A stretch of DNA of 42,413 nucleotides, from contig JACSRE010000197.1 of assembly GCA_014879945.1 (NCBI GenBank), positions 1-42,413 of the forward strand, in the 5' to 3' direction. Under the pieces are notes generated by a model that was not told where the DNA came from, did not search any database, and saw only the letters and a program-made list of their open reading frames with translations. Of the stretch, positions 1-42,413 are shown one piece after another; within the stretch, counting starts at the first letter, position 1, and every line of letters begins with the position of its first letter. The DNA comes from Myxococcus sp. (GTDB lineage Bacteria > Myxococcota > Myxococcia > Myxococcales > Myxococcaceae). The translations under genes were made by a program, and so were the position numbers.

Positions 1-272
1 CCTCCCGCGGCGCCGCCGCCCGCTGAGCCGCCGCCCATCGCGTTCGGCGTCTCGCACTGCCCGCTCTGGCACGTCTGTCCGGTGCCGCAGGTGCGGCACT
101 CGGCGCCGCTCGACCCGCAGGCGGCGATGTTGCTGCCCGACTGGCAGTCACCGTTGGCGTCGCAGCACCCCGTCGAGCAGGTCGCAGGCCCGCACCGGCG
201 CACGGGCGGGGTACACGAGAAGAACGCCGCCGGCAGCAGCGCGGCGAGCACGACGAGACGAATCGAGTTCAC
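1..272 (-). CDS. Cys-rich lipoprotein, N-terminal part only (3' end off the window)
   Basis: Only about 90 codons are inside the window and there is no stop before the left edge. The GTG start at 272 has a GAGGAAC ribosome site about six bases upstream. The protein opens with a hydrophobic signal ending in AFFSC, so Cys20 is the likely lipidation site. It continues with a Cys-dense segment (motifs CGPATC, GCCDANG, CRTC, SGQC) and a Gly-rich linker begins at the edge. The first ~80 residues closely match the start of the next gene (371-4921), so the two are tandem paralogues. By analogy it is an envelope lipoprotein whose missing part probably carries Cys-rich or beta-propeller repeats. Function is unknown and the C-terminal content is inference. 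Confidence 0.75.
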   Translation of the reverse strand, partial: MNSIRLVVLAALLPAAFFSCTPPVRRCGPATCSTGCCDANGDCQSGSNIAACGSSGAECRTCGTGQTCQSGQCETPNAMGGGSAGGGAAG

Positions 273-370
273 GGGAGTTCCTCACACACGACGGCCAGCC
301 CCTGCAGTGCCATCAAACCGATGACCCACGCAAGGGGCCCCGCGAATTCGTGGTGAGCCCGCGCTTGACG

Positions 371-3300
371 TCAGCGGCAGGTGCCGGGCGCCGCGACCAC
401 CGCCCGGGCCCCCGGGGCGCCGATCAGCACGACCAGATCTCGCGTCGAGTCGGCGTTGGTCCGCGCCAGCACCACGTCCTCCACCACCGTGCCGGGCGAG
501 TAGCCGCTGGCTACCGACGAGAACCCGAAGGACGCCGCCGCGCCGGGGAGCACCGACACCACCGAGCTCGCGCTGCCGGCCGAGGCCAGATCGAGCAAGC
601 CGTCGTTGTCGAGATCGGCCAGCACCTGCCGAGGCGGGAGGATGGGGATCGAGGTCGAGCTCTGCAGGGTGAAGCCCCCTGCCCCGTTGCCCGCGTACAT
701 GTACCGGCCGAACACGAGATCGGGCTTGCCGTCGCCCGTCATGTCACCGGCCTGCACCGAGAAGTTGGTCGCCGTCGCGGTCGACAGCGACGTGCCCACC
801 AGGAAGCCCACCGAGCCAGGCAAGGCCACGTTCAGCCAGGGCTGCAGGGCGTTGAAGGTCGAGTTCGCGGTGATGAGATCGCGGCGCCCATCGAGGTTGA
901 GGTCGGCGAACGCGAAGCTCGAGACCGCCGTCGTCATCACCGTCACCGGCGGCGCGAAGCTGCCTGAGCCCAGGTTGCGGTACACGTCCACGCCCACCGC
1001 GGAGCCGACGATCAGGTCCTGCGCGGCGTCGTTCGAGACCTCGGCGATGGCCATGAAGGTGGGCTGCGCGCGCAGCGGCAACACCGTGGGAGGGCTCAGG
1101 GTGGAGTTGGTCGCGCCCAGGCGCACCTCGAGCACCGGGCCCATGCCGCCGTCCATCGACCCAAGCGCCGCCACCACGAGATCCTGCGAGGCGTCGCCGT
1201 TGAGGTTGCCGATGGCCGTGCGGTCACCCCGGGTCGAGAAGAGCGGGCCCGCCGTGAAGGCTCCCGTCGCCGACCCGAAGAGGACCTGCGACGTCGAGTC
1301 CTGGGGCACCGTGCCCGAGATGCTGCACTCGATGCCCAGCTGGTTCGCCGAGGTGCAGCTGGTGTCGGGCGTCGAGTAGGTGCACGCAAGGAGGCTCGAG
1401 AGCAGCGAGCTGGAGCATGACGGGCTGCGCATGACGGGGGCGAGCGACGACGCCGACGCGTAGAAGTAGTCGTACCAGCTGCCCAGCCCCACCGAGCGGC
1501 AGGCGACGTTCATCGTCGTCCCCGACGGGAATGAGATCGGGGCGCAGACGGGCCCCCACTGGCCGTTGACCAGCACCTCGAGCCGGCCCTGCACCGTGTT
1601 GTTGACGGTCGTGACGGGGTCGACGAGGCGGGCGTCGGGACCCGAGAAGACCCCCGCCACCGGGCCGGTCGCCACCACGTCAGAGAAGCCGTCTCCGTTG
1701 AGATCGCCCGCCACGATGCGGGTGGCGTTGGGCACGCTGGTGCCCGTCAGCGCCGCGAAGCCGCCGCTGCCGTTGTTGACCGCGGTGACGAGGTTGGTCC
1801 CCGACGGCGAGAAGAGCTCGGGTCGCCCGTCTCCCGTCACGTCGACCGCCGCCAGCCCGTTGAAGAAGGTGACGCCGAAGGTGATGCCGAGCACCTGGGC
1901 GGCCGAGAACGTGCCTCCCACCTGGCTCACGAAGACGCGCACGTCGGTCGACGCGATCACCACGTCGCGCCGGCCGTCGCCGTTGACGTCGGCGATCACG
2001 ATGGCGCGCGCGGCGCCCGGCAGGGCCAGGTAGCTCGAGGCGCCGAAGGCCGGGGCGCTGGTCAGCGGGAACACCCGCGCGCCGTACGTCGTGCCTGCCG
2101 ACACCACCGGCACCACCACGTCGGGAATGCCGTCGGCGGTGACGTCGCCCACGTCCATCATGAAGGCCGAGCCCGAGACGCCGGTGGTGAAGGTCTCGCC
2201 CGCGGGCAGCTGCGCCAGCACGGCGGACGCAGAGGAGAACGGCGTCGTGCCGTTGCCCGTGCCGGGGTAGACGTAGATGGCGTTGCTCGCCGCGGTGGCG
2301 ATGAGGTCGAGGTTCGCGTCGGCGTTCACCGCCGCGGCGCGCACGTTCGAGACGGTGCCGATGCCCAGGCCCGCGCTGACGCCGGTCGAGAGGGGGCTCC
2401 CGGTCAGGCCATTGCCCGCGAAGAGCGCCGCCGACTGCGTGCCCGACGAGGTGTTGAAGCTGAAGACGACGTCGGCCGGCGCGGCGCCCGAGAACTCGCC
2501 GATGGTGGCCGAGGTGGGGGCGAACGAGCCGCCGACCGCCGACGAGGCGGTGACGGTGTACCGGGTGAAGGTGCCCGTGCCGCTGTTGCGGAGCACGTCG
2601 ACCGAGGTGCTGGTGCTCCACAAGACGATCTCCGGGCGCCCGTCTCCGGTGAGGTCGCCCGCCACCAACTGCAGCGGCACCACGCCCAGCGAGGTGGTGG
2701 TGAAGGTCGTCGAGAAGGTGCCCGACGGGCCCGTCATCGAGGCGTTGGGCAGGCCGCGGCGAACGTACAGCGTCGACGACTGGGCCGTCACCATGTCGGC
2801 CAGCCCGTCACCGTCGACGTCCACGATCAAGAACGGGAACGAGGAGGTCGTCATCGCGACCGACGGCAACATCGACGCCAGGCCCACGCCCGACGCGCAG
2901 AACGCGCGGCACTCGCCCTGGGAGCAGCGATCGCTGGCGTTGCAGACGGCGTTGCAGGCGCCGCAGTGGCTCCCGTTGGTCTGGGTGTTGACGCAGGCGC
3001 CGTTGCACGAGGTGATGCAGCCCGTCGTGCAGATGCCGTTGGAGCCGCAGACGCCGCGCTCGAGCGCGACCGTCGAGGAGCAGACCGCGCAGGTCGGGCC
3101 GCAGGCGAGCGTGTAGTCGGTCGGCACGCACTGGTTGCCGTTGGCCGGGCAGCGGTTGGTGCCGGCCCCGCACTCCCACCCGCAGGCGTACTGGCTGGTC
3201 GGCGACGGGCGCGCACAGGTGGTGGTGGTGTTCGGCGGCCCTGCCGGGCAGGCGTTGCAGCTGGTGCCGCAGGTGTCGACGCTGCTGTCGGCGACGCACT

Positions 3301-4921
3301 GCGTGCCGCAGCGGTGGAAGCCCGACATGCAGGTGAAGTCGCAGACGCCGGAGGTGCAGACCGAGGTGCCGTTGGCCGGGGGCGTGCACGTCTGGCAGCT
3401 CGGCCCACAGCTGGTGAGCGAGTCGGCGACGCAGACGTTGTTACAGAAGTTGGGCGTCGTCGTCGACGCGCAGCGCAGGCCGCAGTTGGTGCCGTCGCAG
3501 GTGATGGTGGTGCCGCTGCCCACCGGGCCGTCAGGGCACGGGGTGCACCGGTTGCCGCAGGTGTTGACGTTGAAGTTGGTCACGCACTGGCCGTTGCACT
3601 CGTGGTACCCGACGTTGCACTGCACGCCACAGCTGGTGCCGTTGCAGGTCGCGGTGCCGTTGGCGGGCGCTGGGCACGGCGTGCACGAGGCGCCGCAGGT
3701 CTGCACCGAGGTGTTCGGCGCGCAGGCCGAGTTGCACTGGTGAAAGCCCGCGGCGCAGGTGTAGGTGCACTGGCCGGCCACGCACTGCGGGTTGGTGGCG
3801 CCCACCGGGGGCGTGCACGTCTGACAGCTCGCGCCGCACGAGGTGATCGACTCGGCCACGCACTGGCTCCCGCAGCGGGCGAAGCCGGGGTTGCACTGGA
3901 AGGTGCAGGCCGGCTGGCCGCCGCCGGCCGACATGCACTGCGCGATGGCGTTGGCGGGCACCGGGCAGGCGGTGCAGCTGTTGCCGCAGGTGGCGACGTC
4001 GAAGTTCGAGACGCAGTCGGTGCCGCACTGGTGGAAGCCGGTGGCGCAGACGAAGCCGCAGTCGTTGCCGTCACAGGTCGGCGTCGCGTTGGGCGGCGTG
4101 GTGCAGGCGTCGCAGCGGGTGCCGCAGGTGAGCGCGTCGAAGTTCGAGACGCACTGGTTGCCGCAGCGGTGGTAGCCGGCCGCGCAGGTGAAGTCACAGG
4201 CGCCGTTGGTGCAGGACGGAATCGAGTTCGGCCCGCCGCTGCAGCTGAGGCACTGGGCCCCGCACGCGGTGACGGTGTTCACCGGCACGCAGCCGCCGCC
4301 GCACGAGATCGAGCCCGTGGGGCAGACGCAGACGTTCCGCATCGGGTCGCAGATCTGCCCGTTGCCGCAGTTCTGGTTCGTCTGGCAGCCGAACTCACAC
4401 TTGTTGCTGGCGAGGTTGCAGTAGTGGCTCGCCGGACACGAGGTCGGCGTGCACATCGTCGGCAGCGCCTGACAGCTGCCGCTGGCGCAGTACTGGCCCG
4501 CGGTGCAGGCGCGGCCGCACATGCCGCAGTTGCTGAAGTCCGTCTGGGTGTTGCTGCACGAGGAGCCGCAGAGGGTCAGCCCCGCCGAGCACTGGAGCAC
4601 CACTCCGCCACCCGCGCCGCCGCCCGCGCCACCGGCGCTCCCGCCGCCCATGCTGCCGCCGGTGCCCCCGCCCGTCGCCGCGCCGCCACCCATGTTGGGG
4701 GTGGTGCACTGGCCGCTGTTGCAGGTCTGGTTGGTGGAGCAGGTGCGGCACTCCTCACCCTTCGCGCCGCAGCCCGTCACCGAGCCGCCGCTTTGGCAGA
4801 GCCCGTTGGCGTCGCAGCAGCCGATGGGGCACGTCGCGGGGCCGCACGGACGCACGGTAGGCGGACAGCCGAAGAGCGAGAGCGCCCCCGCGCAGAGGAT
4901 CAGCAGCTTGAGTTGGTTCAT
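371..4921 (-). CDS. Cys-rich FG-GAP/VCBS-repeat lipoprotein with an SRCR-like domain
   Basis: A 1516-residue exported lipoprotein. The ATG at 4921 is preferred over an upstream in-frame ATG at 5014 because it gives a clean signal peptide with lipobox LFGC (Cys19). Then come a paralogue-like Cys segment, a Gly-rich linker (~78-107) and nine tandem ~48-residue Cys repeats (residues 200-634). From ~690 there are many FG-GAP/VCBS-type units with calcium-loop patterns such as DVDGDG, DLTGDG and DLNGDG, expected to form a beta-propeller. Around 1110-1199 these are interrupted by a segment resembling a scavenger-receptor cysteine-rich domain (GRLEVLVNGQWGPVC, ACRSVGLG and later Cys). It is probably surface-exposed and adhesive or binding, but the ligand is unknown. 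A paralogue lies directly downstream. The architecture call is firm; the role is inference. Confidence 0.85.
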   Translation of the reverse strand: MNQLKLLILCAGALSLFGCPPTVRPCGPATCPIGCCDANGLCQSGGSVTGCGAKGEECRTCSTNQTCNSGQCTTPNMGGGAATGGGTGGSMGGGSAGGAGGGAGGGVVLQCSAGLTLCGSSCSNTQTDFSNCGMCGRACTAGQYCASGSCQALPTMCTPTSCPASHYCNLASNKCEFGCQTNQNCGNGQICDPMRNVCVCPTGSISCGGGCVPVNTVTACGAQCLSCSGGPNSIPSCTNGACDFTCAAGYHRCGNQCVSNFDALTCGTRCDACTTPPNATPTCDGNDCGFVCATGFHQCGTDCVSNFDVATCGNSCTACPVPANAIAQCMSAGGGQPACTFQCNPGFARCGSQCVAESITSCGASCQTCTPPVGATNPQCVAGQCTYTCAAGFHQCNSACAPNTSVQTCGASCTPCPAPANGTATCNGTSCGVQCNVGYHECNGQCVTNFNVNTCGNRCTPCPDGPVGSGTTITCDGTNCGLRCASTTTPNFCNNVCVADSLTSCGPSCQTCTPPANGTSVCTSGVCDFTCMSGFHRCGTQCVADSSVDTCGTSCNACPAGPPNTTTTCARPSPTSQYACGWECGAGTNRCPANGNQCVPTDYTLACGPTCAVCSSTVALERGVCGSNGICTTGCITSCNGACVNTQTNGSHCGACNAVCNASDRCSQGECRAFCASGVGLASMLPSVAMTTSSFPFLIVDVDGDGLADMVTAQSSTLYVRRGLPNASMTGPSGTFSTTFTTTSLGVVPLQLVAGDLTGDGRPEIVLWSTSTSVDVLRNSGTGTFTRYTVTASSAVGGSFAPTSATIGEFSGAAPADVVFSFNTSSGTQSAALFAGNGLTGSPLSTGVSAGLGIGTVSNVRAAAVNADANLDLIATAASNAIYVYPGTGNGTTPFSSASAVLAQLPAGETFTTGVSGSAFMMDVGDVTADGIPDVVVPVVSAGTTYGARVFPLTSAPAFGASSYLALPGAARAIVIADVNGDGRRDVVIASTDVRVFVSQVGGTFSAAQVLGITFGVTFFNGLAAVDVTGDGRPELFSPSGTNLVTAVNNGSGGFAALTGTSVPNATRIVAGDLNGDGFSDVVATGPVAGVFSGPDARLVDPVTTVNNTVQGRLEVLVNGQWGPVCAPISFPSGTTMNVACRSVGLGSWYDYFYASASSLAPVMRSPSCSSSLLSSLLACTYSTPDTSCTSANQLGIECSISGTVPQDSTSQVLFGSATGAFTAGPLFSTRGDRTAIGNLNGDASQDLVVAALGSMDGGMGPVLEVRLGATNSTLSPPTVLPLRAQPTFMAIAEVSNDAAQDLIVGSAVGVDVYRNLGSGSFAPPVTVMTTAVSSFAFADLNLDGRRDLITANSTFNALQPWLNVALPGSVGFLVGTSLSTATATNFSVQAGDMTGDGKPDLVFGRYMYAGNGAGGFTLQSSTSIPILPPRQVLADLDNDGLLDLASAGSASSVVSVLPGAAASFGFSSVASGYSPGTVVEDVVLARTNADSTRDLVVLIGAPGARAVVAAPGTCR
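3020..4324 (-). repeat. Nine tandem ~48-residue Cys-rich protein repeats
   Basis: These are coding repeats within the large lipoprotein, residues about 200-634. Each unit follows the plan C-x2-G-(Y/F)-x2-C-x3-C-V, about eight residues, C-G-x2-C-x2-C, a short Pro/Thr/Asn-rich stretch, then C-x4-C. Typical pieces are CAAGYHRCG, CATGFHQCG and CNPGFARCG. Units vary from about 46 to 53 residues and differ in DNA sequence, so they are old duplications, not a recent expansion. Six or more Cys per unit suggests disulfide-bonded modules outside the cytoplasm. Confidence 0.8.
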
Positions 4922-5045
4922 GAAGATCAGTCCCGGAAGGTGAGGCCTCGGCCTACAGACACCTGAATTGGCGGAGAACCGCAAGAGCGGCGCACCTCTG
5001 ACGACATGCCCCACCCTCGATTCAAGGGGTTGTGTATCGAAACGG

Positions 5046-6293
5046 CTACTCGGCGCGCATGGCGTCCACCGGGTCCAGCCGCGCCGCCCGCGCCGCCGGG
5101 TAGATGCCGAACACCAGGCCTACGCCCGAGCTCATCACCAGCGACAGCACGGCCGCCCAGATCGGCACCGCGGTGTAGAGCCCCAGCGCCCACCGCCCCA
5201 GGCCCGCCAGGCCCAGGCCGATCGCCAGGCCCACCAGCCCTCCGACCAGCGACAGCGCGAAGGCCTCGGTGGCGAACTGCGCGAGGATTCGGGAGCGGCG
5301 CGCGCCGAGCGCCTTTCGCACGCCGATCTCGCGGGTCCGCTCCGAGACCGACACCAGCATGATGTTGAGAATGCCGATGCCGCCGACCAGCAGCGAGAGC
5401 AGGCACACGCCGAAGGTGGCCGCGGTGATCACCTGCGAGAGATCGTTGAGCGTCTTGGCCATCGACTCGTTGGTCGACACCTCGAAGTTGTTGTCTTCAT
5501 CGGGCGCCAGGCGGCGGCGCTGGCGCATCAGCCGGGTCACCTCCTCCATCGCGGGCTCGAAGCGCTCGAGATCGTGCGCCTCGACGCTGATCGAGACCGT
5601 GCGCCGCTTGCCGTAGAGCGCGAGGAAGCCGGTCATGGGCGTCAGCACCACGTTGTCGAGGTTGAACAGGCCCAGCACCTTGCCGCGCCGCTCCAGCACC
5701 CCGATGACGGTGAAGGGGCGCCCGCGCAGGCGCACCTCCTGGCCGATGGGGTCGAGGCTGGGGAAGAGCTTGTCGGCGACGTCGGGCCCGAGCACCGCGA
5801 GCTGGCGCCCGTCGAGATCCTCCTGCTCGTTGAAGTAGCGCCCGTTGGCCACCACCACGCCCGACGTCTCGGGGTACTCCACGGTGGTGCCGAGGATGAA
5901 GACGCCCGGCTGGGTCTCGGTCATCGCGGTGCGCACGCGCTGGCCGGGCTGCCACGACGAGGCGCTGGTGCGCTTCACCGACGGGCAGTGCTCGAGAATG
6001 GCCCGCCTGTCGTCGAGGGTCAGCACCGGCCTGGCGGCGATCTTGTTCCAGTTGAGCCGATCGCCCCCGCCGAACCGAAAGCCCTGGGGCCACTTGTCCA
6101 CCCGGAAGACGTTGGCGCCCAGCTGCGAGAGATCCTTGTTCACCTTCAGCCGCAGCCCCTCGAGCAGGGCCATCATCGTCATCACCGTCGCGACGCCGAT
6201 CACGATGCCCAGGAGCGTCAGCGCGGTGCGCAGCGGGTGGGCGATGAAGGTGCCCGCCGCCAGCCTCAGGTTGTCGAAGAAGGCGCGCAGCAT
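5046..6293 (-). CDS. MacB/FtsX-type ABC transporter permease (second permease of the operon)
   Basis: A 415-residue inner-membrane permease of the MacB/FtsX family, without a fused ATPase. One membrane segment lies near the N-terminus (~22-45), followed by a large periplasmic domain (~50-280) and three C-terminal helices (~288-400). Family motifs are GGIGILNIMLVSVSERTREIG and the closing FGIYPAARAARLDP. The ATG at 6293 has AGGAG five bases upstream; a GTG at 6299 overlaps the previous stop but would sit on that ribosome site, so ATG is preferred. It follows another permease of the same family by two bases, so the pair probably forms a heterodimer energised by the ATPase at 7519-8226. Substrate is unknown. 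Confidence 0.88.
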   Translation of the reverse strand: MLRAFFDNLRLAAGTFIAHPLRTALTLLGIVIGVATVMTMMALLEGLRLKVNKDLSQLGANVFRVDKWPQGFRFGGGDRLNWNKIAARPVLTLDDRRAILEHCPSVKRTSASSWQPGQRVRTAMTETQPGVFILGTTVEYPETSGVVVANGRYFNEQEDLDGRQLAVLGPDVADKLFPSLDPIGQEVRLRGRPFTVIGVLERRGKVLGLFNLDNVVLTPMTGFLALYGKRRTVSISVEAHDLERFEPAMEEVTRLMRQRRRLAPDEDNNFEVSTNESMAKTLNDLSQVITAATFGVCLLSLLVGGIGILNIMLVSVSERTREIGVRKALGARRSRILAQFATEAFALSLVGGLVGLAIGLGLAGLGRWALGLYTAVPIWAAVLSLVMSSGVGLVFGIYPAARAARLDPVDAMRAE

Positions 6294-6295
6294 CG

Positions 6296-7522
6296 TCACT
6301 CCTGCCTGAGCGCTTCGACCGGGTCGAGGTTGGCCGCCCGCGCCGCGGGCCAGATGCCGAAGAGCAGGCCCACCAGCGCCGCGAAGAGCACGCCGAACAC
6401 CACGGTGAGGGGCTTCACGGTCGCCGCCAGCGGCGTCACCAGGCTCAAGACCTTGGCCCCGCCCAGGCCCACCACCGTGCCCAGCGCGCCGCCGACCGCC
6501 GACACCACGATCGCCTCGAGCATGAACTGCACGATGATGGTGCGCTTGCGCGCGCCCAGCGCCCGGCGAACGCCGATCTCCCGGGTCCGCTCGCGCACCG
6601 ACACCAGCATGATGTTCATGATGCCGATGCCGCCCACCAGCAGGGTGATGAAGCCGATGCCCAGGGCGACGCCGTAGAGCGCGCCGGTGAGCTGCTGGTA
6701 GGTGCTGGCGAGCTGCTCGGGCCGGTTGATGGCGAAGTCGTCGGGCTTGTCGGGCGGCGTCTGGCGCGCGCGCCTGAGGATGCCCACCAGCTGATCCTCC
6801 ACCGCCTCGAGCTGGTCGGGGTTCTTCACCGCGATGCCGATGGTGTAGCTGCGCCGCCCCGCGAAGAAGCTGGTGAAGGTGCGGAAGGGAATGACGACCC
6901 GCAGGTCCTGCGAGCTGTCGAGCAGCTTGCCCTTGCGCGCCAGCGTGCCCACCACGGTGAAGGGCTTCTTCCCCACGCGAATCGACTGCCCCACGGGGTT
7001 GACGTCGGGGAAGAGCGTGTCGGCCACGTCGGCGCCCAGCACCGCCACCAGCCCGCGGTTGTCGTCATCGGACTGGGTGAAGAAGCGGCCCCGGCTGACC
7101 TCGAAGCCCGTCACGCGCGGCCACTCCTCCGAGGCCCCCGAGATCACCACCGCCGGCAGCTCGACGCCCAGGAAGGCCACGTCGGCGTTGTCGTCGACCA
7201 TCGGCGTCACCGTCTCGCAGAGGCTGCACTGCGCGCGCACCGCCTCGACGTGGGCCCGGGTGAGGTTCTTGCGGTTCCTGAACTCCCACCAGTTGCCCAT
7301 CTGCACCCAGGGCTGCTTCGAGACGTAGACCGAGGTCGAGCCCAGCGTCGCCAGCTGCTTCTCGAACGAGCTGTCGAGGCCCTGGGTGATGCCGAGGATT
7401 GCCAGCAGGGTGGCCACGCCGATGCCCACGCCCACGGTGGTCAGCAGCGTGCGCAGGCGGTGCGCCGAGAGCGAGCGCACGGCGATCGACGCGCCCTCGA
7501 CCAGGTCCACGCGCCAGCTCAT
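6296..7522 (-). CDS. MacB/FtsX-type ABC transporter permease (first permease of the operon)
   Basis: A 408-residue permease with the MacB plan: an N-terminal membrane helix around 25-47, a periplasmic MacB-PCD-like domain up to ~280, and three C-terminal helices. Motifs include [21 protein letters not shown] and the ending [21 protein letters not shown]. Its ATG overlaps the stop of the ATPase gene (ATGA), so translation is probably coupled. It resembles the second permease (5046-6293) throughout but differs in the periplasmic domain, which contains a two-Cys CSLC stretch absent from its partner. It probably pairs with that protein in a tripartite efflux or lipoprotein-handling machine with the adaptor and outer-membrane protein upstream. 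Confidence 0.88.
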
Positions 7523-8226
7523 GGCCGAAGGCCTCCGAACGCCACCTGCTCGCCGGGCCCGTCGCCGACCACCAGCCCGTCCGACAGCCGCACCGCCCGC
7601 GGGCACCGCGCCGCCAGCTTCGGCTCGTGCGTCACCAGCACGATGGTGTGCCCCTGCTGGTGGAGCTCCTCGAACAGCTTCACGATCTCTTCGCCGGTGG
7701 CGCTGTCGAGGTTGCCCGTCGGCTCGTCGGCCAGCAGCAGCGACGGCTCGGCCGCGAGCGCCCGCGCGATGGCGACCCGCTGGCGCTGACCGCCCGAGAG
7801 CTCGGTCGGCTTGTGCAGCATGCGGTTGTCGAGCTTCACCTTCTGGAGCGCCTCGATCGCGCGCGCGCGGCGCACCTTCGCCTTCTCGCCCCGGTACACC
7901 AGTGGCAGCTCGACGTTGGCCAGGGCCGTCTCGCGGGGGAGCAGCTGGAAGTTCTGGAAGATGAACCCGATCTCGCGGTTGCGGATGTCGGCGAGGGCGT
8001 CGTCCGACAAGCGCGAGACGTCGTGGCCGTTGAGCCGGTAGGTGCCCCGCGTCGGCGTGTCGAGGCAGCCGATCACGTTCATCAGCGTCGACTTGCCCGA
8101 GCCCGACTGCCCGATGATGGCGACCCACTCGCCCTTCTCGATGTGCACGGTGACGCCGGCCAGCGCGCGCACCAGCTCGCCGCCCACCACGTACTCCCGC
8201 GCGATGTCGTCGAGCTCGATCAGCAT
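7519..8226 (-). CDS. ABC transporter ATP-binding protein, MacB/LolD type
   Basis: A complete 235-residue ATPase. Visible motifs are Walker [10 protein letters not shown] (39-47), Q-loop around FIFQNFQ (88-94), signature LSGGQRQR (143-150), Walker B LLLADEP (163-169) with GNLD following, and the switch His in VTHE (H200). [15 protein letters not shown] and ADEPTGNLD are typical of the LolD/MacB/FtsE branch, which powers mechanotransmission permeases. The ATG at 8226 lies four bases after the adaptor stop, and the gene ends by ATGA overlap with the first permease. It acts on the cytoplasmic face of the two-permease complex encoded next to it. Confidence 0.95.
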
Positions 8227-8230
8227 GGCG

Positions 8231-9499
8231 TCAACCGCGCTTGCCGCCCTTGCGGCCGCCCTGCCCCGGCTTCACGGCGTCGACCGTGTCCCCTTCTTTG
8301 AGCTCCTTGGCGAGCGTGCGGTACGGCCCCTCGACGATGCGCTCCCCCTCGGCGAGGCCCTCGACGATCTCGATGTCGGTGTCCGAGGCGATGCCGGTGC
8401 GGACCCGCCGAACGCTGACCTTCTGATCGGGGCCCACCACGAAGACCACCTTCGCGAAGCGGTCGCCGGTGCGGCCCTTCGGCTGCAGCGGCTTGCCCTC
8501 GACGGGCACCGCGGCGTCGCTGAGCGAAGCCTCGGGGCGCACCGTCACGGCCTGCACCGGCACCACCACCGCCGACTCGCGCTGCTCCGCGGTGATGCGC
8601 ACCTCGGCGCTCATGCCCGGCATCACGCCCGGCGGCCTCGAGGTGAGCGCGACGGTGACGGGGAAGCTGGTGGTCTCCTGCTCGGAGCCCTGGTTTCGAA
8701 TCAGCGCCTTCTGGGCGATCTCGACCACCGTGCCGTCGAAGGTCTGGCCCTCGAGGGCGTCGATCTTCACGTCGGCGCGCTGCTCCGCGGCCAGGTGCAC
8801 CACCTCGTGCTCGCCCACCTCGATCTTCACCTCCATCGACGCCAGGGCGGCCAGGGTCAGCACCACGTCTTCGTTGAAGTCGCTGCCACGCACGCGCTCG
8901 CCCACCTCACGCGTGCGCTCGATCACCGTGGCGTCGATGGGCGAGATGAGCGTCGTCTTGGCGAGGTTGTTCTGTGCTTCGTCGAGCACCGCCTGCTGCT
9001 GGCTGACGCGATCGTTGAGCGCCGCGACGCGCGATCGGGCGGCGGCGACCGACGACTGCGCGCCCTCGACCTCGGCCTGCGACGAGAGCCCCTTGGCCGC
9101 CAGGCCCTGCACCCGCTCCAGCTCGCGCTGGGTGCGCTCGACCTCGACGGCCGCGGTGGCCACGTCGGACTTCGCGGCGTTCTGCGCGGCCTGGGCCTGG
9201 CGCACGTTGGCCTCGAAGCGCCGGCGGTCGATGCGGCCGAGCACCTGGCCCTTCTTCACCTGATCGCCCTCCTTCACCGTCAGCTCGATCAGATCGCCCG
9301 AGAGGCTCGAGCTGATCTTCACCGTGGTGGCGGGCTGCACCTTGCCGGCCCCGGTGACGGTGCGGGTGATGGGCGCCCGCTTCGCCGCGCCCAGCTGCAC
9401 CTCGACGGGCGGCGGCGGCCGCTCCCTGAGGCCGGCCACGGTGATGGCGACGAGGCCGGCGACGATCACCAGCGCGATGAGGGCTTTCCACCAGGTCAT
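8231..9499 (-). CDS. Periplasmic adaptor (membrane fusion protein), MacA/HlyD family
   Basis: A 422-residue adaptor. An N-terminal membrane anchor ([21 protein letters not shown]) leads into a split lipoyl domain ([17 protein letters not shown] on one side, [12 protein letters not shown] on the other) flanking an Ala/Gln-rich coiled-coil hairpin (~95-175), then beta-barrel and membrane-proximal domains. This is the standard MacA/HlyD layout and length. The C-terminus is a short Gly/Lys/Arg-rich tail ([10 protein letters not shown]) of unknown meaning. The start overlaps the TolC-like stop (ATGA). It should bridge the inner-membrane permeases and the outer-membrane channel of the same operon. 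Confidence 0.92.
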
Positions 9500-10824
9500 G
9501 GGGTCTCCGCCGCGGCGACGGGGCCGCCGGTGAGTCGTTCGAGGGCGGCAGAGGCGATCTCCACGTCCACCCGGGTCTGGAGCTGCGAGAGCTCGGCCAG
9601 CACCGCGCGCGTCTGCGCGTCACGGACCGACAGGCTGGTGCTGGCGCCGGCGGCGTAGCGCTGAGCCTCGGCGTCGAAGCTCTCGTCGGCCAGCGCCCGG
9701 TTCTTCGCGGCCAGCGCGGCGATCTCACGCTGCGCGGCCATGGCGCTGGTGGCGCGCACGATCTCGGACTCCAACTCGATGGTGGCCTGCCGCTGCTGGC
9801 GCTCGAGCTCGGTCAGCTGGGTCTGCGCGCGGGCCACCTGGGTGTCGGTGGCGAAGCCGCTGAACAGATCCCACGAGAGGTTCACGCCGACGTTGAAGAG
9901 GTGCTGCCTGGCCGGGTCGACGAACAGCTCGGCGGTCGGGGCGGTGCGGTTGTAGCTCGCGTTCGCGCTCACCCGGGGCAGGTAGTCGGCGCGCGCGATC
10001 TCGACCGCGAGCTTCCCGCCCTTGCCCTGGGCGTCGAGCACCGCGAAGAGCGGCCGCCGCTTTCGGGCGAGGGTGAGGAGCGCGCCCGCGTCCTGGGCGC
10101 CGGGCAGGAGCGGCGCCTCGAACTCGGCAGGGCGCTGCGCCACCACGTCGCGCGGCGGCTGGCCCAGCCACTGAAACAGCGACGCCTCGGCCGCGATGAT
10201 GGCCTGGCGCTGGCGAATGACGGCGATGCGGTCGTTGCCGAGGTTCACCTCGGCGTCGAGCAGGTCGCGCTTCTGGGCCCGGCCGGCGGTGAAGAGGCTC
10301 CTGGAGCGCTCCAGCAGATCCGCGCTGCGCGCCGCGGCGTTCTCGAGCACCTTCAGGGTCAGTTGGGCGCGCAGCACCTCGTAGAACCGGCGCACCGCCT
10401 CGAGCTCACTCGAGGCCTGCTGCTCGGCCAGCTGCCCCTGCGCCGCTTCCTCGAGCGCGCCCGTGCGGGCCAGCTGGTTCCACCACCGGCCGCCGTCGTA
10501 GAGCAGCTGCGCGACCGTCAGCCCGAGCTGGAAGTTGCCCTGCGTGAAGGCAGGAATGTCGACCGGCCGCTGCACGAAGGTCACCGTGCCGTCGGAGGCG
10601 AACTGGGGCGCGGTGGTGAAGCGCCGCTGCGGGCCCCCCAGGGTCTGGGTCACGCCCAGCGACAGATCGACCTGCGGGAAGAGCACCGAGCGGGCGTCGG
10701 CCCGATCGAGCGCGGCGCGGCTGACCGCCAGCTCGGCGCGAACGGCGTCGAGGTTCTGGCGGGCCGCCTGTCGCACCTCTCCCAGAGTCAGCGGCGCGGC
10801 GGCGAGCAGGAGCGCGACGATCAT
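9496..10824 (-). CDS. TolC-like outer-membrane efflux protein
   Basis: A 442-residue outer-membrane factor (OEP/TolC family). It has a short signal sequence (MIVALLLAAAPLTLG) followed by the expected pattern of long amphipathic helices rich in Ala, Leu, Gln and Glu, in two similar halves. Aromatic and Gly-rich beta segments such as GVTQTLGGP and FNVGVNLSWDLFSGF should line the barrel. The ATG at 10824 has GGAGG nine bases upstream and overlaps the stop of the YIP1-like gene (ATGA). It ends by overlapping the adaptor start. In context it is the exit duct of the MacAB-like system; substrate unknown. Confidence 0.92.
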   Translation of the reverse strand: MIVALLLAAAPLTLGEVRQAARQNLDAVRAELAVSRAALDRADARSVLFPQVDLSLGVTQTLGGPQRRFTTAPQFASDGTVTFVQRPVDIPAFTQGNFQLGLTVAQLLYDGGRWWNQLARTGALEEAAQGQLAEQQASSELEAVRRFYEVLRAQLTLKVLENAAARSADLLERSRSLFTAGRAQKRDLLDAEVNLGNDRIAVIRQRQAIIAAEASLFQWLGQPPRDVVAQRPAEFEAPLLPGAQDAGALLTLARKRRPLFAVLDAQGKGGKLAVEIARADYLPRVSANASYNRTAPTAELFVDPARQHLFNVGVNLSWDLFSGFATDTQVARAQTQLTELERQQRQATIELESEIVRATSAMAAQREIAALAAKNRALADESFDAEAQRYAAGASTSLSVRDAQTRAVLAELSQLQTRVDVEIASAALERLTGGPVAAAETP

Positions 10825-11597
10825 CGACCAGCACCTCCGCCGCCGCTGGCGAGCCCGGGGAGCCCGATGGTCACCGCCGCGACGACGAGAAAGTAGAGCA
10901 GCGCGCCGATGGGCACCGCGCGCGCGAGAGACCACTTCGTGGCCGCCGCGAAGCCCAGGCCCAGCAGCAGCGCCGCCCACAGGTGGAAGAAGTCGGCCAG
11001 CTCGAGCAGCGCGCGCGTCGCGGTGGGCTTGAAGCCCGACGGCGTCTTCGGCTCCCCGGCCACGGCTGTCGTGGTGGGCGCCGCGCCCGCGAGCAGCTGC
11101 CCCAGGGACGAAGGCACCAGCGCCTTCGCCATCGCCGGCGAGAGGCTCGGCTGCCTGAGGGCCGCCGCCAGGGTCACCCCCTGCCCCACCGCGAGCGGCA
11201 GCATCGCCACGCAGACCGCGGTGAAGAGCTCGGTGAACCCCGCCCGCCGTCCCAACAGCCAGCTCATCAGCCACAGCCCGGCGGCCGCGCACAAGGCGAT
11301 CATCGGAACCACGAACAGCCCGCTGGCGACCCCCGCCACGATGGCGACGCGCTCGGCCTGCTCCACCTGCTCGGCGATCTCGCGCTCGCTCACCTTCGAG
11401 AGCTCACCCGCCGCCTCGAGCTTCGGGAGCACCAGGCGCGCCTGATCGAGCCGAACCGCGAGCGCCGCCGAGGCCGCGGCCGTCAACCCCACCGACAGCA
11501 GCAGCGGCAAGAGCCACGCGCGAGAGGACACCGCCTCACCGACGGCCGACACCGGATCGAACAGCACCGCGAGGACGCGGGGGGCGCGCATGCGCAC
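10821..11597 (-). CDS. YIP1-family membrane protein, first gene of the efflux operon
   Basis: About 258 residues with a YIP1-like membrane domain. The N-terminal phrase RVLAVLFDPVSAVGE is typical of the family, followed by about five hydrophobic segments (for example PLLLSVGLTAAASAALAV, VAIVAGVASGLFVVPMIAL and ALLYFLVVAAVTIGLPGLA). I chose the GTG at 11597, which has AGAGG six bases upstream; an ATG two codons later (11591) is a close alternative. A much longer in-frame extension to 11840 would overlap the neighbouring gene and reads as low-complexity Arg-rich sequence. The gene is coupled by ATGA overlap to the TolC-like gene. The role of YIP1 proteins in bacteria is poorly known; assistance to assembly of the exporter is only a guess. 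Confidence 0.75.
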   Translation of the reverse strand: MRMRAPRVLAVLFDPVSAVGEAVSSRAWLLPLLLSVGLTAAASAALAVRLDQARLVLPKLEAAGELSKVSEREIAEQVEQAERVAIVAGVASGLFVVPMIALCAAAGLWLMSWLLGRRAGFTELFTAVCVAMLPLAVGQGVTLAAALRQPSLSPAMAKALVPSSLGQLLAGAAPTTTAVAGEPKTPSGFKPTATRALLELADFFHLWAALLLGLGFAAATKWSLARAVPIGALLYFLVVAAVTIGLPGLASGGGGAGR

Positions 11598-11709
11598 GCC
11601 ATACCTCTGCCCGACAGGGGACCGTTCGACAATCGCGTGCCCCGCCTGTTCGCCCATGACGGCGCCACAACGCGTGGCGGAGGCGGTCATTTCAAGGAAA
11701 CCTGCGGCC

Positions 11710-12288
11710 TCAGCCCACTGGAGGCTGCCGCGCCGCGCGGAGCGTCGCCAAGGCGGCCAGCGCCTCGTGCCGGGCCTGCGCGGTGTCGAAGTTCTTCGCC
11801 GACAGCAGCACCTGGAAGACCCGCCGCTGGCCGACGTCAACGCCGCGCACCACCAGCGAGTCGCCGACCTCGAGCAGCGAGGTCACCACCGCCCAGTCGA
11901 ACGTCAGCGCTCCGGCCGTCAGGCCCTGCTCGTCCACCGCGATGGGCACCCCCGCCTGCATCGTCAGCCCCGCGCCCTCGGCGAGCTTCGAGCGCCCCAG
12001 GAGCGCCAGCGGCACCAGCAGCGCGGTCGTCGCCCAGACCAGGGGCGCGATCACCAGGAGCCCGCACAGCCCCACCGCCACCGGCTTGTCCACGACGCTG
12101 GCCACGAAGGCCAGGCCCACCACCAGCACCAGCGACACGCCCACCCGGACCCGCCGCGTCAGGCGCTGGCTGCGCTCGAGGAAGGTGGTGAAGCGCTGCT
12201 CCAGCACCGCCACCGCGGGCAGCGCCTCTCCGTCGCCGGCCACCACCATCGGCTGGGTGTGAACCTGCCCCACGAACGGGCCGATCAA
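11710..12288 (-). CDS. Small membrane protein, possible YcxB/PH-like C-terminal domain
   Basis: A 192-residue protein that starts at TTG (12288) with GGAGG four bases upstream; this TTG overlaps the stop of the acyltransferase gene (TTGA). An N-terminal soluble part (residues 1-45) is followed by two adjacent membrane helices (VGVSLVLVVGLAFVASVV and VAVGLCGLLVIAPLVWATTALLVPLAL). The C-terminal domain contains FDWAVVTSLLEVGDSLVV and a later LLSAKNF. This Trp-containing strand pattern resembles YcxB-like/bacterial PH domains, but the match is weak. It is co-transcribed with the LpxL-like gene. Function is unknown. Confidence 0.6.
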   Translation of the reverse strand: MIGPFVGQVHTQPMVVAGDGEALPAVAVLEQRFTTFLERSQRLTRRVRVGVSLVLVVGLAFVASVVDKPVAVGLCGLLVIAPLVWATTALLVPLALLGRSKLAEGAGLTMQAGVPIAVDEQGLTAGALTFDWAVVTSLLEVGDSLVVRGVDVGQRRVFQVLLSAKNFDTAQARHEALAALATLRAARQPPVG

Positions 12289-13211
12289 GACGCCTCCTTC
12301 GGCGCCGGCGGGGGCGCCACCTTCCACCGCCGATGCAGCCACAGCCACTGGTCTGGGTACTGTCGAATGAGGCCCTCGATGATCGCCGTCAGCCTCGCGG
12401 TGTGCTCGCGGAGCGCGCGCTCCTTGTCGCCAACCTCGGCGAAGGGCACGGGGCCCTCGACCACCATCTTGAGCCGGGACTCTTCGCGCACCGCGGCCAC
12501 CACATACACCGGCGCGCCCGAGACCCGCGCGGCCATCGAGATCGCCGGGGTGGTGCTGGCGAGCCGCCCGAAGAAGGGCACGAAGACGCCGTCCTTCGCG
12601 GGCAGCACCTGGTCGATGAGCTGCACCACCGCGCGGCCGCGGCGCAGCGCCGACACCATGCGCAGCAGCGCCCCCCGCTGGAGGATCAGCTCGACGCCCG
12701 CGGCCTTGCGGTTCTTGACGACCCACTCGTTGAAGGCGCCGGCGAGCGGCCGCACCACCGCGCTGAACTGGCACCCACGACGGGCCATCACCTCGGCGAA
12801 CAGCTCCCAGCTGCCGAGGTGGGCCGAGGCCACCAACACCGGCCGGCGCCCGTCCACCAACACGTCGAGGCCCTTCCAGTCGGCCACCTCGACGGCCTGC
12901 GCGAGCTCCTCGTCGGTCAGCAGATCCGAGGTGACGGCCTCGACCGCGGCGAGCGCGAGGCTGTCGTAGACGCCGCGGGCGATGGCGCGGCGCTCGGCGG
13001 CGCTCTTCTCGGGGAACGCCTGCGCGAGGTTGTCGAGGGCCACCCGGCGCCGAACGCCGAGGCGCCACGCGACGGAGGCGACCAACGCCGCCAGCCGCCG
13101 CCGGGTCGAGGGCGCGAGCCACCGCAGCCACCGCATCGCCGCGCCCACCACCAGCCGGCCGAGCGGCCCCCCTGGCGTGATGTCGGGCTTGCGCGCGACG
13201 GGCGACGTCAC
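12285..13211 (-). CDS. LpxL/HtrB-type lysophospholipid acyltransferase
   Basis: A 308-residue enzyme of the lipid A late-acyltransferase family, expected to transfer an acyl chain from acyl carrier protein to a lipid A-type precursor at the inner membrane. The catalytic HX4E motif is in SAHLGSWE (His131, Glu136). Other family segments are RRRVALDNLAQAFPE near residue 60, LIDQV with a following VPFFG, and PDQWLWLHRRWK near the C-terminus. The GTG at 13211 overlaps the kinase stop (GTGA); longer in-frame readings extend into the kinase gene and look like Arg-rich shadow sequence. Whether the product is lipid A or another acylated lipid (for example an ornithine lipid) cannot be told from sequence. 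Confidence 0.88.
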   Translation of the reverse strand: MTSPVARKPDITPGGPLGRLVVGAAMRWLRWLAPSTRRRLAALVASVAWRLGVRRRVALDNLAQAFPEKSAAERRAIARGVYDSLALAAVEAVTSDLLTDEELAQAVEVADWKGLDVLVDGRRPVLVASAHLGSWELFAEVMARRGCQFSAVVRPLAGAFNEWVVKNRKAAGVELILQRGALLRMVSALRRGRAVVQLIDQVLPAKDGVFVPFFGRLASTTPAISMAARVSGAPVYVVAAVREESRLKMVVEGPVPFAEVGDKERALREHTARLTAIIEGLIRQYPDQWLWLHRRWKVAPPPAPKEAS

Positions 13212-14968
13212 TCGATGCTGTCCGGGATCGCCGCGGCCTGGCAGGCGCTCATGCCGCGCTTCACCGCGTCGACGTTGCCGTTGAGCCGCGCCGCGTCGCC
13301 GTAGGCCTTGAGCGCGGCGGCGCACTGCCCCTGCCGCCTCAGCGCGTCGCCCTGGGCCAGCGCGTCCTGCACCCGCTTGATGTCGGCCAGCAGCTTCTCG
13401 GCGTCGGCGTGGGCGGCGGTGTCGGCGGCGATGTTCTCGAGGTCGATGCGCGCGGTGTTGAGATCGCCCTTCTCCCAGTTCGTCTGCGCCGACTTGAGCT
13501 TCTCGTAGGCCGCCTGCTCGTGCACCGCCTTCACCGCGGCCGCGGCGATGGTGGTGGCCGCGTCGTCGACCTTCGGCGGCGCCTCGGGCCCGGGCTCGAC
13601 CACCGGCTTCACCTGGACCACGGGCTCGACGACGGGGCCGGTGGCGTTGGCGACGGGCGGGCTGCCTCCCCCCAGGAGCACCGCGAGGCCGCCACCGATG
13701 ACGGCGACCAGCACCACCACCAGGCCGATGATCGGGCCCTTCGAGCGGGGCGCCTGCGGCGGCAGGGACACGTCGGGCGCCGCGCCGCGCGGGCTGATCG
13801 AGCCGACGCCGGGCAGCTCGGTGTGCGGGTGCGGCCCGGTCGCCAGCGGCCCCGGCGGCACCGTGGGGTGCTGGAGCAGCGTCGACTCCACGGCCGCGCG
13901 CCCCGCCTCGGTGCCCGGGAGCGCGACCCCCACGCCCGTCGCGGGCAGCGGCGTCGCCATCGCCACCGACGCGCGGCTGGCCTCGGACGCCACGCGCTGC
14001 AGCGGCGGCAGCGACAGGTGCAGCTGCGTCGGGAGCGCCTGCGACAGCGCCCGCGCGAAGGCCACCATGTCGGGGTAGCGATCTTCGCGCCGCTTGGCGC
14101 AGGCCTTGTCGAGCACCGCCTGCAGCGGCGGCAGATCGAGCTCGGGGAAGTACGAGCCCAGCCGCGGCAACGGCTCCATCACCTGCTTGCGCATGATCTC
14201 GGCGATGGTGTTGCCGTCGAAGGGCTGGCGCCCGGTCAGCGCCTCGAAGCAGACCACCCCGAGAGAGTAGACGTCGGCGCGAATGTCGACCTCGCGGCCC
14301 TCGACCTGCTCGGGCGACATGTAGCGGGGCGTGCCGGCGATCGCCCCGGCGACGGTCAGCTTGGTGCTCGCGTCCATCAGGCGCGCGATGCCGAAGTCGA
14401 GCACCTTGGCGTGCATGCCCCGCATGCCCTTGCGGATCATGATGTTCTCGGGCTTCAGATCGCGGTGCACGATCTGCTTCTCGTGCGCGTCGGCCAGCAC
14501 GTCGGCGACCTGCGTCGTCACCTCGATGGCCTCGACGATCGACAGCCGGCCGCGCTCGGCGATGGTCTTCTTGAGGTCGTCGCCCTCGCAGTACTCCATG
14601 GCGATGAAGAGGTTGCCTTCGTCGTCCTGGCCGAACTCGTGAAAGGTGACGGCGTTGGGGTGCACGACGCGGGCGTACGTCTTCGCCTCGTTGAGGAAGC
14701 GCCGCGCGATCTCGACGTCGGTCGAGAACTCGCTCTTGAGGAACTTGATGGCGACGCGGTGCCCGATGCCGACCTGCTCGGCCAGGTACACCGCCCCCAT
14801 GCCGCCCTGCCCCAGCTTCTTGATGATCTTGAAGCGGCCGGCGATCAGCTTGTCGACGAGGCGGTCACTGCGGTTGAGCCGAATCGTCTCGCTGCGCCCG
14901 CACGAGGGGCACTTCGGATCGTCCGCTTCGTATTCGGCACCGCACGCCTGACAGATGAAGAACGCCAA
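13208..14968 (-). CDS. Transmembrane Ser/Thr protein kinase with N-terminal zinc ribbon
   Basis: A 586-residue Hanks-type kinase. I place the start at a TTG (14968) with CAGGAG six bases upstream, because this keeps a zinc ribbon at residues 6-23 (CQAC and CPSC). The kinase domain (~44-310) has Gly-loop GQGGMGAVY, VAIK (K75), HRDLKPEN (D170), DFG (D191) and SPEQ, so all catalytic residues are present. A Pro/Ala-rich linker is followed by one membrane helix (about 409-433, PIIGLVVVLVAVIGGGLAVLL). The C-terminal domain (~490-586) has TPR-like helices and ends in a short Cys-containing segment. It is placed between a TPR gene and an acyltransferase gene. This is the myxobacterial Pkn layout; ligand and targets are unknown. 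Confidence 0.92.
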   Translation of the reverse strand: MAFFICQACGAEYEADDPKCPSCGRSETIRLNRSDRLVDKLIAGRFKIIKKLGQGGMGAVYLAEQVGIGHRVAIKFLKSEFSTDVEIARRFLNEAKTYARVVHPNAVTFHEFGQDDEGNLFIAMEYCEGDDLKKTIAERGRLSIVEAIEVTTQVADVLADAHEKQIVHRDLKPENIMIRKGMRGMHAKVLDFGIARLMDASTKLTVAGAIAGTPRYMSPEQVEGREVDIRADVYSLGVVCFEALTGRQPFDGNTIAEIMRKQVMEPLPRLGSYFPELDLPPLQAVLDKACAKRREDRYPDMVAFARALSQALPTQLHLSLPPLQRVASEASRASVAMATPLPATGVGVALPGTEAGRAAVESTLLQHPTVPPGPLATGPHPHTELPGVGSISPRGAAPDVSLPPQAPRSKGPIIGLVVVLVAVIGGGLAVLLGGGSPPVANATGPVVEPVVQVKPVVEPGPEAPPKVDDAATTIAAAAVKAVHEQAAYEKLKSAQTNWEKGDLNTARIDLENIAADTAAHADAEKLLADIKRVQDALAQGDALRRQGQCAAALKAYGDAARLNGNVDAVKRGMSACQAAAIPDSIE

Positions 14969-15008
14969 CGGGGGCTCCTGTGAAGACTGAACGTCCCGCG
15001 GGGCGCGG

Positions 15009-15980
15009 TCACTTCTCGGCGGGGAACCGGGTGCTGAACAACAACCGCTCCAGCTCCGAGGCGCCCACCTCGGGAGAATTGCCGAGGGCCAGCGAGGTGC
15101 GCAACACGGCCGTGCGGGGGTCTTCCTTGAGGTCGGCCTCCAGCGCCTTGAGGGCGCCGAGCTTGTCGCCCGCCTGGTAGAGCGACAGGCCGCGATAGAA
15201 GGCGTACTCCTTGTTCGCGGGGTCGGCCCGCAGGGCCTCGCCGAAGTGCTGGGTGGCGCGCTTGAAGTCACGCTCCCCGAACTCGGCCAGCCCGTCGAGG
15301 AACGCCGTCACGCCCACCGAGTTGGCCGCCGCCACCCCGGAGTCGGCGGCGATCTGGAACAGCGGCCGCGCGCTGCGCAGCGTCTCGGCGGGCAGCTTCT
15401 CGCTGCCGAGCGCACGCTTGTGAATGCCCTCGGCCTCGGCGACGGCCGCCGCGCGGAGCTTCTGCGCCATGTCAGCCAGCTCGGGGCCCAGGTAGCCCTC
15501 CCGCACCAGGGTGCGCAGCTCCTCCGCCGCGCCCTCTGGCCCCAGCACCACGCCTTTGTCGAGCTGGGCGAAGAACGCCGCGCGGGTCTCGACGTACTTC
15601 TGCGACAGATCGGGCGGCTGGCCCTTGGCGTTCTTCAGCTTGCGCTCGCACTGATCGCTCTCGGCCGCGGCCTTCTTGCGATCGGGCGAGTCGGGCACCG
15701 ACTTGAGGAACACCCGGTACGCGTAGCACCCGCGCATCAGCTGCTTGGCCAACACCGACGCGCGGCCAAGCTGCAGGTACGTCGCCACGTTGGCGGGGTC
15801 GACGCGGGTGGCCTTGAGGTACTGGTCGGCCGACTTGGCGTACTGCTTCTTGTTGTAGAGGCGGCTGCCCTCGGAGATCAGCGCGTCGGCGTTGCCCACG
15901 CCCGGCCCCACCAGCGCCTCGGCCAGCGAGAGCGAGGCCCACAACGCCACCGCCACCATCGTCACGCGCTCAGAAGCCAT
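15009..15980 (-). CDS. Exported TPR-repeat protein
   Basis: A 323-residue protein with a hydrophobic N-terminus (VTMVAVALWASLSLAEAL) that is probably a signal peptide, followed by TPR helices. The first clear unit is ADALISEGSRLYNKKQYAKS with DQYLKATRVDPAN (~31-65), and another lies near residues 235-285 (FKRATQHFGEALRADPAN, YRGLSLYQAGDKLGAL). The middle contains charged helices without a recognised fold. The start used (15980) overlaps the PEGA gene by 11 bases; a GTG or ATG six to eight codons further in is an alternative. It is co-transcribed with the PEGA protein and the Ser/Thr kinase, suggesting a scaffold role in the envelope, which is inference. Confidence 0.75.
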   Translation of the reverse strand: MASERVTMVAVALWASLSLAEALVGPGVGNADALISEGSRLYNKKQYAKSADQYLKATRVDPANVATYLQLGRASVLAKQLMRGCYAYRVFLKSVPDSPDRKKAAAESDQCERKLKNAKGQPPDLSQKYVETRAAFFAQLDKGVVLGPEGAAEELRTLVREGYLGPELADMAQKLRAAAVAEAEGIHKRALGSEKLPAETLRSARPLFQIAADSGVAAANSVGVTAFLDGLAEFGERDFKRATQHFGEALRADPANKEYAFYRGLSLYQAGDKLGALKALEADLKEDPRTAVLRTSLALGNSPEVGASELERLLFSTRFPAEK

Positions 15981-17658
15981 AACCCAACCCCACGTTGAAG
16001 CCCCACTGGTGCGAGTTGTTGAACCGCGGCTCCGGGCCCGTCGCGTTCGGCGGCATCATGCCGTCGTTCGGCGCCTCGAGCCGCGAGCTCTCACCGAGGA
16101 GGAAGTAGGTGAAGTGGCCGCTGCCGAAGAAGTACAGGCCCTCGACGACGAAGAAGCGCACGTTGAGGCGCGCGGCCGCCAGCAGGTCGAGGATCATGAA
16201 GCCGTCTTTGTAGAAGGTGGACCCCGGCTCGATGATCTGCCCGGTGCGGAACTCGGCGCCCACCTGGAGCTGGAACACGAAGCGCCACGCGGCGAGCCTC
16301 AGCTGCGGCTGGAGCGCGCGGATGGTGACCATGTGGATGCGCACGTTGTTGATGTCGGCGGGGCCGGCGATGCCCATGTCGACCTCGCGCTGTGCGCCCG
16401 GCGCGTAGCCCACGCCCAGGTTGAACTGCTCCACGTTGGTCAGGTAGCTCACCCCCACCACCGCGACGCCGAAGTACTTGCCGCCGGTGCCGTACTCGAG
16501 CGAGCCGCCCATCAGCATGCGCGAGGGGCTCTTGATCTCGGTGGTGCGGCCGGTGCCCGAGTTGCCCCACCGGCGGCCCACCAGGGAGTTGCCCAGCAAG
16601 GAGCCGTACTCGTAGCTGAGCTGGAAGTACGAGCGCTTCTCGTACGTCAGGTCGGTCTCGCTCGCCGGAGGAGGCGGCGGGGGCACCGGCGTCGTCACCT
16701 TCACCGCCTGATCGGGCACCTGCCCCTTCACCTCGGTGGCCTTCGTGCCGCCAGGGCCGACCACCACCGCGCCGGGCAGCGGCTCGAGCGTCTTGTCGAG
16801 CACGTACTGCTCATCGGGCTTGACGCTGATCGACTGCTCGAAGGCCTTGTGGTTGTCGGCGGTGAGGCGAATCACGTGCTGCCCGGGGAGGATGCCGCGA
16901 TCGACCCGGTCCTTCGCGACGAACTGGCCGTCGATGAAGACCGAGGTGCCCGCGGGCGCCCCCGTCACGATCAGCCGCGCCGCCACCTTCTCGAGCGCCT
17001 TCTCGAGCGACGCGCTGCCCTTGATGGGCACGATCAGCGTCTCTTCGATCGGCTGGTGGAGCTTCAGATCGATCTTGATCACCCGCTCGCCCGGCAACAC
17101 CTGGGTCGTCAGCGGCGTGGTGCCCATCTTGGTGTCGTCGACGTACACCGCGGCGCCCGGCGGGGTGGACTTCACCTCGAGCGTCGAGGCCACCGGCACC
17201 ACCTTGGCCACGGCGCCCAGCAGGGCCTTCTCGAGCACGGGCGCCGCCGAGGCCGCGGGCGAGACCTTGTTGATCGCCGGCTCGTAGGACACCACGCGGA
17301 ACTTGAAGCCCGCCTCGTCCTGGCCGCCCTGCACCATCACGATGCGGCCGAACCCGAGGGTGGCGACGAACGGGTCGATGGGGTCGGCGCAGCGCTCCCC
17401 GACGCCCAGGCACGGCAGCTCGTCGACCTTCTTCCCCTTGAGCGCGGCGGCGAGCTCGGTGCGCCCGATGACGTGCTCGGCGCGGTCGCTGGCGGCGATC
17501 AGCTTGTCGAGGGCCTTCTCGGTGCGCTCCACCAGCGCCTCTTGACCGGGGTACAGCGGGCGCACCAACCACAGGGTCGTCTCGGCGGCGGCAGGCGTCG
17601 CCAGGAACATGAGGGTGACTGCCAGCATCCCCCCGGAAAGCCTCGCAAAACGCGTCAT
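15970..17658 (-). CDS. PEGA-domain protein with C-terminal outer-membrane-like region
   Basis: A 562-residue exported protein. The signal peptide ends at ATPAAA (cleavage near residue 25). An N-terminal domain (~26-150) carries CLGVGERC. Two PEGA domains follow, near 154-210 (STPPGAAVYVDDTKMGTTPL) and 224-285 (GAPAGTSVFIDGQ, ILPGQHVIRLTADNH). A Pro linker (TPVPPPPPPAS, ~325) leads to a region of alternating aromatic beta strands that looks like an outer-membrane barrel (~335-562) and ends in GLGYGF, a typical aromatic terminus. It is coupled by ATGA overlap to the glycosylase upstream. PEGA proteins are thought to bind envelope components; no specific partner is shown here. Confidence 0.8.
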   Translation of the reverse strand: MTRFARLSGGMLAVTLMFLATPAAAETTLWLVRPLYPGQEALVERTEKALDKLIAASDRAEHVIGRTELAAALKGKKVDELPCLGVGERCADPIDPFVATLGFGRIVMVQGGQDEAGFKFRVVSYEPAINKVSPAASAAPVLEKALLGAVAKVVPVASTLEVKSTPPGAAVYVDDTKMGTTPLTTQVLPGERVIKIDLKLHQPIEETLIVPIKGSASLEKALEKVAARLIVTGAPAGTSVFIDGQFVAKDRVDRGILPGQHVIRLTADNHKAFEQSISVKPDEQYVLDKTLEPLPGAVVVGPGGTKATEVKGQVPDQAVKVTTPVPPPPPPASETDLTYEKRSYFQLSYEYGSLLGNSLVGRRWGNSGTGRTTEIKSPSRMLMGGSLEYGTGGKYFGVAVVGVSYLTNVEQFNLGVGYAPGAQREVDMGIAGPADINNVRIHMVTIRALQPQLRLAAWRFVFQLQVGAEFRTGQIIEPGSTFYKDGFMILDLLAAARLNVRFFVVEGLYFFGSGHFTYFLLGESSRLEAPNDGMMPPNATGPEPRFNNSHQWGFNVGLGYGF

Positions 17659-18587
17659 GGTCGAGGCCTTCCTATCGGACTCCCACCGCGAGTGGCCACA
17701 TATTCCTCCAGCTCATCGAGGGTCTTCGGCCAGTCTTCTTTCAGCAGCCGCGACAGCGACCGATCGGCGAGCAGCCGGCCTTGCGCCTGACACCGCGCGC
17801 AGTAGTTCGTCTCGTTCTCGGCATAGACGATGCGCTGAACGGCGGCGCCGCACACCGGGCACGGCTGCTTGTGCTTTCCGTGCACCGCCATCTCGGGCCG
17901 AAACGCGGTCACCTTCTCGGGCCAGTCACCGCCGGCCTCTTCGAGGAGCCGCGCCTTCCACTCGGTCAGCACCTCGCGGGTGGCGGCGTAGAGCCGGCCG
18001 ATCTCTTCGCCCGTCAGCGTCCGGGTCTGCTTGATGGGTGAGAGCTTCGCGCGATGGAGGATCTCGTCGGAGTACGCGTTGCCGATGGCCGAGAAGAGCC
18101 GCGGGTCGGTGAGCGTTCGCTTGAGCGTGTGGTTCTCGCTGCGCAGGCGCTCGGCGAACTGATCGAGGTGGGCCGTCATCACCTCGAGCCCACCGCGGTC
18201 GAGCTGCTTGAGCATGGCCTCGCCGTGCACCACGTGAATCGAGGCGCGCTTGCGCGTGCTGACCTCGGTGAGCACCAGGGTGCCGTCAGGGAAGTCGAAG
18301 GCGGCCAACCCCGAACGCCCGGGAATCTTCGCGCCCTTCTCTCTCCAGAAGAGCCGGCCGGCCACCATCAGGTGGATGACGAGGAAGAACCCGGCTTCGA
18401 GCTCGAAGACGAGGCGCTTGCCGACGCGGCGAAAGCCCAGCACGCGCTTGCCGTGCAGGGAGACGAGGGGGGGCTCGACGGTGCGCAACACGAACGGGCT
18501 GGCCAGGCGCACACGCTCGAGCACCTGGCCCTTCGCGCGCGCCTCGAGCGCCGACAGGTAGACTTCGAGGTCCGGGTACTCGGGCAT
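17655..18587 (-). CDS. Fpg/Nei-family DNA glycosylase with C-terminal extension
   Basis: A 310-residue base-excision repair enzyme candidate. The N-terminus MPEYPDLEVY supplies the catalytic Pro and Glu used by the Fpg/Nei family once Met is removed. GKRLVFEL carries the conserved beta-strand Lys, and GNAYSDEILHRAKLSP is the helix-two-turn-helix. A zinc finger follows (CPVC, then YCARC). Two oddities stand out: the loop usually reading DxRRFG is TEVSTRKRASI here, and ~40 residues follow the zinc finger (about GRLLADRSLSRLLKEDW to the end), where standard Fpg stops. The ATG at 18587 has AGGTGG five bases upstream. Substrate preference (oxidised purine or pyrimidine) cannot be assigned. Confidence 0.88.
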   Translation of the reverse strand: MPEYPDLEVYLSALEARAKGQVLERVRLASPFVLRTVEPPLVSLHGKRVLGFRRVGKRLVFELEAGFFLVIHLMVAGRLFWREKGAKIPGRSGLAAFDFPDGTLVLTEVSTRKRASIHVVHGEAMLKQLDRGGLEVMTAHLDQFAERLRSENHTLKRTLTDPRLFSAIGNAYSDEILHRAKLSPIKQTRTLTGEEIGRLYAATREVLTEWKARLLEEAGGDWPEKVTAFRPEMAVHGKHKQPCPVCGAAVQRIVYAENETNYCARCQAQGRLLADRSLSRLLKEDWPKTLDELEEYVATRGGSPIGRPRP

Positions 18588-18626
18588 GCCCCACCTGCCT
18601 CTGACTGACGTCGTCGCCGGGGCTCG

Positions 18627-19268
18627 TCAGAAGCGGGAGAGCAGCGCCTCGGCCCAGGCAGTGTACGCCTTCTGGCTCGGGTGGAGGCCATCAGCGGCGA
18701 ACAACCTCCGGGCGCCCTGCTCCTGCATCAGGGGCCAGAGATCGACGTAGCGCCCGCCGGCCGCCGCCGTCTCCTCGGCGAGGATGGCGTTGTACGCCTC
18801 GATGCGGCCCCGCAGCTCGTCGCGGTCTCCGAACGCCTCGGCGATCGGCGCCTGGCTCCAGTCGGGCTGGGGGATGACGATGATCCGGCCGCCCTCGAGG
18901 CCCGCGGCGGCGAGCCGGCCGAAGATCTGCTTGAGCCGCGCGCGGTACTCAGCCGGCCCCTTCCCGCGCACCAGATCGTTGGCGCCGACCGCGAGGGTGA
19001 CGTGGGTCGGCTTCACCACCTCGAGGGCGGGGAGCTCGTCGCGGATCAGCTCTCGGGTCGAGTAGCCATTGACCGCCACGTTCTCGAGCTTCACCTCGCG
19101 CCCCGACCTCTTCAGCAGCGCGCTGAGCTGGCTGGGGAAGTTGAGGCGCTCGGGCGTTCCCGTGCCGATGGTGAAGCTGTCACCGAGCGCGAGGTAACGG
19201 ATGGGCGGCGCCGCGCCGCCATCGACCCCGCCGATCAACCAGCTGAGGAGTGCCGCCGAGAGACCCAC
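18627..19268 (-). CDS. SGNH/GDSL hydrolase (TesA-like esterase)
   Basis: A 213-residue probable exported esterase. Block I is LALGDSFTIG (nucleophile Ser31), the block II Gly is in NVAVNGYSTREL, block III is LAVGANDLVRG, and block V is ADGLHPS (Asp193, His196). All SGNH signatures are present. The start is a GTG at 19268 with GGAGG five bases upstream; it yields a short signal-like N-terminus (LSAALLSWLIGGVDGGAAPP). The length and motifs fit the TesA/arylesterase subgroup, which hydrolyses esters or thioesters in the periplasm. It is transcribed divergently from the plus-strand gene at 19332 over a 63-bp spacer. Confidence 0.88.
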   Translation of the reverse strand: MGLSAALLSWLIGGVDGGAAPPIRYLALGDSFTIGTGTPERLNFPSQLSALLKRSGREVKLENVAVNGYSTRELIRDELPALEVVKPTHVTLAVGANDLVRGKGPAEYRARLKQIFGRLAAAGLEGGRIIVIPQPDWSQAPIAEAFGDRDELRGRIEAYNAILAEETAAAGGRYVDLWPLMQEQGARRLFAADGLHPSQKAYTAWAEALLSRF

Positions 19269-19297
19269 GTGCACCTCCGGGGTGATCTTTTCGCCAC

Positions 19298-19317
19298 CGT
19301 GGGCGTATTGTCCCACG
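19298..19317. promoter_or_regulatory. 20-bp inverted repeat in a divergent intergenic spacer
   Basis: The spacer between the SGNH hydrolase and the exported protein contains CGTGGG and CCCACG as perfect 6-bp arms around an 8-bp A/T-richer loop. It ends 14 bases before the ATG at 19332. It could be an operator or an RNA hairpin near the ribosome site of the plus-strand gene. No known regulator motif is recognised. Confidence 0.3.
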
Positions 19318-19331
19318 CGAAAGGAGCCGTC

Positions 19332-20234
19332 ATGGCCCTGCGTCACCTGATCGCCTCTGCCGCGCTGCTGTCCCTCATGGCTACGCAGCCCGCCGAGGCC
19401 CGGTTTGGAAAACGGAGCGGCTCCTCGAGCTCGGGGTCGAAGTCTGGCGGCAGCTACCACGGGGCCGCGCCGGTCAACTCGGGCTCCGGCTCCGGCTCCA
19501 GCTCGGGCAGCTCGCGGGGCTGGTCGGGCGCCTCGGCGTCGTGGGGGCCGCTGTACCGCCCCTACCGCTCCGGCTACTGGTCGGGCGCCTTCGTGCCCGT
19601 CTACGGCTACGGGTACTGGAGCCCCGCCCCGGGCGCGATCGTGGTGCAGAACGAGCAGTCGGTTCGCCCGGAGCCCGCCGGCCTTCGCATCACCGCGGGC
19701 CTCGAGGGCCTGTACTCACTCTCGACGACCAACGGCAGCGGCTACATCGTCGGGCTCTCGGCGCTCTTCGAGGGCGACCGGTTCGGCGTCTCGCTGCTGG
19801 GCCAGACGGTGCAGACGCAGCTCAACCAGCTCACCCAGCTCAACGCCCACCTCACCTTCGCCTTCCTCACCGGCCGCTACGGGCGGCTGCGCGTGGAGCT
19901 CGGGGCCGACACGTTCTTCGCGCCTGATCTGATCGTGATGGCGCCCACCGGAGGCCTCTCGGGCCAACTGTGGATCGCGGGCCCCTTCGCGCTCGAGGGC
20001 GCCGTCTTCGCGACGCCCTGGCCCATCTACCAGCTCGATCTTCGAGCGGGGGTGGTGCTGGGCATCGACTCCATCGGCATTCGCGCCGGCTGGCGCACGC
20101 AGATCCTCGAAGACCGCGGCATCGTCCCCGGCGTTCCCGATGACACCGCCGGCTGCGCCCAGCTCCCCAACGGGAACTGGAGCTGCCGTGACGTGGTGAT
20201 GGGGCCTTACGTCGGCATCGGCATCGCGCTGTAG
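19332..20234 (+). CDS. Exported Gly/Ser-rich protein with probable beta-strand domain
   Basis: A 300-residue protein with strong ribosome site AAAGGAG before the ATG at 19332; the in-frame extension to 18681 lies opposite the esterase and is rejected. A signal peptide (cleavage near ATQPAEA) is followed by a low-complexity Gly/Ser segment (about 25-60), then a Tyr/Trp/Pro-rich stretch (RPYRSGYW, VYGYGYWSP). Residues ~110-300 alternate hydrophobic and polar positions as in an outer-membrane or surface beta structure, with a small NQLTQLN repeat, and end in YVGIGIAL. Two Cys near the C-terminus (CAQLPNGNWSC) may pair. No family recognised and function unknown. Confidence 0.75.
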   Translation: MALRHLIASAALLSLMATQPAEARFGKRSGSSSSGSKSGGSYHGAAPVNSGSGSGSSSGSSRGWSGASASWGPLYRPYRSGYWSGAFVPVYGYGYWSPAPGAIVVQNEQSVRPEPAGLRITAGLEGLYSLSTTNGSGYIVGLSALFEGDRFGVSLLGQTVQTQLNQLTQLNAHLTFAFLTGRYGRLRVELGADTFFAPDLIVMAPTGGLSGQLWIAGPFALEGAVFATPWPIYQLDLRAGVVLGIDSIGIRAGWRTQILEDRGIVPGVPDDTAGCAQLPNGNWSCRDVVMGPYVGIGIAL

Positions 20235-20242
20235 CCGGCCTC

Positions 20243-23200
20243 TCAGAAGACGTTCTTCCCCGTCTCGGTCAACGGCGGCACCGACACCGCCGGCAGATCG
20301 CCGGTGTGCGCGCGCCGCGCCGCGACCTCGACCACCATCGTCTTGAGCTGCCGCGACATCACCCGGAACATGCCCGCCAGCAGCTCGGGGCGATCGCCCA
20401 GCAGGTCGAGGAAGTCGCGGCGGTCGATCACCAGCACCGTGGTGTCGACGGTGGCCACCACCTCGTTGATGCGCGGGGCGCCGTCGAAGAGCGACGTCTC
20501 GCCGAAGCTCTCGCGCGCCTTCATGGTCAGCACGATCTCACCGTCACGCCGCGCCTCGGCCGCCCCCTCGACGATCACGTAGAGCGCGTCGCCCGGGTCA
20601 CCCTCGGCGTAGACGCGCTCCCCCTTCCGAAACGACTGCTCCTTGGCGACCCCCGCGACGGCCGCCAGATCATCGACGTCGCTCTGCGCGAAGATCTCGA
20701 CGCCCTCGAGCGCGAAGAGCCGCTTCACCGTCACGTCACTCATGTCGTCCTCCTTCGGAGGTCTGGTCCAGATGCCCTTGCTGCGCCCCACCCGCCGCGC
20801 GCAGGCCCGCAGGGTGAAGTCTTCGCTGCGGCACAGCTCCTCGACGAACACGCGCGCGGCGTCTTCGTCGCCCAGAGGCAGGCTCTTGAGCGGCGCCTCG
20901 AGCGCGTCGACGATCAGCTCGCGCTCGTCGTCGCTGAGCACGTTGTCGATCAGCTCGAGCGCCCAGGCGCGGCGGTGGGTGTCGGTGCCGGTGAGGTGCG
21001 CGTGGGCGCGCCGCAGCACCCGCGAGTCGTGCAGGAGCCCCAGCAGCCACAGCGACAGCTCGAAGGCCTGCGAGAGGCGGTCGCTCAAGATTCGCGTCAG
21101 CAGCGAGGAATCGCCGAAGGCCGCGCGCACCGAGCGGTAGGCGGGCAGCAGCGCCTCGCGCGTGCCCCGGCGCCGCCCCAGGGCCTCCATCACCCGCGCG
21201 CGATCGACCGCGAACTCGGGGTGGTCGTCATGAATTCGGGCCAGGGCGGCGCCGACCCGGTAGTGCAGCTGCGCGTCGTCGCGGGCGTTCGACTGCAGGA
21301 GCGCGTCGAAGGCGGTCTGGGTGCCGATGCGCCGCATGACGCGGGGCAACTGGGTGCGCAGCGCGAGCGCGCGCGAGCGATCGTCGAGGGTCGCGGCGAG
21401 CAGCGGCACCAGATCGTCGCCCATGGCCGCCAGCGCGTCGCGGGCGAACCGGCGCTCATCGCGCCAGCTCAAGAAGCGCAGCAGCTTCGGCCCCAGCTCG
21501 AGGTGCAGCCCCTCGCCGGTCGCGACGATGGCCACCTGCCGCACCGAGGGGTCGGCGTCGTCGAGGCAGCGCCCGAGGATGGGGGCGTGGGCCGGATCGC
21601 CGAGGCGGCCCAGCAGGCGGGCGATCTCCCGGCGCTCGGCGGCGGGCGCGGTGCTGCTCTTCTCGGCCAGCTTGTCGAAGGCCGCGAGGGCGCGCTCGTC
21701 TTTCGGCCCCGGCAACGACAGCAGCGAGCCCACGACCGACGCCACCAGCCCGACGTCGTTGCTGGTGAGCAGCGGCGGCAGCAGCGCGCGGGCCTGCGCC
21801 GGGGCCAGCCGCCCCAACGCCCACACCGCGGCGTCGCGGGGGCGCCTGGCGCCCGACAGCACCAGCGCCTCGAGCTGCCTCGAGACCGAGACGATCTGAT
21901 GGCGCTCCGCCAGCTGCACCCCTCGGGTCTGCACCCGCTCGTGCGGGTGGGCGACCAGCTGCTTGATGTGCGCCTCGTCGATCACCCCGGCGTACTGGAG
22001 CAGATCGGCGGCGCGCAGGGCCCGCTCCGGCGCCGGCGAGCGCAGCCCCTCGGCCAGGAGCTGCAGCTCGGTGCCCACGAGGTTGGCGCTCTGCGCTCCC
22101 GCGACGCGCACGTGGAGCGCCTGCAGGTAGCGCGGCCTGATCCTCGACAGCACGACGAGGAGGCCGACGCACACCAGCCCCACGGTGGCCAGCACGCCGT
22201 TGATGCCCACCGAGGCCGAGACCGCCAGCAGCACCATGCCGGCCGCGCCCATGCCCGCCTTGCGCAACAGCCCGTCGATGGTGCGGCGCACGCCGTCGCG
22301 CACCTCGTCGGGCAGCGGCGCGTACAGCAGCTGCACGGCCACCGGCAGCAGCGACCAGCTCGCCGCGCTCTCGAAGAGCTTGAGCACCCAGGCCGCCCAG
22401 ACGCCCGGCCAGACGAAGGTGGCCAGGGTGAGCGCGCCGATCAGCACCGGCACCATCGCGACGTAGCGCAAGATGCCCAGGCGCCGCAGGAGCGCCTCGG
22501 CGGCGATGAACTGAAACACCACGCAGAACACGCCCGTCCACAGCTGGTGCGCGGCGAAGACGTCGGCCATGTCGGCCTCGCTGAGCCGATCGACGGCGCG
22601 CTGGCGGAAGACGAAGTCGGTCAGCTGCTGGATGAGCGAGAACCCCAGCACCAGCAGGGCCAGCAGCGACGCGTAGGGCAGCCCCAACACCGTGCGCACC
22701 GACGCCACGCTGGCCCGGCTCGCGCGCGCTGACGCCGTGTCTTCGGCCTGGTGGAACCGGAAGGCGGCGCTCCCGGCGAGCAGCAGCGCCCCGCCTCCAG
22801 CCAGCAGCGCCGGAGCCCCGGCCGCCCGCGCCGCCAGCTGCGCGCCGAACCCGCCGACGATGGCCCCCGACATGCCCACCCCGTTGATCCAGGTGAAGGC
22901 CCGGCGCGCCTCGCGCGCGTCGAAGGCGTCGCCCACCGCGCCCCAGAAGGCCAGCGCCACCTGCGTCGCGAACGCCTCAGCGAAGAGGTAGGCGACCAGC
23001 GCCGTGAACGGCACGTCGAAGCGCACCGCCACCAGGAAGGCGAGCGAGGCGAGGCCGCCGACGAGCGCGAGCCACCCGGGGCTTCGCCGCGCCCCACGCC
23101 GCGAGCCGACGACGGCCAGCACGCCCGTCAACACCGAGGCGGTCAGGTACAGCCACGGCATCGCGGTCGTCTGAAAGCGCGAGAGCACCAGCGCGTTGGT

Positions 23201-23287
23201 CGCCGGCTTCAACATCGCGATCGAGCCGATGAAGCAGAACTGGAACGCCGCCGCCGGTGCCAGCCGCCGAGCCCACGAGCGCGCCAT
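20243..23287 (-). CDS. Transporter-HEAT-cyclic-nucleotide-binding fusion protein (NTT/MFS-like)
   Basis: A 1014-residue multidomain protein. Residues 1-~390 hold about ten to twelve hydrophobic helices. The overall arrangement resembles nucleotide (ATP/ADP-type, NTT) transporters or other MFS-like carriers, but I see no decisive motif. Residues ~410-840 are repeated helical pairs rich in Ala, Leu and Arg (for example GRLGDPAHAPILGRCLDDADPSVRQVA), characteristic of HEAT repeats. Residues ~856-995 form a cyclic-nucleotide-binding domain (FRKGERVYAEGDPGDALYVI, ESFGETSLFDGAPR) with the phosphate-binding Glu and Arg. The gene starts six bases after the small lipoprotein gene and ends eight bases from the convergent gene. 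A nucleotide-gated carrier is a reasonable inference, not shown. Confidence 0.8.
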   Translation of the reverse strand: MARSWARRLAPAAAFQFCFIGSIAMLKPATNALVLSRFQTTAMPWLYLTASVLTGVLAVVGSRRGARRSPGWLALVGGLASLAFLVAVRFDVPFTALVAYLFAEAFATQVALAFWGAVGDAFDAREARRAFTWINGVGMSGAIVGGFGAQLAARAAGAPALLAGGGALLLAGSAAFRFHQAEDTASARASRASVASVRTVLGLPYASLLALLVLGFSLIQQLTDFVFRQRAVDRLSEADMADVFAAHQLWTGVFCVVFQFIAAEALLRRLGILRYVAMVPVLIGALTLATFVWPGVWAAWVLKLFESAASWSLLPVAVQLLYAPLPDEVRDGVRRTIDGLLRKAGMGAAGMVLLAVSASVGINGVLATVGLVCVGLLVVLSRIRPRYLQALHVRVAGAQSANLVGTELQLLAEGLRSPAPERALRAADLLQYAGVIDEAHIKQLVAHPHERVQTRGVQLAERHQIVSVSRQLEALVLSGARRPRDAAVWALGRLAPAQARALLPPLLTSNDVGLVASVVGSLLSLPGPKDERALAAFDKLAEKSSTAPAAERREIARLLGRLGDPAHAPILGRCLDDADPSVRQVAIVATGEGLHLELGPKLLRFLSWRDERRFARDALAAMGDDLVPLLAATLDDRSRALALRTQLPRVMRRIGTQTAFDALLQSNARDDAQLHYRVGAALARIHDDHPEFAVDRARVMEALGRRRGTREALLPAYRSVRAAFGDSSLLTRILSDRLSQAFELSLWLLGLLHDSRVLRRAHAHLTGTDTHRRAWALELIDNVLSDDERELIVDALEAPLKSLPLGDEDAARVFVEELCRSEDFTLRACARRVGRSKGIWTRPPKEDDMSDVTVKRLFALEGVEIFAQSDVDDLAAVAGVAKEQSFRKGERVYAEGDPGDALYVIVEGAAEARRDGEIVLTMKARESFGETSLFDGAPRINEVVATVDTTVLVIDRRDFLDLLGDRPELLAGMFRVMSRQLKTMVVEVAARRAHTGDLPAVSVPPLTETGKNVF

Positions 23288-23293
23288 CGGGCG

Positions 23294-23893
23294 TCACTCC
23301 GCCGGGAAGGTGAGCTCGGCCTTGCCCACCGACGAGGCGACCTTGAGCGTCATCGGGCCGCTGACCGCCTTCGGGAAGCGCACCCGATAGCCGACCCAGA
23401 ACGACTCCATGTAGCTGTAGATCGATCGCTGGTCGGTGCTGGCGCGGCCGATGCGCTCGATCAACACCGGCGCCAGCTCTCGGCCGTCAACCACCAGGGC
23501 GATCCGCCACATCGAGCCGGGGCGATCGAAGTCGTCCATCTTGGGGTCGTTCGCGTGCACCGCGAGGTGGAACTCGGTGACGTCGCGCAGGCGCTGGCGC
23601 TCGGCCTCCATGGCGGCGCGCTCCTCTTCGGGCGGCATGGCCCGGAAGCGACCGAACCGCTTGACCCGGGCCTCCATGAAGGGCGTCGATTCCCAGGTGG
23701 CGTGCACGAACAGGCGGGTGTCGAGGTAGTCGTAGACGGCCTGGCTGCGCGTGTAGCGCTCGAGCGTCTGCTGGTAGGCAGACTCGAGGGCCTGATCGGC
23801 CTCGGCCGGCGGGGGCTCGGTGCCGACGCGGGGAATGCGGGCGGTGGCGCAGGCGGCGAGCGCCAGGGCGCACGGCAGCGACAGCCACCTCAT
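23294..23893 (-). CDS. Small lipoprotein of unknown function
   Basis: A 199-residue lipoprotein. The signal MRWLSLPCALALAAC gives a lipobox LAAC with Cys15 as acylation site. The body is a charged helical segment (SAYQQTLERYTRSQAVYDYL) followed by mixed strands (LFVHATWESTPFMEARV, FWVGYRVRFPKAVSG). I do not recognise a family. The ATG at 23893 overlaps the pyrE stop (ATGA), and the transporter-HEAT-CNB gene follows after six bases, so the three are co-transcribed. A longer reading from 24121 overlaps pyrE and is an artefact. It may act in the envelope with the transporter product, but only the gene order suggests this. Confidence 0.75.
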   Translation of the reverse strand: MRWLSLPCALALAACATARIPRVGTEPPPAEADQALESAYQQTLERYTRSQAVYDYLDTRLFVHATWESTPFMEARVKRFGRFRAMPPEEERAAMEAERQRLRDVTEFHLAVHANDPKMDDFDRPGSMWRIALVVDGRELAPVLIERIGRASTDQRSIYSYMESFWVGYRVRFPKAVSGPMTLKVASSVGKAELTFPAE

Positions 23894-24474
23894 CGGGGGA
23901 AGTCCTCGCGGGTGAAGAGCGAGAACACCTTCACCCCGAGCGCCTCGATGGCCTGGCGCCCGCCCTCCTGGCGATCGACGACCGCGAACGCCGCCAGCGG
24001 CAGCAGCTGCTCGGCCCGCGCCCGCTCGATGGCCTTGATCGTCGAGGCGCCCGTGGTGACGACGTCTTCGACGATGGCGACGGGCGCCCCGTCGGCGAGC
24101 GAGCTCTTCCCTTCGATCCACTGGCCGGTGCCGTGGCCCTTGGGCTCCTTGCGCACCAGGAAGGCCTGCAGCGGCCGCTGCGCGAGGTGGCTGACGAGGC
24201 TCACCGACGAGGCGAGCGGATCGGCGCCGAGCGTCAGCCCGCCTACGCCCACCGCCCCCGGCGCCTCGCTCATGATCTGCGCGAACATCAAGCGCCCGAC
24301 CAGCCAGTGCCCCTCGGCGGTCAGCACGGTCTTCTTGCAGTCGATGTAGAAGTCAGACTCGCGGCCGCTCGAGAGCACGACGCGCTTCTTCGCGTAGCTC
24401 TTCTCGGTCAGCAGGGCGAGCAGGCGTCGGCGATCGGCCTCGAGCGCCAAAGGCCCGAGATCGAAGCCGTTCAT
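23890..24474 (-). CDS. pyrE: Orotate phosphoribosyltransferase
   Basis: A 194-residue enzyme that joins orotate and PRPP to give OMP in de novo pyrimidine synthesis. The PRPP-binding motif VAIVEDVVTTGAST spans residues 132-145. The flexible catalytic loop is RKEPKGHGTGQWIEG (~108-122), and DFYIDCKK and GLTLGADPL match conserved substrate-binding segments. Length is normal. The ATG at 24474 overlaps the padC stop and has GGAG eight bases upstream. It is unusual to find this gene inside a bactofilin/padC operon; it is separated from other pyr genes and has no attenuator that I can see. Confidence 0.95.
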   Translation of the reverse strand: MNGFDLGPLALEADRRRLLALLTEKSYAKKRVVLSSGRESDFYIDCKKTVLTAEGHWLVGRLMFAQIMSEAPGAVGVGGLTLGADPLASSVSLVSHLAQRPLQAFLVRKEPKGHGTGQWIEGKSSLADGAPVAIVEDVVTTGASTIKAIERARAEQLLPLAAFAVVDRQEGGRQAIEALGVKVFSLFTREDFPR

Positions 24475-25364
24475 TTCTTGCTCTCCAGAAACGCGACCAG
24501 GTCGATCGAGTAGCGCAGCTGCGACAAGAGCGCGTCGCGGCGCTCGTCGTCGAGCTGATCGAACACGTCGGCGAGCAGCGAGAGGTCCTGGTTGCACTGC
24601 GACAGGCGCATGGTGACGTCGGCCGCGAGCTCGTCGGCGTCGACCTCTTCTTCGACGTTCTCGGGCGCGAGGGAATCGTCGTCGGCCAGGGCCTTGGCCA
24701 GCATGTCTCGCGCGGGCGGCGAGAGGCGCCCCTCGGCCTCGAGGCGCTCCTGCACCTCTTTGAGCGCGCCCGCGTCGACGGCGCGGGAGTGGATGGCCGA
24801 GGCCAGCGCCATCAGCATGGCGTCGCCATCGGACAGCTCGGTGTGGAGCCGCGCGACCACCTTCTCGCGCTGCAGGAACCGCAGCGCAGCCACGCGCCGG
24901 AAGCCGGTGATGATCTGAATGCGATCGGGCGGCACCAGCCGCACGTCGATGGGGAACAGCTGGCCCAGCCGCGCGAGATCGGTGGCCAGCGCCGTCACGT
25001 CTTCCAGCGACGCGTCGCTGCGAATGCGGAACGTCTCGTCGGGGTCGAGCCGCTCGAGGGGCAGCAGCGCCGGCGCCGAGTAGTGCCGGGGCACCTCGTG
25101 CCGCTCGACCTCGGCGGGGTCTTCCTCGTCCCTCGTCGCCTCGCGCGAGGCGTCACCCACCGCGCCCGCGTCGTCGGCCGGCGCGGCAGCCTCGGGCTCG
25201 GCCTCCGTTTCCGACGCCTGCTCGACGCCCCCCTCCCCCGGAGCCTGCGCAGGCGAGACCTCGGGGGCGGTGTGCAGCGGGGTGACCAGCACACCAGAAG
25301 ACTCCGCCGGCGGGGTCGCGCCGTCAGGAAGCTCGCCGTTCTGGGTGTTCGAGACGTCGGACAT
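24471..25364 (-). CDS. padC: PadC-like ParB/Srx-domain protein
   Basis: A 297-residue protein. Residues 1-~95 are acidic and low complexity (many Glu, Ala and Pro). Residues ~96-200 are a ParB/Srx domain: DVTALATDLARLGQLFPIDV, then IITGFRRVAALRFL, whose GFRRVAA matches the ParB nucleotide-contacting GxxRxxA box. The C-terminal part is acidic and helical (EENVEEEVDADEL-type) with no helix-turn-helix recognised. This fits M. xanthus PadC, which links bactofilin filaments to the ParABS segregation system and whose ParB-like domain binds CTP. The gene follows the three bactofilin genes, as in M. xanthus, and is followed by pyrE with an ATGA overlap. The ortholog call rests on domain and position. 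Confidence 0.88.
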   Translation of the reverse strand: MSDVSNTQNGELPDGATPPAESSGVLVTPLHTAPEVSPAQAPGEGGVEQASETEAEPEAAAPADDAGAVGDASREATRDEEDPAEVERHEVPRHYSAPALLPLERLDPDETFRIRSDASLEDVTALATDLARLGQLFPIDVRLVPPDRIQIITGFRRVAALRFLQREKVVARLHTELSDGDAMLMALASAIHSRAVDAGALKEVQERLEAEGRLSPPARDMLAKALADDDSLAPENVEEEVDADELAADVTMRLSQCNQDLSLLADVFDQLDDERRDALLSQLRYSIDLVAFLESKK

Positions 25365-25376
25365 GGAGAGACCGGC

Positions 25377-25970
25377 CTACTTCTTCTTCTTCACCAGCAC
25401 CTTCTTCTTTCCGCCATCGCCCACCAGAACAGGCTGCGGCGGCGGCGGCGGCGGTGCGGGCTTGGTCTCGGGCTTGGTGCTCTCGACGCGCGCGAACGGC
25501 GGCGGCACAGGCTTCGACGGCGCCCGGGCCGGCATCGCGGGGCGCGCCGGAACCGAGACGGGCCGCGCGGCGGGGCGCACCATGGGGCGGCTGGCCGGGC
25601 GCTCTCCCTGTGGGCGCGGCTCGGCGTTGCCCATGTCCACACGGCCGCGGAAGCTGGCCCCGTCGACGATGATCACGCGCGGGCTGTTGATGTCGCCCAC
25701 CATGCGGCCTTCACGGGTCAGCTCGACGCTCTCAGAGGCGGTGATGTTGCCCACCACCACGCCCGAGACGATCGCGTTGCGAACCGAGACGTTGGCCTTC
25801 ACGATGCCGCTGGTCTCGACGATGAGCGTCTTGCTCAGGTTGAGCTCGCCCTCGACGCGGCCGCGCACGGTGAGATCTTCGTCACCGCTGAGCTTGCCGC
25901 TGATGAGGATCGAGGGGCCGATCACGGTGCTGTCCGCTCCGCCCGACGAGAACTCCTTGGTAGCCGCCAT
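25377..25970 (-). CDS. bacP: Bactofilin with Pro-rich, Lys-terminated tail (BacP-like)
   Basis: A 197-residue bactofilin. A short N-terminal tail is followed by the right-handed beta-helix core (residues ~15-115) with typical repeating phrases: GPSILISGKLSGDEDLTVRG, VEGELNLSKTLIV and GDINSPRVIIVDGASFRGRVDM. The C-terminal extension (~120-197) is Pro/Ala/Arg-rich with a polyproline stretch and ends in KKKVLVKKKK. Bactofilins polymerise without nucleotide. The length and tail match BacP, the M. xanthus bactofilin with the long C-terminal tail. The gene starts four bases after bacO, with AAGGAG upstream, and precedes padC. The basic terminus could contact acidic PadC or DNA (inference). Confidence 0.92.
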   Translation of the reverse strand: MAATKEFSSGGADSTVIGPSILISGKLSGDEDLTVRGRVEGELNLSKTLIVETSGIVKANVSVRNAIVSGVVVGNITASESVELTREGRMVGDINSPRVIIVDGASFRGRVDMGNAEPRPQGERPASRPMVRPAARPVSVPARPAMPARAPSKPVPPPFARVESTKPETKPAPPPPPPQPVLVGDGGKKKVLVKKKK

Positions 25971-25974
25971 GAAA

Positions 25975-26298
25975 TCAACGCTCCTTCACATCCATGTCGA
26001 CGTTGCCTTTGAAGCTCGCCCCATCGGCGATGAGGATTCGGGGCGCGCGCACGTCGCCCACCACGCGGCAGTCGGCCTTGAGCTCGACCTTGTCGGTCGC
26101 GCCGATGTTGCCGGTCACGCGGCCCGCGATGTCGACGTTCTGCACCTCGATGTCGGCCTCGACCACGCCCGAGGCCTCGACGAAGAGGCTCTCCTTGAGC
26201 GAGATCTTGCCCTTCACCGTCCCCTGAATCACGAGGTCCTCATCTCCGGAGATCTCTCCGTCGATGACGATGCTCGAGCCGATGATCGTGTTCGCCAT
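25975..26298 (-). CDS. bacO: Small bactofilin (BacO-like)
   Basis: A 107-residue protein that is almost only the bactofilin beta-helix core: IIGSSIVIDGEISGDEDLVIQG at the start, VEADIEVQNVDIAG in the middle and APRILIADGASFKGNVDM near the end. It lacks the long tail of BacP. The ATG has AAGGAC seven bases upstream. It lies 50 bases after bacN and four before bacP. It should co-assemble with its neighbours into a polar filament scaffold; the name is assigned by order and length. Confidence 0.9.
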   Translation of the reverse strand: MANTIIGSSIVIDGEISGDEDLVIQGTVKGKISLKESLFVEASGVVEADIEVQNVDIAGRVTGNIGATDKVELKADCRVVGDVRAPRILIADGASFKGNVDMDVKER

Positions 26299-26348
26299 GT
26301 GTCGTCCTTCGCCCTCGAAGAGTGCTTCGTTCGTTGAAAGTCAGCGCT

Positions 26349-26693
26349 TCAGATGTCGTCAGGCAGCTTCACGTCCATGTCGATGGAGCCGTTGAAGACC
26401 GCGCCGTCTTCGATCACCACGCGGGTGGCCTTGATGTCGCCGTTGACCTTGGCCGCCTGGTTGATGCTGCACTTGGTGCCCGCGTCGATGTTGCCCGAGG
26501 CGGTGCCGTTGATGGTGAGCTCGTCGGCCCTGATGTCGGCCTCGACGACGCCGCTGGACTCGATGGTGAGGTGGTTCTTGAGGTTCACCTGGCCCTCGAC
26601 GCGGCCCTCGACGACGAGATCGCCGCCGCCGGTCAGGCTGCCGCGAATGGTGATGCCCTTACCGATGATGTTGATTTGGTCGTTCGTGGCCAT
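26349..26693 (-). CDS. bacN: Small bactofilin (BacN-like)
   Basis: A 114-residue bactofilin core: INIIGKGITIRGSLTGGGDL at the N-terminus, VEGQVNLKNHLTIE, then IKATRVVIEDGAVFNGSIDM near the end, and a short acidic tip (LPDDI). The repeating hydrophobic pattern forms the beta-helix. It is the first of three bactofilin genes in a row. The start at 26693 is only 20 bases from the hydrolase stop, so transcription probably continues from upstream; AGGA is about 13 bases away, making a weak ribosome site. Confidence 0.9.
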   Translation of the reverse strand: MATNDQINIIGKGITIRGSLTGGGDLVVEGRVEGQVNLKNHLTIESSGVVEADIRADELTINGTASGNIDAGTKCSINQAAKVNGDIKATRVVIEDGAVFNGSIDMDVKLPDDI

Positions 26694-26713
26694 GAGCGCG
26701 TGAGGTTCCTACG

Positions 26714-27553
26714 TCAGAGGTGGTCCGAAATCCACGCCACAATGTCGCCCATCGGCTGCTCCTTGTTCACCTCGCAGAGCACCTCGTGACGGAAGTCGGG
26801 GTAGTCCTTCCACGCTTTGTCGGCCGAGGCGACGGTGTCGAAGAAGGCGCGCGCGGCGGGCATCGAGGCGATGCGGTCTCCCGTGCCGGCCACCACGAAG
26901 AGGGGCACGGTGACGTCGCGCCCCCGCCCGGCGAGGCGCTCCTGGGCGCCGGTGGCCGCGAAGTACCAGCGAGGCGTGGTGACGTGCAGGTAGATGGGGT
27001 CTTCGGCCGAGGCCCGCTGCCAGGCCACGTCGCGCGAGAGATCTTCCACCTTCAGCTCGTTCGACAGGTGCAGGCCGGGGAGGATGCCGCGAATCAGCCG
27101 CGCGCCGAGGATCTTCAGGGGCGGCGGCTCGAAGGCGATGCGCAGAAAGGGCGCCGAGAGCACGAGGCCCTTGAGGTCGGCGGGGCTTCTGGTGGTCGCC
27201 CAGTGGGTCGCCATGAGCGCGCCGTGGCTGTGGGCCAACAAGAAGGTGGGCAGCGAGCGCGCAGCGCCGCGGAGCTTCTCCCAGAAGACCTGCAGGTCGC
27301 CCAGGTACTCGTCCCACACGCCGCAGTCGGCCCGCCGGCCATCGGCCTTGCCATGGCCGCGGTAGTCGAAGGCCATCACCCCGAAGCCCGCGCCGACCAG
27401 CTGATCGATCACCCAGCGGTACCGGCCGGAGTGGTCGCCATAGCCGTGCACGACGCCGACCCAGGCCTTCGGCTCTGCGTCAGGGACCGACGAGCGCCAG
27501 AACAGGCGCAGGCCGTCCTTCGCCGAGAAATACCCTTCGTCGTGTCGAGGCAC
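26714..27553 (-). CDS. Alpha/beta hydrolase, monoacylglycerol-lipase-like
   Basis: A 279-residue serine hydrolase of the Hydrolase_4/lysophospholipase type. VVHGYGDHSGRY is the oxyanion segment and FDYRGHGKADGRRAD is typical of the family. The nucleophile elbow reads LLAHSHGAL, with Ser109 in place but Ala instead of the first Gly of GxSxG. Asp in VAGTGDRI and His in DFRHEV complete the triad. I chose GTG at 27553 because GGAGG lies six bases upstream; an ATG ten codons earlier is less likely. It probably cleaves acylglycerols or lysophospholipids in the cytoplasm. It precedes bacN by 20 bases; a functional link to bactofilins is not evident. Confidence 0.88.
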   Translation of the reverse strand: MPRHDEGYFSAKDGLRLFWRSSVPDAEPKAWVGVVHGYGDHSGRYRWVIDQLVGAGFGVMAFDYRGHGKADGRRADCGVWDEYLGDLQVFWEKLRGAARSLPTFLLAHSHGALMATHWATTRSPADLKGLVLSAPFLRIAFEPPPLKILGARLIRGILPGLHLSNELKVEDLSRDVAWQRASAEDPIYLHVTTPRWYFAATGAQERLAGRGRDVTVPLFVVAGTGDRIASMPAARAFFDTVASADKAWKDYPDFRHEVLCEVNKEQPMGDIVAWISDHL

Positions 27554-27645
27554 GCACACCCTCCGTTTGCGTGGAGGCGGCACGCTACACGCGCGGTGGC
27601 GCGAAGTGATGCACTTTCACGAGAGATTTCGGCGCGCAGCCAGGC

Positions 27646-29490
27646 TCAGCCGCCGAGCCCCTTGAGCTTCTTCTCGAGGTCGCTGCGCTGGGCGGGCCGA
27701 TCGGCGGCGTCTGGGCTCGCGGTCAACAACTCCAGAGCGCGCTTGAGCACGGCCTCGGCGCGCTGTCGCTGGCCGGCCCTCGCGCACGCGTCGGCCAGGT
27801 GCTCCAGGAGCGTCGGCTCATCGGGCGACTCGGCGACGGCGCGCTCGAGCAGGTTGACGGCGCGGTCGAGCTGCCCGCGCCGGAAGGCCACCCACCCCGC
27901 CGAGTCGAGGTAGGCCGCCGAGTCGGGCCGCGCGTCGAGGGCCTTCGACACCAGCCGCTCGGCCTCGTCGAGGTCGCCGCCGCGGTCGGCCAGGGTGTAG
28001 CCGATGAAGTTCATGGCCGCGGTGTTGGTGGGGCTCTGCTCGAGCACCTGCCGCATGGTGTCGACCGCCCGCCGCCAGTCGCCCTTTCGCTCGAGCGCCG
28101 CGGCGAGCGCGAAGAGCAGCGGCTCGTCGCCCGCGTTCTGAGCCAGCGCGTCGGTCAACAGCGCCACCGCGTCGTGCTGGCGGCCCTGGCGGTCGTAGAA
28201 GCCAGACAGCGCGTCGAGCACCTCGGGCGTCTTGCTGGTCTGAAACACCTTCAGCAGCGCCGCCTCGGCCTCTTTGGGTCGGCCCGCGCGCTCCAGGGCG
28301 CGGGCGCGCGCCGGCACCAGGCCGCCCAGCTGCGGGCGCTCTTCAGCGAGCCTGGCGAAGGCGTCGAGCGCCGGCTTGTGCTGGCCCAGCGACGACTGAC
28401 ACATCGCCTTGTGCAGGCGCGCCTCGTAGGACAGCTCGGAGCCATCGCGGGGCACCCCGTCGAAGGCTTCGGCGGCCTTGGCCCAGGCGCGCACGCGCTC
28501 GTGCACCAGGCCGGCGTAGAAGTGGAGGCGGGGCTCTTCGTTGTGCCTGCGGGCGGCGTCGAGCACGGCAGCGGCCTCGGTGAGGCGGTGCATCGCCAGG
28601 TACGAGAAGGCGACCTTGACCACCGTCTCGGGGTCGCGGCCGAGCGAGAGCAGCTGATCGAAGTACGCGCGGGCCTCGGCGGGCTGGTCGACCCGCAGCG
28701 CCATGCGCCCGGCCGAGAGGAGCACCTCTTTGTTCTCGGGGTCGCGCTCGACGGCGCGGCTCCACGCGTCGAGGGCCTTGTCGCTCCGGCCGGTGGACTC
28801 GTACACCCGCGCGAGCGCCGTCCAGCAGTCGAGATCTCCGGGATCGCGCTCGACCGCGCGGGTGAGCAGGCGCTCGGCGCGCGCCAGGTCTCCGCGTTCG
28901 GCCAGGGCGAGCCCCAGGCGCCGGTAGCCGATGGGCTCACCGGGCACGGCCCCGCCGAGCTCCTCCACCGTCTTGACGGCCTCGTCGACCTTGCCCTGAT
29001 CGAGCCACAGCTGGGTCAAGACGAGGTACGCGTCGGGGTCGTTGGGGCGCAGCTTGATGGCCCGGTTGAGGTGCGCGCGGGCGCGCGTCGTCTTCTGCGC
29101 CTCGTAGAGCACCCGCCCCATCAGCAGCTGCGCCGAGGCGTAGTCGGGGTGGCGATCGATGACGCGCTTGAGCTGGGCCTCGGCGCGCTCGAGCTCCGAG
29201 GTGCGGGCGTACTGCTCGGCGAGCTGGGTGAGCAGGTAGGGGTTGGCGTCGTCCGACGCGAGGGCGAGCCGCAGCTCATCCATCGCGCTGCGGTGGTTGC
29301 CCTCGTGGTGCGAGAGGCGCGCGCGGAGAAAGTGGGCGTACGAGGCGGCGCTGGGGAACTGCGTCGAGGCGTCGGCGGGGGTGCCCATGGCCTCGCGCAT
29401 CGCCTGCAGATCGACCGCCGGGCGCTTCGGTGGCGCGGCCTCGACGAAGGGGCCCAGCGCCAGCACCAGCAGCAGCGACGAACGCGACAT
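27646..29490 (-). CDS. Exported protein with many TPR repeats
   Basis: About 614 residues. The preferred ATG at 29490 gives a signal peptide (MSRSSLLLVLALGPFVEA); an in-frame ATG at 29520 adds ten residues. The rest is an almost continuous array of TPR helices, with recognisable units such as ANPYLLTQLAEQYARTSELE, YASAQLLMGRVLYEAQ and DLDCWTALARVYESTGRSDK, continuing to the C-terminus (AAYLDSAGWVAFRRGQLDRA). Such proteins serve as docking platforms in envelope complexes. The gene follows the hybrid kinase closely and is 92 bases from the hydrolase gene. No partner can be named. Confidence 0.85.
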   Translation of the reverse strand: MSRSSLLLVLALGPFVEAAPPKRPAVDLQAMREAMGTPADASTQFPSAASYAHFLRARLSHHEGNHRSAMDELRLALASDDANPYLLTQLAEQYARTSELERAEAQLKRVIDRHPDYASAQLLMGRVLYEAQKTTRARAHLNRAIKLRPNDPDAYLVLTQLWLDQGKVDEAVKTVEELGGAVPGEPIGYRRLGLALAERGDLARAERLLTRAVERDPGDLDCWTALARVYESTGRSDKALDAWSRAVERDPENKEVLLSAGRMALRVDQPAEARAYFDQLLSLGRDPETVVKVAFSYLAMHRLTEAAAVLDAARRHNEEPRLHFYAGLVHERVRAWAKAAEAFDGVPRDGSELSYEARLHKAMCQSSLGQHKPALDAFARLAEERPQLGGLVPARARALERAGRPKEAEAALLKVFQTSKTPEVLDALSGFYDRQGRQHDAVALLTDALAQNAGDEPLLFALAAALERKGDWRRAVDTMRQVLEQSPTNTAAMNFIGYTLADRGGDLDEAERLVSKALDARPDSAAYLDSAGWVAFRRGQLDRAVNLLERAVAESPDEPTLLEHLADACARAGQRQRAEAVLKRALELLTASPDAADRPAQRSDLEKKLKGLGG

Positions 29491-29522
29491 CAGCGCCCCA
29501 AGGTTAACGGGCACGGTCATCG

Positions 29523-31835
29523 CTACGCCAGCAGCCGTTCGAGCAGGAGGTCGGCGCCCTGTGGGCCTTCGCGCACATCGAGGAGGCGCGCCTCGAAGCG
29601 CAGCCCCTCTCCCTCGAGGAGGGTGCAGAGGCGGTCGACCAGCAGGCGCCCCTCGTCGAGCGGCGTCTCAGGCAGCAGCACCGCGAAGACGCCGCCGCCG
29701 AGGTGGCCGACGACGTCGGGGGACCGCAGCTCGCGGCGGATCACGCCGGCGCACGCGGCGATCTTCGCGCCCGCGGGCCCCGAGGGCTTGAGCACGCCGA
29801 CGGTGAGCGCGCGATCGAAGGGGCGGCGGCGCGACAGCTCCTGATCGAGGCGGTTGACGAGCCCGAGCTGGTTGAAGAGCCCGGTCTCGGGGTCCAGCCC
29901 AACCGCAGACGCCGTGCGGGTGTTGCGCTTCATGGTGTCGCCCACCCGCGTGAGCAGCTGGCTGAGCGAGAACGGCTTGGTGAGGGTGTCGACGTGCCCG
30001 AGGTCGAGCGCGCGCAGCTTCTCGGAGAGCTCGGAGTGGCCCGAGATCAACAGCACGGGGATCGCGGAGGTCTCGGGCGCGCGCTTGAGCTCGGTGAGCG
30101 CGTCGAGCCCGTCACGGTTGGGCATGAAGATGTCCATCACGATGATGTCGGGCGCGAGCGTGCGCGCCTTCCGGAGCGCTTCGTCACCATCGTGCGCCAC
30201 CTCGACGCGGTAGTGGCCCGAGAGGCCCAGGCTGCAGACCCGCGCGAAGACGGGGTCGTCTTCAGCCAACAGCACCAGCGGCGCGGCCGCGGCGGTGACG
30301 GGCCGGCGCTCGGGCTTGTCGGTGCGAATGGGGAGCGTGAACGAGAACCGCGCGCCGCCTTCGGTTGGCGCCTCGGCCCAGATCTCGCCGCCGTGACGCT
30401 CGACGTAGTCCCTGCAGATGGTCAGGCCGAGGCCGGTCGAGCGCTCGAACACCATCAACAGATCGTTCGGGTCGCCCACCGCGCCGTCGTCTTGCACCTC
30501 GACGAGCGCGACGTCACCGTCGGGCTGGGGCTTGCGGCGCGCGCGAACCACCACCGCGCCGGCGCCGACGGCATGCTTGATGGCGTTGGTGATGAGGTTC
30601 TGGAGCACCTGGCGGATCTTCTGCTCGTCGCCGACGACCTCGAGGCTCATGGGCGCCTCGGCGCGCAGCGCGACGCCTTTCTCACGCGCGAGGATCTGCA
30701 GGTCGTTGACGGCCTCCTGGCAGATCTCCGAGACGTCCATCGCCTTGGTGAAGAGCACGATGCGACCGTCTTGATCGCGGCTGCTCTCGAGGAGCGACTC
30801 GACCAGCGCCAGCATCTTGCGGCTCGAGCGCTGGATCGCCTCGGCCGAGTGCTTGAGCCCTGGCGGCAGAGAGGCATCGGTGAGGAGGAGGTGGGCGTGC
30901 CCCAGCTGCACGTTGAGCGGCGCGCGCAGGTCGTGGCTGAGCACGGCCATCAGCTCGTTCTTGCGGCGGTCGAAGGCCTTGAGCCGCAGGTTGGCCTCCT
31001 GCAGCTCCTTGAAGCGCTCGAGGTACGCCGACTCGAGGGTGGTCTGGGTGCGGGAGACCGACGCCTGCGCCTGAACGTGCTCGGCGACGTTGGCGAGCGC
31101 GACGCAGATGGCCGAGATGAAGTCACGCTCCTCCTGCTCGAGGAGGGCGACGCGCTTGATCACCAGCGCCGCGAAGGCCGCGGGCTCGTGGGGCACCGGG
31201 TAGACCCAGGTGCCGTCGCCGCCGGCGGGCGCGCGCGTCTCGATGGCCGCGCGGACCGTGGGCGCCAGCGCCAGGTCGATGGGCATGCGGGAGTCGGCGT
31301 CGACGAGGTAGGCGCGCCGGGGCCCCTCGCCCTCGAGCTGCAGCACCTTGAGCTCCTCGCAGCCCAGGGCGTCGCGGAGCCGGGGCGCCACCACGGTGGC
31401 CAGCCTCGAGAGCGCCTGGCGATCGGTGGCCGCGCGGGTGACGTCGAGCAAGAGCTCGAGCCTTCGCCGCACCAGCTCGTCGCGATCGGCCGCGCGCCGG
31501 GCGCGAATGCCCGCCAGCAGCTGCTGCTCGAGCTCCTCGAGCGAGCGCGCGACGACGTCGACGTCGAGCCTGCCGAGGCTGCGCGCCGCCACCCGGCTGC
31601 CGTCGAAGACCAGCGGCACCCCGCGCGCCTGAGGGCTCTGGCGCAGGGCCTCGAGCGCCGTCGAGGCCGAGCGCGCTGGGAGCGAGATCACGATCGCGTC
31701 GGGCCGGCTGCGGGCCACCGCCTTGAGGGCCTCGGCGGGCCGGGCGGCGGCTTCACACCGGAAACCGCGCGCCTCGAGGCCGGCCGCGAGCCCCGGCGTC
31801 CGCCCCCCAAGAATCAACACGCGCCCAGAAGACAC
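29523..31835 (-). CDS. Hybrid histidine kinase with pseudoreceiver, receiver and degenerate GGDEF domain
   Basis: A 770-residue signalling protein starting at GTG (31835); the much longer reading upstream lies opposite another gene. Domains in order: a receiver-like N-terminus (~5-110) without the acidic pocket or phosphoacceptor Asp; a GAF-like region (~125-270); HisKA with VLSHDLRAPL (His301); HATPase with N box QNLITNAIKHA, a weakened G1 box, and F box VFERS running almost straight into TGLGL; a true receiver with Asp568 (VMDIFMP) and Lys in LTKPF; and a C-terminal GGDEF-like domain (~643-770) opening with DPETGLFNQ but reading GGGVF at the active site (~712). No membrane segment, so cytoplasmic. 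Signal and output are unknown; kinase competence is uncertain. Confidence 0.88.
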   Translation of the reverse strand: MSSGRVLILGGRTPGLAAGLEARGFRCEAAARPAEALKAVARSRPDAIVISLPARSASTALEALRQSPQARGVPLVFDGSRVAARSLGRLDVDVVARSLEELEQQLLAGIRARRAADRDELVRRRLELLLDVTRAATDRQALSRLATVVAPRLRDALGCEELKVLQLEGEGPRRAYLVDADSRMPIDLALAPTVRAAIETRAPAGGDGTWVYPVPHEPAAFAALVIKRVALLEQEERDFISAICVALANVAEHVQAQASVSRTQTTLESAYLERFKELQEANLRLKAFDRRKNELMAVLSHDLRAPLNVQLGHAHLLLTDASLPPGLKHSAEAIQRSSRKMLALVESLLESSRDQDGRIVLFTKAMDVSEICQEAVNDLQILAREKGVALRAEAPMSLEVVGDEQKIRQVLQNLITNAIKHAVGAGAVVVRARRKPQPDGDVALVEVQDDGAVGDPNDLLMVFERSTGLGLTICRDYVERHGGEIWAEAPTEGGARFSFTLPIRTDKPERRPVTAAAAPLVLLAEDDPVFARVCSLGLSGHYRVEVAHDGDEALRKARTLAPDIIVMDIFMPNRDGLDALTELKRAPETSAIPVLLISGHSELSEKLRALDLGHVDTLTKPFSLSQLLTRVGDTMKRNTRTASAVGLDPETGLFNQLGLVNRLDQELSRRRPFDRALTVGVLKPSGPAGAKIAACAGVIRRELRSPDVVGHLGGGVFAVLLPETPLDEGRLLVDRLCTLLEGEGLRFEARLLDVREGPQGADLLLERLLA

Positions 31836-31841
31836 GCTCGC

Positions 31842-31847
31842 AGTGTA
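31842..31847 (-). promoter_or_regulatory. Possible -10 element (TACACT) of a leaderless transcript
   Basis: On the minus strand TACACT lies six bases before the GTG start of the hybrid kinase. Transcription would begin about at the start codon, which would make the mRNA leaderless, and no Shine-Dalgarno sequence is visible. No good -35 element is found at the usual distance, so this is a weak call. Confidence 0.25.
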
Positions 31848-31895
31848 GCAAGGTCGCGGGTAGAGTCCGCGCCGGCCGCAACCCACATCGGACCC

Positions 31896-34046
31896 ATGCA
31901 CCGTACACTCCTCCTCATTGGACTCCTGCTGGCATCCACCCCTCTGGCCCAGACGGGAGACGAGTGGAGCAGCCCCTTCACCGCTCCTCCTGCCAAGCCG
32001 ACCACGCCCGCCGCGCCGCCCCCTGCGGCCTCGGAGCCAGCGAAGAAGACGACGGCCCCTGCCGCGGCCGCGCCCGCCGCGCCGCCCGCCTCGGACGCCA
32101 AGGCAAAGACGGAAGAGCGCCTCAAGGCCGCGACCGGCAAGGCGGACCCGGCCGACGACAAGCTGCCGATCGTCTCGAAGAAAGAGACCTTCCTCCCCGG
32201 CACCGAGCCGCACAGCCCCTCGACGTGGATCACCAGCCTCGACACCCCCGGCAACGCCCGCGTGACGCTCGGCCAGGTGACGATGGGCACGGCCTTCGTC
32301 CCCAGCGCGCGCATGGGCCCCAAGGGGCTGGTGCGCGTGGGCTTCCTCGGCGAGTACCTCAACCAGGTCGACTTCCCGGTCCGCAACGCCCAGAACATCC
32401 GCTCGGGCATCACCTTCGCCGCCAGCTTTCAGCCGTTCAGCTTCGGCGAGGTGTACGTGGGCTACAGCGCCGCGGCGAACACCAACAACCGCACCTCCCC
32501 GAACCTCATTCAGGCGCTGGGCGACCTGACGCTCGGCATCAAGGCCTCGAACGAGTGGGCCAGGGGGCTGCACGCAGGCATCGATCTTCGCCTGCTCACC
32601 TTCTCGGGCGTCGGCAATCAGGGCATCGATCGGTTCGCGGTCGGCTTCAAGCCTACCGCCCTGGTGACCTACGACGTGCGCACGCTCTCGCCGAAGGTGC
32701 CGCTGATCGCGACGGCGGCGTTCGGCTTCACGCTCGACTCGACGGCCAACCTCGTCACCCAGCGCCTCAACGCCTCTGAAGAGTTCGCGCTCGGCATCAA
32801 CCGCTTCAACCGCTTCAACTTCGCCGCGTCGCTCGAGGTGCCGCTGCCGATCGTCACGCCGTTTCTCGAGTACACCCTCGCGGCGCCGCTGGGCGTGCCG
32901 AGCGGCCTCTTGACGGGCCCCGACGGCTCGACGGTGCCAGTGGCGGCCGCCATGCCGCAGGCGCTGGGGCTGGGCCTGAAGGTCACCGCGGTGAAGGACC
33001 TCACGCTGCTGACCGGCGTGAACCTGGGGCTGACGCGCAACGTCGGCCTGGGCGTGCCCGCGACGCCGCCGTGGAACTTCTTCGTCGGCGCCAGCTTCGC
33101 CATCGATCCGTTCCAGCGTGGCGAGACCAAGACCGTCGAGACGGTTCGCGAGCGCAAGGTCGAGCAGAAGGTCGAGATCGCGAAGGCCCGCGTCGAGGGC
33201 ACGGTGATCAACGCCGCCACGAAGGCGCCCATCGCCGGTGCGGTGATCGCGGTCGCCGGCGTGCTGCCCAGCGCCTCTGACGCCCAGGGTCGCTTCACCA
33301 CGCTCGAGCTGGCTGACAGCAAGGCCGCGAAGCTCTCGGTCACGCGTGATGGCTTCAAGCCCGCCGAGCAGAGCGTGGCGCTCGAGGCCGGCAAGACCGC
33401 GAAGGTCGAGATCGCCCTCGAAGAAGACGTGAAGAAGGGCGTCTTCGAGGTCTCGGCCAGCAGCAAGAAGAAGCCGGTCAAGGCCACCGTGGTCTTCAAG
33501 GGCGCGACCGAGGCCACCATCGAGACGCTCGAGAGCGGCCCGAAGGAGCTCGAGCTCCCCGCCGGCACCTACACCGTCACGGCCACCGCCGAGGGCTTCC
33601 TGTCGAAGACCCGCGAGGTGCAGATCTCGGCCGGCGCGCGCATGCAGGTGGCGTTCGACTTCAGCGCGATGCCGAAGAAGATGCTGGTCGTCTTCAAGGG
33701 CGACAAGATCGAGATCCTCCAGCAGGTGCACTTCGCCACCGGCAAGGCCACCATCCTCACCGACTCGTTCGAGCTCCTGCAGCAGGTGGTCGACGTCATC
33801 GTGCGCAACAACGTCAAGCGCGTCTCGGTCGAGGGCCACACCGACAACAAGGGCGCCAAGGCCGCCAACCAGACGCTCTCCGAAGAGCGGGCGCGTGCGG
33901 TGGTGGACTACCTCATCGCACAGGGCATCGAGCCCAGGCGGCTCGACGCGGTGGGGTATGGTGACACCAAACCGATCGCACCCAACCTGACCGCGCGGGG
34001 CCGAGAGCTGAATCGCCGCGTCGAGTTCATCGTGCTGGAGAAGTAA
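31896..34046 (+). CDS. OmpA-family outer-membrane protein with carboxypeptidase-like repeats
   Basis: A 716-residue exported protein. The signal peptide is MHRTLLLIGLLLASTPLAQT. A Pro/Ala/Lys-rich spacer (~25-75) follows, then strand-rich sequence (~100-400) with aromatic phrases resembling a barrel. Regulatory-like beta-sandwich domains lie around 425-480 (VEGTVINAATKAPIAGAVIAV) and 505-560 (GPKELELPAGTYTVTATAEG). The C-terminal OmpA domain (about 600-716) has SVEGHTDNKGAKAANQTLSE, RAVVDYLIAQGI and GRELNRRVEFIV, carrying the Asp and Arg that grip peptidoglycan. The ATG at 31896 has only GGA nearby. The next gene starts directly after its TAA, so they are likely co-translated. It probably anchors the outer membrane to the wall. 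Confidence 0.85.
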   Translation: MHRTLLLIGLLLASTPLAQTGDEWSSPFTAPPAKPTTPAAPPPAASEPAKKTTAPAAAAPAAPPASDAKAKTEERLKAATGKADPADDKLPIVSKKETFLPGTEPHSPSTWITSLDTPGNARVTLGQVTMGTAFVPSARMGPKGLVRVGFLGEYLNQVDFPVRNAQNIRSGITFAASFQPFSFGEVYVGYSAAANTNNRTSPNLIQALGDLTLGIKASNEWARGLHAGIDLRLLTFSGVGNQGIDRFAVGFKPTALVTYDVRTLSPKVPLIATAAFGFTLDSTANLVTQRLNASEEFALGINRFNRFNFAASLEVPLPIVTPFLEYTLAAPLGVPSGLLTGPDGSTVPVAAAMPQALGLGLKVTAVKDLTLLTGVNLGLTRNVGLGVPATPPWNFFVGASFAIDPFQRGETKTVETVRERKVEQKVEIAKARVEGTVINAATKAPIAGAVIAVAGVLPSASDAQGRFTTLELADSKAAKLSVTRDGFKPAEQSVALEAGKTAKVEIALEEDVKKGVFEVSASSKKKPVKATVVFKGATEATIETLESGPKELELPAGTYTVTATAEGFLSKTREVQISAGARMQVAFDFSAMPKKMLVVFKGDKIEILQQVHFATGKATILTDSFELLQQVVDVIVRNNVKRVSVEGHTDNKGAKAANQTLSEERARAVVDYLIAQGIEPRRLDAVGYGDTKPIAPNLTARGRELNRRVEFIVLEK

Positions 34047-35732
34047 ATGCGCCGACTGCTGAGCGGAGTCGTGGTGGCAGCCCTCTGCTTGATGGGCTGT
34101 CCTCCAGAGAACCCACCGCCGCCAGTTCCGCCAGCACCGCCGCGCGCGTTCCTCACCTTGCCCAGCACCACGGTGGTGGCGCCCAGCATCAAGGGCTCCG
34201 TCACCACCATGGGCTGCAAGAAGGTGGGGCAGGTGCAGATCCTCGAGAGCGGCAACTTCTTGATGGACGCGCGCTACACCGGCGAGCCCACCAACTGGGA
34301 GATCCTCCCTGCCCTGCTCAACCCCATCTATCCGATGCGTGGGTTCTCGACCCCGCTGTCGCTCTCGGCGAAGGTCATCTGCGAAGAGGTGAACACGCTG
34401 GCCGACGGCGGCTTCACCGCGCGCGAAGGCACCTCGCAGCCGCTCAGCCTCACCTTCCTTCCGGTCGACTCGGTGCGCACCGACATGGGCCGGCAGACGC
34501 TGCCCGACGCCTTCGTGGCCGAGGGCGGCGTGGCTGGGCAGCCGACGACCTTCATCGGGTGCGCCGCGACGCAGACGGGCCGCGCGCTGCTGCGGGTGGA
34601 CTCCAACGGCACCATCGTGGCGGTGAACGAGGCGATCCCCTTCAACTGTGACTTCAGCTCCGACATCACCGATCGCAACACGACCTCGGGCACCCGCTGG
34701 CTGTGGATGCCGCAGGTCGGCGCGTTCTCGTTCGACGGCAACCTGAACGTGCTCTCGACCTTCCGCGGAGAGATCTCGCGGCTGTCGGTCTCGCCCATCG
34801 AAGGCGACGCGATCATCACCATCGAAGATCCCTCGGCGGGTACCAAGGCCCAGGTGATGCGCCTGCGCGCGCGCCCGGCGATGAACGAGGGCTCGATGAT
34901 GTGGACGACGCTGCAGGGCCCGTTCGACACCGGCTACCCGGGCCAGTTCAACAGCGACCCGGTCGTGGACCCCGGCACGCGGCGCGTCTTCACCTCGTCA
35001 TGGCAGTTCCGCCTGGGCTCGCGGCAGGGCGTCATCGCCGTGCTCGTCTACGACTACAGCAACGGCTTGCTGGTCAACGGCCCCAACCCGCCGGCGGTGC
35101 TGTCCTTCGACTTCCCCAACCCGATGAACCGCCCCATCAAGCCGGTGGGCGCGTTCAAGGAAGACGGCACGCTGTTCTACGCGCCGTTGCTGACGGTCGG
35201 GAGCGACGACCAGCTCTCGACGACCGTGCTGGCCTGCGCGACCAACACCTCGGGCTGTCAGAGCGCCGCCCGACGGTGGACCAGCCCCACCTTCCAGGGC
35301 GAGCTGCAGACGCTGGTGCCCTTCTCGCGCGGCAACTACATCGCCGTGGTGGGGGGCTTCGCGACCTACTTCCTGGGCGCCTCCGATGGTCGCGTGAAGA
35401 ACTTCGGCATCAGCGACCCGCGAGAGCCGGTGCGACCGACCGGCAGCCTCATCACCATCGGCGTGGTGCCGGGCAGGGGCAACGACTTCTACCTGCTCAA
35501 CGCGCCCATCCCCTCGGGCCAGTCGCTCTCGTTCCCGACCGAGATCATCGCCGTCGACGCGCCGCCCAGCGGCGATCTGTGGACGCTGGCGGTCCAGGGC
35601 GGCACCCAGCCCGCCGACTCGCTCTTCCTCGCGGTCGACGACAACGGCCAGCCGTGGATGCGGGTCGGCGTCGATCAGGTGCGCCCGCTCGGGCTGATGC
35701 AGTACCGCCTGCTGAAGGGCTCCAACCGCTGA
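34047..35732 (+). CDS. Lipoprotein, possible beta-propeller, unknown function
   Basis: A 561-residue lipoprotein with lipobox LMGC (Cys18) followed by a Pro-rich spacer (PPENPPPPVPPAPP). The rest is strand-rich with Trp/Phe/Gly turns (GTRWLWMPQVGAFSFDGN, FLAVDDNGQPWMRVG) that recall PQQ- or WD-like propeller blades, but I cannot define the repeats with confidence. Four or more Cys may form disulfides. Its ATG begins directly after the TAA of the OmpA-family gene, with GGAG seven bases upstream. The pair could form an outer-membrane complex, judged only from gene order. It ends four bases from the convergent tlyA stop. Confidence 0.8.
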   Translation: MRRLLSGVVVAALCLMGCPPENPPPPVPPAPPRAFLTLPSTTVVAPSIKGSVTTMGCKKVGQVQILESGNFLMDARYTGEPTNWEILPALLNPIYPMRGFSTPLSLSAKVICEEVNTLADGGFTAREGTSQPLSLTFLPVDSVRTDMGRQTLPDAFVAEGGVAGQPTTFIGCAATQTGRALLRVDSNGTIVAVNEAIPFNCDFSSDITDRNTTSGTRWLWMPQVGAFSFDGNLNVLSTFRGEISRLSVSPIEGDAIITIEDPSAGTKAQVMRLRARPAMNEGSMMWTTLQGPFDTGYPGQFNSDPVVDPGTRRVFTSSWQFRLGSRQGVIAVLVYDYSNGLLVNGPNPPAVLSFDFPNPMNRPIKPVGAFKEDGTLFYAPLLTVGSDDQLSTTVLACATNTSGCQSAARRWTSPTFQGELQTLVPFSRGNYIAVVGGFATYFLGASDGRVKNFGISDPREPVRPTGSLITIGVVPGRGNDFYLLNAPIPSGQSLSFPTEIIAVDAPPSGDLWTLAVQGGTQPADSLFLAVDDNGQPWMRVGVDQVRPLGLMQYRLLKGSNR

Positions 35733-35740
35733 CGCGTCAG
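35729..35740. other. 12-bp palindrome holding both stop codons of convergent genes
   Basis: The sequence CTGACGCGTCAG is a perfect palindrome. Its left half carries the TGA of the plus-strand lipoprotein gene and its right half the TGA of tlyA on the minus strand, four bases apart. No T-run follows on either side, so it is not a typical terminator. Confidence 0.45.
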
Positions 35741-36471
35741 GCGCGGCGGGCCACCAACAGCGCCTCGACGTTTCCAGCGGGCCCTGGCACCGGGCAGTCC
35801 ATCAGGCCCACCACGGCCAGCCCCTGCTCCTGCACGAAGCGCGCGATGCGCTCGATCGACTCACGGCGCGCCTGGGCGTCGCGCACCACCCCGCCCTTCT
35901 CGATCTGCGCCGGGCCGACCTCGAACTGCGGCTTCACCAGGGCCACCAGCACGCCGCGCTCGGCCAGCTTCGGCAGCACCCCCGGCAGCACCAGGGTCAG
36001 CGAGATGAAGCTCACGTCGATCACCATCACCGAGACGGGCTCGGGCAGGTCGTCGTCGGTCAGGTGGCGGGCGTTGACGCGCTCGCGGCTCAGCACGCGC
36101 GGGTCCTTGCGCAGCTTCTCGTGCAGCTGGCCGTAGCCGACGTCGATGGCGTGCACCCGGAGGGCGCCCCGCTGGAGCAGGCAGTCGGTGAAGCCGCCGG
36201 TGCTCGCGCCGATGTCGGCGCAGACGGCGCCGGTGACGTCGACCGAGAACTGCTTCAGCGCCGCCTCGAGCTTGAGGCCGCCGCGCGACACGAAGGGCAG
36301 CACCTCGCCCTTGAGGCGCAGCTCGGCCTCGACCGAGACCCTCGTGCCCGGCTTGTCCACGCGCTGATCGTCCACCACCACCTGCCCCGCGAGGATGAGC
36401 GCCTGCGCGCGGGTGCGGCTCTCGGCGAGGCCGCGCTCCACCACCAGCAGGTCGAGGCGCTCCTTCTTCAT
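35737..36471 (-). CDS. tlyA: TlyA-type rRNA 2'-O-methyltransferase
   Basis: A 244-residue protein. Residues 1-~62 are an S4 RNA-binding domain (RLDLLVVERGLAESRTRAQALILAGQV-type). Then comes a FtsJ/RrmJ-like methyltransferase with SAM motif DIGASTGGF (86-94), VIDVSFISL and LVKPQFEVG. TlyA enzymes methylate cytidine 2'-OH in 23S (and in some species 16S) rRNA, which affects capreomycin sensitivity. Homologues are often misnamed hemolysin A. The ATG at 36471 overlaps the dxs stop (ATGA). It is the last gene of the xseA-xseB-ispA-dxs-tlyA run, a common arrangement. Confidence 0.92.
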   Translation of the reverse strand: MKKERLDLLVVERGLAESRTRAQALILAGQVVVDDQRVDKPGTRVSVEAELRLKGEVLPFVSRGGLKLEAALKQFSVDVTGAVCADIGASTGGFTDCLLQRGALRVHAIDVGYGQLHEKLRKDPRVLSRERVNARHLTDDDLPEPVSVMVIDVSFISLTLVLPGVLPKLAERGVLVALVKPQFEVGPAQIEKGGVVRDAQARRESIERIARFVQEQGLAVVGLMDCPVPGPAGNVEALLVARRA

Positions 36472-38204
36472 CGCGGCCCCTGTTCGAGGAGCGCACGGCC
36501 TGCGGCGCGCAGCCCATCGGCGTGAAGGCCGAGCGCGCGGCGCTGCGCGTTGGCCTCGCCATGGGGCACGAAGCGATCTCCCGGCAGGCTGACGCGGCCG
36601 ACGCGCGGGCAGAGCCCCTCGTCGGCGAGCACCTCGAGCACCGCGTCAGCCAGCCCACCGCGCGGCATCGCCTCTTCGGCGAGCAGCAGCGCGCCGCTCC
36701 GCGCCGCCTCGCGGACCCGCTGCCGGTCGAGGTTCGCGACGTCGCCGGCGTCGAGCACCGCCCAGGGCTGCCCACCGCACGCCTCGACGGCCTGGAGCCC
36801 CAGCACGCCCGACGTCACGAAGACGAGCGACGGCGCCTGGGCGCGCACCAGCCACCGGGTCTGGGGCGGCGGGAGGACCTCCTTCGGCCGCGCCCCGGTG
36901 ACGACCCCCCGGGGAAACCGAAGGGCTGACGGCCCCGAGCGCGCCACCGCCGCGTCGAGCAGCTCCGCCAGGTCGTCGGCGTACACCGGCGAGGTGATCG
37001 ACAAGCCCGGCAACGGACGCAGGAACGACACGTCGAAGCTGCCCTGGTGGGTCGCGCCGTCGGCCCCGACCAGCCCCGCCCGATCGATGGCGAAGATCAC
37101 CGGCAGCCGCGGGAGCGCCACGTCGTGGACGAGCTGATCGTACGCGCGCTGCAGGAACGTCGAGTACACGCAGACGACCGGCCTGGCGCCCGCCTTCGCC
37201 AACCCCGCCGCGAACGTCACGGCGTGCTGCTCGGCGATGCCGACGTCGAAGACGCGCCGGGGAAACCTCGCCTGCAGGGCCGACAACGAGCTGCCTTCGA
37301 CCATCGCGGGGGTGATCACCACCAGCGCGGGGTCGCGCTCCATGCGCGCCTCGAGGAGCGCCGCGAACGCGTCAGACCAGGTCGTCTGGCCCGGCCGCGC
37401 CCGCACCAGCTTGCCCGCGCGCAGCTCGTAGGGCCCCATGGCGTGCCCGCGCGTGCGGAGGTCGGCCTCGGCCGGTGAGAACCCCCTGCCCTTCTGCGTG
37501 CGCGCGTGCAGCACCACCGGCTTCGACGACGCCTTCGCCTGCCGGAGCGCCTCGATCAGCCCGTCGACGTCGTGCCCGTCGAGCGGCCCCACGTAGACGA
37601 ACCCCAGCGACTCGAAGAAGCGGCGGGCGTCGCTCGACAGCAGGCCGTGCACCGCGCCCACGTTCTGCGAGATGCTCATGCCGTTGTCGTTGATCACGAG
37701 GGTGAGCGGGCCCGACGCGACCGCGGCGTGGTTCAGGCCCTCGAACGACAAGCCCCCCGTCAGCGCGCCGTCGCCCACGATCGCCACCACGTGGCCCGGC
37801 TGCGCCGTCAGCCGCAGGCCCTCGAGCAGCCCGACCGAGACCGAGATGGCGGTGCACGCGTGGCCCGCGCCGAAGGCGTCGTGCGCGCTCTCCGACGGGT
37901 CGAGGAACGGCGCCAGCCCGCCTGCCTGGCGGAGCGTGGGGAGCCTCGCGCGGCGCCCGGTGAGGAGCTTGTGCGCATACGCCTGGTGCCCGACGTCGAA
38001 GACGAGCCGATCGACGGGGCTGTGGAACACGCGGTGGAGCGCGACGGTCAGCTCCACCGCGCCGAGCGACGCGCCCAGGTGACCGCCGACCTGCCCACAC
38101 ACCTCGACGATCGCCTCCCGCAGCTCGGCGCACAGCCCGGGCAACGCCTGGCTCGGCAGCGCCCGGACGTCGGCCGGAGAGTCGATGCGCTCCAACAAGC
38201 TCAA
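36468..38204 (-). CDS. dxs: 1-deoxy-D-xylulose-5-phosphate synthase (short form)
   Basis: A 578-residue thiamine-diphosphate enzyme that condenses pyruvate and glyceraldehyde 3-phosphate, the first step of the MEP isoprenoid pathway. Key segments are FDVGHQAYAHK, thiamine-binding GDGALTGG (144-151) to NDN (172-174), catalytic Glu in GIAEQHAV (E325), and YSTFLQRAYDQ. The TTG at 38204 overlaps the ispA stop (TTGA) with GGAG eight bases upstream. Compared with E. coli Dxs as I recall it, about 45 residues are missing between NVGAV (~185) and FFESLGF (~196-202), a linker that is not part of the active site. This probably explains the shorter length. Confidence 0.93.
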   Translation of the reverse strand: MSLLERIDSPADVRALPSQALPGLCAELREAIVEVCGQVGGHLGASLGAVELTVALHRVFHSPVDRLVFDVGHQAYAHKLLTGRRARLPTLRQAGGLAPFLDPSESAHDAFGAGHACTAISVSVGLLEGLRLTAQPGHVVAIVGDGALTGGLSFEGLNHAAVASGPLTLVINDNGMSISQNVGAVHGLLSSDARRFFESLGFVYVGPLDGHDVDGLIEALRQAKASSKPVVLHARTQKGRGFSPAEADLRTRGHAMGPYELRAGKLVRARPGQTTWSDAFAALLEARMERDPALVVITPAMVEGSSLSALQARFPRRVFDVGIAEQHAVTFAAGLAKAGARPVVCVYSTFLQRAYDQLVHDVALPRLPVIFAIDRAGLVGADGATHQGSFDVSFLRPLPGLSITSPVYADDLAELLDAAVARSGPSALRFPRGVVTGARPKEVLPPPQTRWLVRAQAPSLVFVTSGVLGLQAVEACGGQPWAVLDAGDVANLDRQRVREAARSGALLLAEEAMPRGGLADAVLEVLADEGLCPRVGRVSLPGDRFVPHGEANAQRRALGLHADGLRAAGRALLEQGPR

Positions 38205-39097
38205 CGGGTGCGCTCCACGGAGTAGTCGGCGAGGGCCGCGAGGGGGCCGGCGATCGGCTCGACGGTCTGCACGGCCTGCTTGGCGCGCTCGACGAGCTCG
38301 GCGGCCAGCCGCCGCGAGGCCTCGAGGCCCACCACCGCGGGGAAGGTGAAGCGACCCGCCGCGGCGTCGGCCCCGGCCGGCTTGCCCAACTGCTCCGCCG
38401 ACGCGGTCGCGTCGAGGAGATCGTCGGCGATCTGGAACGCCAGCCCCAGGTCTTCGCCGTAGCGGGCCGCGGCGCGGAGCGCGGCCTCGGAGCCCCCGGC
38501 GGCGAGCACCCCCAGCTGGCACGCGGCGGTGATCAACGCCCCCGTCTTCAGGCGGTGCAGCTGCATCAGGTAGTCCTGCGCGGCGGGCCGATCGTCGGCG
38601 ATGTCGAGCACCTGCCCGCCCACCATGCCGCCGGCGCCCGCCGCCAGCGCCAGCGTGCTCGCCATGCGCGCGCGGGTCACCAGCTCGGCGTCGGGCCCGG
38701 TCGCGATCACCGTGAACGCGTCGGTCAGCAGCGCGTCACCCGCGAGGATCGCCAGGGCCTCGCCGTACGCCTTGTGGCTGGTCGGGCGCCCACGGCGCAG
38801 ATCGTCGTCGTCCATCGACGGCAGATCGTCGTGGATCAGGGAGTAGGTGTGAATGCACTCGAGCGCGCAGGCGCCGTCGTCGGCCATCGCGCCCCCGCCG
38901 CCCAGCGCGTCCGCGAACGCCAGGCAGAGGACGGGCCGCAGCCGCTTGCCGCCGTCGAGGAGGGAGTACCGCATGGCCTCGGCGAGGCGCATCGGGGTTC
39001 TCGTCGCGATGGTCTGCATGCGGTCGGCGAGCAGGCGCTCCACGCGCTGCTGCGCGCCCGGGAGCCAGGAGGACAGGTCGAAGGCCATTGGCCGCAT
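38201..39097 (-). CDS. ispA: Polyprenyl diphosphate synthase (farnesyl/geranylgeranyl type)
   Basis: A 298-residue prenyltransferase that extends DMAPP with isopentenyl diphosphate. The first Asp-rich motif is DDLPSMD (90-96) and the second is DDLLD (225-229). GGKRLRP (49-55), GGQVLDI and LHRLKTGALI are conserved substrate-binding segments. The spacing and DDxxxxD form fit the bacterial FPP synthase group, but the chain length of the product is not certain. The ATG at 39097 is used; an ATG three codons later is equally plausible, and neither has a good ribosome site. It is directly followed by dxs, which supplies the pathway precursors. Confidence 0.92.
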   Translation of the reverse strand: MRPMAFDLSSWLPGAQQRVERLLADRMQTIATRTPMRLAEAMRYSLLDGGKRLRPVLCLAFADALGGGGAMADDGACALECIHTYSLIHDDLPSMDDDDLRRGRPTSHKAYGEALAILAGDALLTDAFTVIATGPDAELVTRARMASTLALAAGAGGMVGGQVLDIADDRPAAQDYLMQLHRLKTGALITAACQLGVLAAGGSEAALRAAARYGEDLGLAFQIADDLLDATASAEQLGKPAGADAAAGRFTFPAVVGLEASRRLAAELVERAKQAVQTVEPIAGPLAALADYSVERTR

Positions 39098-39131
39098 CTG
39101 TCACGCCGCGGCGGTGAACGCACCTGTCTGC

Positions 39132-39467
39132 TTAGAAGGGCACGTCGTCGTCCTCGGCGGCAGGGGCCTGCCGTTTGGGCGCAGCGGCGGCGGGGGCCCG
39201 CGCCGGCGTCTGCGCCGCGGCCGCCGGGAGCTCCTTGACGTCGATGGGGGCGGTGCGGCCGTCCTCCGAGAGGAGCTGCTCGATGCGCTTCTCTGCGTCG
39301 GTGAGGAGCCCCTCGCCCTGCTTCACCAGGGTGATGCCCTCGGCGAAGCGCTCCAGCGAGTCTTCGAGCGAGAGCTCACCGCCCTCGAGCGCCTCGACGA
39401 TCGACTCGAGCCGCTTGACGACCTCGTCGTACTGCACCTTCCCGCCCGTCTGCGCCGGCTTCGCCAC
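39132..39467 (-). CDS. xseB: Exonuclease VII small subunit with SSB-like C-terminal tip
   Basis: A 111-residue protein. Residues ~11-68 are the XseB core helices (YDEVVKRLESIVEALEGGELSLEDSLERF and VKQGEGLLTDAEKRIEQLL-type). Several XseB chains coat the large subunit, and the enzyme degrades single-stranded DNA to short oligonucleotides. The core is followed by an Ala/Pro-rich linker (~80-104) and the last seven residues are EDDDVPF. This closely resembles the acidic C-terminal tip of SSB (DDDIPF), which recruits repair proteins. The gene lies three bases after xseA and ends 34 bases before ispA. The tail resemblance is seen in sequence; any binding role is inference. Confidence 0.93.
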   Translation of the reverse strand: MAKPAQTGGKVQYDEVVKRLESIVEALEGGELSLEDSLERFAEGITLVKQGEGLLTDAEKRIEQLLSEDGRTAPIDVKELPAAAAQTPARAPAAAAPKRQAPAAEDDDVPF

Positions 39468-39470
39468 GTC

Positions 39471-41147
39471 TCACCCCTGGTCCTTGCCATCGGCGCGCGA
39501 CTCGACGCGCACCTCGAGCCAATCGCCTCGATCGAGGCGCACCGTCAACAGATCTCCGCGCGTGACGTCTGCCGCGCGCCGCACCACGACGCCCTCGCGC
39601 GCGACGATCGCGTAGCCGCGCCCCAGCACCTTGAGCGGGCTCAGCGCGTCGAGGCGGGCGCTCAAGGCCTCGAGCCGCCTGCGGTCGCGCTCCAGCCGCC
39701 GCCGGAAGGCCACCGGGAGCGCGTCGCCCGCCGCGTCGATGCGGCGCCTGGCCTCGCGCAGGTGCGGGCGTGGGGTGGCGCGCTCGAGCGACAGCCGCAG
39801 CCGCGACAGGCGCGCGCGCTCGTCGCGAAGCCGCCGTGAGAGGCCTCCGCGTACCCGCGCCGACAGGGTGGCGAAGGCCGCCCGCCGCTCGGCCAGCCGG
39901 TTCTGAGGCCGCAGCCGACCCAGCCGCGCCTCGAGCTCTGCGAGGGCGCGCTGCCGCGTGCGCACCTGCCGCTCCTCGGCGCGCCGCAGCCGCTCGGCGA
40001 GATCAGACAGCCGCAGGCGGTGGGAGGTGAGCTGGCGGCGCGGGTCGGCCAGCGCGCCGCGGGCGGCCTGCAGCTGGTGGCGGGCTTCGAGCACCCGGCG
40101 CGCGGCCGCCTGCGCGAGGCGCCGCCGCGTGGTGCGCAGCCGATGCTGAAGGTCGGCCACCTCGGGCACCACCATCTCGGCTGCGCCGCTGGGCGTCGGG
40201 GCACGGTGATCGGCGACGAGATCGGCCAGGGTGACATCGACCTCGTGGCCGACGGCCGAGATGACGGGGATCGGGCTGTTGAAGATCGCCCGCACCACCC
40301 GCTCCTCATTGAAGGTCCACAGATCCTCCGCCGAGCCGCCACCGCGCGTCACCACGATCACGTCCACGTCGGTGCGCGCCAGCCACCGCAGCCCGCGCGC
40401 GATCTCGAGCGGCGCCTCGTCGCCCTGGACGCGGGCGTTGCAGAACAACACCGACGCCCCCGGGTGACGCCGGTGCAGCACCTTGAGGAAGTCGCGCCAC
40501 GCCGCGCCCGACGAGCTGGTGACGACGCCGATGCGCCGCGGCAGCATGGGCAGCGGGCGCCTGGGCCTGGTGCGCCCCTCGCCGATCAGCCCCTCTTTGA
40601 CGAGCTTCGCCTTGAGCTGCTCGAAGGCCAGCGCCATGGCCCCGACGCCCTCGGGCTCGAGCTTCTGGGCGATGAGGCTGTAGCGCCCCTGCACCTCGTA
40701 CAGGTTGAGCCCGCCCTCGATCAGCAGCGAGAGGCCGTCGCGCACCTGAAAGCGCAGCGTCTTCGCCAGCGTCTGCCAGACCCGCACGTCGAGCTGCGCG
40801 CCGGCGTCCTTGATCGAGAAGTAGAGGTGGCCGCGCACGTTGGGCCCGCGAAACCCCGTCACCTCGCCCCGCACGATCAGCCGCGAGAACCCGGGCTCGA
40901 CCGCGTCCTTCAGCTGGGCGGTCAGCTCCGAGACCGTCAAGATCCGGCGGGTCGGGGGCTCGGGCGCGGGCTTCCTCCAGGCAGGCACCGGTCGGGCCGG
41001 GGCCTCGGTGGCCGCCGGCGCGCTGGCGGGAGCCTCGACCGCTCGCGTGGGCGGCGCCGGCGCGGGGGTGGGAGGCGATGGGGCGCGCGCCGGTGACGCC
41101 TCTGGCGTGGGCCCAGGCGAGCGACCGAAGAGATCGCCCTGCTTCAT
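39471..41147 (-). CDS. xseA: Exonuclease VII large subunit
   Basis: A 558-residue catalytic subunit. The first residues are MKQGDLFG, followed by an unusually long Pro/Ala-rich linker (~9-65). The OB-fold domain starts near RRILTVSELTAQLKDAV (~67) and continues through VRGHLYFSIKDAGAQLDV. The catalytic region has VVTRGGGSAEDLWTFNEE, ISAVGHEVDVTLADLVADHRAPTPSGAAE, and a long Arg/Leu coiled coil (~350-480) before the closing GRGYAIV segment. Standard XseA is ~450 residues; the excess is mainly the N-terminal linker. The ATG at 41147 overlaps the upstream stop (ATGA), supporting this start and hence the QGDLF peptide. It cuts single-stranded DNA with XseB. Confidence 0.95.
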   Translation of the reverse strand: MKQGDLFGRSPGPTPEASPARAPSPPTPAPAPPTRAVEAPASAPAATEAPARPVPAWRKPAPEPPTRRILTVSELTAQLKDAVEPGFSRLIVRGEVTGFRGPNVRGHLYFSIKDAGAQLDVRVWQTLAKTLRFQVRDGLSLLIEGGLNLYEVQGRYSLIAQKLEPEGVGAMALAFEQLKAKLVKEGLIGEGRTRPRRPLPMLPRRIGVVTSSSGAAWRDFLKVLHRRHPGASVLFCNARVQGDEAPLEIARGLRWLARTDVDVIVVTRGGGSAEDLWTFNEERVVRAIFNSPIPVISAVGHEVDVTLADLVADHRAPTPSGAAEMVVPEVADLQHRLRTTRRRLAQAAARRVLEARHQLQAARGALADPRRQLTSHRLRLSDLAERLRRAEERQVRTRQRALAELEARLGRLRPQNRLAERRAAFATLSARVRGGLSRRLRDERARLSRLRLSLERATPRPHLREARRRIDAAGDALPVAFRRRLERDRRRLEALSARLDALSPLKVLGRGYAIVAREGVVVRRAADVTRGDLLTVRLDRGDWLEVRVESRADGKDQG

Positions 41148-42413
41148 TGCCGCTGGAGTTCCTCGAGCCGCGACTTCGCCTTCTGGTGATCGGTGTCGTC
41201 GGGCGGCGTCATCATGATCACCTCCTTGAAGAGCCGGCCGGCCTCGTCGGGGCTCGTCTCACGCAGCTGGTAGCCGCGCAGGTAGATGTCGTGGGCCTGC
41301 TGCCGCCCCTCCTGGATGATCGCGTTGGCGCCGGGGTGCCCCTGATCGACCTCGAGCACCGTCTGCGCCTTCTGAATGGCCACCACCCAGTTGCGCACCG
41401 TCTTCGCGTTCGAGGCCTCTTTGTAGAAGACCGTCGCCAGGCGCGTGCGCAGCTGCTTGGACAGATCGCTCGACGAGCCGCCGGCGATCTTTTTGTCGAG
41501 CAGGTAGAGGTTGCGCAGCTCGGCCGACGACAGGTTCTCGAGGTTCTTGTTCTTGGTGTCGAACTCCTTGATCTGCGCCTCGAGCGCCCGGCACTGGGCG
41601 TTCTTGGCGGCGCAGGCCTGCGCGAGCGACATCGCGCCCGACTGATCGCCGTTGCGGAAGCGCTGAATCACCTCGAGGTGCGGCGTCTCGGGGATCGCGG
41701 CCGGCAGGTTCGGGTTCTTGATGCGGTTGATGTTGTCTTCGGCCTGCCGCTTGATGTCGGGGGCGTCGCGATCGTCGGGGCGGGCTACCAACACGTCCTC
41801 GGCCATGGCCTTGACCTGCTCCATCGCCGTGAGATCTCGCGGGCTCGCCGACAGCTGCTTGCGGGCGTCGATCACCTTGTCGCCCAGCTTCGTCTGCAGC
41901 TGCTCCTTGAGCTCGTTCTCGCGCCGCTCCATCATGGTGTTCTTGATTCGACCCAGCGCGAGCGAGGCCTTGCCGAGCTGGTTCGCGGTCAGCGCCGCGG
42001 CGGCCTCTTCGAGCGCCTGCTCGTTGGGGATCTCGGTGTTGGCCCGCTCGAGGTAGGTGGCGATCGACTTGGCCTCGAACTTCGGGTCGAACTCGACGAT
42101 CTGCTCCAGGCGCGCCTTCGCCTCGACCCACTTGCCCTCCTTGGTGAGGTTCTTGGCCTCCTGGAAGGCCGTGGTGAGCTCCCGGCGCTGCGCGGCGATG
42201 CCCGCGGCGATCACCGCGTCTGCCTCGGCCTTCTTCTTGGCGATGGCGCGGTACCCGACGAAGAGGGCCATCACCACCGCGAGGGCGCTGCCGGCGATGA
42301 TGAAGACGCGCCGGCGCTTCTTGGCGGCGATGGCGGGGTCCTCGGCGCTGCGCGAGGTGCGCACGGGCCGGGCGCGGCCGGGGGCGGCGCCGCCCGTTCG
42401 CGCGGTGCGGACG
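41144..42413 (-). CDS. TPR-repeat membrane protein, 5' part off the window
   Basis: The reading frame is open from the right edge without a stop, so the true N-terminus is probably outside; a GTG at 42364 is a possible internal start giving 406 residues. The visible part begins with a basic Pro/Arg linker (GGAAPGRARPVRTSRS), then one membrane helix (RRVFIIAGSALAVVMALFVGY), then helical TPR-like repeats with many Lys, Glu and Ala (FQEAKNLTKEGKWVEAKARLEQIV, NWVVAIQKAQTVLEVDQGHPGAN). Such architecture is common in myxobacterial FHA-TPR proteins, whose FHA domain would lie upstream, but this is a guess. It is coupled to xseA by ATGA overlap. Confidence 0.7.
   Translation of the reverse strand, partial: VRTARTGGAAPGRARPVRTSRSAEDPAIAAKKRRRVFIIAGSALAVVMALFVGYRAIAKKKAEADAVIAAGIAAQRRELTTAFQEAKNLTKEGKWVEAKARLEQIVEFDPKFEAKSIATYLERANTEIPNEQALEEAAAALTANQLGKASLALGRIKNTMMERRENELKEQLQTKLGDKVIDARKQLSASPRDLTAMEQVKAMAEDVLVARPDDRDAPDIKRQAEDNINRIKNPNLPAAIPETPHLEVIQRFRNGDQSGAMSLAQACAAKNAQCRALEAQIKEFDTKNKNLENLSSAELRNLYLLDKKIAGGSSSDLSKQLRTRLATVFYKEASNAKTVRNWVVAIQKAQTVLEVDQGHPGANAIIQEGRQQAHDIYLRGYQLRETSPDEAGRLFKEVIMMTPPDDTDHQKAKSRLEELQRQ

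Follow-up and report, generated by a model that had tools for sequence, protein, structure and literature searches.

At the left end of the window, by which we mean the whole stretch of 42,413 nucleotides analysed here, lie a gene that we call alpha and the 5′ end of its tandem paralogue, beta. Table 1 collects their features, together with those of a neighbouring group of genes of MacAB-TolC type.

Table 1. Features of the alpha locus, in window coordinates
Feature	Position	Strand	Basis or remark
Beta (tandem paralogue), 5′ end only; GTG start, lipoprotein signal	1..272	-	rest of the gene very probably on a second contig, C128
Alpha gene: Cys-rich, double FG-GAP propeller, SRCR protein (putative lipoprotein), 1516 aa	371..4921	-	ATG start
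Alpha, putative lipoprotein signal peptide ending in LFG-C19, residues 1-19	4865..4921	-	sequence, by eye
Alpha, Gly-rich linker, residues 76-107	4601..4696	-	sequence
Alpha, nine Cys repeats (CGxxCxxC units), residues ~220-656	2954..4264	-	motif count
Alpha, first seven-bladed FG-GAP propeller, residues ~682-1052	1766..2878	-	AF2 model and integrin alpha head matches
Alpha, second FG-GAP propeller, seven-bladed and containing the SRCR, residues ~1067-1516	374..1723	-	PLL3 lectin match
Alpha, SRCR domain, residues ~1096-1201, between FG-GAP units 8 and 9	1319..1636	-	profile, fold, alignment
MacB/FtsX-type permease 1	5046..6299	-	upstream of alpha, 124 bp gap
MacB/FtsX-type permease 2	6296..7522	-	
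ABC ATPase	7519..8226	-	
HlyD/MacA-type membrane fusion protein	8231..9499	-	
TolC-type outer membrane efflux protein	9496..10824	-	

The alpha protein reads as a lipoprotein with a Cys-rich part and a large C-terminal head. Its putative signal peptide ends in L-F-G-C19, which by eye resembles a lipobox, although Phe at -2 counts against it; a lipobox-like Cys is present at the N-termini of the full-length relatives. The first-pass annotation had described nine disulfide-type repeats, and a count of the motif agrees, finding 9 CGxxCxxC units at residues 220-614. Besides the six cysteines of the SRCR domain, the head has only Cys675 (2897-2899, minus strand) and Cys1515 (377-379, minus strand), both invariant in 10/10 rows of alignment A5. 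That these two might form a disulfide closing the head is only a guess, in a region where the AF2 model has pLDDT <50. PADLOC reported no match for the alpha protein, and promoter and terminator scans gave no excess over shuffles.

A profile search of the window's own genome reveals a second SRCR protein. The beta start sits 98 bp past the alpha stop, and contig C128 carries a beta protein. The C128 protein has no start and the window supplies a beta start; very probably, then, both belong to a single gene that stands in tandem with alpha. The same tandem order is found in genomes G002, G005 and G006.

Elsewhere in the window (12285-15980), genes for a lipid A acyltransferase, a serine/threonine kinase and TPR proteins lie in a row, and this row is close to alpha in G001.

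The link between the transporter and alpha may reflect an operon or mere neighbourhood. If alpha and beta were accessory parts or cargo of the adjoining MacAB-TolC type transporter, one would look to the order fusion protein, ATPase, permease, permease, alpha, which the window shares with G004, G005 and G006 as far as their stretches reach (those of G002 and G003 end short of the transporter region), and to the 124 bp between alpha and permease 1. However, in G001 alpha is preceded by other genes and MacAB is absent, and next to the homologues from g2 and g16 no MacAB match turns up in the available stretches of L046 and L047. We consider such a transporter role quite improbable.

Identity and predicted fold of the SRCR domain

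The first-pass annotation had seen in alpha the pattern of a scavenger-receptor cysteine-rich (SRCR) domain, naming the motif GRLEVLVNGQWGPVC, ACRSVGLG and later cysteines. All of these are present: GRLEVLVNGQWGPVC starts at residue 1112, ACRSVGLG and then four more cysteines lie downstream, and the segment has 6/6 of the group A cysteines. Profile searches bear the reading out. The segment alone matches Pfam PF00530 with 41.0 bits (E 2.5e-10; cut-off 26.1), and a PF00530 search of its own genome recovers it at 41 bits. Against the PDB, phmmer finds LOXL2 (1.8e-11) and CD163 (6.4e-11), and further PIT54, CD5L, DMBT1, M2BP and MARCO. An HMM built from 16 bacterial SRCRs, with the window's subfamily excluded, gives the alpha domain alone 51.8 bits, compared with 9.9 for the best of 2000 same-residue shuffles.

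This domain is easily overlooked. The default Pfam scan of the whole alpha protein shows FG-GAP and misses the SRCR because of HMMER's bias filter. The bacterial SRCR HMM under default filters likewise gives no match in the whole protein; with the bias filter off, it reports residues 1107-1200 at 47.0 bits.

We predicted the structure of the SRCR alone with AF2, using alignment A6 (63 rows, the window and 62 of 89 listed references), and obtained a model with pLDDT 82.0 and pTM 0.71. The predicted fold is that of an SRCR. The best 50 rows listed by Foldseek are all SRCR structures, and VIA-align places the model on MARCO (Z 11.2), SCARA1 (10.8), LOXL2 (10.7) and DMBT1 (~10), with rmsd 2.3-4.7 Å over 87-95 residues. 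The domain thus stands as first annotated except for its bounds, whose start we correct to about residue 1096, the site of the fold's RLV strand. We are virtually certain that this segment of alpha is a true SRCR domain.

The surrounding scaffold was modelled separately, by running AF2 on residues 675-1516 (842 residues) with nine relatives. This model has pLDDT 77.8 and pTM 0.73, and its weak parts are mostly near the SRCR, at the termini and in certain loops; in the SRCR region the block pLDDT is 31-71, and the pose of the domain on the propeller is not fixed by the model. FG-GAP_3 matches the whole alpha protein with 165.3 bits. By our count the FG-GAP units number fourteen: a motif search gives 13, and a further one near residue 870 was picked out by eye. 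In VIA-align, integrin alpha heads superpose on model residues 8-378 with Z ~27 (8zdg, for example, has Z 27.7 and rmsd 3.2 over 326 residues), and model residues 393-842 match the PLL3 lectin with Z 26.8 and rmsd 2.7 over 302 residues. From these placements and the fourteen units, we assign two seven-bladed propellers with the SRCR in the second one. The earlier view that the SRCR splits an FG-GAP propeller therefore holds as to the insertion, and fails as to there being a single propeller. Both the repeats and the seven-bladed fold of integrin-type FG-GAP propellers are found in alpha. A Foldseek search with the whole 842-residue model returned mostly the multi-propeller proteins SF3B3 and DDB1 at TM 0.20-0.30; we did not use it. 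VIA-align separated both propellers.

Cation ligands, constraint and proposed role

In DMBT1, the exposed cation sites comprise D1019, D1020 and E1086 (site 2) and D1020, D1058, D1059 and N1081 (site 3), and either D1019A or D1020A abolishes binding to three ligands (PMC7043408). We compared these positions across 112 bacterial rows: 7 alphas, 5 betas and 100 others. L045, an alpha missed by the default HMM search, was added to this alignment by hand, and L059 lies outside the 100 other rows. The six cysteines are kept throughout (7/7, 5/5 and 100/100). The ligand residues D1019, D1020, D1058, N1081 and E1086 are all kept in 5/5 betas, with D1059 being D or N, and D1019, D1020 and E1086 are jointly kept in 93/100 of the other bacterial rows. 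The window alpha has A, P, R, S and N at the five positions, and so lacks the ligand set; the seven alphas have none of the five ligands, except for one D in L045. As far as the aligned residues tell, then, beta retained the cation ligands and alpha lost them.

L059 itself (826-1776, minus strand) carries three consecutive SRCR-like domains missing the WGTVC Cys and the Cys before the last, and looks like a further degenerate type.

Has the alpha domain simply been decaying since? Its long branch in the SRCR tree and the missing cation ligands could be so read, and dN/dS (NG86) is higher in the SRCR than in the propellers in 3/4 alpha pairs (0.37-0.46 vs. 0.25-0.37). However, all seven alphas keep the six cysteines and a visible core of GR-EV, WG-VC and CRS-GL. 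Moreover, SRCR dN/dS over the four pairs is 0.28-0.46, at ~90 SRCR codons each, vs. 0.25-0.37 for the propellers (0.28 vs. 0.29 between the window and the L063 alpha), and therefore the domain is being maintained. A decaying remnant is very improbable; the SRCR of alpha is real, has its six cysteines conserved and is under constraint.

In beta, SRCR dN/dS is much above that of the propellers in 2/3 pairs, again at ~90 codons each, so that the beta binding module is possibly changing faster, in what is a small sample. The two pairs are L063/L064, with 0.91 in the SRCR vs. 0.34 in the propellers, and L064/L067, with 0.61 vs. 0.29.

The first-pass annotation suggested a multivalent surface adhesin, perhaps in prey or cell-cell contact. 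From anatomy alone this is plausible, because a lipobox, a Cys-rich stalk, integrin- and lectin-like propellers and an SRCR are found together. We lean towards alpha being an envelope lipoprotein, from a genus of Myxococcaceae, with a surface-exposed head, in which the SRCR would be an added binding module. The chain would run from a lipid anchor through a disulfide-rich stalk to a two-propeller head, presumably exposed at the cell surface, with the group A SRCR inserted in one of the second propeller's loops, where it may serve the head much as the I domain serves integrin alpha subunits. The tandem pair might then offer two chemistries. Beta could bind anionic surfaces in a cation-dependent way, like DMBT1, and alpha may bind its ligand, probably a protein, without cations, as CD6 does among animal SRCRs. 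The loss in alpha of the cation ligands that DMBT1 uses for binding (PMC7043408) argues against a straightforward transfer from the scavenger receptors of animals.

The protein could instead be a passive part of the envelope, and its SRCR a stable loop insert that is tolerated and has no ligand. Integrin FG-GAP propellers do tolerate inserts (PMC3192720), and nearly all of the cation ligands are lost in 7/7 alphas. Still, in one alpha pair the SRCR is constrained about as much as the propellers, and in three pairs somewhat more weakly; in beta the ligand set is intact. We regard a passive insert as rather unlikely, and a surface binding role as reasonably probable.

Position of the SRCR domain in sister proteins

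The alignment shows that the SRCR follows FG-GAP unit 8 in 7/7 alphas, and that it follows unit 9 in 5/5 betas and in the relatives L099 (genus g16) and L116 (g2). A search of the family with propeller 1 as query also found a full-length relative, L147 in G023 (genus g18), which has no SRCR. L147 aligns with window residues 26-1354 in a single alignment at 39% identity, and has eight Cys units, ten FG-GAP motifs and a C-terminal ACR; at both SRCR positions it has short loops and no insert. Searching G023 (100% complete) for PF00530 gave no match at E 10. Thus, the parent architecture exists without an SRCR, and the sister proteins carry theirs one blade apart.

The blades themselves can be matched across the insert. 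Downstream of its SRCR, alpha aligns best with unit 9: for two betas the scores are 113 and 121 (64 and 49 for the next non-overlapping unit), and for the SRCR-free protein 92 (68 for the next).

We built a tree from the propellers, leaving out the SRCR columns, and rooted it on g18, with 200 bootstrap trees. In this tree the five betas group together (100/99), as do the seven alphas (92/99), and in 200/200 bootstrap trees alpha and beta are each a single group against the other. The union of alpha and beta against the three outgroups has values of 39/25, which is no support for this union, and the tree favours no particular order of the duplication and the split from g2 and g16. Because both outgroups carry the SRCR after unit 9, the comparison favours the beta-like position as the older state. 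The SRCR would at first have stood after unit 9, and its shift to unit 8 would have come later, in the lineage of alpha. In g18, the lack of an SRCR may be original or may stem from a loss.

An SRCR could also have entered each sister gene independently, once per loop, with no move between blades. The same type of loop was used twice, and it may be a permissive place. Against this, the alpha and beta SRCRs of the genus lie together on one side of a branch, with all other bacterial and animal rows on the other (support 91, in a quick tree with few columns). Independent entry seems doubtful to us, and the SRCR quite probably moved by one blade rather than entering twice.

Bacterial SRCR domains and known systems

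Pfam lists bacterial members of the SRCR family, and we surveyed how they are distributed. PF00530 is found in 7/7 genomes of the window's genus, in 12/96 genomes and 3/26 genera of its family (11 over the cut-off), and in 16/195 genomes and 7/90 genera of its phylum (15 over the cut-off; this set overlaps the family set). A second scan, with two patterns containing VCDD or MD[DN]V and hence leaning to canonical SRCRs, returned 69 loci, every one with a title naming a MAG. They are mostly from Myxococcota (or Deltaproteobacteria by title) and Gammaproteobacteria, with a few titled Binatia, Acidobacteria, Gemmatimonadetes, Alphaproteobacteria, Chloroflexi, Nitrospinota and others. With 15/195 phylum genomes over the cut-off and these 69 loci, the taxonomic spread that the first-pass annotation had left to be checked is patchy yet widespread. 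As for eukaryotic contamination, we set it aside given the bacterial gene order around alpha, the long intron-free ORFs, contigs of up to 550 kb and the presence of lgt beside a gene with seven SRCRs.

The pattern-scan loci contain 122 SRCR domains in 78 ORFs. In the 49 of these 78 ORFs covered by Pfam architectures, the partners include DUF4215 (11), fn3 (7), Calx-beta (6), MopE (6) and LRR (5), and FG-GAP is outside the 25 commonest. By motif count, several FG-GAP-like units occur in the window relatives L062, L063, L064, L067, L099 and L116, and also in L077, L095 and L105.

SRCRs can also occur in number. In L074, from Candidatus Binatia, seven SRCR domains follow each other (4156-7329, plus strand; PF00530 7.8e-223) in a CD163-like array, on a contig that also carries lgt, a sulfatase and an FG-GAP protein. 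G185, of the window's phylum, has nine SRCR matches on contigs C19, C22, C61 and C123, one of them in a frame of 3444 aa.

To compare bacterial and animal domains, we used an SRCR tree of 118 rows and 101 columns with an arbitrary root. It leaves out domains below 60 bits, third and later copies per locus, L045, and L060, which is a copy of L056 (the latter appearing as L124). The seven animal rows fall on one side, with support 91 and the root being arbitrary. Within the tree, nineteen rows from Gammaproteobacteria MAGs and one Caldilineaceae MAG (several loci, L076-L113) form one starred clade. The Chloroflexota row within this gammaproteobacterial clade hints at transfer or misbinning. Many bins of the clade come from sponges, which are animals with very many SRCRs; the SB, RHO, IRC, COS and CAR bins are sponge metagenomes. 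Scanning viral contigs with the window SRCR gave no relative, and a canonical bacterial SRCR had no match in plasmid and phage collections.

The SRCR could be native to bacteria, with a large old pool in Myxococcota and Binatota of swappable surface modules from which animals drew theirs. We hold this to be improbable. If it were true, the window family would offer a living example of how such a module enters a propeller, shifts by one blade and changes its chemistry.

Our literature searches, which mostly did not cover subscription papers, found nothing on SRCR and myxobacteria, and no title or abstract opening reporting a bacterial SRCR; this is not proof of absence. The cited papers treat the SRCR as an animal recognition domain and mention other eukaryotes. 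Here the domain is conserved in surface-type proteins across several bacterial phyla, most of its copies retaining the cation ligands, and one of two tandem sisters has changed away from the cation-binding residues. The gene family amounts to a natural experiment on domain insertion, with the empty, the inserted and the shifted site in one scaffold, in which an event of the integrin I-domain type becomes testable in bacterial proteins. It also bears on the origin of an animal immune domain.

How does alpha compare with known systems? With the group A SRCRs (MARCO, SCARA1/CD204, LOXL2, M2BP) it shares the profile, the six cysteines and the predicted fold. It differs from them in being a putative bacterial lipoprotein that has its SRCR within a propeller loop and has lost the cation ligands. 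The SRCR of CD6 uses the same surface after a loss of calcium dependence, as described in PMC7043408; the likeness to alpha is one of chemistry only, and we claim neither a common ligand nor close kinship.

Part of the protein, its Cys-rich repeats, resembles the MXAN_6577-like proteins (NCBIfam NF041328), at 53.3 bits and thus below the cut-off of 100. Propeller 2 is like PLL3 of the Photorhabdus PLL/PHL lectins; unlike these, alpha is putatively membrane-anchored and far larger.

There is also a parallel in anatomy with the integrins. In integrin alpha subunits, the I domain is a binding module inserted in a seven-bladed FG-GAP propeller (PMC3192720, PMC12422189). Alpha also has a module in such a propeller, and its propeller 1 matches integrin heads. 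In contrast with integrins, the insert is an SRCR instead of a vWA domain, it sits in the second of two propellers, and no partner of the integrin beta type is known for the protein; it is not an integrin. An SRCR in a propeller, judged by this anatomy, would parallel the vWA in integrins and hence does not appear to be a new kind of arrangement.

Follow-up and report, generated by a model that had tools for sequence, protein, structure and literature searches.

A putative SSB-like docking peptide at the C-terminus of the exonuclease VII small subunit of Myxococcaceae

The DNA analysed here (the window; 42,413 nucleotides, contig JACSRE010000197.1 of the GenBank assembly GCA_014879945.1, Myxococcus sp.) contains the genes of the large and small subunits of exonuclease VII (ExoVII), xseA and xseB. 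The features of the two genes are as follows.

39471..41147, minus strand: xseA, exonuclease VII large subunit, directly upstream of xseB (PF02601, E 1.7e-103; OB fold PF13742, E 1.1e-21)
41127..41141, minus strand: QGDLF, a beta-clamp-binding-like motif near the XseA N-terminus (conserved as QxDLF across Myxococcaceae)
39132..39467, minus strand: xseB, exonuclease VII small subunit, 111 aa (PF02609, E 2e-16)
39276..39431, minus strand: XseB core helical hairpin, PF02609, aa 13-64 (Pfam; AlphaFold2 helices 13-28 and 34-69)
39156..39275, minus strand: Ala/Pro-rich linker, predicted to be disordered, with TAPI at its start (drift across genera; pLDDT)
39243..39254, minus strand: TAPI motif just past the XseB core (corresponds to the post-core PF of other XseB proteins and is distinct from the tip)
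39135..39155, minus strand: EDDDVPF, the acidic SSB-like tip, forming the last seven residues of the protein (ORF translation, genome scan and family alignment)

The xseB reading frame begins with a GTG start codon, encodes the C-terminus ...KRQAPAAEDDDVPF and is closed by a TAA stop codon; the last residues of the protein are AAEDDDVPF, and a linker of about 40 residues precedes the tip. The gene adjoins xseA in the same orientation, and downstream of it lie a prenyl-synthase-like gene (38201-39097, minus strand) and a dxs-like gene; the order xseA, xseB, prenyl-synthase-like gene and dxs-like gene is common in bacteria. XseB is encoded once in the genome (G000). Its residues 13-64 matched Exonuc_VII_S (PF02609) with 60.2 bits (curated cut-off, 24), which was the only Pfam domain in the protein; the SSB-type OB fold (PF00436) was absent from it, the sole PF00436 match of the genome being located elsewhere (C326). 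In the AlphaFold2 model the core was a helical hairpin and the tail was predicted to be disordered (pLDDT below 50 for aa 79-105). Thus, the original prediction of an EDDDVPF tip at the very C-terminus after a flexible Ala/Pro-rich linker was confirmed by the reading frame and the predicted disorder.

The occurrence of the tip was determined by a scan for reading frames whose last codons before the stop encode [DE][DE][ILVFM]PF. In the 7.7-Mb genome G000 exactly two frames matched this pattern, xseB and ssb, the single SSB gene ending in GGGDDIPF. Since these two genes are the only matches of the genome, the tip of XseB is beyond chance. For 69 listed Myxococcaceae genomes, the matches listed with a true stop codon comprised 67 SSB, at least 64 XseB and 26 other proteins, and a further 17 among those listed ended in TGG, which is not a stop codon. 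The 26 other bearers among the matches listed were mostly without an assigned identity, and some of them must be due to chance. In the tally there were 66 XseB-bearing genomes, of which two, G090 and G104, were without an XseB match among the matches listed; XseB of G090 ends in DDDTPF.

Outside the reduced-genome genus g24, the tip was present in every Myxococcaceae XseB that was read (56/56, 20 genera). The original prediction had proposed a comparison with close relatives, and in this comparison the tip was found in all six other genomes of the same genus. In the 56 sequences, Phe (-1), Pro (-2) and Asp at -4 were each found in 56/56, Asp or Glu at -5 in 56/56 and at -6 in 54/56, and Val at -3 in 52/56; position -3 is mostly Ile in SSBs. 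The acidic pattern varied (PEDD, EDDD, DEDD, ELED), with P and F constant. For an estimate of conservation, one sequence per genus (20 Myxococcaceae genera) was aligned by the distance from the C-terminus. Positions -1, -2 and -4 were 100% identical in every pair, and position -3 was Val in all but three genera, two with Ile and one with Thr. Pairwise identity was about 15% in the linker, whose length between the core and the tip varied from 26 to 44 aa, compared with 66% in the core. The last five codons gave a pN/pS of 0.10, and the tip codons differed synonymously between genera. A conserved tip together with a drifting linker is the pattern to be expected of a short docking peptide carried by a spacer. 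The docking of the SSB C-terminus (SSB-Ct) follows known rules, namely a buried terminal Phe, an anchored carboxylate, Asp residues on a basic ridge and a spacer no shorter than 11-20 residues (PMC10164576). The sequence rules are satisfied by the XseB tail, which has a terminal Phe with a free carboxylate, Pro, a run of Asp and a spacer of 26-44 residues that is predicted to be disordered. Note that the affinity or the choice of partner may differ between XseB and SSB, because most XseB tips have Val at -3 where SSBs mostly have Ile.

The tip was also sought in XseB proteins of Myxococcota and Planctomycetota. It was absent from genus g24 (genomes of 2.1-2.7 Mb). It was also absent from the XseB of a second, divergent xseA-xseB pair in G083 and G084 (L067 and L068), so that the tip is a feature of the housekeeping enzyme. 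Elsewhere in the order the distribution among families was patchy: some members of f6, f7, f8 and f9 carried it (DDIPF, DEDVPF, DADIPF, DDNIPF and DEDLPF), and no XseB of f2, f3 or f4 did. In the sample from other myxococcotal families, 51/58 XseB were without any such ending, and in the rest of Myxococcota beyond the order the tip was found in 1/28 (PDKIPF, in one distant family). Planctomycetal XseB had the tip in 6/72 (for example, DDDDDIPF, DDDGIPF and NDNLPF) and were without any such ending in 51/72. The suggestion that the tip might be a feature of the wider XseB family was therefore mostly wrong. Since g24 and the majority of other XseB proteins of Myxococcota and Planctomycetota do without it, the tip is also not essential to ExoVII. 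Judged from taxonomy, two histories fit, an ancient tip with many losses or repeated gains. A comparison of the XseB core alignment with viral contigs yielded no relatives, and a tblastn search of plasmids for XseB yielded only a weak Vibrio xseB.

Endings of the LF or LFG type were observed on 14/72 planctomycetal XseB (L147, L148, L153, L155, L160, L161, L163, L166, L169, L230, L233, L236, L238 and L264). They were considered as variants of the SSB tip and rejected as such, because the SSBs of the same genomes mostly end in DDIPF, DDVPF or EPPF; possibly these endings represent another docking motif.

The original prediction had also noted that XseB proteins often have PF near the end, and took this as a hint that the tip may be shared more widely. 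This PF lies right after the core (for example, AVPFEPE and RTAPFSG), and it aligned here with TAPI/VAPL, not with the tip; moreover, XseB of L100 has both the post-core PF motif and a genuine C-terminal tip. By position, alignment and co-occurrence, the two are different features. XseB of E. coli ends in TPFTPDNE, which is the post-core motif, and has no linker with a tip.

SSB-like tips were also found on proteins other than SSB and XseB. In the sister family f3, whose XseB is without the tip, 10 genomes from three genera encode a UvrD-family helicase with the C-terminus GDDVPF or GEDVPF (L200, L338, L339, L342, L343, L345, L349, L350, L351 and L360); the assignment was made by Pfam UvrD_C for L200 and by the shared C-terminal sequence for the rest. 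As in XseB, the hydrophobic position of the helicase tip is Val, compared with Ile in the SSBs of the same genomes. Apart from SSB, the tip thus recurs across genera on a subunit of a ssDNA nuclease and on a helicase. XseA as an alternative carrier of the tip where XseB is without it was ruled out, since no XseA C-terminus that was read ends in DDxPF. As separate observations, two families have a small protein of uncharacterised function (L181 and L197, sharing a PNYGRSKG region; L181 has no Pfam match) with the ending GDDDVPF or GDDDIPF, the endings SDDIPF and TDDIPF occur on phage-like proteins (L199, which has no Pfam match, and L365), and there were a few singleton bearers, among them L193 and L198.

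The N-terminus of XseA bears a second motif. XseA in the window starts with MKQGDLF, and QxDLF, followed by a long divergent linker, was found at the start of all Myxococcaceae XseA N-termini read, with QKELF in g24; QFDLF, QGDLF or QLDLF was found in XseA of families f2, f7, f8 and f9 (QLDLF in f9). The loci with the motif are L034-L045, L298-L325 and, in the window, 41127-41141, minus strand. The motif resembles the consensus of beta-clamp-binding motifs, which is QL[S/D]LF, revised to Q-phi-x-[LM]-[FL], in a flexible region (PMC13254535). QADLF and QLDLF of the relatives fit the revised consensus, and the Gly at the second position of the present motif falls outside it. Clamp-motif-like sequences were also observed at XseA C-termini (QGNLF at the very end, or QSRLF; L113 and L175). 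The QxDLF motif suggests that ExoVII may dock on replisome hubs anyway, and if both motifs work, XseA would bind the beta clamp and the XseB tips would bind the partners of SSB. We tentatively propose, with rather more doubt than conviction, that mimicry of the SSB tip is a portable module grafted onto ssDNA enzymes and that myxobacterial ExoVII is a client of two hubs through its clamp motif and SSB-like tips. Such a client could take over the partners of SSB while removing the DNA of SSB.

As for the tip itself, we regard it as fairly probable that it is a mimic of SSB that docks ExoVII onto the partners of SSB. The tip, with its free C-terminal Phe, Pro, hydrophobic residue and acidic run, would hang on the linker, predicted to be disordered, and would insert into the SSB-tip-binding pocket of at least one SSB-interacting protein (such as RecO, RecG, PriA, RecQ or RecJ). 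The entry 8txr of ExoVII contains 16 XseB chains, which makes the originally supposed multiple copies per holoenzyme plausible. With so many chains, ExoVII would place a cluster of SSB-like tips near the ssDNA under degradation, and by this cluster it could retain the partners of SSB or pass them on while degrading the SSB-coated strand on which they had been bound. Binding to SSB-tip pockets, the identity of the partners and recruitment as the outcome are what we infer from the sequences. At the sequence level the mimicry originally proposed is strongly supported, by the C-terminal position, the spacer, the family-wide selection and the near-exclusivity with SSB. The recurrence of similar tips on XseB of other families and on the UvrD-family helicase of f3 also speaks for it. 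The best explanation of the whole, which we hold with some reserve to be correct, is that XseB of Myxococcaceae is a normal ExoVII small subunit with an added short docking peptide of the SSB-Ct type.

The main rival of docking on SSB partners is docking in cis, in which a pocket of XseA for the SSB tip, normally used for finding SSB-coated DNA, would be occupied by the XseB tips; this we consider unlikely, as we do its supposed effect, namely that the enzyme would be kept in check until SSB on the DNA displaces the tips, or that assembly would be helped. XseB tips would be present at a very high local concentration within the same complex. In addition, B. subtilis XseA belongs to the interactome of the SSB C-terminus, co-purifies with SSB and forms foci that need the SSB C-terminus (PMC3000357), so that XseA may own an SSB-tip site that the XseB tips could occupy; however, direct in vitro binding of XseA to SSB is given as ND in a table of the same paper. 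An AlphaFold2 model of an XseA-XseB fusion left the tip unplaced (pLDDT about 36), which argues weakly against docking in cis, as the alignment was shallow and the stoichiometry 1:1.

It is quite improbable that the acidic tip imitates DNA, lies over the OB fold of XseA or of SSB and in this way tunes the access of ssDNA independently of the pockets of SSB partners. XseA does have an N-terminal OB fold, and acidic tails that cover the protein's own DNA-binding cleft are known from ssDNA-binding proteins; however, a DNA mimic needs charge and not an invariant Pro-Phe, whereas in the XseB tip the charge pattern varies and P and F never do. Least probable of all is that the tip has no binding role and merely results from shared descent or from a tail that is acidic and of low complexity, a reading for which it may be said that many XseB tails are acidic and variable and that the purported SSB-like motif of DdrB is dispensable (PMC3834827), but which is already largely refuted by the three 100%-identical positions beside a drifting linker, the pN/pS of 0.10 and an ending shared near-exclusively with SSB genome-wide.

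The SSB tip has so far been treated as the recruiting device of SSB itself. If the preferred reading, docking on SSB partners, is correct, a nuclease with many copies of the tip would rival the SSB hub or enlarge it, and the tip would offer a concrete and readily testable answer to how ExoVII, whose cellular role is poorly defined, is wired into repair. Searches of the open-access literature found no paper in which an SSB-like tip is named for ExoVII.

Among known systems, the closest in sequence is the SSB-Ct (E. coli DFDDDIPF), which likewise has an extreme C-terminal [DE]DxPF after a disordered linker and follows the same sequence rules. The XseB tip differs from it in sitting on a nuclease subunit without the OB fold of SSB, in having mostly Val instead of Ile at -3, and in an acidic run longer than that of the SSB of its own genome. 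Compared with the known structures of the ExoVII small subunit (8txr and 1vp7), the core helical hairpin of the present XseB is alike (E 8e-10 to 8txr), and the match to 8txr ends at the core, with the linker and the tip lying beyond it. DdrB of Deinococcus radiodurans is likewise a non-SSB protein with a proposed SSB-like C-terminal motif; however, DdrB itself binds ssDNA and its motif is unnecessary for radioresistance (PMC3834827), whereas XseB is a nuclease subunit whose tip is conserved family-wide. In B. subtilis, ExoVII follows the SSB tip, whereas here the small subunit of ExoVII bears such a tip itself.
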